A stretch of DNA of 64,000 nt from assembly GCF_900115495.1 (NCBI RefSeq), contig NZ_FOWR01000009.1, positions 1 through 64,000 on the forward strand, read 5' to 3'. This document shows, piece by piece, positions 1 to 64,000 of the stretch. Below the pieces are notes generated by a model. That model saw nothing but the letters and a program-made list of their open reading frames with translations. It was not told where the DNA came from and did not search any database. Both the position numbers and the translations under genes were made by a program. Origin of the DNA: Enterovibrio norvegicus DSM 15893. Its GTDB lineage: Bacteria; Pseudomonadota; Gammaproteobacteria; Enterobacterales; Vibrionaceae. The first letter of the stretch is position 1, and every line of letters begins with the position of its first letter.

Positions 1-217
1 GAGAGACCACCTTACTCATCGATAGATGCCGATAAAGTGACATTCCCACGACGCTCCACACCATCAGTTCCATGGGGAGCCTACGCTTTCGAATCGTCGT
101 GACGCCTGTGTCTTCAAGGCATTGATTAATGAGAGCGGGGCACAGGAGATCTGATAGGCCATTGAGTTGGTCAGCAGAAAATTGGTGTATTCGGTCGAGG
201 GCTTGTCTTAAGAACAT
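1..217 (-). CDS. IS4-family transposase, N-terminal part (cut by window edge)
   Basis: Reading the reverse strand from the ATG at 217-215 gives an uninterrupted 72-codon frame starting MFLRQALDRIHQF and containing TIRKRRLPMELMVW followed by VVGMSLYRHLSM. This is the pattern of the N-terminal domain of IS4 transposases: an Arg/Lys-Arg-Leu-Pro motif followed by a hydrophobic W/VxGM-L-R segment. The DDE catalytic core lies beyond the left edge, so intactness cannot be judged. There is no obvious strong ribosome-binding site; the bases just before the ATG are the T-tract of a terminator-like hairpin, which fits the low transposase expression usual in this group. Confidence 0.8.
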   Translation of the reverse strand, partial: MFLRQALDRIHQFSADQLNGLSDLLCPALINQCLEDTGVTTIRKRRLPMELMVWSVVGMSLYRHLSMSKVVS

Positions 218-220
218 AAA

Positions 221-252
221 AAAATCCGAGTGTAGAAATACACTCGGATTTT
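221..252 (-). terminator. Hairpin terminator in the IS leader
   Basis: A perfect 14-bp inverted repeat (AAAATCCGAGTGTA, loop GAAA, TACACTCGGATTTT) runs into seven T residues when read on the minus strand, ending four bases before the transposase ATG. Minus-strand transcripts from the neighbouring TPR gene would be stopped here before the transposase start. It is inside the IS (boundary 307), so it belongs to the element rather than to the host gene. Confidence 0.8.
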
Positions 253-354
253 GCCAGCCTCTCAGGATCGTTCAACCGATCATTTTTTGCTTAACTGATC
301 GGCATTACAGCAGATGCTGACCTTTTTTTGTTTTTGTTGCTGAATGAAGGCTGA

Positions 355-2457
355 TTATTTCAAACGTGCCTGAACGTGTTTCGCCATGGAGGTTAGCAAT
401 GGGTATTTGTCTTCAAGCATGGGCGGGTAGAAATAGCCGTACTCGTTCTCGCAATAGATGTCAGCGGGTTCGTCAAAGCGAGATTCAGTCGTACCGGCAA
501 AGAATACGTGACAAGGCGTGCCGACTGCGGTTGTTAAACGGTGCACGGCGGTACCTGCGGTGATCACTGCATCTAAACCTGCGATAACGGCAGCAGTTCC
601 ATCGAAATCATCACGCAAATTTAACCCTTCAAGCTGCACCACTTGAACGCCTGAGATCTTGTGGATCTTCTTCAGTTCTTTACTGCATTCGCCGTATTGA
701 AGGTTGATGAAGACTGCATTGGGGAATTGCTTCAACAAATACGCCACTTCTTCAGCGACCAAGTAATGCATGTTACGTGTTGCTGCTGCCAAACCACTTC
801 GCCAACACAATCCAATCAGCTGTGCGTCAGGGTTGCTCGCGCGGATGTCATCTAAACGCGGTTGCCATTGTTGCTTCAATGTATCCGGTGTTTTGACATA
901 GCCAGATTGGAAAACGTGTCGACCGTGCTGTTCAAAACACAGTGCCGCCAAGCTTCCGCCAGGGATCCAACTGGTGATGTCAGCCAGGACCTCCTGTGGC
1001 AACGTGATGTCTGTGTTGTCTGTGCGTTTCACTGGCACCATGATGGCGTCTGGGAAGGCGTTACTGAGCACGCTCTCAAGGCGAGGGTCGCAGGCCACGT
1101 AAGCTTTCTGACAGTTGTCCAAAACCAATTGCAGGTTGTGGAAGTAGAGAATTTCATCCCCCACACCTTGTTCTGGCATCACCAGCACGATGTCGTCTTT
1201 AGGGCGGTTCAAATTCCATTGTGGCAATTCGCCTTTGTAACGTAGGCGGCGACCGCAAGTAATACCGAGTTCATTGGCTTGATAATACTTATCCCACTCT
1301 TCGAGTGTGCGGTACACGAAGCTCACGTTAAAGCCCGCATCAATGTCATTCGGGAAGCGTGTTAAATATTCTTCGAGTAATTGTTTGGATTTTTTTGCTT
1401 CCCCTTTGTACCAAAGTACTTCGGCGAGGTAAGTAGACAGGCGCTCTTTGTTTCCTTCATTGGCCATTTCTGACGCGCGTTCAATGTGCTTTTGGCACTC
1501 AATAATGGCTGATGGCGTGAAATTGTGTCGGGTTCTTAACAAGTTAAAACTGGCGGTTGCAAGGCGATAGCGTAAATCCGCGTCTTTACCGTGTTGCTTG
1601 ATGCCTTCTATTGCTGCGCGATAGGCCTCTACCCAGTTTTGTTCTTTTTCATAACTCTGCACGAGAAGGCGGCAAAGAATTGAATCTTCCGGCCAGCGTT
1701 TGATACCAGCAAGACACAATTTACGCGCAGAGGTGAATTGCTCAAGTTTGATATCACAGTGACTTAGAAGAACGACCACGTCTTTTTCTGGTGCGTGTTC
1801 GCTGTAGGCGCGCATCAAAAACTGACGCGCCAAACCAATGTTATCTGCGGCCAACTCCAACCTTGCCAGTCCAACCAATGCAGGGATTAAATCCCCGGCC
1901 ACACTGATCAATGCTTGGAAAAGCTGTTTGGCTTGTTCTGTGTTGCCAGATGCCAACATTTGTTCAGCAAGCTCAAGAGTTTGGCTGACTTCATCGTTCA
2001 TGGTTGATGATTTTTGCTGTTGAAGTGATGCCACTTCTTTTGCCGCGCGACGACTTTCACCGCGTTGACCGATCGTCGCGGTGAGTTGTTGCCGCATGGC
2101 AAGCAGTTCTTCATGGTCAGGTAACACACCCAACAGGCTATCAACGATTTCCAGTGCGTCTTTATTCATGCTTTGTTGTGCCAGAATATTGGCTTTATCA
2201 AACAAGAGTGAGGCGTTTCCTGGCTCAACGAGCAGTGCGCGATCCAGTTTATTTATTGCCTCTTGCCACAAGCCGTCCTCCACATCGAGCACGGATAAGA
2301 CTTGCAGCACAGGGGCGTTGTCAGGAGCAACACCTAGGATCTGCTCAAAGACTTGTCTCGCCTCTTTTTTCTTTTCGTGTTGATACAGGAAAACACCATG
2401 CTCGAATGCTTGTTCAATCGACATGGTGCCATCGTTGGTTTGGGAGGTGTCGGTCAT
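355..2457 (-). CDS. TPR-repeat protein with glycosyltransferase-like C-terminal domain
   Basis: About 700 residues. Residues 10-430 are helical tetratricopeptide repeats. The remainder looks like the GT9/O-GlcNAc-transferase-like domain often fused to TPRs: a glycine-rich motif (PEQGVGDEILY) where the nucleotide-sugar fold begins, a GLCWRSG segment, and near the end DGTAAVIAGLDAVITAGTA followed by H-R-L, which resembles the donor-binding DTAxxHL region. The ATG at 2457 (MTDTSQ) is preferred over the upstream ATG at 2499, which adds 14 atypical residues and has no ribosome-binding site. It is divergent from the flagellin genes, so O-glycosylation of flagellin is a reasonable inference; no nucleotide-sugar synthesis genes are nearby. 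No signal peptide, so cytoplasmic. The substrate is unknown. Confidence 0.75.
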   Translation of the reverse strand: MTDTSQTNDGTMSIEQAFEHGVFLYQHEKKKEARQVFEQILGVAPDNAPVLQVLSVLDVEDGLWQEAINKLDRALLVEPGNASLLFDKANILAQQSMNKDALEIVDSLLGVLPDHEELLAMRQQLTATIGQRGESRRAAKEVASLQQQKSSTMNDEVSQTLELAEQMLASGNTEQAKQLFQALISVAGDLIPALVGLARLELAADNIGLARQFLMRAYSEHAPEKDVVVLLSHCDIKLEQFTSARKLCLAGIKRWPEDSILCRLLVQSYEKEQNWVEAYRAAIEGIKQHGKDADLRYRLATASFNLLRTRHNFTPSAIIECQKHIERASEMANEGNKERLSTYLAEVLWYKGEAKKSKQLLEEYLTRFPNDIDAGFNVSFVYRTLEEWDKYYQANELGITCGRRLRYKGELPQWNLNRPKDDIVLVMPEQGVGDEILYFHNLQLVLDNCQKAYVACDPRLESVLSNAFPDAIMVPVKRTDNTDITLPQEVLADITSWIPGGSLAALCFEQHGRHVFQSGYVKTPDTLKQQWQPRLDDIRASNPDAQLIGLCWRSGLAAATRNMHYLVAEEVAYLLKQFPNAVFINLQYGECSKELKKIHKISGVQVVQLEGLNLRDDFDGTAAVIAGLDAVITAGTAVHRLTTAVGTPCHVFFAGTTESRFDEPADIYCENEYGYFYPPMLEDKYPLLTSMAKHVQARLK

Positions 2458-2689
2458 ATCTGATCCATCTATTTTGCATCTGCAGTAAGCGGGTGGCATT
2501 AAAGAAAATGCAGCAAATACCGTGCCTATTGCCTATAACTAATAATAATGTGTCGCTATTGAGTGATTTGTTTTATAAAAAGAGACATTGAGCTCATTCA
2601 TGGTATCGCTTTTTTGATCTGTAAAGCAGAGTTAAAGAAGGGAGGACGCACAGAGGATATGAATTGCCGTTCTTATATGTGAAAGTGGT

Positions 2690-2716
2690 TAAACTTTTGC
2701 CGCTTTCGGCCGATAC
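2690..2716 (+). promoter_or_regulatory. Sigma-28 (FliA) promoter of first flagellin gene
   Basis: TAAA at 2690-2693, a 15-base spacer, then GCCGATAC at 2709-2716. This matches the FliA consensus TAAA-N15-GCCGATAA in all but the last base. Predicted start is near 2724, giving a leader of about 197 nt before the flagellin ATG. Confidence 0.85.
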
Positions 2717-2764
2717 CCTCGAGGTTTTGTTTTTAAGCTTTTGAAAGTAATGACTTTCCTAAAG

Positions 2765-2781
2765 TTGGCACACAACTTGAA
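2765..2781 (+). promoter_or_regulatory. Sigma-54-like element before first flagellin gene
   Basis: TTGGCAC at 2765-2771, five bases, then TTGAA at 2777-2781. The -24 half is perfect and the spacing correct, but the -12 half has GA in place of the nearly invariant GC. Vibrio flaA genes are known to use sigma-54, so this may be an active weak promoter or a decayed one. It lies downstream of a much better sigma-28 promoter. Confidence 0.45.
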
Positions 2782-2920
2782 TAGATATGGGCATGTCGGT
2801 ATCAATACTGTTTGGTACCATCCCTAATAACGAACTGAAGCTGGCCCCGCTAAGCAATCGGACTAACGTGTCGCGGGTAGGCTGTTTCGCAAGAATACGC
2901 GAAAGTCAAAGGAGAGCAAA

Positions 2921-4063
2921 ATGGGTGTAACAGTTAACACCAACGTGTCTGCGATGACTGCGCAGCGTTACCTGAACAAATCGACCAATGAACTTAATAC
3001 GTCGATGGAACGCTTGTCGTCTGGTAGTCGAATCAACAGCGCAAAAGATGACGCTGCGGGTCTGCAGATCTCGAATCGACTCATTTCCCAAACCCGCGGC
3101 TTAGATGTCGCTATGCGAAATGCGAACGATGGTATCTCTATCGCGCAGACTGCGGAAGGTGCGATGCAGGAATCGACCAACATACTGCAACGTATGCGTG
3201 ATCTGTCTCTGCAATCCGCTAACGGTGCAAACGGCAGTTCTGAGCGTATCGCGATTCAAGAAGAAGTGTCGGCGTTGCAAGACGAACTTAACCGTATTGC
3301 TGAAACGACAGCATTCGGTGGTCGTCGATTGCTTAACGGTTCTTTTGGCGAGGCAGCATTCCAAATCGGTGCTGATTCTGGTGAAGCCGTTATTATGGGG
3401 TTAAGCAGCATCCGTGCTGATGATTACCGCATGGGTGGTACAGAGTTTGTTGCGGCAAATCCCAAGTCTGCGGGCTGGGAAGTGTCGGCGGGCGCTGCGT
3501 CACTGACGATGGACTTCGTCACGAAAGACGGCAAAACCGTTAGTCTGGATATCGCGACGAAAGTAGGCGATGACATTGAAGAGATTGCAACCTACATTAA
3601 CGGTCAATCTGATGAGATGGTGACCGCATCGGTTGATGAAAATGGCCAACTGCAAATCTTCGTTGCAGAAGAGAAGCTGGCAGGTAATGTGACCTTTGGT
3701 GGCACATTGGCCGCATCACTTGGCATGGCAACGGGTGCAGGCTCGGCAGTGACATCGAAAGACATCGATGTGAGCACTGTGGGTGGCGCTCAGATGGGCG
3801 TGGGCATTATCGATTCGGCAATGCAATACATCGACAGCCAACGTGCTGACCTGGGTGCGAAGCAAAACCGCTTGAGCCACACCATCAGTAACTTGTCGAA
3901 CATTCAAGAGAATGTGTCTGCATCTAACAGTCGTATTCGCGATACTGATTTTGCAAAAGAAACGACCGAACTTACGAAAGGTCAAATCCTTCAGCAAGCA
4001 AGTACCTCGATCCTGGCGCAGGCCAAGCAGATGCCACAAGCAGCACTCAACCTGCTTCAATAA
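2921..4063 (+). CDS. flaA: Flagellin (first copy)
   Basis: 380 residues, a filament subunit secreted by the flagellar export gate. The N-terminal D0/D1 region ([19 protein letters not shown], then [18 protein letters not shown]) and the C-terminal region ([20 protein letters not shown] to the end) are classic flagellin; the middle, about 170-290, is short and variable. The [13 protein letters not shown] segment near residue 90 matches the region recognised by TLR5 in other flagellins. Strong AAAGGAG precedes the ATG. It differs from the second flagellin mainly in residues 165-290 and uses less biased codons, suggesting lower expression. The flaA symbol rests on its position and on the sigma-54-like element, so orthology to Vibrio FlaA specifically is only likely. 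Confidence 0.93.
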
Positions 4064-4083
4064 CGGCATACCCAACGTTTATG

Positions 4084-4112
4084 AAAAGCGGCAATCACTT
4101 GCCGCTTTTTTT
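4084..4112 (+). terminator. Rho-independent terminator of first flagellin gene
   Basis: AAAAGCGGCAA, loop TCAC, TTGCCGC then eight T residues, beginning 21 bases after the stop codon. It makes the first flagellin gene monocistronic. Confidence 0.92.
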
Positions 4113-4298
4113 GTGCCTGTTGAAACTGCACTACGACTTTTCCCCCTCGCTCTCTCCCGTCATATTTATGAGCTGATTTCCAGCCATAGTTCGTCGTTTT
4201 TGTACCTTTAAATACCACTTCCTCTTTGGCTTTCTATCTCTGTATGCCTTGCTGCTCTCGCCTATCATATTGTTTTTATGTGGAAAAAAATTCATCAC

Positions 4299-4325
4299 TA
4301 AAGTTTTCTCTATTGAGGGCGAAAA
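4299..4325 (+). promoter_or_regulatory. Sigma-28 (FliA) promoter of second flagellin gene
   Basis: TAAAGTTT at 4299-4306 is identical to the extended -35 consensus. It is followed by 11 bases and GGCGAAAA (4318-4325), six of eight matches to GCCGATAA, at the standard spacing. The leader would be about 170 nt. Confidence 0.8.
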
Positions 4326-4503
4326 CCTTGTTAGCACCATGATTTTACGACCATTGATCAGCATTACTTGGGTGTAAAAAAAACGGAAAAAAAAGTGTAA
4401 AGGTTTTTCCAACGGTGCCGTTACATGGTTTGTAAGAGATTTAGAACTGGTTTTCCCTAGATAGCTGGGCGGAAGCCGGACTTAGTACTAAAGGAGAATA
4501 GTT

Positions 4504-5637
4504 ATGGCTATTACAGTAAACACTAACGTGCCTGCAATGACCGCTCAGCGTTATTTGAACAGTTCAACAGACTCGCTGAACGCATCAATGGAGCGTTTGT
4601 CTTCAGGTTACCGCATCAACAGTGCAAAAGATGACGCAGCAGGTCTGCAAATCTCTAACCGTTTGATTTCACAGAGCCGTGGTCTTGACGTTGCAGTACG
4701 TAATGCCAACGACGGTATCTCAATGGCACAAACTGCTGAAGGTGCGATGGAAGAATCCACCAACATCCTGCAGCGTATGCGTGACCTATCGCTACAATCA
4801 GCTAACGGTGCGAACGGCACTGAAGAGCGTAAAGCGATTCAAGAAGAAGTTGTTGCACTGCAAGACGAACTTAACCGTATCGCAGAAACAACGTCATTCG
4901 GTGGTGCGAAACTACTGAACGGTACTTACGGAACGAAATCATTCCAAGTAGGTGCTGACGCTGGTGAAGCGGTCATGATGGAATTCAAAAACATCCGTGC
5001 TGATGAAGCATTGATGGGTGGTAGCACCTTTACGTCTACTGCTGGTGTTTCAATGGCAGATTGGACCGCTACTGGCGGTGCATCGCTAAACATGACTATC
5101 GTTGACGCTGACGGCGTATCTTCAACGATTAACGTTTCAGCAAAAGCTGGCGACGACGTTGAAGAAGTTGCGACTTACATCAACGGTCAAGCTGACAGCA
5201 AAGTCAGTGCATCTGTGACTGAAAACGGTGAACTACAAATCGTTGCCGCTTCAGGTTCTGATGTGACGTTTGCTGGCGCACTAGCAACGTCTCTAGGCAT
5301 GGCGGGTGCAACCAAAGTTGCTGAAACCGTGAAAGATGTTGATGTGAGCTCCGTAGGTGGCGCACAGAAAGCTGTGGGCCTTGTGGATAACGCGATGCAG
5401 TACATCGACTCACACCGTGCTGAGTTGGGTGCGAAGCAAAACCGCTTGAGCCACACCATTGCTAACTTGGACAACGTTAACGAGAACGTTAGTGCTTCTA
5501 ACAGCCGTATCCGTGACGTTGACTTCGCAAAAGAGACTACGCAGTTTACGAAATCTCAAATCCTGCAGCAGTCTGGTACGTCTATACTTGCTCAAGCGAA
5601 GCAGGCACCATCGGCAGCACTGAGCCTGTTAGGATAA
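4504..5637 (+). CDS. Flagellin (second copy)
   Basis: 377 residues with the same D0/D1 ends as the first copy ([19 protein letters not shown] at the start, [20 protein letters not shown] at the end) and a different central part rich in Ala, Thr and Asp (about 170-285). Codons are strongly biased to those favoured in highly expressed genes (CGT, GGT, AAC, GAA), more so than in the first copy, so this is probably a major filament subunit. It is driven by a FliA promoter with ribosome-binding site AAAGGAG. A hairpin without a T-tract separates it from flaG. In Vibrio multiple flagellins co-assemble in the sheathed polar filament. Confidence 0.95.
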
Positions 5638-5653
5638 TAGAGATGTAGCCAGA

Positions 5654-5682
5654 ATGACGGTGAGATTATCGCTCGCCGTCAT
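5654..5682 (+). terminator. Hairpin between flagellin and flaG (likely attenuator or mRNA stabiliser)
   Basis: ATGACGGTGAG, loop ATTATCG, CTCGCCGTCAT forms an 11-bp stem with one G-T pair. No T-run follows, so it is a poor intrinsic terminator. It lies 17 bases after the flagellin stop and before the flaG ribosome-binding site, where it could protect the flagellin mRNA 3' end and reduce transcription into flaG. Confidence 0.45.
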
Positions 5683-5705
5683 ACGCTAACAGGAGGTGAA
5701 CAGCA

Positions 5706-6128
5706 ATGGACCTATCATCCGTTTCCACGTCATCCCTGTCTCATGTGACTCCACAGTCAGGCACGAAAGTTGCTAGCAGTAATCAATCTGTGGGGGGGAC
5801 TCAACCCGAAATCACACACCAACAACAGATGGCAGAGAATGCTGAAAAGCTTCAAAAGCGCCGAGTAGAGCAAGTTAACCAACTCGCTGACACTCGTAAA
5901 CTTCAGCAGGAACAGCTTGAAACGTTGGTCGACCGACTGGATGAGTTTGTGTCTACCTTTAATAAGGGCTTGTCATTTCGACTCGATGAGGACTCTGGAA
6001 AAAGTATTGTCACTGTTTATGAAATGAGTAGCGGCGATATCATTAGACAGATTCCTGAGAAAGAAATGTTAGAGCTAGCTCAACAACTGTCCCTTCATGC
6101 GAGGGGGCTAGTTGAAGAAAAGGTATAA
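5706..6128 (+). CDS. flaG: FlaG family protein
   Basis: 140 residues. The C-terminal half has the FlaG core (NKGLSFRLDEDSGKSIVTVY and IIRQIPEKEMLELAQQL), preceded by a charged, coiled-coil-like stretch (residues 45-80). FlaG proteins limit or modulate polar filament length in Vibrio, Pseudomonas and Campylobacter; the mechanism is unsettled. A very strong ribosome-binding site (AGGAGGTGA) lies 6-7 bases upstream. It is first in a flaG-fliD-flaI-fliS unit. Confidence 0.92.
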   Translation: MDLSSVSTSSLSHVTPQSGTKVASSNQSVGGTQPEITHQQQMAENAEKLQKRRVEQVNQLADTRKLQQEQLETLVDRLDEFVSTFNKGLSFRLDEDSGKSIVTVYEMSSGDIIRQIPEKEMLELAQQLSLHARGLVEEKV

Positions 6129-6144
6129 CCGAGGTGAGTAAAAT

Positions 6145-7512
6145 ATGGGTTTGAGCGCAGCCGGTCTCGGCAGTGGCATGGACATTAATTCCATGGTCAG
6201 CAAAATAGTTGATGCTGAACGTGCGCCCAAACAGGAGCGCATCGTTAAGCGCATGAATGATGTTGAAACTAACATCAGCGCTTACGGTAGACTCAAAGAC
6301 TCTCTCGATACGATGAAAGGCTTGATGTATGACTTTCGCCGTAACAATACCTTTGCAGCAAGGAGCACGGCTTCCGATAACCCGGAAGCCGTCTCTGCGT
6401 CTGCAGACCATCTGGCTGTTACCGGTGTGTATTCCATCGATGTTCAACAGCTTGCTCAATCCCACAAATTGGTGTCAGGCGGCTTAGACGCAGATAGCGA
6501 CTTCGGCGCCGGACAATTGGTTATCAGCCTCGGTGGACGTTCAACCACCATAGATATCGCCCAAAACAGCAGCGAGCTGCTGGATATCGTTCGTACCATT
6601 AACAGTCATCCTTCTAACCCTGGCGTAAAAGCCTCGGTGATTAACGATGACAGTGGTGCGCGTTTGATTCTTGGGGGAGACAAAACCGGCGCTGACAATC
6701 AAATCGCTGTTACGGTAAATGCGCCGCTCACAAGCCCGCTGCAGGACTTGGCGTATAACCCAACCAGTGACTTCAACGCCATGAACGAAATGCAAGCATC
6801 AAAAGATGCACGCATTTTGATTGATGGTCTGGCATCTGTTTCTAGTGCAACCAATTCCTTCACTGACGCTATTCGTGGCGTAAGCCTCGATGTTTCTCAA
6901 GTTACCACGCCCGAAGAGGGGCCAGTAACGGTCAATGTTGATGAAGACCGTGATGCGGTGAAAGCCTCGCTAGAAAAATTCGTCGATGCCTACAACGCGT
7001 TTTATCAAGTCACCAAAGCACTGTCTAAGTACGATCCTGAAACACAGCAAGGTGGACCTCTGGTTGGCGACAGCGTGATTCGCTCCGCCACCAGTCAAAT
7101 GCGCAGTCTATTCTCTACGCCCATTGAAGGCGCACCAGACTCCATTCGAACACTCAGTGAATTAGGGCTCTCTACCACCATGGATGGCCGCTTAGAAATC
7201 AACAACAGCATGTTAGATAAGCAGCTGTCGCAAAATTTCTCTGCGTTAGAAGGCTTCTTTGGTGGCAATGATGGTTTTGCTAAAAAAGTGGAAGATACGA
7301 TCCATTCTTTCACGGGTATCACTGGCACGATTCGTAACCGCGAAAACAGCCTCGGTGATCAAAGAACACGTTTACAAGATGAGCAGCAAACCCTCGATCG
7401 TCGCATGAATGATCTCGAAGGCCGGACGTTGAAGCAATTCTCTACGATGGATAATGCCATGGCAGAGATGCAATCTCAGCTATCCGCTATGATGAATATT
7501 ATGCCTTCATAA
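6145..7512 (+). CDS. fliD: Flagellar filament cap protein FliD (HAP2)
   Basis: 455 residues. The N-terminus (GLGSGMDINSMVSKIVDAER) is the standard FliD D0 helix, and the C-terminal third (about 365-450) is a heptad-like coiled coil (GDQRTRLQDEQQTLDRRMNDLEG). The cap sits at the filament tip and guides flagellin folding. It starts 16 bases after flaG with GAGGTGAG as ribosome-binding site. Confidence 0.96.
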   Translation: MGLSAAGLGSGMDINSMVSKIVDAERAPKQERIVKRMNDVETNISAYGRLKDSLDTMKGLMYDFRRNNTFAARSTASDNPEAVSASADHLAVTGVYSIDVQQLAQSHKLVSGGLDADSDFGAGQLVISLGGRSTTIDIAQNSSELLDIVRTINSHPSNPGVKASVINDDSGARLILGGDKTGADNQIAVTVNAPLTSPLQDLAYNPTSDFNAMNEMQASKDARILIDGLASVSSATNSFTDAIRGVSLDVSQVTTPEEGPVTVNVDEDRDAVKASLEKFVDAYNAFYQVTKALSKYDPETQQGGPLVGDSVIRSATSQMRSLFSTPIEGAPDSIRTLSELGLSTTMDGRLEINNSMLDKQLSQNFSALEGFFGGNDGFAKKVEDTIHSFTGITGTIRNRENSLGDQRTRLQDEQQTLDRRMNDLEGRTLKQFSTMDNAMAEMQSQLSAMMNIMPS

Positions 7513-7523
7513 GGTATGCATGA

Positions 7524-7817
7524 ATGTCTCCTCTCTTGTTGAAGTTAGAACGTATCGATAGACATTTACTGGCTGTGCTGACAGCAGATGCGGTTGACGC
7601 AGATGAAATGGCACAGTTATTGAATGAAAGAAAACATTGTTTGAACGACATTGCGATGTTGCCGGAACCTCCGGAAAAAGAGGCTTGGTCAACTGCCGTA
7701 GGCAGAACCCAGCAAATAATGACATTGATAAAAGAACATCGTGATAGTGCTGCTGCCCAAGCAAGTCGATTTATCAAAGGGCGTAAGTCAGTACAACTTT
7801 ACAAAAAATTCGAGTAG
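7524..7817 (+). CDS. flaI: FliT-like flagellar chaperone (FlaI)
   Basis: 97 residues, helical, with no strong motif. Its position between fliD and fliS is where Vibrio flaI is found; FliT-type proteins bind FliD and keep it export-competent. The sequence itself gives little beyond the length and charge (LNERKHCLNDIAML, a repeated K/R-rich end), so the call depends mainly on context. The ATG at 7524 is used, with AAGG about 9 bases upstream. Confidence 0.75.
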   Translation: MSPLLLKLERIDRHLLAVLTADAVDADEMAQLLNERKHCLNDIAMLPEPPEKEAWSTAVGRTQQIMTLIKEHRDSAAAQASRFIKGRKSVQLYKKFE

Positions 7818-7829
7818 GTGAGGAATGTT

Positions 7830-8234
7830 ATGAGAGGGTCACTTCAGGCCTACAAGAAAGTCTCTGTAGACAGCCAACTAAGCGCGGCATCACCACACAA
7901 AGTGATCCAGATGTTGATGGCGGGGGCTATTGAACGTTTGATTCAGGGCAAAGCGGCAATGCTGCAGGGCGACATTGCTGTGAAGGGAGAACGTCTAGGC
8001 AAAGCCTTGGATATCGTTATTAGTCTTCGAACATGCTTGTCAATGGATGAGGGTGGCGAGATTGCATCCAACCTCGATGCATTGTATGACTTCATGATCC
8101 GTCAAATTTCCGAAGCGAACCGCGATAATTTGGACGCACCTATTGATGATGTCATCGATATTTTGCGCGAAATTAAATCAGCTTGGGATCAAATTCCCGC
8201 CGAATATCACAATATCACCCAAGCAGGCGCATAA
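7830..8234 (+). CDS. fliS: Flagellin export chaperone FliS
   Basis: 134 residues starting MRGSLQAYKKVSVDSQL; the typical SPHKVIQMLMAGAIERL segment follows. FliS binds the flagellin C-terminus in the cytoplasm and prevents premature polymerisation. A GTG at 7818 in the same frame, directly after the flaI stop, would add four residues, but the ATG at 7830 has AGGTGAGGA at the right distance and the usual FliS start, so I prefer it. Last gene of the flaG unit. Confidence 0.94.
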   Translation: MRGSLQAYKKVSVDSQLSAASPHKVIQMLMAGAIERLIQGKAAMLQGDIAVKGERLGKALDIVISLRTCLSMDEGGEIASNLDALYDFMIRQISEANRDNLDAPIDDVIDILREIKSAWDQIPAEYHNITQAGA

Positions 8235-8272
8235 AACGCACCTACTTTCACTACAATCTTAAATGTCTTGGT

Positions 8273-8303
8273 ACTGGAGTCACAGCTTTGCTGTGTCTCC
8301 AGT
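8273..8303 (+). terminator. Hairpin after fliS
   Basis: ACTGGAG-T-CACAGC, loop TTT, GCTGTG-T-CTCCAGT: a 13-bp stem with one T-T mismatch. The downstream bases (TGCCTTAT) form no strong T-run, so termination may be partial. It separates the flaG unit from flrA. Confidence 0.55.
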
Positions 8304-8408
8304 TGCCTTATATCAAGCAACAATTACAATAGCTGGATTATTCTGTTGTTGCCGTTACTATATGCGCGCTGACAATAAAGATGGTTTTGGGGCAGATATA
8401 TCTCACAC

Positions 8409-9884
8409 ATGCAAGGTTTAGCGAAGATACTTGTTATCGAGGATGATGAAAAATTTCGTCACGATTTAGGCGTTATCTTGGAGTTTATTGGTGAGCAATA
8501 CCTGCTATGTTCAACCACTGAGCTCAACGAGATGCATTGGAAGCAAGCCGAGGGAGCTTGTTTTCTTGGTAATATTCACTCTCCCCAACGTTTGTCACAG
8601 GTTCTAGAAAACCTGGCTATCAATAACCACATTCCGGTTATTGCGCTTTCGAAACATAAGACTGAATTATCAGGGCTTGCTAACTTTGTTGGCGAGCTGG
8701 AATTGCCGTTGAACTATCCACAACTGGCTGATGCATTGCGTCATTGCCAAGAGTTCTTGGGCAAAAACTCAATCAACATCCCGCAACTTAGCCGCAAGAA
8801 CACCTTGTTCCGCAGCATGGTCGGGCGCAGTGACGCCATCAGCGATGTTCGTCACTTGATTGAGCAAGTTGCAGGTACAGAAGCCAGTGTGTTGATTCTT
8901 GGTGAATCGGGCACGGGCAAAGAAGTCGTCGCACGTAACATCCATTACCATTCAAACCGTGGTAAGGGACCTTTCGTGCCGGTGAACTGTGGGGCTATTC
9001 CTCCCGAGTTGCTTGAAAGCGAGCTTTTCGGTCATGAGAAAGGGGCATTCACAGGCGCAATTTCGGCAAGAAAAGGGCGTTTTGAGCTCGCAGAAGGTGG
9101 CACGCTGTTCCTCGATGAAATCGGAGACATGCCGCAGCCTATGCAGGTTAAGTTGTTGCGCGTGCTGCAAGAGCGAAACTTCGAACGTGTGGGTGGTAAT
9201 AAGACCATACAGGCAAATGTACGCGTGGTTGCAGCAACACACCGCAACCTCGACACCATGATCCAAGAAGGTTCGTTCCGCGAAGATTTGTTCTATCGCT
9301 TAAATGTTTTCCCAATTGAAATGCCTGCACTTCGAGAGCGCATTGAAGACATTCCCCTTCTTATCCAAGAGCTGATGGCGCGCTTGGAAGCAGAAGGCGG
9401 AAACATGGTCCACTTAACACCACGTGCGATCACCTCGCTAATGGAACACGAGTGGCCGGGTAATGTCCGTGAATTGGCGAACTTGATCGAACGGTTGGTC
9501 ATTCTTCATCCTTCGCAAATGGTCGACGTGAACCGTCTTCCTAAGAAATACCGTTATAGCGACATTCCTGAGTTCCAGCCTGAAATGCATTGTTCATTTG
9601 AGGACAATGAAGAGCTCGAACGTGATGCGCTAAGTGCGGTATTCGCGATGGACGATCTCGATGATGAAGAGCAACCTGGGTTCGGCCCACAACCCTCTGG
9701 GCTTCCGCCAGAAGGGGTAGACCTAAAAGCCATGCTGGCAGACTTGGAAGTCGACATGATTCGACAAGCCTTAGAAGCACAGATGGGCATCGTTGCGCGC
9801 GCTGCTGATATGCTCGGTATGCGTCGTACAACCTTGGTCGAGAAAATGCGTAAATATGGACTGAATAAAGAAGGCATTGTCTAA
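8409..9884 (+). CDS. flrA: Sigma-54-dependent flagellar master regulator FlrA
   Basis: 491 residues. Residues 1-125 are a receiver-like (FleQ) domain lacking the phosphorylatable Asp. The AAA+ domain (about 135-375) has Walker A GESGTGKE (165-172), the sigma-54-contacting GAFTGA loop and LFLDEIGDM; the C-terminus is a Fis-type helix-turn-helix ([20 protein letters not shown]). Arg135 and Arg176 fall at the same numbers as the c-di-GMP-binding arginines reported for V. cholerae FlrA. It sits at the top of the hierarchy and activates flrBC with sigma-54. The ribosome-binding site is weak. Monocistronic, with a terminator behind it. Confidence 0.96.
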
Positions 9885-9907
9885 GCATTAATCAGTCTGT
9901 TGGCGAT

Positions 9908-9944
9908 AAAAAAAACGAAGTCATTTTTTTGACTTCGTTTTTTT
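9908..9944 (+). terminator. Terminator of flrA
   Basis: Eight A residues then ACGAAGTCA, a T6 loop, and TGACTTCGT followed by T residues. Long perfect stem with A- and T-tracts, 23 bases after the flrA stop; could work in both directions. Confidence 0.92.
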
Positions 9945-9985
9945 ATAACCAAACGCATAACATCTTGAAATGTATTGATTAATAA

Positions 9986-10002
9986 TTGGCACATATTCTG
10001 CT
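9986..10002 (+). promoter_or_regulatory. Sigma-54 promoter of flrBC
   Basis: TTGGCAC (9986-9992), five bases ATATT, CTGCT (9998-10002), with GG and GC in the correct register. Differs from TGGCAC-N5-TTGCT by one base. FlrA is known to activate flrBC through sigma-54, which this supports. Predicted start near 10013, about 22 bases before flrB. Confidence 0.85.
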
Positions 10003-10034
10003 TAGTGACACTCAGCGTCAGAAAAACGAGCTGA

Positions 10035-11096
10035 ATGTATAGGATTATGGTAGCCAAAGACTCGCCACTCGGAACCGTGGATCAACAGGTTCTCCGTTAC
10101 AAACAAGTCCTCGATGTAATGCCTGCTGGCGTTATCTTGCTCGACCCCTATGGCCGTGTCGCCGAAGCGAACCCAGAAGCGCGTCGCTTGTTGGGAGAGC
10201 CTCTCGATCAAGTGCGTTGGGTGGATGTGATTAACCGTGCTTTCTCACCTCGAGAAGATGACGGTCACGAAGTGTCATTGCGCGATGGTCGCCGCGTTAA
10301 ATTAGCGATTTCCGCGTCCGATTCTGGCCAACTTATTCTGATCACTGACATGACTGAAACACGTTTGTTGCAGTCGCGATTCAGCGATCTTCAACGTTTA
10401 TCATCGCTCGGTAAGATGGTGGCATCGTTAGCTCACCAAGTACGAACGCCGCTCTCGAGCGCATTGCTTTACGCTGCAAACCTTGCCGCGCCAAACATCA
10501 ATGAACCTACCCGCAAGCGCTTCCAAACCAAATTGGTCGACAGACTGCATGACCTTGAAAAGCAGGTGAATGATATGCTGCTGTTCGCCAAAGGTGGGGA
10601 CAACAAAGTGGTGAACTTGTTCACGATCGAGAGCTTGTTGAACGAATTTGAGCCCATGGTAGAAGCCCTTGTCAGCAGCCAAGATATCGATTTTGAAATT
10701 AACTGTGACGACGAATCTTTAGCGCTGTTGGGGAACGTTAATGCGTTGGCAAGTGCGCTTTCTAATTTGGTCGTGAATGCGATTCAAGTGGCGGGCAAAG
10801 GCAGCAAAGTGGTTGTCGATGCGCGCGCAGTCAATGAACAACTGTTTTTATCCGTGGCCGATAACGGCCCCGGTATTCCTGAAGAACTTCAAAGCAAAAT
10901 ACTCGAACCATTTTTCACAACGCGTCAACAAGGCACAGGTCTTGGTCTTGCCGTTGTTCAGATGGTCTGCCATGCCCACAAGGGAAGGCTGACCCTGCAA
11001 TCACAACCGGGCCAAGGCACCTGCTTTACGCTCTGCCTACCATTGGCAGAAAATAGCGATGCTGAGGAGCACGCGGCATCAGGAGAAACACAATGA
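10035..11096 (+). CDS. flrB: Flagellar sensor histidine kinase FlrB
   Basis: 353 residues with no membrane segment, so cytoplasmic. PAS-like domain (about 15-110), HisKA with phospho-acceptor His134 (SLAHQVRTPLSSAL), and an HATPase with N box (NLVVNAIQVAG), DNGPGIPEE and TGLGLAVVQMV. It autophosphorylates and passes phosphate to FlrC. A second in-frame ATG lies at 10047; neither has a strong ribosome-binding site. The stop overlaps the flrC start (ATGA), so the two are translationally coupled. Confidence 0.95.
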   Translation: MYRIMVAKDSPLGTVDQQVLRYKQVLDVMPAGVILLDPYGRVAEANPEARRLLGEPLDQVRWVDVINRAFSPREDDGHEVSLRDGRRVKLAISASDSGQLILITDMTETRLLQSRFSDLQRLSSLGKMVASLAHQVRTPLSSALLYAANLAAPNINEPTRKRFQTKLVDRLHDLEKQVNDMLLFAKGGDNKVVNLFTIESLLNEFEPMVEALVSSQDIDFEINCDDESLALLGNVNALASALSNLVVNAIQVAGKGSKVVVDARAVNEQLFLSVADNGPGIPEELQSKILEPFFTTRQQGTGLGLAVVQMVCHAHKGRLTLQSQPGQGTCFTLCLPLAENSDAEEHAASGETQ

Positions 11097-12574
11097 ACCA
11101 GAGCAAAGTACTGATTGTTGAAGATGATGCGGGCTTGCGTGAAGCCCTCGTTGATACCCTTGCGTTAGCGGGTTATCAGTGGCTAGAGGCAGAAAGTGCC
11201 GAGCAAGCCTTGTTACTGCTGAAAAACGAGCAGGTTGATATCGTTGTGTCTGACGTACAAATGGCAGGTATGGATGGGCTTGGGCTGTTACGCAGCTTGA
11301 AAGTGAACTACCCCAAACTGCCTGTATTGTTGATGACGGCTTACGCCAACATTCAAGATGCGGTTTCAGCGATGAAAGAAGGCGCGATTGATTACATGGC
11401 AAAGCCCTTCGCACCAGAAGTCTTACTCAACATGATCAGCCGTTATGCGCCAGTGAAAGCTGACACCAGCGACGCCGTGGTTGCTGACCCGAAAAGTTTG
11501 GCGCTGCTTGCGTTGGCGGACAAAGTCGCCAAAACCGATGCGAACGTGATGATCCTTGGCCCGAGTGGTTCGGGTAAAGAAGTCATGTCTCGCCATATTC
11601 ATCGCCAATCCCAACGTGCTGACGGTCCTTTTGTGGCGATCAACTGTGCGGCCATTCCGGAAAACATGTTGGAAGCCACCTTGTTTGGTTACGAGAAAGG
11701 CGCGTTTACCGGTGCTGTTCAAGCGTGTCCGGGGAAATTTGAACAGGCGCAGGGCGGAACCATATTGCTGGATGAAATCAGCGAAATGGATTTATCCCTT
11801 CAAGCTAAGTTGTTACGTGTTCTTCAAGAACGCGAAGTTGAGCGTTTAGGCAGCCGTAAGAGCATAAAACTGGATGTGCGCGTGTTGGCTACCAGTAACC
11901 GCGATCTGCGCAAATACGTGGAAGAAGGATGTTTCCGAGAAGATTTATATTATCGCCTCAATGTGTTCCCAATTTCTTGGTTACCGCTATGTGATCGCCA
12001 AGGTGACATCATTCCATTGGCAGAACATTTGTTACAACGCCATTGCTGCAAAATGGGTGAAGCCGTGCCTCACCTGCAACCTCAAGCCACCGAGAAACTT
12101 CTTTCTTACCGCTGGCCGGGCAATGTACGTGAATTAGACAACGTCATGCAGCGTGCGCTGATCCTGTGTGAACAGGGGCAGATTCAAGCGTCAGATATCT
12201 TGCTGGAAGGCATTGATTGGCAAGACGCCGGTAGCCTACAGAATCTGGTTTCAGTATCCAGCGTAGCGACGCCATCGCTATACACGAACGCCAAGCATCA
12301 TGCACCGACATCTTCGCAAAATACCGCCATGCCTGACGATGTTCCGTCCGCACACATCAGTGATTCGGATAACGGTGTCACCAGCGCATCAAGTGCGATG
12401 CCAGAGAGCTTAGGGGGTGAACTTCGTGAACAAGAATTCGCCATTATCCTAGACACCATTCGCGCTTGTGAGGGGCGTAGGAAAGAAGTGGCTGAACGAT
12501 TGGGCATCAGCCCAAGAACCTTGAGATACAAATTGGCCAAAATGCGCGATGCTGGCATCGATATTCCCCAGTAA
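11093..12574 (+). CDS. flrC: Sigma-54-dependent response regulator FlrC
   Basis: 493 residues. Receiver domain with acceptor Asp54 (VVSDVQMAGMDG; Asp54 is also the acceptor in V. cholerae FlrC), AAA+ domain with Walker A GPSGSGKE, GAFTGA and ILLDEISEM, and a C-terminal Fis-type HTH (RKEVAERLGISPRTLRYKLAKM). A Ser/Ala-rich linker (about 385-440) joins the last two. Phosphorylated FlrC activates the basal-body and hook class of genes, here expected to be the sigma-54 elements before fliE, fliK, fliO and flhA. Confidence 0.96.
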   Translation: MNQSKVLIVEDDAGLREALVDTLALAGYQWLEAESAEQALLLLKNEQVDIVVSDVQMAGMDGLGLLRSLKVNYPKLPVLLMTAYANIQDAVSAMKEGAIDYMAKPFAPEVLLNMISRYAPVKADTSDAVVADPKSLALLALADKVAKTDANVMILGPSGSGKEVMSRHIHRQSQRADGPFVAINCAAIPENMLEATLFGYEKGAFTGAVQACPGKFEQAQGGTILLDEISEMDLSLQAKLLRVLQEREVERLGSRKSIKLDVRVLATSNRDLRKYVEEGCFREDLYYRLNVFPISWLPLCDRQGDIIPLAEHLLQRHCCKMGEAVPHLQPQATEKLLSYRWPGNVRELDNVMQRALILCEQGQIQASDILLEGIDWQDAGSLQNLVSVSSVATPSLYTNAKHHAPTSSQNTAMPDDVPSAHISDSDNGVTSASSAMPESLGGELREQEFAIILDTIRACEGRRKEVAERLGISPRTLRYKLAKMRDAGIDIPQ

Positions 12575-12611
12575 ATCGATGATTTTTGGCGATAGTCTGC
12601 GATATAATTAC

Positions 12612-12627
12612 TGGCTTGATAATTGCA
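12612..12627 (+). promoter_or_regulatory. Sigma-54 promoter of fliE operon
   Basis: TGGCTT, five bases GATAA, TTGCA. GG and GC are in register. The TGATAATTGC core is the same as in the element before fliK. The start would be near 12638, about 60 bases before fliE. Confidence 0.8.
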
Positions 12628-12700
12628 TATTTGTTAACCATAGCGTCTTGAAAGCCTTGTAAGGCATGATTTGCCAAAGTTTTGACAGTGAGGATGACCA

Positions 12701-13012
12701 ATGAAAATTACCCCAATGCAGCATGAAATGCAGACCATGGCATTAGAAGCACAAAATGTCGGTCGTAACGCGACGGGTCAACAGGTCGGCCAAGATTTTG
12801 GTGAACTACTGTCATCCGCAATTCAGACGGTAAATGGAATTCAAAAAACATCAGGAGATCTTGCAACACGTTTCGACCAAGGTGACCGCAGTGTCAGCTT
12901 GTCAGACGTTATGATTGCGAGAAACAAATCTAGCGTCGCATTTGAAGCGACGGTACAGACGCGCAACAAGTTAGTTGAAGCGTACAAAGAACTGATGAAC
13001 ATGCCTGTTTAA
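12701..13012 (+). CDS. fliE: Flagellar hook-basal body protein FliE
   Basis: 103 residues. C-terminal FliE signature (DRSVSLSDVMIARNKSSVAFEATVQTR within residues 65-91, then VEAYKELMNMPV). FliE joins the MS ring to the rod and is an early export substrate. Ribosome-binding site GAGGAT upstream. First of fliEFGHIJ. Confidence 0.95.
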   Translation: MKITPMQHEMQTMALEAQNVGRNATGQQVGQDFGELLSSAIQTVNGIQKTSGDLATRFDQGDRSVSLSDVMIARNKSSVAFEATVQTRNKLVEAYKELMNMPV

Positions 13013-13027
13013 TGTAGGAAATGAACT

Positions 13028-14791
13028 GTGGCGGACGATAACAACAACACTCAAATTGCAGTATCAGACGGTGCGGGAGCGCTGCCTGTTGCTGGGGATT
13101 CGAGTTCGTTGCATGACCCTGACATGATGGAGCGTGATGTCACGCCATCATCAGGTGTGCTCGGTGGGGCAGATGTTGCCCGCCAACTTATTCTTGTCGC
13201 TGCTGTCGCTATCTGTGTTGCTTTGATCGCATTGCTGTTTGTGTGGGTTCAAGAACCAGAAATGCGCCCACTCGGTACGTATGAAACCGAAGAGCTAATC
13301 CCTATTCTCGACCACCTTGATGCGCAAAAAACCGAATACCAACTTGAAGGCAACACCGTTCGTGTGCCTGTTAAAGAATATTCGACGATCAGACTGAACC
13401 TCAGCCGTGCTGGGTTGAATGCACCGCGAGAAGCGGGCGATGACATTCTGCTGAATGACATGGGCTTTGGTGTGTCGCAGCAGCTAGAGCGTGAGCGTTT
13501 AAAGCTGAGTCGAGAGCGTCAACTTGCCGCAGCCATCGAAAAAATCCGCAGTGTAAGCAAAGCGCGCGTGTTATTGGCCATGCCAAAACAAAGCGTGTTT
13601 GTTCGCCACAATCAAGAAGCAACAGCCACCGTTTTCCTCACCGTGCGCGGCACGACCATGCTCGGCCAAGAGGAAGTGGACTCGATTGTTGATATGGTGG
13701 CTTCTGCTGTCCCAAGCTTGAAACCGTCACGTGTGACCGTGACCGACCAACATGGTCGCTTGCTCAGTTCTGGCAGCGAAGATGCCATGGCGTCTCAGCG
13801 CCGCAAAGAGTACGAGCTAGAGCGTAAGCAAGAAGCTGCGCTGCAAGATAAAATTAATTCCATTCTTATTCCGGTTCTTGGCTTGGGTAACTTTACCTCG
13901 CAAGTCGATGTCACCATGGATTTCAGTGCGGTGGAGGAAACGCGTAAACGTTTCGACCCATCAACGCCATCAACACGCAGCGAATACACGCGAGAAAATT
14001 ACAACAACAGTGATCTTGTTGCGGGGATCCCAGGTGCGTTAAGCAACCAGCCTCCTGCAAATGCCGCGATTCCAGAAGATGTACAAGATTTGAAAAACGG
14101 TGGGTTGGGCGACAAGGGCACACTCAACCGTGAAGCGACGCGTAACTATGAGTTGGATACCACCATTAGCCACCGCCGAGCGCAAACGGGGGTCGTGTCA
14201 CGTCAAACCGTATCCGTTGCTATCGATTACCTCGAAAACGTGAATGTGGAATCCGGCGAAACGGTACGTGTTCCGGTTGGTGATGCTGAGCTTGAGAAAA
14301 TTCGTCGCCTTTTAATTGGTGGTGTTGGCTATTCCGATGTACGTGGTGACGTGCTCGAAGTTATTTCTGTACCGTTTGTTGTGCCAGAAGTCGAAGCTTT
14401 GGGTGATGTGCCTATTTACGAACACCCTAACTTTAACGATTGGGTTCGTTGGTTAGCCGCTTCACTTGTGTTCATCGTGGTGATTTTTGCACTGATTCGC
14501 CCTGCGTTGTCGAAACTGCTTAATCCACACAAAGACGAAGACAGCATGTTGGGTCCGAATGGCGAAATGCTTGGCCCTGATGGATTGCCGCTCAGCCCTG
14601 ATGATGACATTGGTTTGATCGGTTCCGATTTAGATGGTTCTGGCAACTTCTCAATGGGGTCTTCGAACCTCAACTTGCCAGACTTACATAAAGATGAAGA
14701 CTTGCTGAAAGCAGTCCGCGCCTTGGTTGCAAATGAACCAGACCTTGCAGCACAAGTCGTGAAAAGTTGGGTGAATGACGGCGATGGCTAA
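13028..14791 (+). CDS. fliF: Flagellar MS-ring protein FliF
   Basis: 587 residues; GTG start with TAGGAA upstream. Transmembrane segments at about 55-78 and 475-495 bracket the periplasmic ring-building domains; the cytoplasmic tail, which binds FliG, is acidic with a Gly/Asp/Pro-rich stretch (about 505-550) and ends in a conserved helix (LLKAVRALVANEPDLAAQVV). FliF forms the MS ring, the first structure of the basal body, in an FlhF-dependent step in polar flagellates. The end overlaps fliG. Confidence 0.96.
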   Translation: MADDNNNTQIAVSDGAGALPVAGDSSSLHDPDMMERDVTPSSGVLGGADVARQLILVAAVAICVALIALLFVWVQEPEMRPLGTYETEELIPILDHLDAQKTEYQLEGNTVRVPVKEYSTIRLNLSRAGLNAPREAGDDILLNDMGFGVSQQLERERLKLSRERQLAAAIEKIRSVSKARVLLAMPKQSVFVRHNQEATATVFLTVRGTTMLGQEEVDSIVDMVASAVPSLKPSRVTVTDQHGRLLSSGSEDAMASQRRKEYELERKQEAALQDKINSILIPVLGLGNFTSQVDVTMDFSAVEETRKRFDPSTPSTRSEYTRENYNNSDLVAGIPGALSNQPPANAAIPEDVQDLKNGGLGDKGTLNREATRNYELDTTISHRRAQTGVVSRQTVSVAIDYLENVNVESGETVRVPVGDAELEKIRRLLIGGVGYSDVRGDVLEVISVPFVVPEVEALGDVPIYEHPNFNDWVRWLAASLVFIVVIFALIRPALSKLLNPHKDEDSMLGPNGEMLGPDGLPLSPDDDIGLIGSDLDGSGNFSMGSSNLNLPDLHKDEDLLKAVRALVANEPDLAAQVVKSWVNDGDG

Positions 14792-15824
14792 AGAAGATAG
14801 AGAAGACGGCAAGTCTGACTTTGATGTATCAACCCTATCGGGTTTTGATAAAGCGGCGATTTTGCTGCTGAGTTTGACCGAACAAGATGCGGCGGCAATC
14901 ATCCGTCACCTTGAGCCAAAGCAGGTTCAAAAAGTCGGTGGTGCAATGACCATGATGACTGATTTGAACCAGGACAAAGTGAATGCCGTCCACCGTACAT
15001 TCTTAGAAGAAATTCAACAGTTCACGGCCATTGGTATGGGCAGTGAAGATTTCGTCCGTAATGCGCTTGTTGCTGCATTGGGTGAAGACAAAGCAACGAA
15101 CCTTGTTGACCAAATTTTGTTGGGCAGTGGTTCGAAGGGCCTCGATTCCCTCAAATGGATGGACCCACGCCAAGTGGCATCCATCATCATCAACGAGCAC
15201 CCTCAGATTCAAACCATTGTTTTGTCTTATTTAGAGCCAGAGCAATCAGCAGAGATTTTGACACAGTTTGCAGAGCGTGATGCGCTCGACTTGGTGATGC
15301 GTATTGCTAACCTTGAAGAGGTTCAACCTGCGGCACTTCATGAACTTAACGAAATCATGGAGAAACAATTTGCGGGCCAAGCGGGTGCACAAGCTGCGAA
15401 GATTGGTGGCCTGAAAGCTGCTGCCGATATCATGAACTACATGGACAACGCACTCGAATCTGCATTGATGGAACAAATCGAGCAGAACGACGAAGAGATG
15501 GCATCGCAAATTCAGGATCTTATGTTCGTCTTCGACAACCTTGCCGAAGTGGACGATCGTGGTATTCAGGCTATCCTCAAAGACGTTCCGCAAGAGGCTC
15601 TTCAAAAAGCCCTCAAGGGGGCAGAAGAAGGTCTTCGCGAGAAGATTTTCCGCAACATGTCGAAGCGTGCAGCGGAAATGCTGCAAGACGATTTGGAAGC
15701 CATGGGCCCCATTCGCGTTGCCGATGTGGAAGCGGCACAGAAAGAAATCCTGTCTGTTGCACGTCGTTTGTCCGATGCTGGCGAAATCATGCTCAGCAGT
15801 GGCGGCGCGGACGAGTTCTTGTAA
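14775..15824 (+). CDS. fliG: Flagellar motor switch protein FliG
   Basis: 349 residues. The N-terminal domain (FDKAAILLLSLTEQDAAAI) binds FliF, the middle domain contains the EHPQ motif (IIINEHPQIQTIVLSYL), and the C-terminal domain carries the charged torque helix (about 285-330). It overlaps the fliF end by 17 bases; a second ATG at 14784 (MAKEDRE) could be the real start and would shorten it by three residues. It couples stator movement to rotor rotation. Confidence 0.96.
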   Translation: MTAMAKEDREDGKSDFDVSTLSGFDKAAILLLSLTEQDAAAIIRHLEPKQVQKVGGAMTMMTDLNQDKVNAVHRTFLEEIQQFTAIGMGSEDFVRNALVAALGEDKATNLVDQILLGSGSKGLDSLKWMDPRQVASIIINEHPQIQTIVLSYLEPEQSAEILTQFAERDALDLVMRIANLEEVQPAALHELNEIMEKQFAGQAGAQAAKIGGLKAAADIMNYMDNALESALMEQIEQNDEEMASQIQDLMFVFDNLAEVDDRGIQAILKDVPQEALQKALKGAEEGLREKIFRNMSKRAAEMLQDDLEAMGPIRVADVEAAQKEILSVARRLSDAGEIMLSSGGADEFL

Positions 15825-15888
15825 TCATGAAAATGTCCGCTTTGCCCTCAGAAAACATGATGTCTTCGCAATCGCGTAAGGTTGTAGC

Positions 15889-16995
15889 ATGAGCTTCGAT
15901 CGTCGCCGTGGTTACATCCGTTCAACGGAACAGGAAGAAGGTGTTTTAGAACGCTGGTCTATTCCGAATTACGATCCTAACGCGGCTTTGCCGAAAGAAA
16001 CCGCACTTAATTACGACCCAGGTTGGGAACCGTCTGATATCGAGGAAGAGCCAGAAGAGCCTGAAATCGATTTCAAAATGCTCACGCCCGATGCGCTTGA
16101 GCAAATCCGCCATTCTGCTTACGAAGAAGGTATGGAAGAAGGGCGCGATGCGGGGTTCACTGAAGGTCGTGACGCAGGGTTTGAAGAAGGCAAAACGGCA
16201 GGGTTTGATGCTGGCAAAGAGGAAGGCTTTCAAGAAGGTTTAACCGAAGGTCAGCAACTGATCGAAAACCGCTGTCAGTATCTTGACGCTATTATCGAAA
16301 AACTCGCCTTTCCTTTGACGCAGGTAGATCATCACGTTCATCAACAAGTCATGGACATGGTAATTCAACTGACGAAAGCTGTGATTCAAACCGAGGTGTT
16401 GACCAACCCTCAAGTGATTCTCAACACTTTGCGTGAAGCGGTTGCGGCGTTACCTATGGCTGGGCGACAAATTGCCATCTATCTGCATCCAGAAGACATG
16501 GATGTGGTGACCGAAGCGCATTCAGCAGAATCACTGCAAGACCGCCAGTGGAAGTTGTTCTCTGAGCCTTCATTTAACCGCGGTGATATTCAAGTGGCAT
16601 GCGGCGATTCCGTGGTCGACTACCGCATGGACGATCGCATCAAGCAACTGTTAACGCGCTTTGCCGGTCAAAACCTCACGAGTGAGCCTGAATTGCCAGA
16701 AGATGGCGCGGGCGCAGATGTGCTTCGCAATGTGGATATCAGCGATATTCCTGCAGAAGAAAGCCAGTCTGAACCAGAGCCACAGCAAGAGATTCAAGCA
16801 GCGGATCAGCAAACAGATAGCGAGGCACATCTTGAACCAGTAGAAAGTGACAGTGACAAAGAAGCCGTAAATATGGCTGAGCAAACGGATGCTGCATCAG
16901 GCGAAGAGGTCGCACCTCAAGATCTGCATTCAACCAACGAAACTGACACATCGCCTGTAGACGACGCGGGAGACGAAGATGATCAGCCTGTCTGA
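15889..16995 (+). CDS. fliH: Flagellar export ATPase regulator FliH, with long acidic tail
   Basis: 368 residues, much longer than the roughly 230-270 usual in the family. Residues 80-120 hold the GxxxG-like repeat of FliH ([19 protein letters not shown] and on); residues 130-255 are the FliI-binding domain ([20 protein letters not shown]). From about 270 to the end is a Glu/Asp/Gln-rich disordered tail with no match I know. FliH holds the ATPase FliI at the export gate. Its 3' end overlaps fliI by 17 bases. The 64-bp gap before it has TAAGG near the ATG. Confidence 0.93.
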
Positions 16996-18298
16996 ACGCC
17001 TAAATAGCCTTAAATTTGAAAACCTTGCTACACGCCCGGTTGCATCCGGCAAGCTTGTGCGCGTGGTTGGGTTAACCCTAGAAGCCATTGGTTGTCGCGC
17101 CTCGATTGGCAGTTTGTGCAGTGTGGAAACATTGCATGGCAGCATTGAAGCAGAAGTGGTTGGCTTTTCCGGTGACACGCTTTATCTCATGCCAAGCGAG
17201 CAAATCTCTGGCGTCTTGCCCGGTGCGCGCGTCACGCCAATCTCAGAAGAGCAAGGGATTCCTGTTGGCCTTGAATTACTGGGCCGTGTGATTGACGGCG
17301 TCGGCAACCCTCTTGATGGCTTGGGGGATATTTTCACCGGCCAAACAGCGCCCTTTGTCCCTGCTACCATCAACCCACTCGCAAGAAAGCCCATAGATAC
17401 GCCCCTTGATGTGGGCATTAAAGCCATTAATGGTTTGCTGACCGTGGGCAAAGGCCAGCGTATTGGCTTGTTCGCGGGTTCCGGTGTCGGTAAATCGGTG
17501 ACCTTGGGCATGATGACCCGAGGCACGACGGCGCAAGTGGTTGTCGTTGGCTTGATTGGTGAACGTGGACGCGAAGTTAAAGAATTCATTGATGAAATCC
17601 TCGGCAAAGAGGGGCGTGAGCGTTCTGTCGTGATCGCAGCACCGGCCGATGCCTCCCCTTTGATGCGTTTGAAAGGCTGTCAAACGGCACTCACCATTGC
17701 AGAGTATTTCCGAGACCAAGGTTTAGATGTTTTATTGCTGATGGACTCACTGACGCGCTTTGCCCAAGCACAGCGTGAAATAGCGTTGTCAGTGGGTGAA
17801 CCGCCAGCGACCAAAGGTTATCCGCCTTCGGTATTTGCCAAGCTACCGGCATTGGTTGAACGTGCGGGTAACGGCAGTGACGGACAAGGCTCTATCACCG
17901 CGTTCTTTACCGTATTGACGGAAGGTGATGACCTTCAAGACCCGATCGCGGATGCCGCGCGTGCAATATTAGACGGTCACATTGTTCTTTCTCGCGAAAT
18001 GGCAGACGCTGGGCATTATCCTGCGATCGATGTGGAACGCTCAGTGAGCCGTGTGATGCCAAATATCGTTAATGATGAGCACATGTTGATGTCTCGCGCT
18101 GTGCGGCAAATTCTGTCCGTTTGTCGGAAAAATCAGGATCTTGTGTCTATTGGTGCGTATAAACCGGGCACGGATCAGGGCATCGATCAGGCATTCACGT
18201 TGAAGCCACGCCTTGATGGCTATCTTCAGCAAGGCATGAAAGACGTGGTGCCGTACGACATGTGCGTCAACATGTTGCGCTCAACGCTGCAGGGGTAA
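16979..18298 (+). CDS. fliI: Flagellum-specific ATPase FliI
   Basis: 439 residues. F1-like ATPase with Walker A GSGVGKS (about 165-175), Walker B ([19 protein letters not shown]) and the conserved [14 protein letters not shown]. It energises unfolding and delivery of export substrates together with the proton motive force. The start lies inside the fliH tail. Confidence 0.97.
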
Positions 18299-18305
18299 AT
18301 AGAAT

Positions 18306-18755
18306 ATGTCTGATAACGCCATGACCCTGTTACTAGAACAAGCGAAAGGCCTGGAACATAAAGCCCAACTCGCGTTGGTTTCAGCGCAACAAGAGCTGCA
18401 AGGTTACTACGTTCAGCTTGAACAGATAGAGCGCTATCGCTTGGATTACTTTCGTCAAATGTCTGAACGCGGCAAGGAAGGTTTGAGTGCTAGCAGCTAT
18501 GGCCACCTCAACCGTTTTATCGTTCAACTTGATGAAACGTTGGCAAAACAGCGCCAAGCGGCAATCGACTTTGAAGACAATGTCGAACGTTGCCAAGAGC
18601 ACTGGCAACAATGTCGACAAAAAACGCGATCCCTCGAATGGCTCATAGAAAAACGCCAGAAAGAAGCAAAAATGCGGGCTGAAAGACAAGAACAAAAACA
18701 GATGGACGAGTTTGCTACACTGAGTTTTGCCCGACAACAACGCAATTCCTACTAG
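18306..18755 (+). CDS. fliJ: Flagellar export protein FliJ
   Basis: 149 residues, almost wholly charged coiled coil (LEHKAQLALVSAQQELQGYY; RQKTRSLEWLIEKRQKEAKM). FliJ is the central stalk that couples the FliI ring to FlhA. Last gene of the fliE operon. The sigma-54 element for fliK begins three bases after its stop. Confidence 0.93.
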   Translation: MSDNAMTLLLEQAKGLEHKAQLALVSAQQELQGYYVQLEQIERYRLDYFRQMSERGKEGLSASSYGHLNRFIVQLDETLAKQRQAAIDFEDNVERCQEHWQQCRQKTRSLEWLIEKRQKEAKMRAERQEQKQMDEFATLSFARQQRNSY

Positions 18756-18757
18756 CT

Positions 18758-18773
18758 TGGCCTGATAATTGCT
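18758..18773 (+). promoter_or_regulatory. Sigma-54 promoter of fliKLMN
   Basis: TGGCCT, five bases GATAA, TTGCT, preceded by another T. GG and GC are in register. Near-copy of the fliE element. Leader about 60 nt. Confidence 0.8.
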
Positions 18774-18845
18774 TCAAACTTTGTAACGATTCGCCAGCAG
18801 CAGTATGACTGGTAAAACCGATAAAGTATCCGAAGCGGAATCATT

Positions 18846-20789
18846 ATGAATCAAACCAGTTTCTTACTTTCCGATGTGTCATCTAAAAAAGCGCTAATCG
18901 GCGAGACGAAAGGCGTACTGTCGCCTGAAACCTCTAGCGCAGATGGCGAAGGCTTCTTTGCACAGCTTGCTCAACTTGTCTCTGGTGACGGAGAAGGCGC
19001 CGTGGAAGTCTCTGCGGAGACCCTCGTATCCGGTGAAGCGATGGCGAGTGAAGAGGCCATTTCTGATGCGCTGCTTAAGAGTGTGGCAGCGTCAGGTGAA
19101 GGCGAAGAAGTATTACTGGACAGTGAGTTACCTGAGCTTCAACAGCTTGACGGTGAAAACGTAGCGTCTGATGGCGTCAACGTGACAGACCTCGACTCCG
19201 AAAGCCAAGACGCGCTTTTGGCTCAAACCGTAAAACAAGGTGGCGGTGATACCGTTCAACCTGAAAGACAACATCTCGCGAAGCAAGACGGTGAAGCCTT
19301 GCTGCAGCGCTTGAATGAAGCCAATGCAGTTCTTCAACCTGCTGAGCAGCCTGTTCTGCTTAGCGACGAAAAAATGGCGTTGCAAAGTGATGCTGCCCCT
19401 ATCGTTGCTGGCAAAGAGTTGCCGTTGACACAGAGTGACGATCTACACGCTGCCATTAATGTGAATGCAGGGACACCTGACAATCCGGACACTGAGAAAG
19501 TCATGCTTGCCCAGCAGCATGTTGATGCCGTTTCAGAAAAGTTGGGCGTTGCTCCTGAAACCCTAAAAACACTGTCTGATGCGGAACTTGTCGGTCTGTT
19601 GAAAAAAGCACAATCAACGTCTCCAGATGAAGCCATCACTGAAGATGCGCTCGCGTTGGCTGTTGCCATTCAGCGCAGTGGTGTGAAGCCAGAAGAATTG
19701 ATGTCTGATGCACCCAAGATGACGCGACGTATCGTGGCGCAAGATGCATCAGAAAGTGATAACGCTGCACGTATTCCAACATTGGCATCAGCAGCAGCGT
19801 TGAATGCTATGCAACCCCAAGCCTCTTTGGTGGAGGGGGAAGTAACACCCGAGATGCTTGCTAAAGCAGGGGTTAACCCTGAATGGCAAGGCAAACCAGT
19901 GCAAGAAGCCATGATGCGAATGCAACAAGCCGCTCAAATTGTTGCACCCACGATGGCAGAGGGTGATGCACAAGCCACGCTCAATGATATGGCGGCACGA
20001 GGTCTAGCGCCACAAACCACCATGAATCAAACGGCTTCCGCTGTCCAAGCCGCTGTAAACCCGCAAGCACAAGCATCGACACCATTGAGTGCATTTACTG
20101 CCATTCCGTGGACGCCTGCAAACATGCAAGCAGACCCTTCGCAGCCTCAATCAGTATCGAGTGGAGCACTTCTTGAGGCGACAGCCGCAAAGACATTGAG
20201 TGAGACGGGTAAAGCAGGCAAAGAGGTGAAAGCGGAGCACCTTGCACAACAGCTAGCATCGAGCTTGGGTAATCAAAGCTCGACGACAGCGGCCAAACTG
20301 GACAATGCCGTGGCACAAACCCCACTGCAGATGAGTCAAAACCAAGCCGAAGCGGCAAATGCCTTATCGGAACGCGTCAATATGATGCTGTCGAAAAACC
20401 TTAAACACGTTGATATTCGTCTTGATCCGCCAGAAATGGGTCGCATGCAAATTAAGCTATCGATGAATCAAGACCAAGCGACCGTGCAGTTCACTGTGGC
20501 AAATACACAGGCGAGAGACCTGGTAGAGCAATCTATGCCGCGCCTGCGTGAAATGTTGCAACAGCAAGGCTTGCAGCTCGCTCAGTCGTCTGTTCAACAG
20601 CAAGACGCGGGTGGACGACAGGCCTTTGCAGGCAACCAAGCACAAGGTAATGAACAAGGCGGACAGAGCGGTCAACAAGGTGGTCATCGCTCTGGACGGA
20701 ATGATTTGGAACAAGACACAGATCTCAATGGCATAAATCGCGATGTTTATGTTAACGCGTCAAAAGATCGTGTTGACTATTATGCTTAA
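18846..20789 (+). CDS. fliK: Flagellar hook-length control protein FliK
   Basis: 647 residues. The first 480 are Ala/Gln/Glu-rich and disordered, as expected for the secreted molecular ruler. The C-terminal Flg_hook domain (about 505-590) has VDIRLDPPEMGRMQIKLSM and SMPRLREMLQQQGLQL. A Gln/Gly-rich stretch (about 590-625) follows. It measures hook length and acts on FlhB to switch export to filament substrates. Confidence 0.94.
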   Translation: MNQTSFLLSDVSSKKALIGETKGVLSPETSSADGEGFFAQLAQLVSGDGEGAVEVSAETLVSGEAMASEEAISDALLKSVAASGEGEEVLLDSELPELQQLDGENVASDGVNVTDLDSESQDALLAQTVKQGGGDTVQPERQHLAKQDGEALLQRLNEANAVLQPAEQPVLLSDEKMALQSDAAPIVAGKELPLTQSDDLHAAINVNAGTPDNPDTEKVMLAQQHVDAVSEKLGVAPETLKTLSDAELVGLLKKAQSTSPDEAITEDALALAVAIQRSGVKPEELMSDAPKMTRRIVAQDASESDNAARIPTLASAAALNAMQPQASLVEGEVTPEMLAKAGVNPEWQGKPVQEAMMRMQQAAQIVAPTMAEGDAQATLNDMAARGLAPQTTMNQTASAVQAAVNPQAQASTPLSAFTAIPWTPANMQADPSQPQSVSSGALLEATAAKTLSETGKAGKEVKAEHLAQQLASSLGNQSSTTAAKLDNAVAQTPLQMSQNQAEAANALSERVNMMLSKNLKHVDIRLDPPEMGRMQIKLSMNQDQATVQFTVANTQARDLVEQSMPRLREMLQQQGLQLAQSSVQQQDAGGRQAFAGNQAQGNEQGGQSGQQGGHRSGRNDLEQDTDLNGINRDVYVNASKDRVDYYA

Positions 20790-20860
20790 TGTAGCATTCT
20801 TGCTCCGCATGTTTAGGGGATGAAACCCCGCAATGGATTGACTTAGGGCTGAGGTGAAAT

Positions 20861-21364
20861 ATGGCAGATGAAGATATCGAAGCAGGTGAAGGCGGCGGTG
20901 GTGGTAAAAAGAAACTTATCATCATTATTGTGGCGGCTTTACTGTTATTTGGTGGCGGCGGTGGTGCTGCATTCTTCCTCATGTCTGGTGGTGATAGCGC
21001 TTCTCAAGAAGACATCGTTATCGAAGAGCCTGAGCCAGTCAGCCTACAAGCGATTTACGTGACGTTACCGCAACCCTTTGTGTTTAACGTGACAGGTGAC
21101 ATGCAACAACGACTCGTACAGGTAAAAGTGCAGTTGATGGTGCGTGGTGATAGTAATGAAGTGATGGCGAAGCAGAATTTGCCATTGGTTGAACACAGCC
21201 TTTTGACCACGTTCGGGGCCGCAACCGTTGAGCAACTGCGTACGCCACAAGGGCAACTGGAAGTCCGAAAGCAAGCCGTCGATACCGTTCAAGCGGCGAT
21301 GGAAAAAGTCACCGGCAAAACTGTGGTTGAGCGGGTGTTGTTTACTGGCTTTGTAATGCAATAG
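20861..21364 (+). CDS. fliL: Flagellar basal body-associated protein FliL
   Basis: 167 residues. A single membrane segment (about 18-42) is flanked by glycine runs (GEGGGGGKKK before, FGGGGGAAFF within). The periplasmic domain carries the FliL core (ITVTLPQPFVFN-like YVTLPQPFVFNVTGDMQQR). It surrounds or stabilises stators. Ribosome-binding site GAGGTG. Seven bases separate it from fliM. Confidence 0.95.
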   Translation: MADEDIEAGEGGGGGKKKLIIIIVAALLLFGGGGGAAFFLMSGGDSASQEDIVIEEPEPVSLQAIYVTLPQPFVFNVTGDMQQRLVQVKVQLMVRGDSNEVMAKQNLPLVEHSLLTTFGAATVEQLRTPQGQLEVRKQAVDTVQAAMEKVTGKTVVERVLFTGFVMQ

Positions 21365-21371
21365 GTGCAAT

Positions 21372-22430
21372 GTGACCGATCTTCTCAGTCAAGACGAAAT
21401 TGATGCGCTTCTCCATGGTGTCGACGATACAGAAGAGGAAGAACCCGAATCGGGTGGTGGGGATCTCGCCTCCGCATCCAATTTCGATTTTTCTTCACAA
21501 GACCGTATCGTTCGTGGGCGAATGCCCACGCTGGAGCTAATTAACGAGCGATTCGCACGTCATATGCGTATTAGTTTGTTTAACATGCTGCGTAAAACGG
21601 CAGAAGTGTCTATCAACGGTGTACAAATGGTGAAATTTGGTGAATACCAAAACACCTTGTTTGTACCCACCAGTTTGAACATGGTTCGCTTCCGTCCGCT
21701 GAAAGGCACGGGGCTTGTCACCATGGAAGCGCGACTGGTCTTTATTTTGGTAGAGAACTTCTTCGGTGGTGATGGTCGTTTCCACGCCCGTATCGAGGGC
21801 CGTGAGTTTACGCCTACGGAACGTCGTGTTATTCAAATGCTGCTTAAGTTGATCTTTGAAGATTACAAAGATGCTTGGGCACCTGTCATGAAGGTGGAAT
21901 TCGAGTATTTAGACTCTGAAGTTAACCCTGCCATGGCGAACATTGTGAGCCCGACGGAAGTGATCGTCGTGAGTTCATTCCACATCGAACTTGATGGCGG
22001 CGGTGGTGATTTCCACATCGTGATGCCGTATTCGATGGTTGAGCCTATTCGTGAATTGCTTGATGCGGGTATCCAAAGTGACAAGATGGATACTGACCTT
22101 CGTTGGTCAAAAGCCTTGCAAGACGAAGTGATGGATGTGGAAGTTGCGCTGACTGCGAAACTACTCGAAACCACGTTGTCATTGCGCGACATGATGGAAT
22201 TGGAAGTGGGTGATGTCATTCCAGTGAAAATGCCAGATGCATGCACTGTGTTTGTTGAAGACTTACCGACATTCCGCGGCAAGATGGGTCAGTCGAATGA
22301 CAACCTTGCGATCAAAATTACAGAAAAACTCAAGCGTCCTGAAGTACAGAAAAGCGATGTAGCTCAAATGGATGAAGAGGATCTGGCACTGGGGCTCCTA
22401 GACGATAACAGCGACGGTGCAAATAATTGA
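21372..22430 (+). CDS. fliM: Flagellar motor switch protein FliM
   Basis: 352 residues; GTG start with TAGGTG upstream. The N-terminal CheY-P-binding peptide LSQDEIDALLHG is at residues 4-15, followed by an acidic linker. The middle CheC-like domain (about 45-230) and the C-terminal SpoA/FliN-like domain (about 250-335) follow. It transmits CheY-P binding to FliG. Confidence 0.96.
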   Translation: MTDLLSQDEIDALLHGVDDTEEEEPESGGGDLASASNFDFSSQDRIVRGRMPTLELINERFARHMRISLFNMLRKTAEVSINGVQMVKFGEYQNTLFVPTSLNMVRFRPLKGTGLVTMEARLVFILVENFFGGDGRFHARIEGREFTPTERRVIQMLLKLIFEDYKDAWAPVMKVEFEYLDSEVNPAMANIVSPTEVIVVSSFHIELDGGGGDFHIVMPYSMVEPIRELLDAGIQSDKMDTDLRWSKALQDEVMDVEVALTAKLLETTLSLRDMMELEVGDVIPVKMPDACTVFVEDLPTFRGKMGQSNDNLAIKITEKLKRPEVQKSDVAQMDEEDLALGLLDDNSDGANN

Positions 22431-22454
22431 TAACGACATGTGTGGTAGATAATC

Positions 22455-22844
22455 ATGAGTGATGTAGAAGACGATTGGGCTGCAGCGCTTGCTGAACAAG
22501 CTGAAGTTGAAGGCGGTGATGACGTACAAACCGCACCCTTAGACGAGCTGGTGGATGAGGCGCCACCGATGAACGCTGATGAGCAGCGTAAACTCGATGC
22601 GATCCTCGATATTCCTGTCACCATTTCAATGGAAGTCGGTCGCACGAACATTAACATTCGTAACCTGCTGCAATTGAACCAAGGTTCAGTGGTAGAGCTT
22701 GATCGCCTTGCGGGTGAATCTCTTGATGTGTTGGTTAATGGCACATTGATTGCGCACGGCGAGGTGGTTGTTGTGAATGACAAGTTTGGTATTCGATTGA
22801 CGGACGTTATCAGTCAAACAGAGCGTATTAAGAAACTGCGTTAA
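22455..22844 (+). CDS. fliN: Flagellar motor switch protein FliN
   Basis: 129 residues. Acidic N-terminal extension (about 1-50) then the SpoA domain (DIPVTISMEVGRTNINIRNL; DVLVNGTLIAHGEVVVVNDK). Builds the lower C ring and binds FliH. The last gene before a strong terminator. Confidence 0.96.
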   Translation: MSDVEDDWAAALAEQAEVEGGDDVQTAPLDELVDEAPPMNADEQRKLDAILDIPVTISMEVGRTNINIRNLLQLNQGSVVELDRLAGESLDVLVNGTLIAHGEVVVVNDKFGIRLTDVISQTERIKKLR

Positions 22845-22922
22845 TTCGAGTTTTCCTAACGACTAGCGCATTGCCACACACGTTTGTTCGTGCATTTTTA
22901 GCCATGCGCGAAGGTTCAAAGG

Positions 22923-22949
22923 GCGCCTCTGTTTAGAGGCGCTTTTTTT
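22923..22949 (+). terminator. Strong terminator between fliN and fliO
   Basis: GCGCCTCT, loop GTTT, AGAGGCGC and seven T residues: a perfect GC-rich stem with T-tract, 79 bases after the fliN stop. It divides what is often one fliK-flhB transcript. Confidence 0.92.
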
Positions 22950-22965
22950 AGGCCTGAATCTTGCT
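22950..22965 (+). promoter_or_regulatory. Sigma-54-like promoter of fliOPQR-flhB
   Basis: AGGCCT, five bases GAATC, TTGCT: GG and GC are in the exact register and ten or more of sixteen bases equal the fliK element. It begins at the last T-tract base of the preceding terminator. Start would be near 22975, about 35 bases before fliO. Confidence 0.6.
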
Positions 22966-23009
22966 TAATCCCTCTTTACGTCACGCATTTTATTCTTATC
23001 CAACTTTCA

Positions 23010-23453
23010 ATGGACGTCACGATGGCACAGAAACGACTGGCAGTAGTTAGCGCATTGTTCGCGCCAACGGCATTCGCCGCGCCCACTTCAAGCGAGAGCT
23101 TGGCAACAACCCTTGCAGCGTTGCTCGCGGTCATTGGTTTGATCTTTGCGTTGGCGTGGTTGTTAAAACGTATGAAAGTGCCAGCGATCATGGGTGCAAA
23201 GCCTGGTTTGAAGGTGGTCAGTCAGCTTCCATTAGGGCAAAGAGAGCGTGTCATGGTGCTGGATGTGAATGGTGAACAGGTCTTGATTGGGGTGACGTCG
23301 CAGCAAATCACGCTGCTGAAATCGCTTGATACGCCGATGGGAAATGCAGAAGACAACACGAAAGCCACGAATGCTAGCCCTAAAACGTCTGACGCCAACA
23401 GCGCGTTTTCATCTCAACTCAACAAAATTTTGAAGAACAATGATGCGTCTTAA
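23010..23453 (+). CDS. fliO: Flagellar export apparatus protein FliO
   Basis: 147 residues. Signal-like N-terminus ([15 protein letters not shown]), one membrane segment (about 28-52), then a FliO domain ([22 protein letters not shown]). Assists assembly of the FliP ring. Neither the ATG at 23010 nor the one at 23022 has a clear ribosome-binding site; the latter would give a more standard signal sequence. Overlaps fliP by 14 bases. Confidence 0.9.
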
Positions 23454-24285
23454 ATTCGTCACCGCCATTTTTCTGGCGCTTTGCTGTTTTATTGTCACTC
23501 CGTTTGCATACGCAGAAGCGGAGCCTGCGCCGACACCGTCATCTGAAACGGTTACCGAAACCTTGCTGAATGACGCGGGTGAAGCGTCAATGATGCAAGC
23601 TAAAAATGGGGGAGGGGGAATTCCGGCTCTTACCATGACGGTGAACCCAGACGGCACTGAAGATTACTCCGTCACGTTGCAAATTCTCGCGCTAATGACG
23701 GCACTGGGTTTCTTACCCGCCATCGTGATTTTGATGACCTCCTTCACCCGTATCGTGGTGGTCATGTCGATTCTTCGTCAAGCCATGGGTTTGCAACAGA
23801 CACCGTCAAACCAAGTCATTATCGGCATTTCGATGTTCTTGACGTTCTTTATCATGTCGCCCGTCATTGATCGAATGAATGTATCCGCGGTTCAACCGTA
23901 CATGAATGAAGAGATTTCTTCTAAAGAGGCGTTTGAGCGCGTGCAGGTGCCGTTGCGTGAGTTCATGCTCAAACAAACGCGCGTGAAAGATCTCGAAACC
24001 TTCGTGAACATGTCAGGCTCTGATGCCACAGACCCAGAAACTGTGCCGATGTCGGTACTCATTCCTGCCTTCATCACGTCAGAGCTGAAAACCGCGTTCC
24101 AAATCGGCTTTATGTTGTTTTTGCCGTTCTTGATCATCGACTTGGTGGTGGCGTCTGTTCTGATGGCGATGGGTATGATGATGCTCTCGCCCATGATTGT
24201 ATCTTTACCGTTTAAGCTCATGTTGTTTGTGTTGGTTGATGGGTGGAACCTCATCTTGTCGACCCTTGCTGGCAGTTTTGGGTAG
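23440..24285 (+). CDS. fliP: Flagellar export gate protein FliP
   Basis: 281 residues. A signal peptide (cleavage near residue 25, FAYAEA) and four membrane segments; FliP signatures [21 protein letters not shown] and [20 protein letters not shown] are present. Five copies with FliQ and FliR make the gate core. The two ATGs are adjacent (23440, 23443). Confidence 0.97.
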
Positions 24286-24294
24286 GAGTCGGTT

Positions 24295-24564
24295 ATGGCA
24301 CCAGAAGCGTTTGTAGAGCTGTTTCAAGATGCGCTCTACCTGATTATCATCATGGTATGCGCCATCATTATTCCCGGTTTGCTGGTGGGTTTGATTGTTG
24401 CGGTTTTCCAAGCGGCGACCTCTATCAACGAACAAACTCTGAGTTTCTTGCCCCGCTTGATTGCCACCTTGCTCGCGCTGATGCTCTTTGGGCATTGGAT
24501 GACCCGTATGCTCATGGAGTATTTCTTCCGTTTGATGGAAGAGATACCGCATTTGCTGTACTGA
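24295..24564 (+). CDS. fliQ: Flagellar export gate protein FliQ
   Basis: 89 residues with two membrane hairpin segments (about 16-40 and 50-72) and the FliQ pattern QAATSINEQTLSFLPRL. TAGGAG ribosome-binding site. Forms the gate with FliP and FliR. Confidence 0.96.
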   Translation: MAPEAFVELFQDALYLIIIMVCAIIIPGLLVGLIVAVFQAATSINEQTLSFLPRLIATLLALMLFGHWMTRMLMEYFFRLMEEIPHLLY

Positions 24565-24577
24565 CGAGCCTCACGGT

Positions 24578-25375
24578 ATGGAATTCCCGGCAACTATCAT
24601 CCTCGAGTGGTTAGCCCAGTTTTTTTGGCCGCTGACCCGTATCTCGTCGATGATGATGACAATGACATTTTTCGGCGCACGTTTCGTGCCCGTTCGCGTA
24701 CGTTTGTACCTGTCACTTGCAATTACGTTTGCGGTAATGCCTTCTATTCCTCGCGTACCCGACACGGTTGAATTGGTGTCGCTCGGCGGTGTCATCATGC
24801 TGGCGCAACAGATTCTGATTGGCGTGGCGATGGGCACGGTAACGCAGTTCATCATCCAAACCTTCGTGTTACTAGGTCAGATTTTGGGTATGCAATCGAG
24901 CTTGGGTTTTGCCTCCATGGTTGACCCCGCCAATGGCCAGAATACGCCATTGCTTGGTCAGCTGTTTATGTTTGTCGCGACCATGATTTTTCTGGCGACT
25001 GACGGCCATTTGCAAATGCTTAACCTAGTGGTGATGAGTTTCAAAAGCCTCCCGATCGGTGAATCGCTGCAATCTGCAGATTTTCGGGCGATGGCCTCTT
25101 GGTTCGGCATCATGTTCAGTGTTGGCCTTGGTATGTCGTTGGCGGGGATCATCGCGTTGCTCACGGTTAACCTGTCCTTCGGTATCATGACGCGTGCTGC
25201 GCCTCAGCTAAATATCTTTTCTCTCGGTTTCTCCTTTGCGTTGCTGGTGGGTTTGTTGATTTGCTGGTATATCCTCAGTGGCATTTTGCCGCACTACTTG
25301 AACCACTGGGATACAGGCCTGAATACCATCTGTGACTTGATTCGTCTCGACTGCGCTAACGGCGGAGGTGCCTAA
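24578..25375 (+). CDS. fliR: Flagellar export gate protein FliR
   Basis: 265 residues and six to seven hydrophobic segments; FliR-typical VRLYLSLAITFAVMPSIP and QSSLGFASMVDPANGQNTP are present. The stop overlaps the flhB start (TAATG). Confidence 0.96.
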   Translation: MEFPATIILEWLAQFFWPLTRISSMMMTMTFFGARFVPVRVRLYLSLAITFAVMPSIPRVPDTVELVSLGGVIMLAQQILIGVAMGTVTQFIIQTFVLLGQILGMQSSLGFASMVDPANGQNTPLLGQLFMFVATMIFLATDGHLQMLNLVVMSFKSLPIGESLQSADFRAMASWFGIMFSVGLGMSLAGIIALLTVNLSFGIMTRAAPQLNIFSLGFSFALLVGLLICWYILSGILPHYLNHWDTGLNTICDLIRLDCANGGGA

Positions 25376-26508
25376 TGGCAGAGAATGACGGTCAAGAACG
25401 CACAGAAGACGCCACACCCCGAAGGCGGGAGCAGGCGCGGGAGAAAGGTCAGGTTCCGCGCTCAAGAGAATTGGCATCGGTTGCAGTACTGGTGCTTGGT
25501 TCTGTCGCGCTGATGTGGTTCGGTGGTGGGCTGGGCGAAGCCTTGCTCGAAGTGATGCGTAAATTCTTCTCGTTAACGCGGGATGAGATTTTTGACGTCA
25601 CCTCGCTGGGGAACATCATTTATGGCGCGATCTTCCATTTGGTGTTGCCACTCATGCTCATTTTGATGATGCTTTTTGTGGCGGGATTGGTGGGAGCTGC
25701 AGCCTTGGGTGGCGTATCCTTTTCGTGGGAAGCCGCGCGACCAAAACTATCGAAGATGAGTCCGCTTCAGGGCATCAAGCGCATGTTTGGTAAGCAGAGC
25801 ATGGTAGAGCTTATCAAGTCGATACTGAAAGTCGCCTTGGTGTCTGGTGTGGCTTTCTACTTGATGTGGGCAAGCCTTGAAGATTTCTTCCAGCTCAACA
25901 TCGAAACCTTCCCCGGAAACCTTTTTCATGCGCTCGATATTCTGTTGAACTTTGTGCTTCTGATCAGCTGCTCTTTGTTGGTCGTGGTGGCGATAGATGT
26001 GCCATTCCAAATTTGGCAGCACAATGATCAATTGAAAATGACCAAGCAAGAAATCAAAGATGAATACAAAGACACCGAAGGTAAGCCTGAAGTAAAAGGC
26101 CGTATTCGTATGCTCCAGCGTGAAATGGCGCAACGTCGAATGATGTCCGAAGTGCCTTCCGCTGACGTGGTCATCACCAACCCGGAACACTATTCCGTCG
26201 CACTACGCTATGACAGCAAGATAGACAAAGCCCCAGTTGTCGTGGCGAAAGGTTCCGATTTCCTCGCGTTAAAAATCCGAGAAATTGCAGCGGTAAACGA
26301 CATTATGATTGTTCCCGCACCACCGCTTGCGCGTGCGGTTTACTACAGCACGGAGCTTGAGCAACAAATTCCCGACGGTTTGTTTGCTGCAATCGCCCAA
26401 TTACTGGCATATGTTTTCCAATTGAAGCAATACAAGAAGGGGCGTGGACGTAAGCCTAAGCCGCTTGTAGAACAGCAAATGCCCATACCGACAGAATTAC
26501 GTCGCTAA
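25375..26508 (+). CDS. flhB: Export switch protein FlhB
   Basis: 377 residues. N-terminal Arg/Glu-rich segment (RTEDATPRRREQAREKGQVP), four membrane segments (about 30-210), cytoplasmic domain after a charged linker. The autocleavage motif is N269-P270-E271-H272 rather than NPTH: the cleaved Asn-Pro pair and the His are kept, the Thr is Glu. Interacts with FliK to change export specificity from rod/hook to filament. Confidence 0.96.
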   Translation: MAENDGQERTEDATPRRREQAREKGQVPRSRELASVAVLVLGSVALMWFGGGLGEALLEVMRKFFSLTRDEIFDVTSLGNIIYGAIFHLVLPLMLILMMLFVAGLVGAAALGGVSFSWEAARPKLSKMSPLQGIKRMFGKQSMVELIKSILKVALVSGVAFYLMWASLEDFFQLNIETFPGNLFHALDILLNFVLLISCSLLVVVAIDVPFQIWQHNDQLKMTKQEIKDEYKDTEGKPEVKGRIRMLQREMAQRRMMSEVPSADVVITNPEHYSVALRYDSKIDKAPVVVAKGSDFLALKIREIAAVNDIMIVPAPPLARAVYYSTELEQQIPDGLFAAIAQLLAYVFQLKQYKKGRGRKPKPLVEQQMPIPTELRR

Positions 26509-26563
26509 TCGTTTAATAACTGCGCGGTTTTTGTAATAAACTGATTAAAAAGACAAAAAAACA

Positions 26564-26579
26564 TGGTTCGTTTTTTGCT
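26564..26579 (+). promoter_or_regulatory. Sigma-54 promoter of flhA operon
   Basis: TGGTTC, five bases GTTTT, TTGCT. GG and GC are in register. Vibrio flhA operons are known to be sigma-54 dependent. The leader would be about 30 nt. Confidence 0.7.
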
Positions 26580-26620
26580 AGATAGGGTTTAGTGATGTAG
26601 CCCGAGACGACAGACAACCC

Positions 26621-28723
26621 ATGAAGCTCTCTTTGCCGTTCTACGACAAGGTCCAAAACAAACTCCCATTTAAGATTGGCGTTATGCCAGCGATTGGCGC
26701 ACCCGTATTGGTGTTGTCTGCGCTGGCCATGGTTGTTCTGCCTGTTCCTGCCTTTTTGCTTGATATGTTCTTCTCGTTCAACATTGCTTTGTCGCTGGTT
26801 GTCCTTTTGGTGACTATCTACACCCGCAGACCCCTTGATTTTGCTGCGTTCCCCACCGTTCTTCTTATTGCCACCCTGTTACGATTAGCCTTGAACGTTG
26901 CATCGACACGTGTCGTTTTGCTGCATGGGCATGAAGGGCCTGGCGCTGCTGGTCAGGTGATTGACGCGTTTGGTTCCGTGGTTATTGGCGGTAACTATGC
27001 GGTTGGTCTCGTGGTGTTCCTTATCTTGATGATCATTAACTTCATGGTTGTTACTAAGGGTGCGGGGCGTATTTCTGAAGTAAGCGCGCGTTTTACCTTG
27101 GATGCTTTGCCGGGTAAACAAATGGCGATTGATGCGGACTTGAATGCGGGCTTGATAAACCAAGACCAAGCAAGAACGCGTCGTCAAGAGGTGACCAAAG
27201 AAGCGGATTTCTACGGCTCAATGGACGGTGCCTCGAAATTCGTAAAGGGCGATGCCATTGCTGGCATATTAATCCTCGCCATTAACATTGTCGGTGGTCT
27301 CTCCATCGGCATGATCCAGCATGATGTGAGCTTTTCTGAAGCGATTGAAATTTATACCTTGCTGACCATTGGTGATGGTCTTGTTGCACAAATTCCATCA
27401 CTCCTCTTGTCGATTGGCGCTGCAATGATGGTGACGCGCCAAAACACCGACGAAGACATGGGCCAACAATTGGTCTTCCAATTGGTTGATAATCCGAAAG
27501 CCTTGATCATTTCGACGGGTATTTTGTTCGTGATGGGTGTTGTGCCGGGCATGCCACATGTGCCGTTTTTGGCATTGGCACTTATCTGCGGCAGCTTTGC
27601 TTATTGGAAAGTGAAAACACAAGAGAAAATCAAAGCGGCAGAACTGGCGAAACCGAAGCAAGAAATCGTGGCACCAAAACCAAAAGATTTGTCTTGGGAT
27701 GATGTTCAACCTGTTGATGTGATTGGTTTGGAAGTGGGCTATCGCTTGATCCCAATGGTTGACAGAGACCAAGGTGGCGAGTTGCTTGATCGCGTGAAAG
27801 GGGTGCGTAAGAAGCTTTCGCAAGACTTTGGTTTCCTTATTCCGCCGGTACATATTCGTGACAACCTTGAATTGCCGCCAAACAGCTACCGCATCACCTT
27901 GATGGGGGTCGCCGTCGGTGAAGCTGATATTCGTCCTGACAATGAATTGGCGATTAACCCTGGGCAAGTCTTTGGCCCCATCGATGGTGAGCCAACGATT
28001 GACCCTGCGTTTGGTTTGGAAGCGGTGTGGATTGAAAAGTCGCAGCGTGAACATGCACAAGCATTGGGTTATACCGTGGTGGACTCCGCCACGGTATTGG
28101 CGACGCACCTTAGTCAAATGCTAACCAACAACGCTGAGCGTCTGCTGGGACATGAAGAAGCGCAGAACTTGGTTGAGCTTTTGGCGAGGCAGGCCCCTCG
28201 CTTGGTAGAAGGTTTGATCCCTGATCTTGTCTCGCTGGGTGTGGTGGTGAAAGTGATGCAAAATCTACTGAATGAAGCCATTCCTATTCGCGATGTACGA
28301 ACTATCATACAGACACTTTCTGAGTACGCGCCGAAGAGTCAAGATCCCGACATTTTAACTGCCGCTGTGCGAATTTCATTGAAGCGTTTAATCGTTCAAG
28401 AAATCAATGGTATAGCGCCAGAGCTACCTGTTATCACGTTGGTTCCTGAGTTGGAACAGATATTGCATAAAACTATGCAGGCATCAGGGGGAGAGTCCAC
28501 TGGCATTGAGCCAGGACTGGCAGAGCGTTTGCAACAAAGTCTGTCAGAGGCGACGCAACAGCAAGAATTGCAGGGTGAGCCTGCCGTGTTGTTAACGTCA
28601 GGTGTATTACGCTCAACCCTAGCCCGATTTGTGAAAAACACGATTCCGACGCTTCGAGTTCTCTCTTACCAAGAAGTGCCGGATGAAAAACAGATAAGAA
28701 TTGTGAGAGCGGTTGGCAACTGA
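26621..28723 (+). CDS. flhA: Flagellar export apparatus protein FlhA
   Basis: 700 residues: about eight membrane segments in the first 330, then the cytoplasmic nonamer-forming domain. The FHIPEP-family block (RPLDFAAFPTVLLIATLLRL, then NFMVVTKGAGRISEV) is intact. Docks chaperone-substrate complexes and uses the proton gradient. First gene of flhA-flhF-flhG-fliA. Confidence 0.97.
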   Translation: MKLSLPFYDKVQNKLPFKIGVMPAIGAPVLVLSALAMVVLPVPAFLLDMFFSFNIALSLVVLLVTIYTRRPLDFAAFPTVLLIATLLRLALNVASTRVVLLHGHEGPGAAGQVIDAFGSVVIGGNYAVGLVVFLILMIINFMVVTKGAGRISEVSARFTLDALPGKQMAIDADLNAGLINQDQARTRRQEVTKEADFYGSMDGASKFVKGDAIAGILILAINIVGGLSIGMIQHDVSFSEAIEIYTLLTIGDGLVAQIPSLLLSIGAAMMVTRQNTDEDMGQQLVFQLVDNPKALIISTGILFVMGVVPGMPHVPFLALALICGSFAYWKVKTQEKIKAAELAKPKQEIVAPKPKDLSWDDVQPVDVIGLEVGYRLIPMVDRDQGGELLDRVKGVRKKLSQDFGFLIPPVHIRDNLELPPNSYRITLMGVAVGEADIRPDNELAINPGQVFGPIDGEPTIDPAFGLEAVWIEKSQREHAQALGYTVVDSATVLATHLSQMLTNNAERLLGHEEAQNLVELLARQAPRLVEGLIPDLVSLGVVVKVMQNLLNEAIPIRDVRTIIQTLSEYAPKSQDPDILTAAVRISLKRLIVQEINGIAPELPVITLVPELEQILHKTMQASGGESTGIEPGLAERLQQSLSEATQQQELQGEPAVLLTSGVLRSTLARFVKNTIPTLRVLSYQEVPDEKQIRIVRAVGN

Positions 28724-28754
28724 TGCCAAGCATCAGTAAATCAGGACAACGATT

Positions 28755-30464
28755 TTGAAGATTAAACGATTTTTTGCCAAAGACATGCGAACTGCACTAG
28801 CCGAAGTGAAAGAAGCTTTGGGTGCGGATGCAGTCATCATGTCAAACAAGAAAGTGACTGGCGGCGTCGAAATCGTGGCGGCTGTCGACACTGAAACGCC
28901 AACTCGCGATACGCGCCAAGACGCGGCGCGTACACAAATGGCGCAAAGCATGGATCGCGTACACCAGCAACGTCGCCTGGTGGAAGACAAAGTGCACGTG
29001 CGTCGTGACATCAACAAAGAAGCCGCGAGAAGGCCTCTGGGGGGTGCGTTAGGCAGTAAGTTTTCAAGCTTGCTTGACCGTTATCAGTCTCAGTTACCTG
29101 AGAGCCAAGTCGATGACGAGCCCGGCAAAGAAATGGATTCGTTGACTGCGTTATTAGCCCGTCAAAAAGACGCGCGACTTCGCCAAACTGAAACGGCATA
29201 CGCCGGGCAATCTTCATCAAACCGACGTGATGCGGGTGCATCGCAAGGTTATGGCGGCGCGCCGCAACAATCTTCACAAAGTGCAGGCCAAAACCGCAGC
29301 GGTTATGGTGTTTCGCAAAGCCGTGGTTCGTCACAAAATCAAGGTTCGTCACAAAATACCAGCCAGCACGCACGAAACCAACAAGCCAAAGGGCAAGAGC
29401 TTGACCGTTTGTATCGTCAAAAACGTGACGAAGCAGATCGCCGCGACATGCGTGGCAATGGTCGCCAAGAAAATAGACTCGACGCAACACGCGTAGAATC
29501 TCGTAAGAATGCACCACGTCAAACTGACGAAATGGAAGCCATGCGCAAAGAAATGGCGACCATTCGCGGCCTTTTAGAGCACCAATTATCAGGTTTGATG
29601 TGGCAAGAAGTTGAACGTAAAGAACCGCTTCGTGCAATGCTGATTAAACGGTTAGAAAAGATGGGTCTATCCCCCGTTCTTGCCGATCAATTAGCAGGCT
29701 ATATCCCGGAGGATACGCCACCGAACGAAGCATGGTCTGAGTTACTTGATTTGGTTGCAGATCAAGTCATTACTACAGACGAAAACTTGCTAGAAACAGG
29801 CGGTGTGATTGCATTGTTAGGCCCGACGGGCGTAGGCAAAACCACCACCATTGCAAAATTGGCAGCGAGAGCAGCGATGGACTTCGGTCCGGAAGATATT
29901 GCCCTTGTTACAACAGATACATTTCGTATCGGTGCTCACGAGCAATTAGCAACTTACGGCCGAATTTTGGGCTGCCCAGTAAAAGTTGCTAAAGATGCCG
30001 AGGCATTGGCCGATATACTGTATCAGTTACGTCATCGACGACTGATTCTGTTAGACACTGCAGGGATGGGGCAGCGGGATCTTAGGTTATCCGAACAGCT
30101 GGACACGCTCATTCAAAGCAGCGGTTCACATATCCGAAGCCTACTCGTGTTACCAGCGACGTCTCAACGTCGCGTGTTGCAAGAGACGATTGACCATTTC
30201 CGACGCATTCCACTTTCTGGATGCGTACTGACTAAGTTGGATGAATCCCTCAGTCTGGGGGAATTACTCAGTGTGACCATTGAAAACGCACTGCCTGTGA
30301 CTTATTTGGCCGACGGCCAACGAGTCCCGGAGGACATCCGGCAGGCAAGTGGCAGATATTTGGTCAACAAAGCCAGTGAATTAATGGCTCAGGATTCAGA
30401 GCAGCAAAACCATTTCTGGAGTCATGATGTACCAGAGTCGAATGCGGCGGACTTTTATGATTGA
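28755..30464 (+). CDS. flhF: Polar flagellum placement GTPase FlhF
   Basis: 569 residues. TTG start supported by AGGA eight bases upstream and by the conserved MKIKRFFAKDMR beginning. Residues about 60-260 form a basic, Gln/Ser/Arg-rich B domain, which contains an in-frame tandem repeat (SSQNQGSSQN; 29325-29357). The SRP-type NG domain follows with GPTGVGKTTT (about 356-365), DTFRIGAHEQL and the DTAGMGQRD box. FlhF-GTP goes to the pole and recruits FliF. Confidence 0.96.
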   Translation: MKIKRFFAKDMRTALAEVKEALGADAVIMSNKKVTGGVEIVAAVDTETPTRDTRQDAARTQMAQSMDRVHQQRRLVEDKVHVRRDINKEAARRPLGGALGSKFSSLLDRYQSQLPESQVDDEPGKEMDSLTALLARQKDARLRQTETAYAGQSSSNRRDAGASQGYGGAPQQSSQSAGQNRSGYGVSQSRGSSQNQGSSQNTSQHARNQQAKGQELDRLYRQKRDEADRRDMRGNGRQENRLDATRVESRKNAPRQTDEMEAMRKEMATIRGLLEHQLSGLMWQEVERKEPLRAMLIKRLEKMGLSPVLADQLAGYIPEDTPPNEAWSELLDLVADQVITTDENLLETGGVIALLGPTGVGKTTTIAKLAARAAMDFGPEDIALVTTDTFRIGAHEQLATYGRILGCPVKVAKDAEALADILYQLRHRRLILLDTAGMGQRDLRLSEQLDTLIQSSGSHIRSLLVLPATSQRRVLQETIDHFRRIPLSGCVLTKLDESLSLGELLSVTIENALPVTYLADGQRVPEDIRQASGRYLVNKASELMAQDSEQQNHFWSHDVPESNAADFYD

Positions 30465-31344
30465 GACAACCATGCATGATCAAGCAAGCGGCCTCCGCCG
30501 CCTGACCAACCCGACTCGCACCAAAGTGATTACCGTCACCGGCGGTAAAGGTGGTGTTGGTAAAACAAACATTACGTTGGGCATCGCCGCTTCCATGGCG
30601 AAACAAGGCAAGAAAGTCATGGTCTTGGATGCCGATTTGGGTCTTGCCAATGTCGACGTCTTGCTTGGCCTTCGAGTGGGCAAGAATTTGAGCCACGTGA
30701 TGCAAGGGTTGTGTGACCTAAAAGACATTATTGTCGAAGGTCCTCACGGAATGCGAATTATACCTGCTTCGTCAGGGATGCGGGGCATGACAGAACTTTC
30801 CACGGCGCAACATGCAGGGCTTATCCGTGCATTTGGTACCTTGGATGAAGAAGTGGATGTGTTGCTGGTAGACACTGCAGCCGGCATTTCTGACATGGTG
30901 TTGAGCTTCTCTCGTGCGGCACAAGACGTGGTCATCGTGGTGTGTGATGAACCAACATCTATCACAGATGCTTACGCGCTCATCAAATTATTGAGTCGTG
31001 AACACGGTGTTACACGCTTCAAAGTCGTTGCCAATATGGTTCGCAGTTATCGTGAAGGTAGAGACTTATTTACAAAATTAACGCGAGTAACTGAAAGATT
31101 TTTAAATGCTAATCTAGAATTAGTAGCATGTGTCCCATTAGATGAACGTGTGCGACAATCTGTGAAGAAGCAAAAAGTGGTTGTTGATGCGTTCCCAAGT
31201 TCACCTGCAGCGTTGGCATTGAATGCGTTAGCGAACAAAGCGTTGACGTGGCCAGTACCACGAAACCCTGGTGGACATTTAGAGTTTTTTGTTGAAAGAC
31301 TGCTCGTGAGAGACGAGGCAGCGGGAGATTACCTCAGTGAATAG
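30457..31344 (+). CDS. flhG: Flagellar number regulator FlhG (FleN), MinD/ParA-type ATPase
   Basis: 295 residues from the ATG at 30457, which overlaps the flhF stop; this gives the N-terminus MIETTMHDQASGLRRL, where DQAxGLR is the motif that stimulates FlhF GTPase. An upstream ATG at 30424 would add 11 residues but break this pattern. Deviant Walker A KGGVGKTN, DADLGLANVD and the DTAAGIS box are present. Limits flagella to one, partly by restraining FlhF and FlrA. Confidence 0.96.
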   Translation: MIETTMHDQASGLRRLTNPTRTKVITVTGGKGGVGKTNITLGIAASMAKQGKKVMVLDADLGLANVDVLLGLRVGKNLSHVMQGLCDLKDIIVEGPHGMRIIPASSGMRGMTELSTAQHAGLIRAFGTLDEEVDVLLVDTAAGISDMVLSFSRAAQDVVIVVCDEPTSITDAYALIKLLSREHGVTRFKVVANMVRSYREGRDLFTKLTRVTERFLNANLELVACVPLDERVRQSVKKQKVVVDAFPSSPAALALNALANKALTWPVPRNPGGHLEFFVERLLVRDEAAGDYLSE

Positions 31345-32059
31345 AGCGCTCACCTACAGCAGGACAGGCGCATCTACTGAGACTGTGATTGAGCAGTACT
31401 CTACGCTCGTTAAGCGTATTGCTCACCACTTGATCTCACGGTTGCCCCCGAATGTTCAGGTCGAGGATTTGATACAAGCCGGCATGATCGGTTTGTTAGA
31501 AGCGCAACAAAACTATGACCCTTCAAAAGGGGCGAGTTTCGAAACCTATGCAGGTATCCGAATTCGTGGCGCGATGCTTGATGACATTCGAAAGGGTGAC
31601 TGGGTACCGCGTTCTGTTCACAAGAACAACCGTCAGATCAGTGACGCCATTGCACACCTCGAAGGTGAGTTAGGGCGCGATCCAAATGACAAAGAAATTT
31701 CAAAACGTCTAGGCATGAGCCTTGAGCAATACCACAACGCATTAAACGACATCAATTCAGGGCGTTTAATCGGGATGGATGATCTAGGCGTTTCAGAAGA
31801 TGCTTTCGTGATTGAAAGTCATCGAGAAGAAAACCTTCCCTTTCAGGAAGTGGAGGAGGATAGCTTCAAGGTTCACTTGGCTAAAGCTATCACCGAGCTA
31901 CCTGAAAGAGAGGCTTTGGTACTCTCTCTCTATTACGACGAGGAACTTAACCTCAAAGAGATAGGTGCCATTATCGGGGTCAGTGAATCCCGAGTTTGCC
32001 AGATACAAAATCAGGCAATGCAGCGGTTACGGACTAAGCTATCCGCTTGGTCAAAGTAA
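31337..32059 (+). CDS. fliA: Flagellar sigma factor FliA (sigma-28)
   Basis: 240 residues. GTG start, overlapping the flhG stop by eight bases, with GGAG about 10 bases upstream. Region 2 (DLIQAGMIGLLEA; FETYAGIRIRGAMLDDIRKG), region 3 and region 4 (LKEIGAIIGVSESRVCQIQNQAM) are complete. It directs transcription of late genes, including the two flagellins here. Confidence 0.97.
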   Translation: MNRALTYSRTGASTETVIEQYSTLVKRIAHHLISRLPPNVQVEDLIQAGMIGLLEAQQNYDPSKGASFETYAGIRIRGAMLDDIRKGDWVPRSVHKNNRQISDAIAHLEGELGRDPNDKEISKRLGMSLEQYHNALNDINSGRLIGMDDLGVSEDAFVIESHREENLPFQEVEEDSFKVHLAKAITELPEREALVLSLYYDEELNLKEIGAIIGVSESRVCQIQNQAMQRLRTKLSAWSK

Positions 32060-32096
32060 GTTTTAACAATTATAAGGGACCTCACCGGAGGCAACT

Positions 32097-32477
32097 TTGA
32101 ACACAAACATGAAAATCCTCATTGTTGATGACTTCTCAACAATGCGCCGTATCGTTAAGAACCTCCTTCGTGATCTGGGTTTCAACAACACTGTTGAAGC
32201 TGATGATGGCCTAACAGCTCTGCCAATTCTTAAGAAAGGCGGAATTGAGTTTGTCGTCACTGACTGGAACATGCCTGGCATGCAGGGCATTGATTTGCTC
32301 AAGCACATCCGTGCAGATGATGAATTGAAACATCTTCCTGTATTGATGATCACTGCAGAAGCTAAGCGCGAGCAAATCGTTGAAGCTGCTCAAGCGGGCG
32401 TAAATGGCTATATCGTTAAGCCGTTTACCGCTGCAACGCTAAAAGAGAAGTTGGATAAGATTTTCGAACGCATGTGA
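32097..32477 (+). CDS. cheY: Chemotaxis response regulator CheY
   Basis: 126 residues. TTG start with CGGAGG five bases upstream; the ATG at 32109 is 17 bases from it, so TTG is favoured. Phospho-acceptor Asp56 ([10 protein letters not shown]), acidic pair Asp11-Asp12, Thr86 and Lys108 are all in place. Its position in the flagellar locus corresponds to the motor-binding CheY of Vibrio (CheY3 of V. cholerae). Confidence 0.97.
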
Positions 32478-32512
32478 TCTGCTTCTTCGCGCAGTGAAGG
32501 AATATTTAAACG

Positions 32513-33235
32513 ATGATAACACTCGACCAAGCTAAAGAGCTGGTCAGTTTTCTCGAAGAAGGGAATCAGGAAAGTGCGAATGAGTTACTGCTGAACATCG
32601 GCAGTGAAACTCGCAATCCGCTCTTCAATGAGGTGGGAAAACTGACTCGACAACTGCATGATTCGTTGTCCAATTTCCGCTTGGATCCGCGTGTCAATGA
32701 TCTCGCTAATAGTGAGATCCCTGATGCAAAAGATCGCCTTAACTTTGTTATGGAAAAAACGGAACTTGCCGCCAACCGAACCATGGATGCAGTCGAAGCG
32801 ACGTTGCCTATTGCTGATAATCTTCAGGAATGCCTCGCTCAAGTTCGTCCTCAATGGAACAACTTGATGGGAGGGCGGATTGACCTCGTCAGTTTCAAAG
32901 ATCTCTGTCATCAGATTGATGGTCTTTTGACGCAGGTAGAAGGCGGCACAACCAAACTGCACGGTCAATTGACTGAAATCCTTATGGCGCAAGATTTCCA
33001 AGACTTAACAGGTCAGGTCATTCGACGCGTTATTGAGTTGGTGCAGGAAGTTGAAAAACAACTGGTCGAAATCTTAACCGCGTTTGGGTTAGACGACGAT
33101 CAGCAAGAAGAAACAGAACAAATATCTGGCATCGAGGCTGAGGGTCCGGTCGTTACTGAGGAACAGCGTCAAGAGAAAAACGTGATGCAGAGTCAGGACG
33201 ATGTAGACGACTTGCTTTCTAGCCTGGGCTTTTAG
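32513..33235 (+). CDS. cheZ: CheY-P phosphatase CheZ
   Basis: 240 residues. Long helical hairpin with the catalytic pattern QDFQDLTGQVI: Asp164 and Gln168 correspond to Asp143/Gln147 of E. coli. The C-terminal helix (QDDVDDLLSSLGF) is the CheY-binding tail. Removes phosphate from CheY-P. Confidence 0.96.
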   Translation: MITLDQAKELVSFLEEGNQESANELLLNIGSETRNPLFNEVGKLTRQLHDSLSNFRLDPRVNDLANSEIPDAKDRLNFVMEKTELAANRTMDAVEATLPIADNLQECLAQVRPQWNNLMGGRIDLVSFKDLCHQIDGLLTQVEGGTTKLHGQLTEILMAQDFQDLTGQVIRRVIELVQEVEKQLVEILTAFGLDDDQQEETEQISGIEAEGPVVTEEQRQEKNVMQSQDDVDDLLSSLGF

Positions 33236-33244
33236 GGGTGCGTT

Positions 33245-35383
33245 ATGAGCTTTGAAATGGATGAAGAAATCCTGCAGGACTTTTTGATCGAAGCAGGTGA
33301 AATTCTGGAGTTGTTGTCTGAGCAGTTAGTGGATCTGGAAAAATCGCCAGAAGACCGCGATTTGCTAAACGCAATTTTCCGGGGATTCCACACGGTTAAA
33401 GGTGGTGCTGGCTTCTTATCGCTCAAAGAGTTGGTAGATACCTGCCACGGTGCGGAAAATATTTTCGATAATCTCCGCAATGGCGGTCGAGAACTGACAC
33501 CTGAGGTGATGGATATCATCCTTCAAGCGCTCGACACCGTTAACGAACAGTTTGCGTGTGTTCAGCAGAGCGAGCCTGCCCCTGCCGCAGATCCATCTTT
33601 GTTGGACGCGTTGCATAAGTACAGCCGCCCAGCTTCTGAAGATGAAGCGACGGCAGAGCCGGAACCTGAGCCTGAACCAGAACCTGAACCTGAAGTTGTC
33701 GCAGAAGCGCCAGCTGAAGAAGGTGATGCGATCGCCGGTGATTCCGTCGATGAAATTACCGATGACGAATTTGACCGTTTGCTTGACCAACTTCATGGGT
33801 CGGGTAAGGGACCACAAGTAACAGAAAAACCTGCAGCGGAAGCGCCTGCGGCGGGATCGGACAGCGGTGACATTACGGACGACGAGTTCGAAAAACTGCT
33901 GGATGAGCTGCACGGTTCAGGCAAAGGGCCACTTGATGGAGACGCAGCTGCGCCACCTCCTCAAAACGCTGCGGTAGAAAGTCCGAGTGGTGATGACATC
34001 ACTGACGACGAATTTGAAAAGCTTTTAGATGACTTGCACGGTAAAGGCAAAAGCCCTATCGACAATGCACCGAAAGCAGAAGCGCCAAAGGCTGAACCAG
34101 CGCCAGTGCCAAAACCTGCGCCTAAGCCTGTGCCGAAAGCAGAAGCGCCTGCGGCAAAACCCCCCGCTGTTGCTGCTAAGCCGCCTGCCAAAACAGAAGA
34201 CAAAAAACCACCTGTTCCTCAAGCTGAGCAAACAGTACGCGTAAACACCTCGACGCTAGATACCATTATGAATATGGTGGGTGAGCTGGTGTTGGTGCGT
34301 AACCGTTTGGTGAGTTTGGGTGCGAACAGTGAGGATGAGAACATGGCGAAAGCCGTGACCAACCTCGATGTGGTGACAGCTGACTTGCAAGGTGCGGTCA
34401 TGCAAACGCGTATGCAGCCCATCAAGAAAGTATTCGGTCGTTTCCCACGCGTTGTTCGAGATTTGGCGCGAAGCCTCAAAAAAGACATCGTATTGGAAAT
34501 GCGCGGTGAAGAAACCGACTTGGACAAGAACTTGGTTGAGGCATTGGCCGACCCCATGGTCCACTTGGTGCGTAACTCGGTCGACCACGGCATTGAAATG
34601 CCGGACAAGCGTGAGCAAAACGGTAAGCCTCGTGTAGGTACTGTTACACTTGCAGCATCTCAGGAAGGCGATCACATCTTGCTGACCATCGAAGATGATG
34701 GCGGTGGTATGGATGCTGAGAAGCTTCGTGGCATTGCGGTAGAACGCGGTGTGATGGATGCAGATGCAGCGGCACGTTTGACCGATACCGAGTCATTCAA
34801 CCTGATTTTTGCGCCAGGTTTCTCGACCAAAACCGAAATCTCCGATATCTCGGGCCGTGGTGTGGGCATGGATGTGGTGAAAACCGCGATCACCGCATTG
34901 AACGGCACGATCTCCATCGATTCAGTATTGGGTCGTGGTACGATCATTTCGATCAAAGTGCCGCTAACGCTCGCCATTCTGCCAACCTTAATGGTCGGTA
35001 TCGGCGGAAACCCATTTGCTTTCCCACTTTCTAACGTTAATGAAATCATTAGCCTAGATTTGGCGAGAACCAATACCGTTGATGGTCAATTGACCTTAAT
35101 TGTTCGCGATAAAGCCATCCCATTGTTCTATTTACAGGATTGGCTGTGCAAGAAGCGCGCGTCGAAGAAAGACTCTGGGCATGTCGTCATCATTCAGATG
35201 GGTCATCAGCCAGTTGCCTTTGTTGTTGATTCACTCATTGGTCAGGAAGAGGTGGTGATTAAACCTCTCGATGAATTGTTGCAAGGTACGCCGGGTATGG
35301 CGGGTGCAACGATCACCAGTGATGGTCATATTGCTTTGATTCTGGATGCGCCGAATCTGCTTAAACGCTACGCGGGACGATAA
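33245..35383 (+). CDS. cheA: Chemotaxis histidine kinase CheA
   Basis: 712 residues. P1 Hpt domain with His49 ([13 protein letters not shown]); a linker of about 130-350 made of Glu-Pro runs, three near-identical 20-residue motifs (see repeat entry) and a Pro/Ala/Lys stretch, with no recognisable P2 domain; P3 dimerisation (about 350-405); P4 ATPase ([32 protein letters not shown]); P5 CheW-like (about 570-705). It phosphorylates CheY and CheB. In V. cholerae the linker contains the LID region through which ParP recruits CheA to the pole. Confidence 0.96.
33749..34057 (+). repeat. Three-copy repeat in the CheA linker
   Basis: Three motifs of the form (D)ITDDEF-[DE]-[RK]-LLD-x-LHG-x-GK lie at CheA residues 169-190, 209-229 and 250-271, spaced by about 40 residues. 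The protein repeat is stronger than the DNA repeat: synonymous codons differ, so the motif appears to be kept by selection rather than recent duplication. Each looks like an amphipathic acidic helix followed by a flexible Gly/Lys segment. Confidence 0.9.
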
Positions 35384-35400
35384 GAGTAATAAGGACTGAT

Positions 35401-36564
35401 ATGGCAGTGAAAGTGTTGGTGGTGGATGATTCGAGCTTTTTCCGCCGTCGAGTGAGTGAGATTATCAATGGCGACCCGCGTCTCCAAGTCATTGATTGTG
35501 CAGTCAACGGCAAAGAGGCGGTTGAGAAGACGGCGCAATTGAAGCCTGATGTCATCACCATGGACATTGAAATGCCGGTAATGGATGGGATCACTGCGGT
35601 TCGCGAGATCATGAAAGCCAATCCAACGCCCATTTTGATGTTTTCATCGCTGACGCATGATGGCGCGAAAGCGACGTTGGACGCATTAGACGCTGGTGCA
35701 CTCGACTTCCTGCCTAAAAAGTTTGAAGACATCGCAAGAAACCGTGATGAAGCGGTTTCTCTGCTGCAACAGCGCGTGAATGAAATTGCTCGTAAGCGCG
35801 CATTCATGCGTCGTCCAATGCCAGCCGCGCGTCCTGCCGTTGCCACGCCTGCCGCAACAACTGCGGCGACGGCAACCGCAACACCGACGCGCACGCCTGT
35901 ACGACCACTTTCTAGTCCGATGAGCCCAGCGCTATCAACCAGACCTACTTCGCCTGTCTCGATGAGTCGATTCAAAGCTAGTGGTAAGCGTTATCAACTT
36001 GTCGCGATTGGCACCTCGACGGGTGGGCCTGTTGCGTTGCAGAAAGTGCTTAGTTCACTTCCAGCGAACTTCCCTCTTCCTATTTTGTTGATCCAGCATA
36101 TGCCTTCCACGTTTACTGCAGCCTTTGCTCAACGCCTTAATGGCTTATGCAAAATCTCGGTGAAAGAAGCGCAAGATGGCGACACGCTGCAAGCGGGTAG
36201 CGCATACCTTGCTCCTGGTGGTATGCAGATGATGATTGATGGTCGCCCCGGTGCGGCACGTCTTAAAATCATCGACGGTGGTGACCGCATGAACTACAAA
36301 CCGTGTGTAGATGTGACGTTTGGGTCTGCCGCCAAGATATATGGTGATAAAGTATTATCCATGGTTTTGACGGGCATGGGCGCAGACGGTCGTGACGGAG
36401 CAAGAATGTTGAAAGAAGAAGGTTCAACAGTCTGGGCTCAAGACGAAGAAAGCTGCGTTGTTTATGGCATGCCACAGGCGGTCGCAAAGGCTGGGATATC
36501 GACAGAAGATCTCCCCCTTGAGCGAATTTCTGAGCGCATTCTCGTCGAGCTCAACTTGGTATAA
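35401..36564 (+). CDS. cheB: Chemotaxis methylesterase/deamidase CheB
   Basis: 387 residues. Receiver domain with Asp55 ([13 protein letters not shown]), a Thr/Ala/Pro-rich linker (about 140-190) and the methylesterase domain with Ser206 ([10 protein letters not shown]), the His of [13 protein letters not shown] and the Asp of [10 protein letters not shown]. Demethylates chemoreceptors. TAAGGA ribosome-binding site. Confidence 0.97.
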
Positions 36565-36573
36565 GGAGCAGTC

Positions 36574-37353
36574 GTGATAGTCTGGAGTATTGCAAACCAG
36601 AAAGGCGGCGTTGGAAAAACAACATCCACGATTACCCTTGCTGGTCTTCTCAGTGAAAGAAACAAGCGTGTCTTGCTGATCGACACCGATCCGCATGCGT
36701 CGCTCACTACCTATCTGAATTACGATTCGGACACGTTGCCACGTTCTCTTTTTGATCTCTTTCAGCTTCAGACAATTAATCGCGATACGGTAAAACCGCT
36801 TATCCTCAGCACTGAGTATAAGAACCTCGATTTATTGCCTTCACACATGTCGCTAGCAACACTCGATCGCGCTATGGGTAACCGTGGTGGAATGGGGCTG
36901 ATGCTGAAAAAGACACTCGCGTGTCTCGAAGAAGAATACGATTATGCGCTGATCGATTGCCCGCCAATTTTGGGGGTAATGATGGTGAACGCATTGGCGG
37001 CCAGTAACCGCATATTGATTCCGGTACAAACTGAGTTCCTCGCAATGAAGGGACTCGAACGTATGATCCGCACGCTGCAAATTATGCAGAAGTCGCGCAG
37101 CTCTGCGTTCAAGGTGTGCATTGTTCCTACTATGTATGACAAGAGGACGCGTGCCTCTCTTGAAACGCTTCAGGAGCTCAAAGTGCGATACCCCGATCAG
37201 GTATGGACATCTGCCGTGCCTATCGACACCAAATTCCGCGATGCGAGCTTGAAACACATGCCGCCATCGTATTACGCAAAAAACTGTCGTGGCGTTTTTG
37301 CTTATAAAACGCTGCTCTCTTACCTAGAGCGATTGGAGCAGGATGAAAGATAG
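36574..37353 (+). CDS. parC: ParA-like ATPase ParC, polar positioning of chemotaxis array
   Basis: 259 residues; GTG start with AAGGAG 6 bases upstream. Deviant Walker A QKGGVGKTT and LIDTDPHASLT are at the N-terminus. In Vibrio this gene, between cheB and parP, positions chemotaxis proteins at the old pole and ensures inheritance at division. It is not a chromosome-partition ParA (no parB neighbour) and not topoisomerase IV ParC, despite the name. Confidence 0.92.
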   Translation: MIVWSIANQKGGVGKTTSTITLAGLLSERNKRVLLIDTDPHASLTTYLNYDSDTLPRSLFDLFQLQTINRDTVKPLILSTEYKNLDLLPSHMSLATLDRAMGNRGGMGLMLKKTLACLEEEYDYALIDCPPILGVMMVNALAASNRILIPVQTEFLAMKGLERMIRTLQIMQKSRSSAFKVCIVPTMYDKRTRASLETLQELKVRYPDQVWTSAVPIDTKFRDASLKHMPPSYYAKNCRGVFAYKTLLSYLERLEQDER

Positions 37354-38596
37354 CGGTGCTTTATCCAGTGTTGAAGCACTGGACGCTTACTTCGATGCTT
37401 TGTTGGAAGACGATGATTCTCTCCAGCAAGAACAAGAAGAGGTTGTGCAACCAGACAACATGTATCTGGATGCCGACTTCTCTGAGGCGCCTGCACCTGC
37501 GTTAAAACTGCAAGAAGTGACGAGCCCTGAGCGTTTTACAGGTCGGACACTGACACAGGAGGAACGTGATCTCTCCCATGTCGAAAAATTGTTGAGCCAA
37601 TTGAAGCTTGATGAAGACATGGAGGTAGAAGTTGAAGAACTCACCGATGTTGAATTGGCTTCTGAGCTAGAAACCGACATCGAGACGGTGACTGATGCCG
37701 CTGCTGCGGTAGAAGCGTATACCGAAGCCTTAACGGAAACCGTTGATGACATTGCTGAAGTGACGCCTGCAGTGTCGTTGCATTTAGTGAGCGACACCGA
37801 CACAGATTTAGATACAGAGATGAATACCGACATTGAGCTCGACGTTGAGAGCGGTGTCGACACCTCTGTATTAGAAGAAGCAGCGCTTCAGGAGGAGACG
37901 GCACTTCAAGAAGAAACCGATCTGCTTGAAGAGGTTGAGGTTCAACAAGACATTGAACCCGCCACCGTAACGCCACTTCATGTCGACACGCATGTAGATG
38001 TCGAGGTAGACGATACCGAAGAGGTGTATATTGCCTCCGACGTTGAAAGCGACATTGTTGTTGACGCTGACGCTGATGTTGATAGCGATAGCGAACTGGA
38101 CACACAGGCGGGTGAAGATATCATCCCGCCTTGGCAAAACATCGTGCCAGAGCATGCGTTCCAAGTACTTTTCTTTGAATCAATGGGCGTGACTTATGCG
38201 GTGCCGCTGGCTGAGCTTGGCGGTATCCACCAATTGGGCGAATGCAATCATTTGATTGGTCGTCCTGATTGGTACTTGGGATTACAGACAGAGCGAGATC
38301 AGCAACTCGATATTGTTGATACCGCGAAATGGGTAATGCCAGAAAAAATAACAGATAACAGCCATCGCGATGACTATAGTTATATTGTGATCTTGGGTGA
38401 CAGCAAATGGGGGTTAGCATGTAACACCCTATTGGGTACAGAGTCACTCAACGGAGAGCAAGTGCGGTGGCGCGAGCAAGCGGGCAAACGGCCTTGGTTG
38501 GCTGGATTGGTCAAACAAAAGATGTGTGCACTTATTCATGTCGAAGCGCTGATTGCCATGCTTAATCAAGGTATTGATGCCAATGCATTGGCGTAA
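37343..38596 (+). CDS. parP: ParP-like protein with CheW-like domain and long acidic N-terminus
   Basis: 417 residues; overlaps parC by 11 bases. Residues 1-265 are extremely rich in Asp, Glu, Thr and Val, with alternating D-x-D-x stretches (about 145-175 and 230-250). Residues 268-410 resemble a CheW/AIF domain (FQVLFFESMGVTYAVPLAEL, then LGDSKWGLACNTLLGTESL). ParP links ParC to CheA and to chemoreceptor tips in Vibrio. The acidic segment is unlike the shorter proline-rich N-terminus I remember for other ParP proteins. Confidence 0.85.
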   Translation: MKDSGALSSVEALDAYFDALLEDDDSLQQEQEEVVQPDNMYLDADFSEAPAPALKLQEVTSPERFTGRTLTQEERDLSHVEKLLSQLKLDEDMEVEVEELTDVELASELETDIETVTDAAAAVEAYTEALTETVDDIAEVTPAVSLHLVSDTDTDLDTEMNTDIELDVESGVDTSVLEEAALQEETALQEETDLLEEVEVQQDIEPATVTPLHVDTHVDVEVDDTEEVYIASDVESDIVVDADADVDSDSELDTQAGEDIIPPWQNIVPEHAFQVLFFESMGVTYAVPLAELGGIHQLGECNHLIGRPDWYLGLQTERDQQLDIVDTAKWVMPEKITDNSHRDDYSYIVILGDSKWGLACNTLLGTESLNGEQVRWREQAGKRPWLAGLVKQKMCALIHVEALIAMLNQGIDANALA

Positions 38597-38629
38597 CTGA
38601 TGTAGCACAGCACGTAAAGAGGAAAACAA

Positions 38630-39118
38630 ATGTCTCAGGTAGCTGAAGTCCAAAAAGACAACGTTAACGATGAGGTCCTGCAGTGGGTGACCTTCCAATT
38701 GGAAGAGGAAACCTATGGCATTAATGTAATGCAGGTTCGTGAAGTTTTACGTTACACCGAAATTGCGCCTGTTCCTGGTGCGCCAGACTATGTTCTGGGC
38801 ATTATTAACCTGCGCGGTAACGTTGTGACGGTTATTGATACGCGTTCACGCTTTGGTTTGATGCAGGCTGATGTGACTGACAACACGCGTGTTATCGTGA
38901 TTGAAGCTGAATCGCAAGTGATCGGTATCATGGTTGATAGCGTGGCGGAAGTGGTTTATCTGCGCACCTCTGAAATCGACACCACACCAAGCGTGGGTAC
39001 GGACGAAAGCGCTAAGTTTATTCAAGGCGTGAGCAACCGTAATGGTAACCTGCTGATATTGGTTGATTTGAACAAACTGCTCTCAGACGAAGAGTGGTCT
39101 GATATGGCAATGCTGTAA
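38630..39118 (+). CDS. cheW: Chemotaxis coupling protein CheW
   Basis: 162 residues. Two SH3-like lobes: VTFQLEEETYGINVMQVREV and GIINLRGNVVTVIDTRSRFG. Couples CheA to receptors. AGAGGA ribosome-binding site; its stop overlaps the next gene (TAATG). Confidence 0.97.
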   Translation: MSQVAEVQKDNVNDEVLQWVTFQLEEETYGINVMQVREVLRYTEIAPVPGAPDYVLGIINLRGNVVTVIDTRSRFGLMQADVTDNTRVIVIEAESQVIGIMVDSVAEVVYLRTSEIDTTPSVGTDESAKFIQGVSNRNGNLLILVDLNKLLSDEEWSDMAML

Positions 39119-39543
39119 TGCTCGATGTCGTGTTGTACTGGTTACCGCTCGGTGTTTCAGTTGTCATCGGGGTTGTTCTATTTCTTCTGCTTCGCCGAGA
39201 GAAAAAGGCGCGACAGGCGCTAGAAACCAAATTTCAAGCCATGGAATTGGTTTACAAAAATGCGCGCCAGCAGCAGGAGAGCCTGACCAAACAGTTCAAT
39301 GAACTGCGTGCAGGTTCGATAGGAATGAGCCAGAAGCTCGCAGAGCTTTCACAGCGTTTCGATGACGTTGTTGATAAGCAAAACGAGCTAGAAATGCACG
39401 ACCCAGACGGTCGACTGTATAGTCGAGCGAGCAAGATGGTAGAACTAGGCGCAGATATTCATGAGTTAATGGAAGAGTGTGATTTGCCGAAGGCAGAAGC
39501 TGAATTACTTCTGAGTATTCGAAAGCAAAGACTCGTGCGATAG
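39118..39543 (+). CDS. DUF2802 membrane-anchored coiled-coil protein
   Basis: 141 residues. One membrane segment (about 5-25), then a coiled coil (about 30-90) and a C-terminal helical part (ASKMVELGADIHELMEECDL; AELLLSI) that resembles the DUF2802 family regularly found after cheW in polar-flagellated gammaproteobacteria. Function unknown; overlap with cheW suggests a role at the pole or the array. Confidence 0.8.
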   Translation: MLDVVLYWLPLGVSVVIGVVLFLLLRREKKARQALETKFQAMELVYKNARQQQESLTKQFNELRAGSIGMSQKLAELSQRFDDVVDKQNELEMHDPDGRLYSRASKMVELGADIHELMEECDLPKAEAELLLSIRKQRLVR

Positions 39544-39572
39544 CTGGTACAGTGAAGCAAGCATTGGCTTGC

Positions 39573-39866
39573 TTATACTGACTGATTAACAAAAGCCCCT
39601 TCCCATCCGGGAGGGGCTTTTCCGTCTAGGTACCACGCAAACGCGATGAGCTCTGCGATCACCAAGTAGAGTTGTTCTGGAATTTCGTCGCCAACCTCTA
39701 GCGCGGAAAGCCAATTCATTAATGTCTCATCGCTGTGGATGAGACCGCCATTCTTTTCCATTTCTTCAATGAGCTTCTCCGCCAGTGCTTCATAGCCTTT
39801 AGCGCTAACCGTTGGCGTGTTCACGCCATCATATCGAAGAGCAACGGCGCTTTTTTCTTTCTTCAT
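39573..39866 (-). CDS. FlhB C-terminal-like protein (FhlB/FlhX)
   Basis: 97 residues, resembling only the part of FlhB after the NPTH site (AVALRYDGVNTPTVSAKGYEALAEKL; ELIAFAWYLDGK). No NPTH and no membrane segments. Such proteins can partly replace the cleaved FlhB tail in other bacteria. Start overlaps the end of the FliK-like gene by four bases (ATGA), so both are made together. Confidence 0.88.
   Translation of the reverse strand: MKKEKSAVALRYDGVNTPTVSAKGYEALAEKLIEEMEKNGGLIHSDETLMNWLSALEVGDEIPEQLYLVIAELIAFAWYLDGKAPPGWEGAFVNQSV
39591..39622. terminator. Bidirectional terminator inside flhB-like gene end
   Basis: AAAAGCCCC-T-TCCC, loop, GGGA-GGGGCTTTT. In the plus direction it ends the cheW-DUF2802 transcript; on the minus strand it is also flanked by A/T but overlaps the last codons of the converging gene (stop at 39573). 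Confidence 0.8.
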
Positions 39867-40627
39867 ACTTGTATATTAACCCCGCTTGAAACCGTCGCTG
39901 GTGCTGATGGCTCAGTGGCTTCTACTTTGATATTGGATAAATTAAGTTGATGTTTGCTCAACTGTTTTTCTAAAACGGGGAGCGCGGCTTCAACGCGCTT
40001 TTTTAATCCTTTGGAATTGGTGGAAAACGCCAGCGAAAGTTCTTGGTCTTCAAGTTCCACGGTTGCCAACACCTGACGATTTTTTGAAAGCGTTAAATTG
40101 ACAGTGATAGACCAACGAGATTTTTTCGCTTTGGTTTGGGTCTTCTTTTTAACGGTGACATGAACGGGGCTTTGTTGTTGCGGGTGAAAGGGAAACAACC
40201 AAGTGAACTCCCCCGGTTTATTGCTGTCTTGAAAGCGTTGCTCTGCAAATAGCATGAGCATCGCTTTTAGTTTGCTTGAGCCTTCGTTATCCGCGGTCGA
40301 TAAAAGACGTAGCGCATCAAGGGTACTTTTGTCTGTTTGACGCTCCGCTAACCACTTTGCGGCAAGCTCGGGTTTACTCGGCATAAACAAAGAATTAAGC
40401 AGCATGGTGAGGGGGACTGATGGTGCATTCTGTGTGCCTGTTGAACGTGTTAACAGTGGGAAAATATTCATCAATGATAGTAATTGAGAAAGCTGTGAAC
40501 TATTCGTTCCAGTTTTAGCAATAGATTTCGAATTTTCTTGGCCGATTAACAATACGCTTTCTACGGGCTTATTCTTCAGCACCTCAAGCATTAGTGCACT
40601 GATGTTACTGTTATTATCGATTTTCAT
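39863..40627 (-). CDS. FliK-like hook-length control domain protein
   Basis: 254 residues. The N-terminal 150 are of unknown type; a Lys-rich segment (about 158-170) precedes a C-terminal part (about 165-245) with the layout of the Flg_hook domain (SRWSITVNLTLSKNRQVLAT, then ALPVLEKQLSKHQLNLSNIK). The real fliK is at 18846. Coupling with an FlhB-tail protein points to export-switch control. Divergent from ccmA. Confidence 0.65.
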   Translation of the reverse strand: MKIDNNSNISALMLEVLKNKPVESVLLIGQENSKSIAKTGTNSSQLSQLLSLMNIFPLLTRSTGTQNAPSVPLTMLLNSLFMPSKPELAAKWLAERQTDKSTLDALRLLSTADNEGSSKLKAMLMLFAEQRFQDSNKPGEFTWLFPFHPQQQSPVHVTVKKKTQTKAKKSRWSITVNLTLSKNRQVLATVELEDQELSLAFSTNSKGLKKRVEAALPVLEKQLSKHQLNLSNIKVEATEPSAPATVSSGVNIQV

Positions 40628-40749
40628 ACTTACTCACAATTAGTCACATTTGAGCGAGAGCCTTGGGATCGTGCCGCTAACGATTTTAAAAACCTCTATG
40701 TTATTATCGGGTAGATTTTTCATTACTTTATCGGGAATTGACAATCGCT

Positions 40750-41364
40750 ATGTTGGAAGTGCGTCAACTAAGCAGCATCCGTGATGAGCGAGTGTTGTTT
40801 GAAGACCTTAATTTTACCGTGTCGCCCGGTGATCTTGTTCAGATAGAAGGACCGAATGGCGCGGGTAAAACAACCCTGCTTCGCATTATTGCGGGACTGG
40901 GATTGTCAGAGTCTGGTGACGTATTTTGGAACGGCAGCTCGGTCACGAAAGCCAGAGAAGAGTTCTACAGTGATCTCTTGTTCTTGGGGCATAGTACAGG
41001 TGTTAAGCGTGAGCTAACGGCTTACGAAAATTTGGCGTTTTACCAGAAAATGCACGGTACTCCCGATGAAAATCGCCTTTGGGATGCACTCGCCCGTGTG
41101 GGGCTAGCAGGGCGGGAAGACGTTCCAGTCGCTCAATTATCGGCGGGACAGAATCGACGTGTTGCATTGGCTCGACTTTGGATCAGTGAGTCTTTACTTT
41201 GGATCCTTGATGAACCACTCACAGCCATTGATAAACAAGGTGTTAAGGTGTTGGAACAGCTATTCCAGAAACACGTTGATAACGGGGGCATAGTGCTGTT
41301 TACCACTCACCAAGATATGTTCCACGATAACCCTAAACTCCGTCGCATCACTTTGGGGGCGTAA
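40750..41364 (+). CDS. ccmA: Heme exporter ATP-binding protein CcmA
   Basis: 204 residues from the ATG at 40750 (MLEVRQLSSIRDERVLF), matching the family start; an in-frame TTG at 40738 is less likely because GGGA would be only one base away from it. Walker A EGPNGAGKTT, signature LSAGQNRRVALARL, Walker B LWILDEPLTAID. Powers the CcmABCD step that releases holo-CcmE. First gene of ccmABCDEFGHI. Confidence 0.95.
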   Translation: MLEVRQLSSIRDERVLFEDLNFTVSPGDLVQIEGPNGAGKTTLLRIIAGLGLSESGDVFWNGSSVTKAREEFYSDLLFLGHSTGVKRELTAYENLAFYQKMHGTPDENRLWDALARVGLAGREDVPVAQLSAGQNRRVALARLWISESLLWILDEPLTAIDKQGVKVLEQLFQKHVDNGGIVLFTTHQDMFHDNPKLRRITLGA

Positions 41365-42032
41365 TGGGAAAGGCGTTATTTGAACTTATCCATCGTGAAC
41401 TCTTGGTGGCTTTCCGACGTCAGTCTGACATGCTGAACCCGCTATGGTTTTTCATCATTGTCATCACTTTGTTCCCGTTGGGTGTCGGGCCAGGGCCTAA
41501 TCTGCTTGCAGAGATTGCACCGGGTATTATCTGGGTTGCAGCATTGCTGGCGGCAGTCGTCTCACTGGAACGGCTCTTTCGTGACGATTTTGTCGATGGT
41601 TCACTAGAGCAAATCTTGCTGATGCCAGAACCGCTTCCGGTCTTAGCGTTTGCAAAAGTCGTTGCGCACTGGCTGCTGACGGGCTTGCCGTTATTGATCA
41701 TAAGCCCGCTTCTAGCAGTATTACTTTCATTAGATTGGCCGACATACAAAGCCGTGGTGTTGACGTTACTGTTAGGAACACCAACGTTGAGCTTTTTGGG
41801 CGCAATAGGTGTGGCATTGACCGTTGGCCTGAGAAAAGGTGGCGTGCTTGTGAGCTTATTGGTGCTGCCGTTGTTCATCCCGGTCTTGATTTTTGCTACA
41901 TCTGCCATTGATATGGCAGCCAATGGATTTCCGATTGACGGGCAACTCGCCATTCTTGGTGCGATGTTGGCTGGGTCGGCAACCCTATCACCTTTTGCAG
42001 TGTCAGCGGCACTGCGCGTGAGTGTTCAATAA
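41364..42032 (+). CDS. ccmB: Heme exporter membrane protein CcmB
   Basis: 222 residues with six membrane segments. Start overlaps the ccmA stop (TAATG). Partner of CcmA in the ABC complex. VFLRRDF-like conserved ERLFRDDFVDGSLEQ is seen at about residues 70-84. Confidence 0.95.
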   Translation: MGKALFELIHRELLVAFRRQSDMLNPLWFFIIVITLFPLGVGPGPNLLAEIAPGIIWVAALLAAVVSLERLFRDDFVDGSLEQILLMPEPLPVLAFAKVVAHWLLTGLPLLIISPLLAVLLSLDWPTYKAVVLTLLLGTPTLSFLGAIGVALTVGLRKGGVLVSLLVLPLFIPVLIFATSAIDMAANGFPIDGQLAILGAMLAGSATLSPFAVSAALRVSVQ

Positions 42033-42063
42033 TTCTTATAATTTACTGAGAGCGGTAATAGCA

Positions 42064-42801
42064 ATGTGGAAATGGCTTCATCCCTATGCCAAACCCGAGG
42101 CAACCTACCAGCTGTGTAATACACTGCTGCCGTGGTTCTCTGTGCTGGCATTGTTGTCCTTGATTACGGGTACGATTTGGGGGCTTGCGTTTGCGCCTTC
42201 TGACTACCAACAAGGTGACAGCTTCAGGATCATTTACATCCATGTGCCTGCAGCAATTTGGTCGATGGGTGCGTATATGTCGATGGCAATCGCTGCCTTT
42301 ATTGGCCTTGTTTGGCAAATCAAAATCTCTGACTGGGCTGCCGCTGCGATGGCTCCGATTGGCGCTGTATTTACCTTCATCGCGCTGTTAACTGGTGCGG
42401 TATGGGGCAAGCCGATGTGGGGTGCTTGGTGGGTGTGGGATGCGCGTCTAACCTCTGAGCTTATTCTGCTGTTTCTCTACCTGGGTGTGATTGCACTGTA
42501 TAACGCGTTTGACGATGAGCGTACCGCGGGTCGTGCAGCTGGCATTCTCGCTATGGTGGGTGTGATTAATCTCCCTATCATTCACTTCTCTGTGGAGTGG
42601 TGGAATACCCTTCACCAAGGCGCAACCATCACTAAATTTGCGAAGCCTTCTATTGCCTCAGACATGCTTTGGCCATTGTTGCTGAACATTTTTGGGTTTG
42701 CATTCTTCTTTGGTGCATTAACCTTGATGGGGCTGAAAAACAAAATTCTTCAGCGTGAAGCGCATCGCCCTTGGGTGCGTCAATTGGTAGAGCGAGGATA
42801 A
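42064..42801 (+). CDS. ccmC: Heme-handling protein CcmC
   Basis: 245 residues from the ATG at 42064 (MWKWLHPYAKPE), the same length as E. coli CcmC; an upstream GTG at 42022 adds 14 residues and overlaps ccmB. The tryptophan-rich WWD loop (WGAWWVWDARLTSELILLF) and flanking histidines present heme to CcmE. Six membrane segments. Confidence 0.96.
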   Translation: MWKWLHPYAKPEATYQLCNTLLPWFSVLALLSLITGTIWGLAFAPSDYQQGDSFRIIYIHVPAAIWSMGAYMSMAIAAFIGLVWQIKISDWAAAAMAPIGAVFTFIALLTGAVWGKPMWGAWWVWDARLTSELILLFLYLGVIALYNAFDDERTAGRAAGILAMVGVINLPIIHFSVEWWNTLHQGATITKFAKPSIASDMLWPLLLNIFGFAFFFGALTLMGLKNKILQREAHRPWVRQLVERG

Positions 42802-42803
42802 TC

Positions 42804-43010
42804 ATGCATTTTACTTCCTTCTCAGCATTCTTAGACATGGGCGGCTATGCCGCTTATGTGTGGAGTTCTTTCGGTATTACGTTTGGTGCCTTGTTGTGGT
42901 TAGTTATTTCCGCCCACCTGACACGCCGTAAGCTCTTCAATGACATTAAAAATAGAGCCGCCAGAGAGCAGCGCATCAAAAATGCCCAAAATATGGAGAA
43001 CACATTATGA
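42804..43010 (+). CDS. ccmD: Heme exporter subunit CcmD
   Basis: 68 residues starting [20 protein letters not shown]: one membrane segment (about 15-38) and a basic cytoplasmic tail. GAGGATA precedes the ATG. Small stabilising subunit of CcmABCD. The stop overlaps ccmE (ATGA). Confidence 0.93.
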
Positions 43011-43486
43011 ACCCAAGACGCAAAAAACGATTAGGGCTGGCTCTGGCCTTAGTATTGGGCGTAGGTGCGACGATTGGGCTTATGCTGTATGCGCTGAATC
43101 AGAATATGGATTTGTTCTACACGCCAACGGAGTTGGTGAACGGTAAGCCTGACGGAACCAAACCTGAAGTTGGTCAGCGTTTGAGAATTGGTGGCATGGT
43201 TGTCACTGATTCCGTTCAGCGTGATCCAGACTCTCTCAAAGTGAGTTTTAAAGTGGCCGATGTTGGCCCACAAGTTACCGTTATTTTTGAAGGTATCCTT
43301 CCTGACCTGTTCCGTGAAGGGCAGGGTATTGTGGCGCAAGGCGAGTTGGTCAATGCCAACACCGTTAAAGCGCACGAAGTGCTCGCAAAGCACGATGAAG
43401 AATACATGCCACCCGAAATTGCAGAGGCCATGAATAAAAACCATCAGCCTCTTGAATACACAGAGCAACAAAAAGGTAGCTACTAA
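43007..43486 (+). CDS. ccmE: Periplasmic heme chaperone CcmE
   Basis: 159 residues. N-terminal membrane anchor (about 10-30) and an OB-fold domain; the heme-binding His129 is in [12 protein letters not shown]. Receives heme from CcmC and hands it to CcmF/H. Confidence 0.97.
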
Positions 43487-45462
43487 TGATTGCTGAACTG
43501 GGGCATTTTGCCCTGATCATCTCCCTCGGCTTTTCGGTGCTGCTGAGCATCTATCCGCTGTGGGGAGCGCAGATCGGAAACCAAGCCATGATGCGTTCAG
43601 CGCGTCCATTGGCGATTGGCATGTTCCTCATGCTACTGATGTCATTCTTCGCGTTGAGCTGGGCGTTTTACGCCAATGACTTCACCGTTAGCTATGTCGC
43701 GAGTAACTCTAACAGTGCATTGCCTTGGTATTATCGCCTCACCGCGGTATGGGGTGCTCACGAAGGGTCTTTGCTGCTTTGGGTTCTGATCCAAGCGGGT
43801 TGGACACTTGCCGTTGCTCTGTTTAGCCGTGGTATGCCGCAAGAATCAGTCGCGCGTGTATTGGCGGTGATGGGCATGATCGGCGTCGGTTTCTTACTCT
43901 TTATTATTCTGACGTCAAACCCCTTTGACCGCACCTTGCCTTACTTCCCTGTCGATGGTCGTGACCTTAATCCGCTATTGCAAGATCCGGGTCTGATTGT
44001 TCACCCGCCAATGCTGTACATGGGTTATGTCGGCTTCTCCGTTGCGTTTGCGTTTGCGATAGCGTCCTTGATGGCGGGTCGTTTGGATACTGCGTGGGCG
44101 CGTTGGTCTCGTCCTTGGACAACCGCTGCATGGGTCTTCTTGACGATTGGTATCGCACTGGGCTCTTGGTGGGCGTACTACGAACTCGGCTGGGGTGGCT
44201 GGTGGTTCTGGGATCCAGTAGAAAACGCATCATTCATGCCTTGGCTAGCGGGTACGGCGTTAATGCACTCCCTCGCGGTGACTGAAAAACGTGGCACCTT
44301 TAAAGCGTGGACGGTATTGCTTGCGATCTCTGCGTTCTCTTTGAGTTTATTGGGTACCTTCCTTGTCCGTTCTGGTGTTCTGGTTTCGGTGCACGCGTTT
44401 GCATCAGATCCAACCCGTGGTCTCTTTATTCTGGCGTTCTTGGTCGCGGTCATCGGTGGTTCATTGCTGCTTTATGCACTCCGCGCGTCTGAAGTGCGTG
44501 TCCGGGGCAATTTCGAATTGGTGTCCCGTGAAAATGCGTTATTGGCAAACAACATTCTTTTGATTGCAGCCCTCGTGGTTGTGCTGTTAGGAACCTTGCT
44601 GCCATTGGTGCATAAGCAAATTGGTTTGGGTTCTGTCTCTATCGGCGAACCGTTCTTTAACTTGCTTTTCACCTGGTTGGCTGTGCCATTTGTGTTCTTG
44701 TTAGGTATTGGTCCACTGGTTCGTTGGAAACGCGACAACCTGAAAACCGTCAAGAAAGAGCTGATCATCTGCGGCATTTTGTCGATTGTTGGTGGTATTG
44801 CTCTGGTCGCTATTTTCGCGGATGCCTTCATGCCACTTGCAGCGCTAGGTGCAGTGATGGGGTTGTGGATTATCCTGACGCAATCGTTCGAAGTGTACCA
44901 ACGTGCAACACATCGCGATGATTTCATGGCGGGTGTTCGCAAGCTAGGTCGCAGCCACTGGGCCATGATATTTGGTCATATCGGTCTTGCTGTGTCGATT
45001 CTTGGTATCGCGATGGTGCAGAACTACGACATCGAACGCGATGTGAAAATGGCACCGGGCGACACGGTAGAAATTCAAGGGTATCACTTTAATTTCGCGG
45101 GTCTTCGCGAAAAAGATGGCCCGAATTATGACGGTTACATCGCCGACTTTGATGTTTACCGTGGCGATCGTCGCATCAATACGCTGCACGCAGAAAAACG
45201 TTTCTACAACGTACAACGCTCGATGATGACAGAAGCTGCGATTGATCGTGGTATCACGCGTGACTTGTACATTGCGATGGGTGAACGCTTGTCTGATGGA
45301 GCGTGGGCCGTTCGAATTTACTATAAGCCATTTGTTCGTTGGATTTGGTTTGGTGCGGTATTGATGGCTGTTGGCGGTATCTTTGCCATGTCTGATAAAC
45401 GTTACCGTTTCAGACAGAAATCGACATCGGCGATCAGCGCCGAGCCAGCGAAGGAGATTTAA
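43486..45462 (+). CDS. ccmF: Cytochrome c heme lyase subunit CcmF
   Basis: 658 residues with about 14-15 membrane segments. WWD domain GWGGWWFWDPVENASFMPWL at about residues 230-250. Joins heme to apocytochrome c with CcmH and CcmI. Start overlaps the ccmE stop (TAATG). Confidence 0.97.
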   Translation: MIAELGHFALIISLGFSVLLSIYPLWGAQIGNQAMMRSARPLAIGMFLMLLMSFFALSWAFYANDFTVSYVASNSNSALPWYYRLTAVWGAHEGSLLLWVLIQAGWTLAVALFSRGMPQESVARVLAVMGMIGVGFLLFIILTSNPFDRTLPYFPVDGRDLNPLLQDPGLIVHPPMLYMGYVGFSVAFAFAIASLMAGRLDTAWARWSRPWTTAAWVFLTIGIALGSWWAYYELGWGGWWFWDPVENASFMPWLAGTALMHSLAVTEKRGTFKAWTVLLAISAFSLSLLGTFLVRSGVLVSVHAFASDPTRGLFILAFLVAVIGGSLLLYALRASEVRVRGNFELVSRENALLANNILLIAALVVVLLGTLLPLVHKQIGLGSVSIGEPFFNLLFTWLAVPFVFLLGIGPLVRWKRDNLKTVKKELIICGILSIVGGIALVAIFADAFMPLAALGAVMGLWIILTQSFEVYQRATHRDDFMAGVRKLGRSHWAMIFGHIGLAVSILGIAMVQNYDIERDVKMAPGDTVEIQGYHFNFAGLREKDGPNYDGYIADFDVYRGDRRINTLHAEKRFYNVQRSMMTEAAIDRGITRDLYIAMGERLSDGAWAVRIYYKPFVRWIWFGAVLMAVGGIFAMSDKRYRFRQKSTSAISAEPAKEI

Positions 45463-45464
45463 GG

Positions 45465-46019
45465 GTGAAACGTCCTTTATTGTTTATCCCATTGGCTCTC
45501 TTTATGGTGCTTGTGGCGGTGTTTTTTGTTCAGCTTGGTAACAATGCTGACGGTGACGACCCCACTAAACTAGAGTCTGTTTTGGTAGGAAAACCGGTTC
45601 CAGAATTCCGTTTGGAAGATTTGGCCGAGGCTGGAAAGCTTTATGACCAGAGCGTTTTCCATGGGCAACCTTTATTGCTCAACGTTTGGGCGACATGGTG
45701 TCCAACCTGTTACGCCGAACATTCATTTTTAAATGAATTGGCAGGCGACGGTGTGAAAATCATTGGTCTTAACTACAAAGATGATCGTGTTAAAGCGATC
45801 GGCTGGTTGAATCAATTGGGTAATCCTTACTTGATCAGCTTGTTTGATGGTAACGGCATGTTGGGGCTGGATCTCGGTGTGTATGGCGCGCCTGAAACGT
45901 TCCTCATTGATGCGAACGGTACTATTCGTTATCGCCATGCGGGTGATGTAAACACGCGCAATTGGGAAGACACCTTGAAGCCGATTTATGACCAAATGTT
46001 GGCGGAGGCACAAGGATGA
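45465..46019 (+). CDS. dsbE: Thiol:disulfide oxidoreductase CcmG (DsbE)
   Basis: 184 residues; GTG start with AAGGAGA about 9 bases upstream. Membrane anchor (about 5-25) and thioredoxin domain with WCPTC (WATWCPTCYAEH). Keeps the apocytochrome CXXCH reduced. Confidence 0.96.
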   Translation: MKRPLLFIPLALFMVLVAVFFVQLGNNADGDDPTKLESVLVGKPVPEFRLEDLAEAGKLYDQSVFHGQPLLLNVWATWCPTCYAEHSFLNELAGDGVKIIGLNYKDDRVKAIGWLNQLGNPYLISLFDGNGMLGLDLGVYGAPETFLIDANGTIRYRHAGDVNTRNWEDTLKPIYDQMLAEAQG

Positions 46020-46507
46020 TGAAACGTATCCTGTTGCCGTTAATTCTGGCAGCGAGTGCAGTATTTTCTGTGTCTGCAGCCATCGAGGTTTATGAGTTTG
46101 ATACACCAGAGCAAGAAGCGGCGTTTCACCAGTTGGGGAAAGAGCTTCGTTGTCCTAAGTGTCAAAACAACAACATTGCGGATTCCAATGCAGGTTTAGC
46201 GCAAGACCTTCGTGCCAAAGTGTATGAGATGCTCAAACAAGGTAAGAACGAAGACGAGATCGTAGAGTACATGGTTGCTCGCTATGGCAACTTCGTGACG
46301 TACAATCCGCCGCTTACCGCATCAACCATGATCCTATGGGCTGGTCCGCTATTGTTTGTGATTGGTGGTTTTACCGTGTTGGTAATGCGCAGTCGCAAGA
46401 GCCCGAAAGTGGTGAAAGACACGGCATTAGACAGCGAAGAGCAAGCAAGGCTTGATGCGTTGCTCGATGAGCACAACTCAGAAAAGAAAAAGGATGACCA
46501 AGCATGA
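46016..46507 (+). CDS. ccmH: Cytochrome c maturation protein CcmH
   Basis: 163 residues. Signal peptide (about 1-22), CXXC motif in RCPKCQNNNIADSNAGLA and a membrane segment (about 102-122). Corresponds to the N-terminal half of E. coli CcmH; the TPR half is the separate ccmI gene here. Overlaps dsbE by four bases (ATGA). Confidence 0.96.
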   Translation: MMKRILLPLILAASAVFSVSAAIEVYEFDTPEQEAAFHQLGKELRCPKCQNNNIADSNAGLAQDLRAKVYEMLKQGKNEDEIVEYMVARYGNFVTYNPPLTASTMILWAGPLLFVIGGFTVLVMRSRKSPKVVKDTALDSEEQARLDALLDEHNSEKKKDDQA

Positions 46508-47721
46508 CAGAAACGATGTTTTGGCTGATCACTGCCTTGATGATGCTGGTATCCATTGCAATATTTGTGTTGCCGATTTATCGCGGGAAAGACCAAGATG
46601 AAGAAGCCAGCCGTGATGAGTTGAACAAAGCATTCTTCCGTGATCGTATGGAAGAAATTGAGGAAGAAGCGCAAGAAGGTTTGATTGAAAACCAGGGTGA
46701 ACTTGCTGTTGAACTAAAACAATCCTTGCTTGATGACATTCCAACGCAACAAGCCGTCACTGAAAGAATGAATACAGTGTCAGCGATGATGCTTGCACCG
46801 GGCGTGTTAATTTTGGTGATACTGAGCTACTTCCTCTACAACACTTTTGGTAGCTACGGTGCTGTGGTGTCATGGCAAGAAACCACGAACAACTTGCCAG
46901 AGCTGTCCCAGCGCTTGATGTCGGAATCACAAGAGCCGCTGACCGATCAAGAAATGGCTGACCTCACGCTAGCACTCCGTACCAAGCTACAACAAACACC
47001 TGATGATGCAATGGGTTGGCTGTTGCTGGGTCGTATTGGTATGGCGAATCGTGATATTCAGACAGCAGAAGGTGCCATGGCGAAAGCGTATGGCCTTTCT
47101 CCTGAGAATAGCGACATCAAGTTAGGTTACGCACAATCGCTGATCTTTTCGGGTGACGAAACCAACGTGACGAAAGCACGTGGTCTACTTCGTGAAGTCA
47201 TTAGAGAAGATCATGCGAACATGCAAGCATTCTCATTGTTAGCATTTGAAGCATTTGAGCGAGGTGCTTATGATGAGGCAATTGCAGCTTGGTCAACCAT
47301 GAAGAAATTGTTGCCTGAAAATGATCCGCGTATTGCGATGTTAGAGCGCAGCATTGCTCGCGCAAATACGCAAATGAACGTGGGTTCAGGTCAGAAAGTG
47401 TCTGTGACTGTCACGCTGGATGAAGATGTCGTTCTTCCCGAGCAAGGTGTATTGATTGTCTCCGTGCATTCAGCAGACGGCGCTCCAATGCCGATTGCAG
47501 CGAAGCGATTGCCTATCAATCAGTTTCCACTGACCGTCGAACTGACAGATGCTGACAGTATGATCCCTGAGCGCCTCATGTCATCATTGCCTGAAGTCTT
47601 GGTGAAAGCACGTATTGACCATGATGGAAACGTCATGACGAAAGACGGCGATTGGTTTGGAGAAACCTTGCCGTTTGCGTTAGGTGGACAGTCGCAAGTA
47701 GTGATTAACCAAAAGTATTAA
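46504..47721 (+). CDS. ccmI: Cytochrome c-type biogenesis protein CcmI
   Basis: 405 residues. Two membrane segments (about 4-22 and 95-115), a TPR domain (about 150-290) and a periplasmic C-terminal domain. Presents apocytochrome c to the lyase. Overlaps ccmH by four bases. Last gene of the ccm operon. Confidence 0.93.
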   Translation: MTETMFWLITALMMLVSIAIFVLPIYRGKDQDEEASRDELNKAFFRDRMEEIEEEAQEGLIENQGELAVELKQSLLDDIPTQQAVTERMNTVSAMMLAPGVLILVILSYFLYNTFGSYGAVVSWQETTNNLPELSQRLMSESQEPLTDQEMADLTLALRTKLQQTPDDAMGWLLLGRIGMANRDIQTAEGAMAKAYGLSPENSDIKLGYAQSLIFSGDETNVTKARGLLREVIREDHANMQAFSLLAFEAFERGAYDEAIAAWSTMKKLLPENDPRIAMLERSIARANTQMNVGSGQKVSVTVTLDEDVVLPEQGVLIVSVHSADGAPMPIAAKRLPINQFPLTVELTDADSMIPERLMSSLPEVLVKARIDHDGNVMTKDGDWFGETLPFALGGQSQVVINQKY

Positions 47722-47752
47722 CTGATTTATACTTTCTGGTAACAATTGAAAC

Positions 47753-47779
47753 AGGCTGGTGCAAACCAGCCTCTTTTTT
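47753..47779 (+). terminator. Terminator after ccmI
   Basis: AGGCTGGT, loop GCAA, ACCAGCCT, then CTTTTTT. Strong hairpin. It ends only 15 bases before the mlaA ATG. Confidence 0.9.
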
Positions 47780-47794
47780 GGAAATAATAATACA

Positions 47795-48583
47795 ATGTGG
47801 AAAGGCTTTATACTGGCAGTAGGTCTTGTGGTGGGGTTGAGCGGATGTGCTCAAACACCTGAAGAGAATACTGCTGACGCAGAAACGAATGCGGAAACAC
47901 ACGTTGCGCACCCTAACGATCCGTTTGAAGGGTTTAACCGCGCAATGTGGACGTTGAATTATGATTACCTTGACCCGTATGTCGCACGCCCAGTATCAGT
48001 GGCGTATGTTGATTACGTGCCAAGTTGGACACGAACAGGTATCTCAAACTTTATCAACAACCTTGAAGAGCCTGCGAGCATGATTAACAGCCTTATTATG
48101 CTGGAAGGTGAAGACGCGCTTGTACACTTCAACCGATTCTGGTTGAACACCGTCTTTGGTCTGGGTGGCATCATCGATCTTGCTTCGGCTGCTAACGTCC
48201 CTAAACTCAGTGACCGACAGTTTGGTGATGCGATGGGGTATTACGATATTGGGCAAGGCCCTTACATCATGGTGCCTGTCTACGGCCCAATCACGGTACG
48301 TGAAGGGGTAGGAGATACAGTCGATGGGTTGTTCCCACCATTATCACTGCTGACGTTCCCGCAATCAGTGATCAAATGGGCGCTAGATGGCATGGAAACG
48401 CGCGCAGCATTGGTGAAGCAAGAAGGTATTCTTGAAAATTCGCCGGACCCGTATGCGTTCACGCGTGATGCGTATTTGCAAAATAAAGCCTTTAAGGCGC
48501 GTGGCGGTGAGGTTGAAATCGACGCTGATCAAGAAGACGATGAATATCTTGAAGAATTGATGGACGAGATTGACGCTTACTAA
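47795..48583 (+). CDS. mlaA: Outer-membrane lipid asymmetry lipoprotein MlaA (VacJ)
   Basis: 262 residues from the ATG at 47795 (MWKGFILAVGLVVGLSGC), giving a lipoprotein signal with lipobox LSGC and lipidated Cys18. An upstream GTG at 47759 would place the terminator hairpin in the coding region, so is rejected. Core motif NDPFEGFNRAMWTLN and GLGGIIDLAS follow. Removes surface phospholipids and passes them to the Mla pathway. Acidic C-terminal tail. Confidence 0.94.
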   Translation: MWKGFILAVGLVVGLSGCAQTPEENTADAETNAETHVAHPNDPFEGFNRAMWTLNYDYLDPYVARPVSVAYVDYVPSWTRTGISNFINNLEEPASMINSLIMLEGEDALVHFNRFWLNTVFGLGGIIDLASAANVPKLSDRQFGDAMGYYDIGQGPYIMVPVYGPITVREGVGDTVDGLFPPLSLLTFPQSVIKWALDGMETRAALVKQEGILENSPDPYAFTRDAYLQNKAFKARGGEVEIDADQEDDEYLEELMDEIDAY

Positions 48584-48610
48584 GACGCTGCCGCCATCTC
48601 TGTATCGAAC

Positions 48611-48640
48611 AAAAAGCCACTCGACGGAGTGGCTTTTTTT
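48611..48640. terminator. Bidirectional terminator between mlaA and fadL
   Basis: AAAAAGCCACTC, loop GACG, GAGTGGCTTTTTTT. Symmetric A/T tracts let it serve the converging mlaA and fadL-type genes. Confidence 0.92.
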
Positions 48641-48682
48641 GTCTGCTAACGTTGAGCTTACACTCAAACTCTCAGTTGACGC

Positions 48683-49999
48683 TTAGAAGCGGTAGCTCGC
48701 TTGAACACCTGCTAGCCAAACGCTGCCAGAGGTTTTACCTTCAAATGACCCGCCGAAAAGCTGACCAAGTTGATCTGATGCAACATGATCACGAGGCTCT
48801 TTTACAGGGGCTTCTTTTGCAAAGATATAGGTGAAACCTGCATCTAGCGTTAGGTTTTTAGACCACTCGTAACCCGCACCTAGGCTTAGCCATAGACGGT
48901 CAGTTTCAGGAATGGTGATAGTACGGTTCGCATCATCTACCGCTGATGTGTCGTAAGCCACACCTGAACGAAGTTCTGTTTTGTCGTTTAGCTGGTAGGT
49001 CGCACCAACTGCAACGCGGTAGTTGTCACGCCAATTCTCTTCTTTCACCATTTGAGTTGGCTCAGACAGCGAAGGAATGTTGGCTTCTAGTTTTTCAAAT
49101 TCGCTCCAATCAGTCCAATTCACGCTTGCGTGAACAGCCACTTTTTCGGTGATTTGGTGAAAGCTTGCAATTTCTGCTGTAGCAGGTAGTCCCAACTCCA
49201 TGCTACCTGGCAATTGACCTGTTGTTGTGCCGAAAGACAAGCCAGAAGCATGACCAGCAAGCTTTAGATCAACCGCAGAACGGTAGTTGAAACCAATTCG
49301 GTTTGAATCGTTGAGCTGCCATGCTGCACCTGCTTGCCAACCCCAAGATGTGTCATCGCCTTCCATGTATTTAAGCGTCGTACCATTTGGTACAACAGCG
49401 AACCCGCCTTGACCATTTGGCATTAGGGTCGCTGAAGAGCTTTTCGCTCCAATGCTGCCTTCACCCATCACAAAACGGACGCCACCACCAATCGAGAACT
49501 GGTCGTTAATGCGGTAAGCCACATTTGGGTTGATTTCAACGGTGGTGATTGAGGCTTCGTTACCGAATTGCGTGCCTTTAAAATTGTCGTCCAACTTGGT
49601 GTTCATGCCGAAGTTAGAGGCTAGCGCAAGACCAAGAAATACTTGTTCATTGACTTGGTGAGATACATAGAAATTTGGAACGACAGCAGCATCAGCAAAA
49701 TCTTTAGATGATGTTTGCGTCTCGTTACCGAAGAATGTTGTCGTGCCATCTACATCGACATTCGGGTCAACGTAGATCATGCCCGTCGATACTTGTGTAC
49801 CTTCAAGGTACGTCAGCATTGCAGGGTTGCGGAATTGTGCAGCAGCGTTATCTGCCATCGCCGCTTCACCCGCGTATGCGCGGCCTAGACCAGTTGCTGA
49901 ATACTCAGCAAGCTGGAAACCTGCCGCATAAGCAGATGTTGAAGAAAGAGAGCCAAGAGCGGCTGCAATAGCCAAAGGTAGAATTTTATTCTTATTCAT
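48683..49999 (-). CDS. fadL: FadL-type outer-membrane fatty acid porin (copy 1)
   Basis: 438 residues. Signal peptide cut after STSAYA, then the mature start AGFQLAEYSATGLGRAYAGEA with the FadL NPA element (FRNPAML). C-terminus ends in aromatic F (QASYRF), as for beta-barrels. Probably imports long-chain fatty acids or other hydrophobic substrates. Only moderately similar to its neighbour copy apart from the N-terminal hatch region, so substrate preferences may differ. Confidence 0.92.
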   Translation of the reverse strand: MNKNKILPLAIAAALGSLSSTSAYAAGFQLAEYSATGLGRAYAGEAAMADNAAAQFRNPAMLTYLEGTQVSTGMIYVDPNVDVDGTTTFFGNETQTSSKDFADAAVVPNFYVSHQVNEQVFLGLALASNFGMNTKLDDNFKGTQFGNEASITTVEINPNVAYRINDQFSIGGGVRFVMGEGSIGAKSSSATLMPNGQGGFAVVPNGTTLKYMEGDDTSWGWQAGAAWQLNDSNRIGFNYRSAVDLKLAGHASGLSFGTTTGQLPGSMELGLPATAEIASFHQITEKVAVHASVNWTDWSEFEKLEANIPSLSEPTQMVKEENWRDNYRVAVGATYQLNDKTELRSGVAYDTSAVDDANRTITIPETDRLWLSLGAGYEWSKNLTLDAGFTYIFAKEAPVKEPRDHVASDQLGQLFGGSFEGKTSGSVWLAGVQASYRF

Positions 50000-50146
50000 A
50001 ATTCATCGATTGCTTTTTTAGGTCGCTACAGGGTACTGAGGGAACGATAGGTTGCAATTTAGAATTGTTGATGACTCATTATTTAGGATTATATTTCGTT
50101 ATGATGTTCTGTAGCGGTGATAACAACTGTTAAATACGCATCAGGT

Positions 50147-50181
50147 TACACATGTACGCTGAAATTGAGCGAACACGTGTA
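50147..50181. promoter_or_regulatory. Inverted repeat, possible operator upstream of fadL copy 1
   Basis: TACACATGTACGCT and AGCGAACACGTGTA pair at 12 of 14 positions around a 7-base centre (GAAATTG). It includes the palindrome ACACGTGT. It lies about 150-180 bp upstream of the fadL start. It could be a protein-binding site or a hairpin; I cannot name the regulator. Confidence 0.4.
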
Positions 50182-50271
50182 CATATTATTTGAGGCTAGA
50201 TTGGCGAAGTGTAAGCTGAAAATGTCATTATTATCGCTGGGTTAGTAAAGGGTGGTAGTGGTATAGAAAAC

Positions 50272-50293
50272 AAAAAGGGAGCCTAAGCTCCCT
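50272..50293 (-). terminator. Terminator of fadL copy 2
   Basis: On the minus strand AGGGAGC, loop TTAG, GCTCCCT followed by five T residues. 25 bases after the fadL stop. Confidence 0.85.
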
Positions 50294-50318
50294 CCTTCAA
50301 ATGGTTTGTGCAGCGTGA

Positions 50319-51593
50319 TTAGAAACTACGGCTGTATTGTAGGCCCATCAAGATTGCATTTGCTTGCGTCGTCGCTGTTACTGATGACAAGGTGCCCACG
50401 CCTTCGATCGCTGTTTCTTCAGAAACAGAGACTTCATCACCCATCAAGTAGGTAATACCGAAGTCGATCGATGATTTTTGATCGATATGGTAAGTCACAC
50501 CTGCAGACAGCCATTGGCGGTCTGAGTCTGGTACTGAAATTGAAGTAAGTTCATCTTGCGCGCTGGTGTCATACATGTAACCAGTACGTAGTGTCCAATT
50601 GTTGTTCAGGTAGTAAGTACCACCAATGCTGTAGTGCCAACCATCTTGCCACTCATAAGGCTTGTTGTAAGCGCCTTTAAGTACGCTGTCTTGAAGGTTA
50701 TCAAAGCCGATTTGGTCAAACGCACCCCAACCGATGTATTGCACGCTGTAGTGCACAGCGAACTTGGTGTCTTCGATTTTGTGGAAACCAGAGAACTCAG
50801 CAATGTCTGGCAAAGGCAGTGTAATTGTTTGGCCTTTGTCGTCTTTAGCTTCAAACTCAGGACTGTAACGGTAAGAGAAACCAAAACGGTTGTTTTCGTC
50901 CAATTCGTAAACAGTACCGACGTTAAAGCCAACCGCAATACCGTCTGCCCCATCAACATTTAGCAGGTCTTGTCCACCAACAAGCATTACTTTATCGCTT
51001 GCCGTGCGCTTCATAGTGCCTTGACCATAGATCACATCAACACCCGCACCAAAGCTCCATTGATCGTTTAGGCGGTAAGAACCTGCGATACCAAGGTTGA
51101 AACTCATCACATCGGTTAGACCGCCGTACTCAGAAGCCGCATAGTCATCAGAGAACTCTGTTTTGGTACCAAAGTTAGAGTAAGCGTTAAAACCAACCGC
51201 AAACTTTTCATTGATAGGCATGATCAGGTGGATGTTTGGTGCGATGGAAGTGCCGCCAACATAATCAGTATCTTGTACATCGACAGGGTTTCGGAACTGT
51301 TCTGGAGTAGCGTTACAAATAGTTCCGCAGTAGGACGCATCTTTAACTTCAATCATTGTTGTGATGCTTTCAAAGCCGATAGAGAAAGCATTCTCATCGA
51401 ATAATGCCATCGCTGCTGGGTTACGCGCCATCACGGCTGCGTTGTCCGCGATAACCGCATCACCCGCAAATGCACGGCCAATACCGGTTGCTGATTGAGC
51501 GTTTAACTGGAAACCAGCGGCGAACGCTGATGTAGAACTTGCCGCAACAGCCACTGCAATAGCTGAACGAATAAACAGACGCTTCTTATTCAT
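50319..51593 (-). CDS. fadL: FadL-type outer-membrane fatty acid porin (copy 2)
   Basis: 424 residues. Signal peptide ends STSAFA; mature start AGFQLNAQSATGIGRAFAGDA and the NPA motif (MARNPAAM). A Cys pair (SYCGTICN, near residue 86) may form a disulfide in an extracellular loop, absent from copy 1. Ends ...LQYSRSF. A FadR-like half-palindrome is found about 90-105 bp upstream. Confidence 0.92.
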   Translation of the reverse strand: MNKKRLFIRSAIAVAVAASSTSAFAAGFQLNAQSATGIGRAFAGDAVIADNAAVMARNPAAMALFDENAFSIGFESITTMIEVKDASYCGTICNATPEQFRNPVDVQDTDYVGGTSIAPNIHLIMPINEKFAVGFNAYSNFGTKTEFSDDYAASEYGGLTDVMSFNLGIAGSYRLNDQWSFGAGVDVIYGQGTMKRTASDKVMLVGGQDLLNVDGADGIAVGFNVGTVYELDENNRFGFSYRYSPEFEAKDDKGQTITLPLPDIAEFSGFHKIEDTKFAVHYSVQYIGWGAFDQIGFDNLQDSVLKGAYNKPYEWQDGWHYSIGGTYYLNNNWTLRTGYMYDTSAQDELTSISVPDSDRQWLSAGVTYHIDQKSSIDFGITYLMGDEVSVSEETAIEGVGTLSSVTATTQANAILMGLQYSRSF

Positions 51594-51681
51594 AATGTGA
51601 ATTTATCCAAATGAATTTATTGTAATTTTGTTTATATGGGCTTTATAAAGCCGCGCGGATTCTATTGTGTAGGATAAAATT

Positions 51682-51698
51682 TTGAAATCTGACCAGTT
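51682..51698 (-). promoter_or_regulatory. FadR-like site upstream of fadL copy 2
   Basis: The minus strand reads AACTGGTCAGATTTCAA. The first 11 bases match the FadR palindrome AACTGGTCNGACCAGTT; the other half is poor. Supports fatty-acid control but is weaker than the site at fadI. Confidence 0.45.
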
Positions 51699-51753
51699 AT
51701 GAGACGCTGTCTTTTTTGTGCGTTATGTTTTCTTAGTTGATTGTTTTATAGAT

Positions 51754-51787
51754 AAAAAAAGGGAGAAGCAGGTGCTTCTCCCTTTTT
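51754..51787 (-). terminator. Terminator of anti-sigma gene
   Basis: AGGGAGAAGCA, loop GG, TGCTTCTCCCT, flanked by A7 and T5. On the minus strand it follows the anti-sigma stop by about 37 bases. Confidence 0.9.
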
Positions 51788-51823
51788 GTGTAAATGAATG
51801 TTTTATCGCAAAGTCTGCCTAGT

Positions 51824-52546
51824 TTATGCTTTTTGATTCAAATGCTTTTTCAGAGACTCAGCGAGAGGAAGAATGTTTGACCCTTCTTCACCCACAACAA
51901 TCACGCTGCTGTTGTTTGCCGGTAGCGAAATGGCTTCCATATTACCGTCGCTAAACGTTTCCATTGCTGGCGATTTTTGCGGCACGACAAAGACTGTGAA
52001 ATCTTCGCCATTCTCTGCTTTTAGCACCATGTGTACAGCATGCTGATCGTCAAAGCTGCAATGGTTCAAGTAAGCGACTTGGCCGGGTAAATTCCCGCTA
52101 AAGGTGTTGCCTAAAGGTGCAAGCTTTGCATTCACCTGTTGGAGGCTTGCACCTTCGTTAGCAGCGAGCGCGAAACCTTCTTCATGGTAGTAATGCTGAA
52201 GCGCAATTTGCCCTAGGCTTTGGTCACCTGGCAAAACAGGTAAGTTCGACCAATTAAACTGACCAAGCATGATGCCAAATACAAACGCAATGGACGCGGC
52301 AATGGCCAAGTGAAACTTGGGTTGGCGCTTTTCTCGAACAACATCGCTGGTTTGCTTAAACAATACTTTATCGACTAGGTCGTCTGGCACGTCAACTCTC
52401 AATGCCTGATCGATCATCGCATCTAATTGCTCTAGCTCTGAAGCAAGGCTCTGGTTTGCGGTTGAGCTACGCTTGGCATCAAGCAACTCAGGATCCTGGT
52501 CTTGGGGGTCGGCGAGAAGACGGCGACGAAATTCAAGATCGTCCAT
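51824..52546 (-). CDS. DUF3379 family protein, likely anti-sigma factor
   Basis: 240 residues. Cytoplasmic N-terminal part (1-78), one membrane segment (about 80-100, FHLAIAASIAFVFGIMLGQF) and a periplasmic domain. It overlaps an ECF sigma gene by 14 bases, the usual sigma/anti-sigma layout; the same pair lies next to fadL genes in V. cholerae. No RseA signature, so DUF3379 is the best family name. Signal unknown. Confidence 0.8.
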   Translation of the reverse strand: MDDLEFRRRLLADPQDQDPELLDAKRSSTANQSLASELEQLDAMIDQALRVDVPDDLVDKVLFKQTSDVVREKRQPKFHLAIAASIAFVFGIMLGQFNWSNLPVLPGDQSLGQIALQHYYHEEGFALAANEGASLQQVNAKLAPLGNTFSGNLPGQVAYLNHCSFDDQHAVHMVLKAENGEDFTVFVVPQKSPAMETFSDGNMEAISLPANNSSVIVVGEEGSNILPLAESLKKHLNQKA

Positions 52547-53108
52547 TTTGCGCTCCTCTTTGTGGGGTGTTTTGAGTATCCATGAACTCTTTTAATTGAT
52601 TGCGCGCTCGAAAAAGACGAGTCATCACAGTGTTTTTGTTCAAGTCCAATATATCTGCAATTTCTTCGCCGCTGAATCCTGCCATGACCTGAAGCACTAA
52701 TGGTTCACGGTATTCGGGGGCAAGACGCATAATTTGTTTATGCAGCCACTGCTGCTCTACCGACGCTTCTTCGCTCGGCTGGGTATTGTCTGCTACTTGA
52801 TGATCGTCAATATCAACCAATTCTAACTGCTTACGTTCGAATCGGCGTGCGTTTTCTCGACGGAGAATGGTGATTAGCCATGCTTTCGCCGCATTATCAT
52901 CTTGAAGGCTATCGAGCGATCGCCAAGCACGTAGACAAGTTTCTTGTACCAAATCTTCCGCCACATGTTGGTCTTTGGTAAGCCAATATGCGTAGCGATA
53001 GAGATCCCTGTGCCAAGCTCTCACGAGCGCTTCGTATCGTCTTTGTTTTTCCATATCAGTAGAGACCTGCGTATCTTCGGTTTTATTTCGAAGTTTTTTC
53101 AAAACCAT
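52533..53108 (-). CDS. ECF-type RNA polymerase sigma factor
   Basis: 191 residues. Region 2 (LYRYAYWLTKDQHVAEDLVQETCLRAWRSL) and region 4 (LAPEYREPLVLQVMAGFSGEEIADILDLNKNTVMTRLFRARNQL) are intact. The ATG at 53108 has AAGGAT eight bases upstream; a later ATG at 53054 would cut a poorly conserved extension. It probably sets expression of envelope or fatty-acid genes; targets unknown. Confidence 0.88.
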   Translation of the reverse strand: MVLKKLRNKTEDTQVSTDMEKQRRYEALVRAWHRDLYRYAYWLTKDQHVAEDLVQETCLRAWRSLDSLQDDNAAKAWLITILRRENARRFERKQLELVDIDDHQVADNTQPSEEASVEQQWLHKQIMRLAPEYREPLVLQVMAGFSGEEIADILDLNKNTVMTRLFRARNQLKEFMDTQNTPQRGAQNGRS

Positions 53109-53702
53109 TCAGACTATCCTTAGCTCTTTGTTATTTCGCAATTAAAGACAGCCATTAGGTGACGATGAGGATGACGCTGTAGCTTGCGAGCATGATTCAT
53201 TGACGATGTAAGTGTAGTTTTTTCTGTCAATTTATCCTTGTTCTTCTCGGTGTTAAATATTCTAACAGTGAGATTGTGTATTTTGAGAGCAATTGATTGA
53301 AATGCATTGTTAGTGGTACGGAAATCTCTCAACTGGAGCTATGTGTATAGATGCGTATATTTTGATAGGGGAAATGTTCGAGTGGAAAGGCCTCGTTTGG
53401 CAGGAAGCGTTACAGGGCAATGGTAATGACAATTCTTTTGTTTTTGTGCTGATGAAGAATTGAACCAAACATTGATCTGCTTCAAAAAGACGCGACGCTT
53501 GATGGGTATAGTAAGCACTGTCATCTGGTAGCGCATTGATAGACCCGTTGGTTTACCGGCCCGTGAATGTGCGACACCGTGTTGAGCAAGATGACAACTT
53601 CCTTTTTTGAAGGCTGACTTTACTTTCTCCTCAGGTTTTATACCTGATTTGCAATTGGCTTTACGTTAATTGAATTCTACGTGATTGCTTTCCACATACG
53701 TT

Positions 53703-53731
53703 ACCACACCCATTCGGTGTGGTTTTTTTTT
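53703..53731 (+). terminator. Orphan terminator upstream of fadI
   Basis: ACCACACC, loop CATTC, GGTGTGGT and eight T residues. Strong plus-strand terminator with no plus-strand gene before it in 4 kb; about 105 bases upstream of fadI. Confidence 0.88.
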
Positions 53732-53801
53732 GCCTGTGATCCCAGACTGAAGAACAATTTAAAACGGACGTTTTAATTTAATAACAAATTGGTTACACTT
53801 T

Positions 53802-53818
53802 TCTGGTCTGACCTCTAA
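53802..53818 (+). promoter_or_regulatory. FadR operator of fadIJ
   Basis: TCTGGTCTGACCTCTAA contains CTGGTC-T-GACC, close to the FadR consensus. It ends about 18 bases before the fadI ATG, where binding would block transcription until fatty acyl-CoA is present. Confidence 0.65.
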
Positions 53819-53836
53819 TTCATGCAAGGAGCAGCA

Positions 53837-55147
53837 ATGAACTCTCCCCAGAACCTGACTACGCGTCAAGGTGAACGTATCGCGGTTGTCGCAGGGCTTC
53901 GAACGCCTTTCGCGCGACAGTCTACAGCCTATGCCGATGTCCCGGCCGTCGACCTCGGCAAAATGGTCGTTAGCGAAATGCTGAATCGTACTGCCATTGA
54001 CCCCAAGTTGATTGACCAACTTGTTTTCGGGCAAGTTGTGCAAATGCCAGAAGCGCCCAATATTGCGCGTGAAATCGTGCTGGGTACGGGCATGAACATT
54101 CACACTGACGCTTACAGTGTCTCCCGTGCCTGTGCGACCAGCTTTCAATCTGTCGTGAATGTCACGGAGAGCATCATGTCTGGCACTGTCGATATCGGTA
54201 TTGCTGGCGGTGCGGATTCTTCTTCTGTCTTGCCGATCGGTGTGTCGAAGCACCTCGCGGCAACCTTGCTTGCGCTCAGCAAAGCAAAAACCATGAGTAA
54301 GCGCCTTAAGCTTCTGAGCAAGCTATCGCTTTCAGATCTTGCACCTGTTCCGCCAGCAGTTGCTGAATATTCAACAGGCTTGAGCATGGGACAAACGGCG
54401 GAACAAATGGCAAAGAGCCATCAAATCAGCCGTAAAGAGCAAGATGCATTGGCGCACCGTTCTCATACCTTGGCGGCGAAAGCTTGGGCGGATGGTTTGG
54501 TGCGTGATGAAGTCATGACTGCTTTCCCTGAACCTTACCGTGCGTGGATTGATAAAGATAACAACGTACGTGAAGACTCGACCTTAGAAGGTTACGCCAA
54601 ATTGCGTCCTGCGTTTGACCGTAAACATGGCTCAGTGACAGCAGCCAATGCCACACCATTGACGGATGGCGCTGCCGCAGTGATGTTGATGCGCGAAGGC
54701 CGAGCAAAGGAATTGGGTCTGGAGCCATTGGGTTACATTCGCTCTTACGCCTTTGCTGCGATTCAAGTTGAACACGACATGCTGATGGGGCCGTCTTACG
54801 CCACACCGATGGCACTTGATCGCGCCGGCATTACCTTGTCTGACTTAACCCTGATCGACATGCACGAAGCCTTTGCGGCACAAGCGTTGGCGAACGTGAA
54901 AATGTTTGGCTCTAAAACGTTTGCAGAGCAGAAGCTCGGACGCAGCCAAGCGATTGGTGAGATCGACATGGACAAATTTAACGTGCTTGGTGGTTCTATT
55001 GCTTATGGTCACCCATTTGCAGCCACAGGCGCACGCATGATCACTCAAACCTTGAACGAGCTTCGTCGTCGTGGCGGTGGTTTGGCATTGAATACAGCCT
55101 GTGCGGCTGGTGGACTTGGCGCAGCGATGATTTTGGAGGCAGAATAA
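53837..55147 (+). CDS. fadI: 3-ketoacyl-CoA thiolase FadI
   Basis: 436 residues from the ATG at 53837, which has AAGGAG five bases upstream and gives the same length as E. coli FadI; the ATG at 53822 is too early. Thiolase motifs: nucleophile Cys in [26 protein letters not shown] and [13 protein letters not shown]. Cleaves 3-ketoacyl-CoA in beta-oxidation. Overlaps fadJ (TAATG). Confidence 0.96.
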
Positions 55148-57303
55148 TGAGCGAACAAACGACAAATACGTCCGCACCAGAATCGACGGAAACCCCATCT
55201 ACACCGTCAGCATTTTCACTGCGCTATGCGGATAATGGGATTGCTTGGCTGGCGATAGACGTGCCGGGCGAAAGCATGAACACGCTTCAGGCGACCTTTG
55301 CCGATGAAATCAGTGAGATTTTAACGGAGCTGGAAGGGAAGTCTGATGTGAAAGGCCTCGTACTGCATTCAGCGAAACCTGACAACTTTGTGGCAGGTGC
55401 GGATGTTCGTATGCTGGATGCTTGTAAAACCGCAGAAGATGCACAGGCCATTGCAGAGCAAGGGCAGAAGCTGTTCTCTCGCCTTGAAGCGCTGCCATTT
55501 CACGTCGTTGCCGCCATTCATGGTCCTTGTTTGGGCGGTGGCTTGGAGCTGGCGCTGGGCTGTCATAGCCGCGTCGCGACTGATGACGACAAAACCCGTA
55601 TTGGTTTACCAGAAGTACAACTAGGTCTATTACCAGGTTCGGGCGGCACACAACGCCTGCCGCGTTTAATTGGTGTGGCGGGTTCACTAGACATGATCCT
55701 GACCGGCAAACAGCTTCGTGGTAAGAAAGCGAAGAAAATGGGCGTGGTTGATGACTGCGTGCCACATTCAGTGTTGCTGCAAGTGGCGGAAGAGTTGGCC
55801 CTCAAGAGTAAGCCAAAGCGCACGAACAGCTGGCAGAGCTGGGCGATGGGCGGCAATGCGTTGGGTCGCACCGTGGTTTTCGATCAAGCTGCGAAGAAAA
55901 CGCGTGAGAAAACCCGCGGAAATTACCCTGCGACGGAAGCGATTCTCGACACCATTAAATACGGTCTCGACAAAGGCATTGAAAAAGGCCTGGCTCGCGA
56001 AGCGAAGCATTTCGGCCAGTTGGTCATGAGCACGGAATCGGCGGCGCTTCGTAGCCTGTTCTTTGCAACCACGGCAATGAAAAAAGAAACTGGTGCAGAT
56101 GCAGAGCCTGAGAAGGTCACGGGCGTTACTGTGCTAGGTGGCGGTTTGATGGGCGCGGGCATTGCGAATGTTTCTGCGACGAAGGCAAACGTGCCGGTGC
56201 GTGTGAAAGATGTCAGCAATGATGGCCTGCTCAACGCCATGAACTACAGCTACAAGCTGCTAGAGAAAAAGCGTAAGCGCCGCATTATTTCAAAAGCGCA
56301 GCTTCAAGAGCAAATGGCACGCATCAGTGGTTCAACGGATTACAGCGGTATGAGCCGCACAAACGTTGTCATTGAAGCGGTGTTTGAAGATCTTGAGCTG
56401 AAACACAAGATGGTTGCCGAAGTTGAAGGCGCGTTGGGTGAGAACACAATTTTCGCTACCAACACCTCGTCACTGCCTATCCATCAGATAGCGGAAGGTG
56501 CTGCACGACCAGAGAACATTGTTGGTCTGCATTACTTTAGTCCTGTCGATAAAATGCCGCTGGTGGAAGTCATTCCTCACGCTGGCACCTCTGAAAAAGC
56601 CGTTGCAACGGTGGTGAAACTGGCGAAGAAGCAGGGCAAAACACCGATTGTTGTGGCGGATAAAGCGGGTTTTTATGTAAACCGCATTCTCGCGCCCTAC
56701 ATGAATGAAGCGGCGATGACCTTGCTCTCAGGTGAAACCATTGAGCATATCGACAATGCATTGCTTGATTTCGGCTTCCCTGTGGGGCCTGTGACCTTGC
56801 TGGATGAAGTCGGCATCGATATCGGTGCGAAGATCAGTCCAATATTGCTGAACGAGTTGGGTGAGCGATTCCGTGCACCAGACGTATTCGATGTGATGCT
56901 GAATGACGGCCGTAAAGGGCGCAAGAGCGGCAAAGGTTTCTACCAGTACAATGGTAAGAAAAAAGAAGTCGATAAGCGCGTCTATGGCTTACTAGGTGTT
57001 GAACCCAAGAATCAGCTAAACGGTCATGAACTGGCGCAGCGTTGTGTGTTGATGATGCTGAATGAAGCGGCGCAATGTCTGGATGAAGGCGTGGTGAAGT
57101 CCGCGCGTGATGGCGACATTGGTGCGGTGTTTGGTATCGGCTTCCCGCCATTCTTGGGTGGCCCATTCCGCTATATGGATCAGATCGGTACAAAGCGTTT
57201 GGTGGAATTGTTAGAACAACATCATGCCAAATTTGGTGAGCGTTTTGCGCCGTGTCCATTGCTGAAAGCGATGGCGGCAGAAGAGAAACGTTTCTTCGAG
57301 TAG
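55147..57303 (+). CDS. fadJ: Fatty oxidation multifunctional protein FadJ
   Basis: 718 residues. N-terminal enoyl-CoA hydratase (oxyanion region [35 protein letters not shown]), then 3-hydroxyacyl-CoA dehydrogenase with Rossmann motif [10 protein letters not shown] and [16 protein letters not shown]. Forms the alpha subunit with FadI. The poly-Gly and catalytic Glu are conserved. Confidence 0.96.
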
Positions 57304-57330
57304 GGCGCGACACACTATCTGCTAAATAAC

Positions 57331-57357
57331 AAAAAGCCCCGGAAGTCGGGGCTTTTT
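57331..57357. terminator. Bidirectional terminator after fadJ
   Basis: AAAAAGCCCCG, loop GAAGT, CGGGGCTTTTT. Serves fadJ and the converging protease gene. Confidence 0.92.
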
Positions 57358-57376
57358 CGTATCACTCATCAGGTCT

Positions 57377-60151
57377 TTACGGCCGTTCTAATCGGTTGCG
57401 ACGGAAGGCGGTAATCGAATCAATTTCGTGCGTTTCTTCTGGGAAGCATTGCCCTTGATGTGCGCCGCCACAACTGTGCATCACTAACCTATCAGCGGTA
57501 CGCGGCTTGAGCTTATCGACAACGAATTTAATCATTTCAGCGCGACTCATTTGACGAATTTCTTCGGCAACACGACGACGCTGAGAAAACGTACCGTCCT
57601 TGTTGCCAATACTGATCCAAAGTCGCTGAGCACGCGCGCGCAAGTTGGCATCTGGCTCTTCAATTTGTGCAATCAAGCCTTGTTTGCTGGCTTGCCATTG
57701 CGCTTCGCTAAGTTCCATCAACACCAGGAAGAACGCATTGAGGAAATCATCAATCGCTTCCATCAGCTTGGTTGGCCCAGCTTGTGGCGACTGCACATAA
57801 AAAATCAATCCTGGGTGGCGGTTGAGCGGCATGTTGCCCGACCCAACCATGTACCCGAGTTGTTGCTTGGTGCGCAATTCATTGAAGAATATCGCTGACA
57901 TGAGGTGCTGCGCGAAGGTGTGCATGGCCACATCTTCCGCTTCTGTGCCATGGCTTTGGTAATACACCAATACTGCGGAATCTTGGCTTTCACAATCGAG
58001 ATGATAAGACGCACTGCCGACGTTGTTCAAAAGAACAAGCGGGCGTGTGGATTCTTGATAGCGTTGATTGTGAACGCGCAGTGCATCTTTGATGGTGTCT
58101 GCCAGTGCCAAGGTTTGTTGTTTCTGCCAATTGCCATACACAAACATTTCGACATGCAGCTCAGACATGACTGATTGGACAAAGTCCGGAAGTTCAGAAA
58201 CCTGCAACGGAATGAGCGCGTCAATCATTTGCTCATACGTCGGGTTGTTCGGCTGTAAAATGCCCGTCATCGCATTGTATAAGCGACTAATGGGCTTGTT
58301 CTGCGTGGCGTTCTTCCAGCTTCTCAGTAACTGCGTTTTGATGATGTCGAAACGTTCTGGTTTGAAATCGCGATGGGCGAATTTCTCCAAAACTAAATTC
58401 ATCAGCAGTGGCAGCTTTTCGTTGAATCCACTGAGCTTAAGCGTGACACCGCCTTGGTGCGCATACAGGTTGTAATTTAATCCGGCCACTTCTGCGGGGT
58501 AGGCAATTTCGTTGATGGCCTCTAAGAGCATCTCAACACTGACGCGTGTTTTCACGATGTTCTCAACGGATTCGACAGCATGTGGGCTGTCGATAGCCAC
58601 GTAAACGACCCCTTTGGGGACGCGGTATTCTGTGTCCTGCAAATGCCACAAACAAAAGCCGGGCAGCTCCTGAATCTTCTCAGGTTGCTGGGTGTCTGGG
58701 GCTTCGAGTTCAATAGGGTCAAGATCATAACTGATATAAGGGTTGGTTTCCGGCAGGGTTAAGGTGCTGGAGATCAGTGCTGAGTGCCATTTTTCAAGCT
58801 GGCTCTCGGTAATGGGCTTGACGCTGTAAGGGGTGTCATACCAATTTGCTTGTCGGTCGTGCTTTCCGCCTTTCGCAATCAAAGTCAGTCGCATGTGTTC
58901 AGGCGACAAGTAATTGAGCATCTCCCGAATCAAGGCTTCATCAAACCCTTGCATCATATAATCGCCATAGAGCGTATCGTCTGTCGCGTAGTGCTGAAGG
59001 TTCAACACCATATGGCTAACGGTGTCTAGCGGTCGGGAAGGCTCTTGATAGCGAAACGCCATTTCCTGCACGGCGCGTTTTTCTGCATAGCGCCAATCGT
59101 TCAACCCTTGCTCTTTGATGAGGTTAATCGCTTGGAAGATATACATGACGATGGCGTCGATTTTGCTCAAGCCGATTTCAGTCAAACTGACACTGACGGT
59201 GAATTCGCGGAAATTGGATCCACTGATCCCGCCACCAGCAGACAGGTTGTTGATGTAGCCTTTGCTTTTCAGCATCGACATCACGCTGCCAGAGCCTTCG
59301 TACCCCAGTAAGTGTGCAATGTAAGACAGGGGCTTGATGCGATAGTGTTTGTCTGTTTCAGGCAGCGAGAAAGCCATGGTCAGCTTGCGCACATCCTTCA
59401 AGGGTTCAATGGTGATGAATTGCTTTGTCTGCGCCTTGGTGACAAACGGAACGTCTGGGATGAAAGGCGCGAGATCTAAATTGGGGATATCTTCGAATAC
59501 GTCACGCGCCAATACTTCCAGCGAATCTAGCGTGAAAGGGCCAGTGATGGAGGCTGTCATCAAATTGGCGCTGTAATGTTTTTTGTAAAAGGCGATCAGT
59601 TCATCACGCACTGTATTGCCTTCGCGATCGGCGAGGGTGTCAGCACTGCCGACCGAGAATTTCGAAAAAGGGTGTTCGGGGTTGATGGTCTCTTTCTGCA
59701 CTTGGTAGATACGACGCACATCGTCTTGCAGCTTGAGCTTGTATTCGGAATCAACGGCGTTGCGTTCTTTATCGACAGCATCGGCATTGAACAGCGGTGC
59801 GGAGAAAAACTGCCCGAATCTATCCAATGCTTCATCGAAGTAATCATGCTGAATATCGAAAAAGAAAGAGGTGTTCTCGGTACCTGTCCATGCATTGTTG
59901 CTGCCACCGTTGCGGCTAATGAAAGATTGGAACTCTCCAACAACAGGGTAGCGCTCTGTGCCTAGAAACAGCATGTGCTCGAGGAAATGCGCCAGGCCTT
60001 CGCGATCGGCGGGATCGCAGAAGTGTCCAACATTCACGGTTAGGGCAGCAGCGCTGCGTGGTGCTTGCACATCTTCGATCAATAATATCCGTAATTTATT
60101 GTCGAGAGTGATGTGTCGGTAAGCACGATGATCGTTGGGACTTATTTGCAC
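57377..60151 (-). CDS. Insulinase-type zinc protease (pitrilysin-like)
   Basis: 924 residues, M16 family. Inverted zinc motif H55-F-L-E58-H59, with distal Glu129 and Glu136 at the spacing seen in E. coli pitrilysin (Glu162/169). No signal peptide, so likely cytoplasmic, unlike periplasmic E. coli Ptr. Four M16 repeats; the second lacks the zinc motif as usual. Degrades peptides. Confidence 0.92.
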   Translation of the reverse strand: MQISPNDHRAYRHITLDNKLRILLIEDVQAPRSAAALTVNVGHFCDPADREGLAHFLEHMLFLGTERYPVVGEFQSFISRNGGSNNAWTGTENTSFFFDIQHDYFDEALDRFGQFFSAPLFNADAVDKERNAVDSEYKLKLQDDVRRIYQVQKETINPEHPFSKFSVGSADTLADREGNTVRDELIAFYKKHYSANLMTASITGPFTLDSLEVLARDVFEDIPNLDLAPFIPDVPFVTKAQTKQFITIEPLKDVRKLTMAFSLPETDKHYRIKPLSYIAHLLGYEGSGSVMSMLKSKGYINNLSAGGGISGSNFREFTVSVSLTEIGLSKIDAIVMYIFQAINLIKEQGLNDWRYAEKRAVQEMAFRYQEPSRPLDTVSHMVLNLQHYATDDTLYGDYMMQGFDEALIREMLNYLSPEHMRLTLIAKGGKHDRQANWYDTPYSVKPITESQLEKWHSALISSTLTLPETNPYISYDLDPIELEAPDTQQPEKIQELPGFCLWHLQDTEYRVPKGVVYVAIDSPHAVESVENIVKTRVSVEMLLEAINEIAYPAEVAGLNYNLYAHQGGVTLKLSGFNEKLPLLMNLVLEKFAHRDFKPERFDIIKTQLLRSWKNATQNKPISRLYNAMTGILQPNNPTYEQMIDALIPLQVSELPDFVQSVMSELHVEMFVYGNWQKQQTLALADTIKDALRVHNQRYQESTRPLVLLNNVGSASYHLDCESQDSAVLVYYQSHGTEAEDVAMHTFAQHLMSAIFFNELRTKQQLGYMVGSGNMPLNRHPGLIFYVQSPQAGPTKLMEAIDDFLNAFFLVLMELSEAQWQASKQGLIAQIEEPDANLRARAQRLWISIGNKDGTFSQRRRVAEEIRQMSRAEMIKFVVDKLKPRTADRLVMHSCGGAHQGQCFPEETHEIDSITAFRRNRLERP

Positions 60152-60291
60152 AAGGCACCTTCACTGGTAGGGGCAAGGTCTTAATTATGACCAGCGAAGT
60201 ACATTGAGGCAAACATCTGTGCGCTTTATCGTTCCCGAATGCCGTAGAGACTGATAGCATTAACGAAATTGCAGAAACCAGCAGTATAAAT

Positions 60292-60780
60292 ATGCACATT
60301 TACATTATGCGCCATGGCGAGGCTCATGCCTTCGCTGCCAGTGATGAAGAACGTCAACTCACTGAGTTGGGGGAACACCAATCTGCAGCCATGGCGAAAT
60401 GGCTTGCAGGGCAGTTACCAACAGGCACGTTAGATATCGTGCTCGTGAGCCCTTACATCCGTGCGCAGCAAACATGGCAAGCCTGTGAGAAGCTTTTACC
60501 TGCAGCAACCAAAGTGCTGACAGATGAAGGCATCACGCCATACGGTGACAGTGAAGACGTCGCAGCATATTTACGTGCGCTTATCGCGGTTGATAAGCCT
60601 GATTCGGTGCTGGTGGTCTCTCACTTGCCGCTTGTAGGGTATTTAACCGCAGAGTGGTCGCCAGGCATGCAACCACCTATGTTCCCTACATCATCGATGT
60701 CTTGCGTGGAATATGATGTTGAGACCGACAAGAGTAATGTACTTTGGCTAAAAACACCGTCTCAAGTGATGAATGGTTAG
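60292..60780 (+). CDS. sixA: Phosphohistidine phosphatase SixA
   Basis: 162 residues. RHG motif with His8 (YIMRHGEAHAFA) and SHLPLVGYL near residue 108. Dephosphorylates HPt/PTS histidines. Divergent from the protease gene; own terminator. Confidence 0.94.
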   Translation: MHIYIMRHGEAHAFAASDEERQLTELGEHQSAAMAKWLAGQLPTGTLDIVLVSPYIRAQQTWQACEKLLPAATKVLTDEGITPYGDSEDVAAYLRALIAVDKPDSVLVVSHLPLVGYLTAEWSPGMQPPMFPTSSMSCVEYDVETDKSNVLWLKTPSQVMNG

Positions 60781-60810
60781 TCAGCCTTAAGAAATGGTTT
60801 TAAACGCAGT

Positions 60811-60837
60811 AAAAAACGCCCGATTGGGCGTTTTTTT
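60811..60837. terminator. Bidirectional terminator between sixA and smrB
   Basis: AAAAAACGCCC, loop GATT, GGGCGTTTTTTT. It lies between converging genes. Confidence 0.92.
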
Positions 60838-60886
60838 GTGTTTGTTTTTGCGTCTCTATATAGCTTGGCGTTGGGTCAGTAAGCGA

Positions 60887-61417
60887 TTAGCGCTCTGGAA
60901 TTTCAATCAACACCAACAATGCGCCCGCTCCACCAAACTCTAAGGGGGCTTGATGGAATGCCAACACGTCTGGGTGTTGTGCCAGCCATAGGGGCGTTTT
61001 CTGTTTAAGGATGTGTTTGCCGATGCCGTGCATCACACACGCGCAGCTCACGCAATCTTTAATACATGCGGCAATCAACGCGCCGAGTTCACGCTTGGCT
61101 TCCAGTTGTGTCATCCCGTGAAGATCTAAGAACATGTCGGGTACATAGACGCCGCGACGAAGGCGCTTCACTTCATATTTAGAGACCCCGAAACGTGCGT
61201 ATTGCGTTGGGCCTTCTTCTTTCAGCAGTGGTTCAAATTCGTCAGAAAAATAAAACGAATGGTCACGTGCGGAAGAATCGGAAAGCTTCGCTTTAGATTG
61301 CGCGGCTGTCTGGCGTCTTGGCGGGTTTATGGTATCCTGCTGCAGTTTTTTAACGCCTTTCACCGCATCGCGGAACGCCGAAAAATCGTCGTCTGAGATC
61401 GGGGTTTTCTTACTCAT
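60887..61417 (-). CDS. smrB: Ribosome rescue endonuclease SmrB
   Basis: 176 residues. Smr domain (about 90-175) with [14 protein letters not shown] and the HGIGKHILK loop. In E. coli SmrB cuts mRNA at collided ribosomes. N-terminal helix-like extension contacts ribosomes. Confidence 0.94.
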
Positions 61418-61551
61418 AAATCAATTCCAAATATCGATAGGCGCATTGTACCCGAAAAGTGCTTAATGTCTCGCTGTCGGATTTGGAATTGTCTCAACAC
61501 ACAGCGCGGGCTTGTGGTGGGTGAAGGCGATATAGGCTAGTGGAGGCCATT

Positions 61552-62484
61552 TTGGACAAGATTATTGTTGATGAAGTTGTCAACGAACTACGTACGCTGC
61601 AAGACATGCTACGTTGGACGGTAAGTCGCTTTAACGCGGCAGGATTGTTTTACGGTCACGGAACGGACAACGCATGGGATGAAGCAGTGCAACTGGTGTT
61701 GCCAACCCTTTACCTGCCTATTGATGTACCAGCAGAAACGCGTCATTCACGCCTCACTACCAGTGAGCGTCACCGCATTGTTGAGCGTGTTGTTCGTCGT
61801 ATTAACGAGCGTACGCCAGTGGCTTACTTAACCAACAAAGCGTATTTCTTCGGCCTTGAGTTTTTCGTGGACGAACGCGTTCTTGTGCCTCGTTCGCCAA
61901 TCGGTGAACTGATTGAAAATCGCTTCGAGCCTATGTTGTCTGTTGAACCAACACGCATCATGGATTTGTGCACAGGCAGCGGTTGTATCGGTATTGCGTG
62001 TGCATACGCCTTCCCGGATGCAGAAGTTGACTTGGTGGATATCTCAACAGATGCGCTGGCAGTGGCTGAAATCAACATTCAAGATCACGGTATGGAGCAG
62101 CAAGTTTTCCCTCTGCGTTCTGATTTGTTCCGTGATTTGCCAAAAGATAAATACGACCTGATCGTGTCGAATCCGCCGTATGTGGATGAAGAAGACATGG
62201 GCTCCTTGCCTGAAGAATTCCGCCACGAGCCAGAATTGGGCTTGGCAGCAGGCAGTGATGGCTTGAAACTGATGCGCCGCATTATTGCGAATGCACCAGA
62301 TTACCTTACCGAGCAGGGTGTGCTGATCTGTGAAGTGGGTAACTCGATGATCCACGTTGATGAGCAATATCCAGAATTGCCGCTGACTTGGCTAGAATTT
62401 GAGAACGGCGGCCATGGCGTGTTCATGATGACTTACCAAGATTTGGTGAGTGTTGCTGACGAGTTTGCTCTCTATAAAGACTGA
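61552..62484 (+). CDS. prmB: Ribosomal protein uL3 glutamine methyltransferase PrmB
   Basis: 310 residues from the TTG at 61552, with GGAGG five bases upstream; this gives [13 protein letters not shown] and E. coli length. A GTG at 61540 is possible but less well placed. SAM motif [15 protein letters not shown] and the catalytic [10 protein letters not shown] are clear. Methylates Gln of L3. Confidence 0.95.
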
Positions 62485-62511
62485 TTCAAACGGCGTTGAC
62501 CGCATATAGAC

Positions 62512-62546
62512 AAAAAGGCTGAAAACAACAGGTTTCAGCCTTTTTT
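62512..62546 (+). terminator. Terminator of prmB
   Basis: AAAAAGGCTGAAA, 8-base loop, TTTCAGCCTTTTTT. It lies 27 bases after the stop. Confidence 0.9.
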
Positions 62547-62713
62547 GTTTTTATGTGCCAATTTATCGACATTTCATCAAACGCTGCCTTTTACACGGCG
62601 AGTTGACCGCGACGGCGATAAAAAGCTTTTGCTTCTGATGCGCGGTTATGTTTCATTAACTGCTATGCAGGAATGACGAAACACATGCAGTCAGTAAGAA
62701 GACAGAGGAAGTA

Positions 62714-63799
62714 ATGGCAGGCAATACAATTGGTCAAGTTTTTAGGGTAACCACCTTTGGTGAAAGTCATGGATTGGCGTTGGGCTGTATTGTGGATGGT
62801 TGTCCGCCAGGGCTTGAAATTACAGAAGCCGATCTTCAAGTTGACCTAGACCGTCGCCGCCCAGGCACGTCGAAGTACACAACACAGCGTCGCGAAGCCG
62901 ACGAAGTGAAATTCCTTTCTGGTGTTTTTGAAGGCCAAACGACAGGTACGTCGATTGGTATGATCATCGAAAATACCGATCAGCGCTCGCAAGATTACTC
63001 AAAAATCAAAGACCGTTTTCGCCCAGGCCACGCCGATTACACATATCACCAAAAATACGGTGTTCGTGATTACCGTGGTGGTGGTCGTTCGTCTGCACGC
63101 GAAACCGCGATGCGTGTTGCTGCGGGTGCAATTGCAAAGAAATACCTCAAGCAAGAATACGGCATTGAAGTGCGTTGCTACCTGTCACAAATGGGTGATG
63201 TAAAAGTCGAACAGGTTGATTGGGATCAAGTGGAACAAAACCCGTTCTTCTGCCCTGACGTGAACAAATTAGACGCGCTAGACGAGCTTATCCGTCAGCT
63301 TAAAAAAGAAGGCGATTCCATTGGTGCGAAACTGACGGTCGTTGCGAACAACGTGCCTGTTGGTTTAGGTGAGCCAGTATTCGACCGCTTAGATGCAGAT
63401 ATTGCTTACGCATTAATGGGCATTAACGCTGTGAAAGGCGTGGAAGTGGGCGATGGCTTTGATGTTGTGAATCAACGCGGCAGTGAACACCGTGATGCGC
63501 TGACGCCAGAAGGCTTTAAAACGAATCACTCCGGCGGTGTATTGGGCGGTATTTCTTCTGGCCAAGACATTGTTGCACACCTTGCGTTGAAGCCAACGTC
63601 GAGCATTACCATCCCTGGTGAAACTATCAATGTGGATGGTGAAACTGTGGATGTGATTACCCGTGGTCGTCATGATCCTTGTGTAGGTATTCGTGCTGTG
63701 CCGATTGCAGAAGCCATGGTTGCTATCGTTTTGATGGATCACTTGCTTCGCCACCGTGCTCAAAACTCGGGTGTGACAACCACAACACCTAAAATCTAA
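62714..63799 (+). CDS. aroC: Chorismate synthase AroC
   Basis: 361 residues, last step of the shikimate pathway, FMN-dependent. Signatures [18 protein letters not shown] and [19 protein letters not shown] are intact, along with [26 protein letters not shown] ribosome-binding site. Follows prmB as in other Enterobacterales and Vibrionales. Confidence 0.97.
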
Positions 63800-63840
63800 C
63801 AGAAAGGCCCCAGGTGCGAGACTCTTGGGGCTTTCTAAAA

Positions 63841-63878
63841 CGAAAAGGGCTGGCAGTGTAAACTGCCAGCCCTTTTCG
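63841..63878. terminator. Bidirectional terminator after aroC
   Basis: CGAAAAGGGCTGGCAGT, loop GTAA, ACTGCCAGCCCTTTTCG: a perfect 17-bp stem. A weaker hairpin (63802-63838, ending CTTTCT) precedes it and may serve aroC alone. Confidence 0.88.
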
Positions 63879-63893
63879 TATTGGTCGCTTTTT

Positions 63894-64000
63894 CTAAGAC
63901 CTAGGCCCTTCTTTTCCAAGGACCTTTGGTTCTTCTTCCGCAAAGCTAAACACCGGCAAGCGCCAACTGAATTTCACCGCTGCCATGCGGAAGGTGAAAC
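63894..64000 (-). CDS. C-terminal end of an unidentified gene (cut by window edge)
   Basis: On the minus strand an open frame enters from the right edge and stops at 63894, giving 34 residues ending KVLGKEGPRS. It is followed by the strong terminator at 63841-63878, which supports a real gene end. The other two minus frames carry stops. Too short to recognise a family. Confidence 0.5.
   Translation of the reverse strand, partial: FTFRMAAVKFSWRLPVFSFAEEEPKVLGKEGPRS

Follow-up and report, generated by a model that had tools for sequence, protein, structure and literature searches.

Repeated FliM/CheZ-like helices in the P1-P3 linker of a CheA from Enterovibrio norvegicus and their possible role in CheY docking

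The CheA encoded in the window (the whole stretch of 64,000 nucleotides of Enterovibrio norvegicus DSM 15893 that was analysed) harbours three near-identical 15-residue motifs in the linker between its P1 and P3 domains, and in this type of CheA a conserved, repeated helix stands in the place of the P2 domain. Judging from the sequences, the motif array may well be a multivalent dock for the CheY receiver that replaces P2, a reading to which a probability of about 0.58 is given. The P1-P3 linker would then be a flexible tether carrying one to four (here three) amphipathic docking helices of the FliM/CheZ kind, each of which could capture CheY, perhaps also the receiver domains of CheB and CheV, through the same surface that FliM and CheZ contact on CheY and that P2 contacts in other CheAs. 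CheY tethered in this way would be held close to phospho-P1, and the job of the missing P2 would be done.

According to parts of PMC10542144, P2 is missing in more than half of CheAs, and what stands in for it receives little attention in that survey; the linker helices suggest another route by which the signal may be handed on to the messenger CheY. If this is true, one large group of CheAs uses repeated short peptides mimicking the ends by which FliM and CheZ bind CheY, the kinase, the motor and the phosphatase all grip CheY by one kind of handle and compete for it, and the number of handles is a tunable trait. Peptides and point mutations would likewise allow tests of the ParP-binding LID, of CheY specificity and of how the E. 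coli arrangement arose.

Table 1. Features of the window considered in this study, with coordinates counted from its first nucleotide.
Feature	Position	Strand	Basis
FliM N-terminal peptide LSQDEIDALLHGVDD, motif-like	21384..21428	+	sequence, profile comparison
cheY, proposed ligand	32109..32477	+	ORF (list opens at TTG 32097, ATG 32109 used); Pfam Response_reg
cheZ	32513..33235	+	Pfam CheZ, 3.3e-75
CheZ C-terminal tail QSQDDVDDLLSSLGF, motif-like	33188..33232	+	profile comparison; alignment with the end of PDB chain 1kmi_Z
cheA, 712 aa, P1-linker-P3-P4-P5, no P2	33245..35383	+	ORF, Pfam, AlphaFold2
P1 (Hpt) domain, residues 8-100	33266..33544	+	Pfam PF01627
P1-P3 linker, residues 101-327, motif-bearing, mostly disordered	33545..34225	+	AlphaFold2 pLDDT <50 between motifs; spacer conservation 0.29-0.35
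Motif copy 1, residues 171-185	33755..33799	+	54.8 bits; AlphaFold2 helix 173-184
Motif copy 2, residues 210-224	33872..33916	+	54.8 bits; AlphaFold2 helix 212-222
Motif copy 3, residues 252-266	33998..34042	+	53.1 bits; AlphaFold2 helix 254-265
P3 (328-388), P4 (436-575), P5 (582-708)	34226..35368	+	Pfam
parC, ParA-like ATPase	36574..37353	+	Pfam AAA_31
parP, reported to bind the CheA LID	37343..38596	+	CheW domain 274-405; named by position and profile

Motif copies in the linker of the window CheA

The genes of the cluster run FliA, CheY, CheZ, CheA, CheB, ParC, ParP, CheW; by this order, rather than by a class model, the cluster was assigned to flagellar system F6 as presented in parts of PMC7184735. 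Pfam recognises Hpt (residues 8-100), H-kinase_dim (328-388), HATPase_c and CheW domains in the CheA protein, and the named CheAs nearest to it come from Enterovibrio and Grimontia. A P2-like segment (WVIRFIPNKDMFFSGNDPVRILREL...) is present in the second CheA of the same genome (locus L002), which lacks the motif.

All three copies follow the consensus ITDDEF[DE]xLLDxLHG and begin at residues 171, 210 and 252, inside the stretches in which an earlier, sequence-only reading of this DNA had noticed three repeats. Their scores of 53.1-54.8 bits, obtained with a profile to which only loci outside the window contributed, compare with a top score of 14.7 in 20000 shuffles of the window linker. That reading had also stated that the codons differ between copies, and this was borne out: at identical residues the copy pairs of the window have identical codons in 2/12, 3/12 and 6/14 cases, which is at or below the 5.3, 5.3 and 6.4 expected from the codon usage of cheA itself. 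Over all loci, 2458 of 4836 between-copy codons are identical versus 2286 expected, a value near saturation. Since codon identity between copies is about that expected, their likeness is kept at the protein level.

AlphaFold2 modelling of the window CheA as a single chain (64-row alignment, mean pLDDT 79.0, pTM 0.49) places isolated helices at the three motifs (Table 1), with pLDDT of about 68-78 in the motif blocks and below 50 in the stretches between them, and leaves the P1-P3 linker without a P2 fold. Each motif is thus predicted to be a short helix outside folded domains, as expected of a FliM/CheZ-type peptide, and the packing of the motifs into a folded P2, which the sequence-only reading had considered incompatible with its own proposal, is not seen. 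When CheA residues 1-328 were compared with CheA chains of solved structure, some of them P1-P2 or full-length, no match extended beyond residue 137.

Distribution of the motif and of P2 among CheAs

A search with the P3-P5 core in 276 genomes of the class matched at least 200 of them, and 120 CheA loci were taken from the matches listed; those cut by a contig end, short frames and many low-ranked matches were left out. The 93 loci (L089-L181) with a core identity of at least 48% are referred to as motif-type and the other 27 as controls, a split that was set post hoc, with CheAs lacking the motif reaching 47.8% (L250) and 46%. With a threshold of 0.34 bits (the 99.9% level of the shuffles), every motif-type CheA carries the motif, in one, two, three or four copies at 6, 42, 41 and 4 loci, respectively; a strict cut-off of 15 bits retains at least one copy in 91/93 (L172 and L180 drop out). 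The motif is absent from all 27 controls, the top score being -3.0. The loci are related by descent, and the counts carry no p-value. Two, three and four copies were found in 1, 77 and 2 of 80 named loci, a biased set, as two of the search peptides were the motif itself. In a phylum sample of 20 hand-chosen loci, 19 lack the motif (best score -7.0) and L252 (52% identity) has three copies; a natural receiver fusion was sought in L252 and not found, its N-terminal extension being a mere open GC-rich frame. The copy-number survey proposed by the sequence-only reading returned one to four copies throughout the motif-type CheAs. The array, treated in that reading as a trait of the window CheA, is indeed present there, but it is not confined to this protein and is general in the type. 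No description of this motif, or of a FliM-like or linear motif in CheA, was found in the searched portion of the open-access literature, and an earlier description is possible.

Conservation of the motif columns is 0.80-0.81 in copies 2 and 3 and 0.54 in copy 1, compared with the lower values of the spacers (Table 1). In the profile of 454 copies the most constant positions are Ile1 (87%), Glu5 (98%), Phe6 (100%), Leu9 (95%), Leu10 (99%), Asp11 (98%), Leu13 (91%), His14 (88%) and Gly15 (92%), and the copies follow one another at a median distance of 43 residues (middle half 39-47, n=283). A low-complexity accident is rejected by the linker shuffles together with this conservation, and recent DNA duplication of one unit by the near-saturated codons and by the positional identity that the copies retain in 217/231 cases.

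Several loci deviate from the common pattern. Long, perfect-looking repeats occur in L170 (genome G172; LPEGVDPDG[DE]ITDDEFEALLNQRD) and L172 (G261), where the FliM-like half of the motif is kept, the LeuHisGly end is lost and CheY residue 117 is N or A. In L017 (Candidatus Enterovibrio luxaltus), the CheA frame is intact and has two motifs, no CheZ adjoins it and a ParP fragment of 103 residues is left; this cluster looks like one in decay.

Pfam finds no P2 in the window CheA at E up to 1, and the best 25 of 74 families on the 93 motif-type linkers do not include P2. One must bear in mind, however, that the Pfam P2 and CheY-binding models matched 0/27 control linkers as well, although a P2 profile built from the family finds 24 of them, and the silence of Pfam was therefore discarded as proof of absence. 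When this home-made profile was trained on half of the control CheAs (n=27) and tested on the remaining half, it recovered 13/14 and 11/13 held-out linkers (24/27 in all, L182, L183 and L208 being missed) and none of the 93 motif-type linkers. The statement of the sequence-only reading that P2 is not recognisable hence stands on the profile and on the AlphaFold2 model, both of which point to the lack of a folded domain between P1 and P3. What the motifs have in common with the P2 (CheY-binding) domain is their place between P1 and P3 and the proposed job; P2 is a folded domain, whereas the window CheA has short helices in a disordered linker.

Likeness to FliM and CheZ and the candidate ligand CheY

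The sequence-only reading had likened the motif to the N-terminal peptide of FliM and the tail of CheZ, and both were confirmed at the positions concerned (nt 21384 and 33188). The three align without gaps, and comparison of their profiles over 12 columns (27 FliM N-termini, 162 CheZ tails) gave 14.7 bits for CheA-FliM, 14.2 for CheA-CheZ and 19.6 for FliM-CheZ, above a background of 1804 windows from eight families (mean -7.9, s.d. 5.65). The four top windows for the FliM profile among these 1804 were the CheZ tail (17.6) and the CheA motifs (13.5, 13.4, 13.2). Outside CheA, the CheA-motif profile scored best on an internal CheZ stretch (NQEEANELLDEL, 14.8), which exceeds the CheZ tail (12.5), and on a ParP stretch (12.4).

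The CheA motifs display the register [IL][ST]xx[EDQ]-hydrophobic-[DE]xLL and, in common with FliM and CheZ, hydrophobic residues at i, i+3, i+4 and i+7 of an amphipathic helix, with identity to either peptide at just 4-5 of 13 residues. With the CheY-binding peptide of FliM (LSQDEIDALLHG) the motif shares the gap-free register [IL][ST]xxE[FI][DE]xLL, the hydrophobic pattern and the form of an isolated short helix, but it is internal and repeated, has Phe for Ile and ends in DxLHG. The CheZ tail (SQDDVDDLLSSLGF) follows the register including the last Leu and then Gly; the CheA motif differs from it by Phe for Val, by His-Gly for Gly-Phe and by its non-C-terminal location. Neither FliM nor CheZ shares Phe 6, His 14 and Gly 15 of the motif; these residues may act on a different partner, which speaks against the CheY reading. 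Since acidic amphipathic helices score well in general, the likeness is a resemblance and no proof. PDB entry 1kmi, chain Z of which includes the CheZ tail, we take to be a complex with CheY.

CheZ was not found in the motif-bearing genomes G086, G020, G152 and G131, and FliM is present in G020 and G131, the two in which it was looked for. CheZ adjoins many motif-type cheA genes; a tie of the motif to CheZ is rejected on account of these four genomes and of some P2-type CheA genomes that have CheZ.

The CheYs of named and unnamed motif-type loci (n=168) have K117 in 148 cases and R117 in 4, and V103 and Q94 in 165 each. By contrast, 5/5 CheYs from P2-type lineages carry E117, A103 and, at position 94, N or D; these are the five true P2-type rows of an F7-labelled group of ten, the other five coming from motif-type CheA genomes. 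Parts of PMC7184735 report the same changes where the CheA partner changed and read them on the P1-P2 interface. In our view, they could be accounted for if an acidic peptide had given way to P2. The residue pattern is only consistent with binding of the motif on the alpha4-beta5-alpha5 face of CheY, and K117 is not strict, as L177-L179 have intact motifs but E117.

The proposal of the sequence-only reading that an array docking CheY replaces P2 is the one that fits the distribution of the motif best. CheY as the ligand, the face bound, the multivalency and a gain in phosphotransfer we infer. Phosphorylated CheY is the form preferred by the peptides of FliM and CheZ, and this weakens the case for CheY docking, since the product would be held. 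A further point against the proposal comes from parts of PMC10542144, where a CheA devoid of P2 is described as still able to phosphorylate CheY. A wider conjecture, possible but on balance doubtful, is that a repeated FliM/CheZ-mimicking peptide and not P2 is the ancestral CheY dock of gammaproteobacterial flagellar CheAs of this type, the same peptides forming the LID, with ParP and CheY sharing them or competing for them. Docking on an E. coli-type P2 would then be later for this line of CheY, which would explain why CheY shows a charge reversal at residue 117 and altered residues at 94 and 103.

ParP and other candidate partners

The LID is reportedly the ParP-binding region of Vibrio CheA, the subject of a paper by Ringgaard in 2014. 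Parts of PMC7534058 locate it to the stretch from P2 to P3 and restrict it to species that have ParC/ParP, and the comparison with the motifs follows that description. The motifs, too, lie in the CheA linker before P3 and in the same kind of gene cluster. They might therefore be the LID itself, binding the CheW-like AIF domain of ParP and holding arrays at the pole, with no docking of CheY. In agreement with this, parC and parP lie downstream of cheA in the window, and as the motifs are the main conserved elements of the linker, the LID probably overlaps at least one of them. The motif is, however, wider in occurrence than the LID. Whole-genome searches of eight motif-bearing genomes (G008, G137, G001, G172, G261, G020, G152 and G023, with 2, 3, 4, 3, 2, 1, 1 and 2 motifs, those of G261 and G023 being weak) gave neither a ParP match reaching the model end nor a ParC match above ParA level, and several of these genomes keep the Leu-His-Gly end of the motif. 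They belong to six families and are drafts, 91-100% complete. Their ParA-level matches reach at most 141 bits and about 30-35% identity, against 260-313 bits and 49-55% for true ParCs in five control genomes; in G010, ParP was not found, but a ParC-like gene at 42% was. Adjacency of ParC is otherwise common, 70 of the 93 loci having both ParC and ParP by a later, drifted profile. The iterated ParP profile had drifted into CheW and was excluded from claims of absence. Since the ParP profile also overlooked ParP in four genomes that have ParC nearby (G095, G142, G237 and G102), absence of ParP alone is weak, and the argument depends on the joint absence of both proteins. Because the motifs persist in the eight genomes in which neither was found, ParP binding is unlikely to be their sole role, and the LID, which the sequence-only reading had offered as an alternative to CheY docking, is improbable in this exclusive form and may be a second role.

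Such a double use, in which the repeated helix serves both CheY and ParP, perhaps by copy, and localisation and signalling compete or are coupled, seems unlikely as well. LID and motifs share the linker, and the retained positional identity of the copies would allow a division of labour, yet no ParP-tied difference between copies was seen.

Docking of the helices within the array itself, on P1, P4, CheW or a receptor, with regulation of the kinase, would accord with the strong conservation and with the His-Gly end missing in FliM and CheZ; it is nevertheless very unlikely, as AlphaFold2 leaves the helices undocked, though one chain only was modelled, and the copy number of one to four is variable, which suits a soluble ligand. 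Least probable are short helices of the SHOCT type (PF09851), possibly with an oligomerising role. The Pfam SHOCT model touches 82/93 linkers at E up to 0.1, its second half, ITxxEFexxxxxL, is common to the CheA motif, and five of ten linkers examined reach the Pfam cut-off by summing copies. The first half of the model is, however, absent from the motif: in the ten linkers the best stretches run only from position 9 to position 27 of the 28 in the model, the window stays below the cut-off of 27 with a score of 23.9, and SHOCT membership was rejected, as no single stretch covers the whole 28-position model or passes the cut-off.

Two further proteins of the cluster have helices or tails of related appearance. 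The ParP N-terminus (37343-38596, residues ~11-25) contains a FliM-like helix (VEALDAYFDALLED), and the pattern [YF][LFM][DEQ]x[LM][LM] occurs in the first 90 residues of 54/125 ParP frames versus 14/6595 other frames; parts of PMC5706961 describe the ParP N-terminus as the ParC-binding part. CheW (38630-39118) terminates in LLSDEEWSDMAML, an xxEW-like tail of this kind being present in 106/158 CheW frames and scoring weakly on the CheA motif profile.
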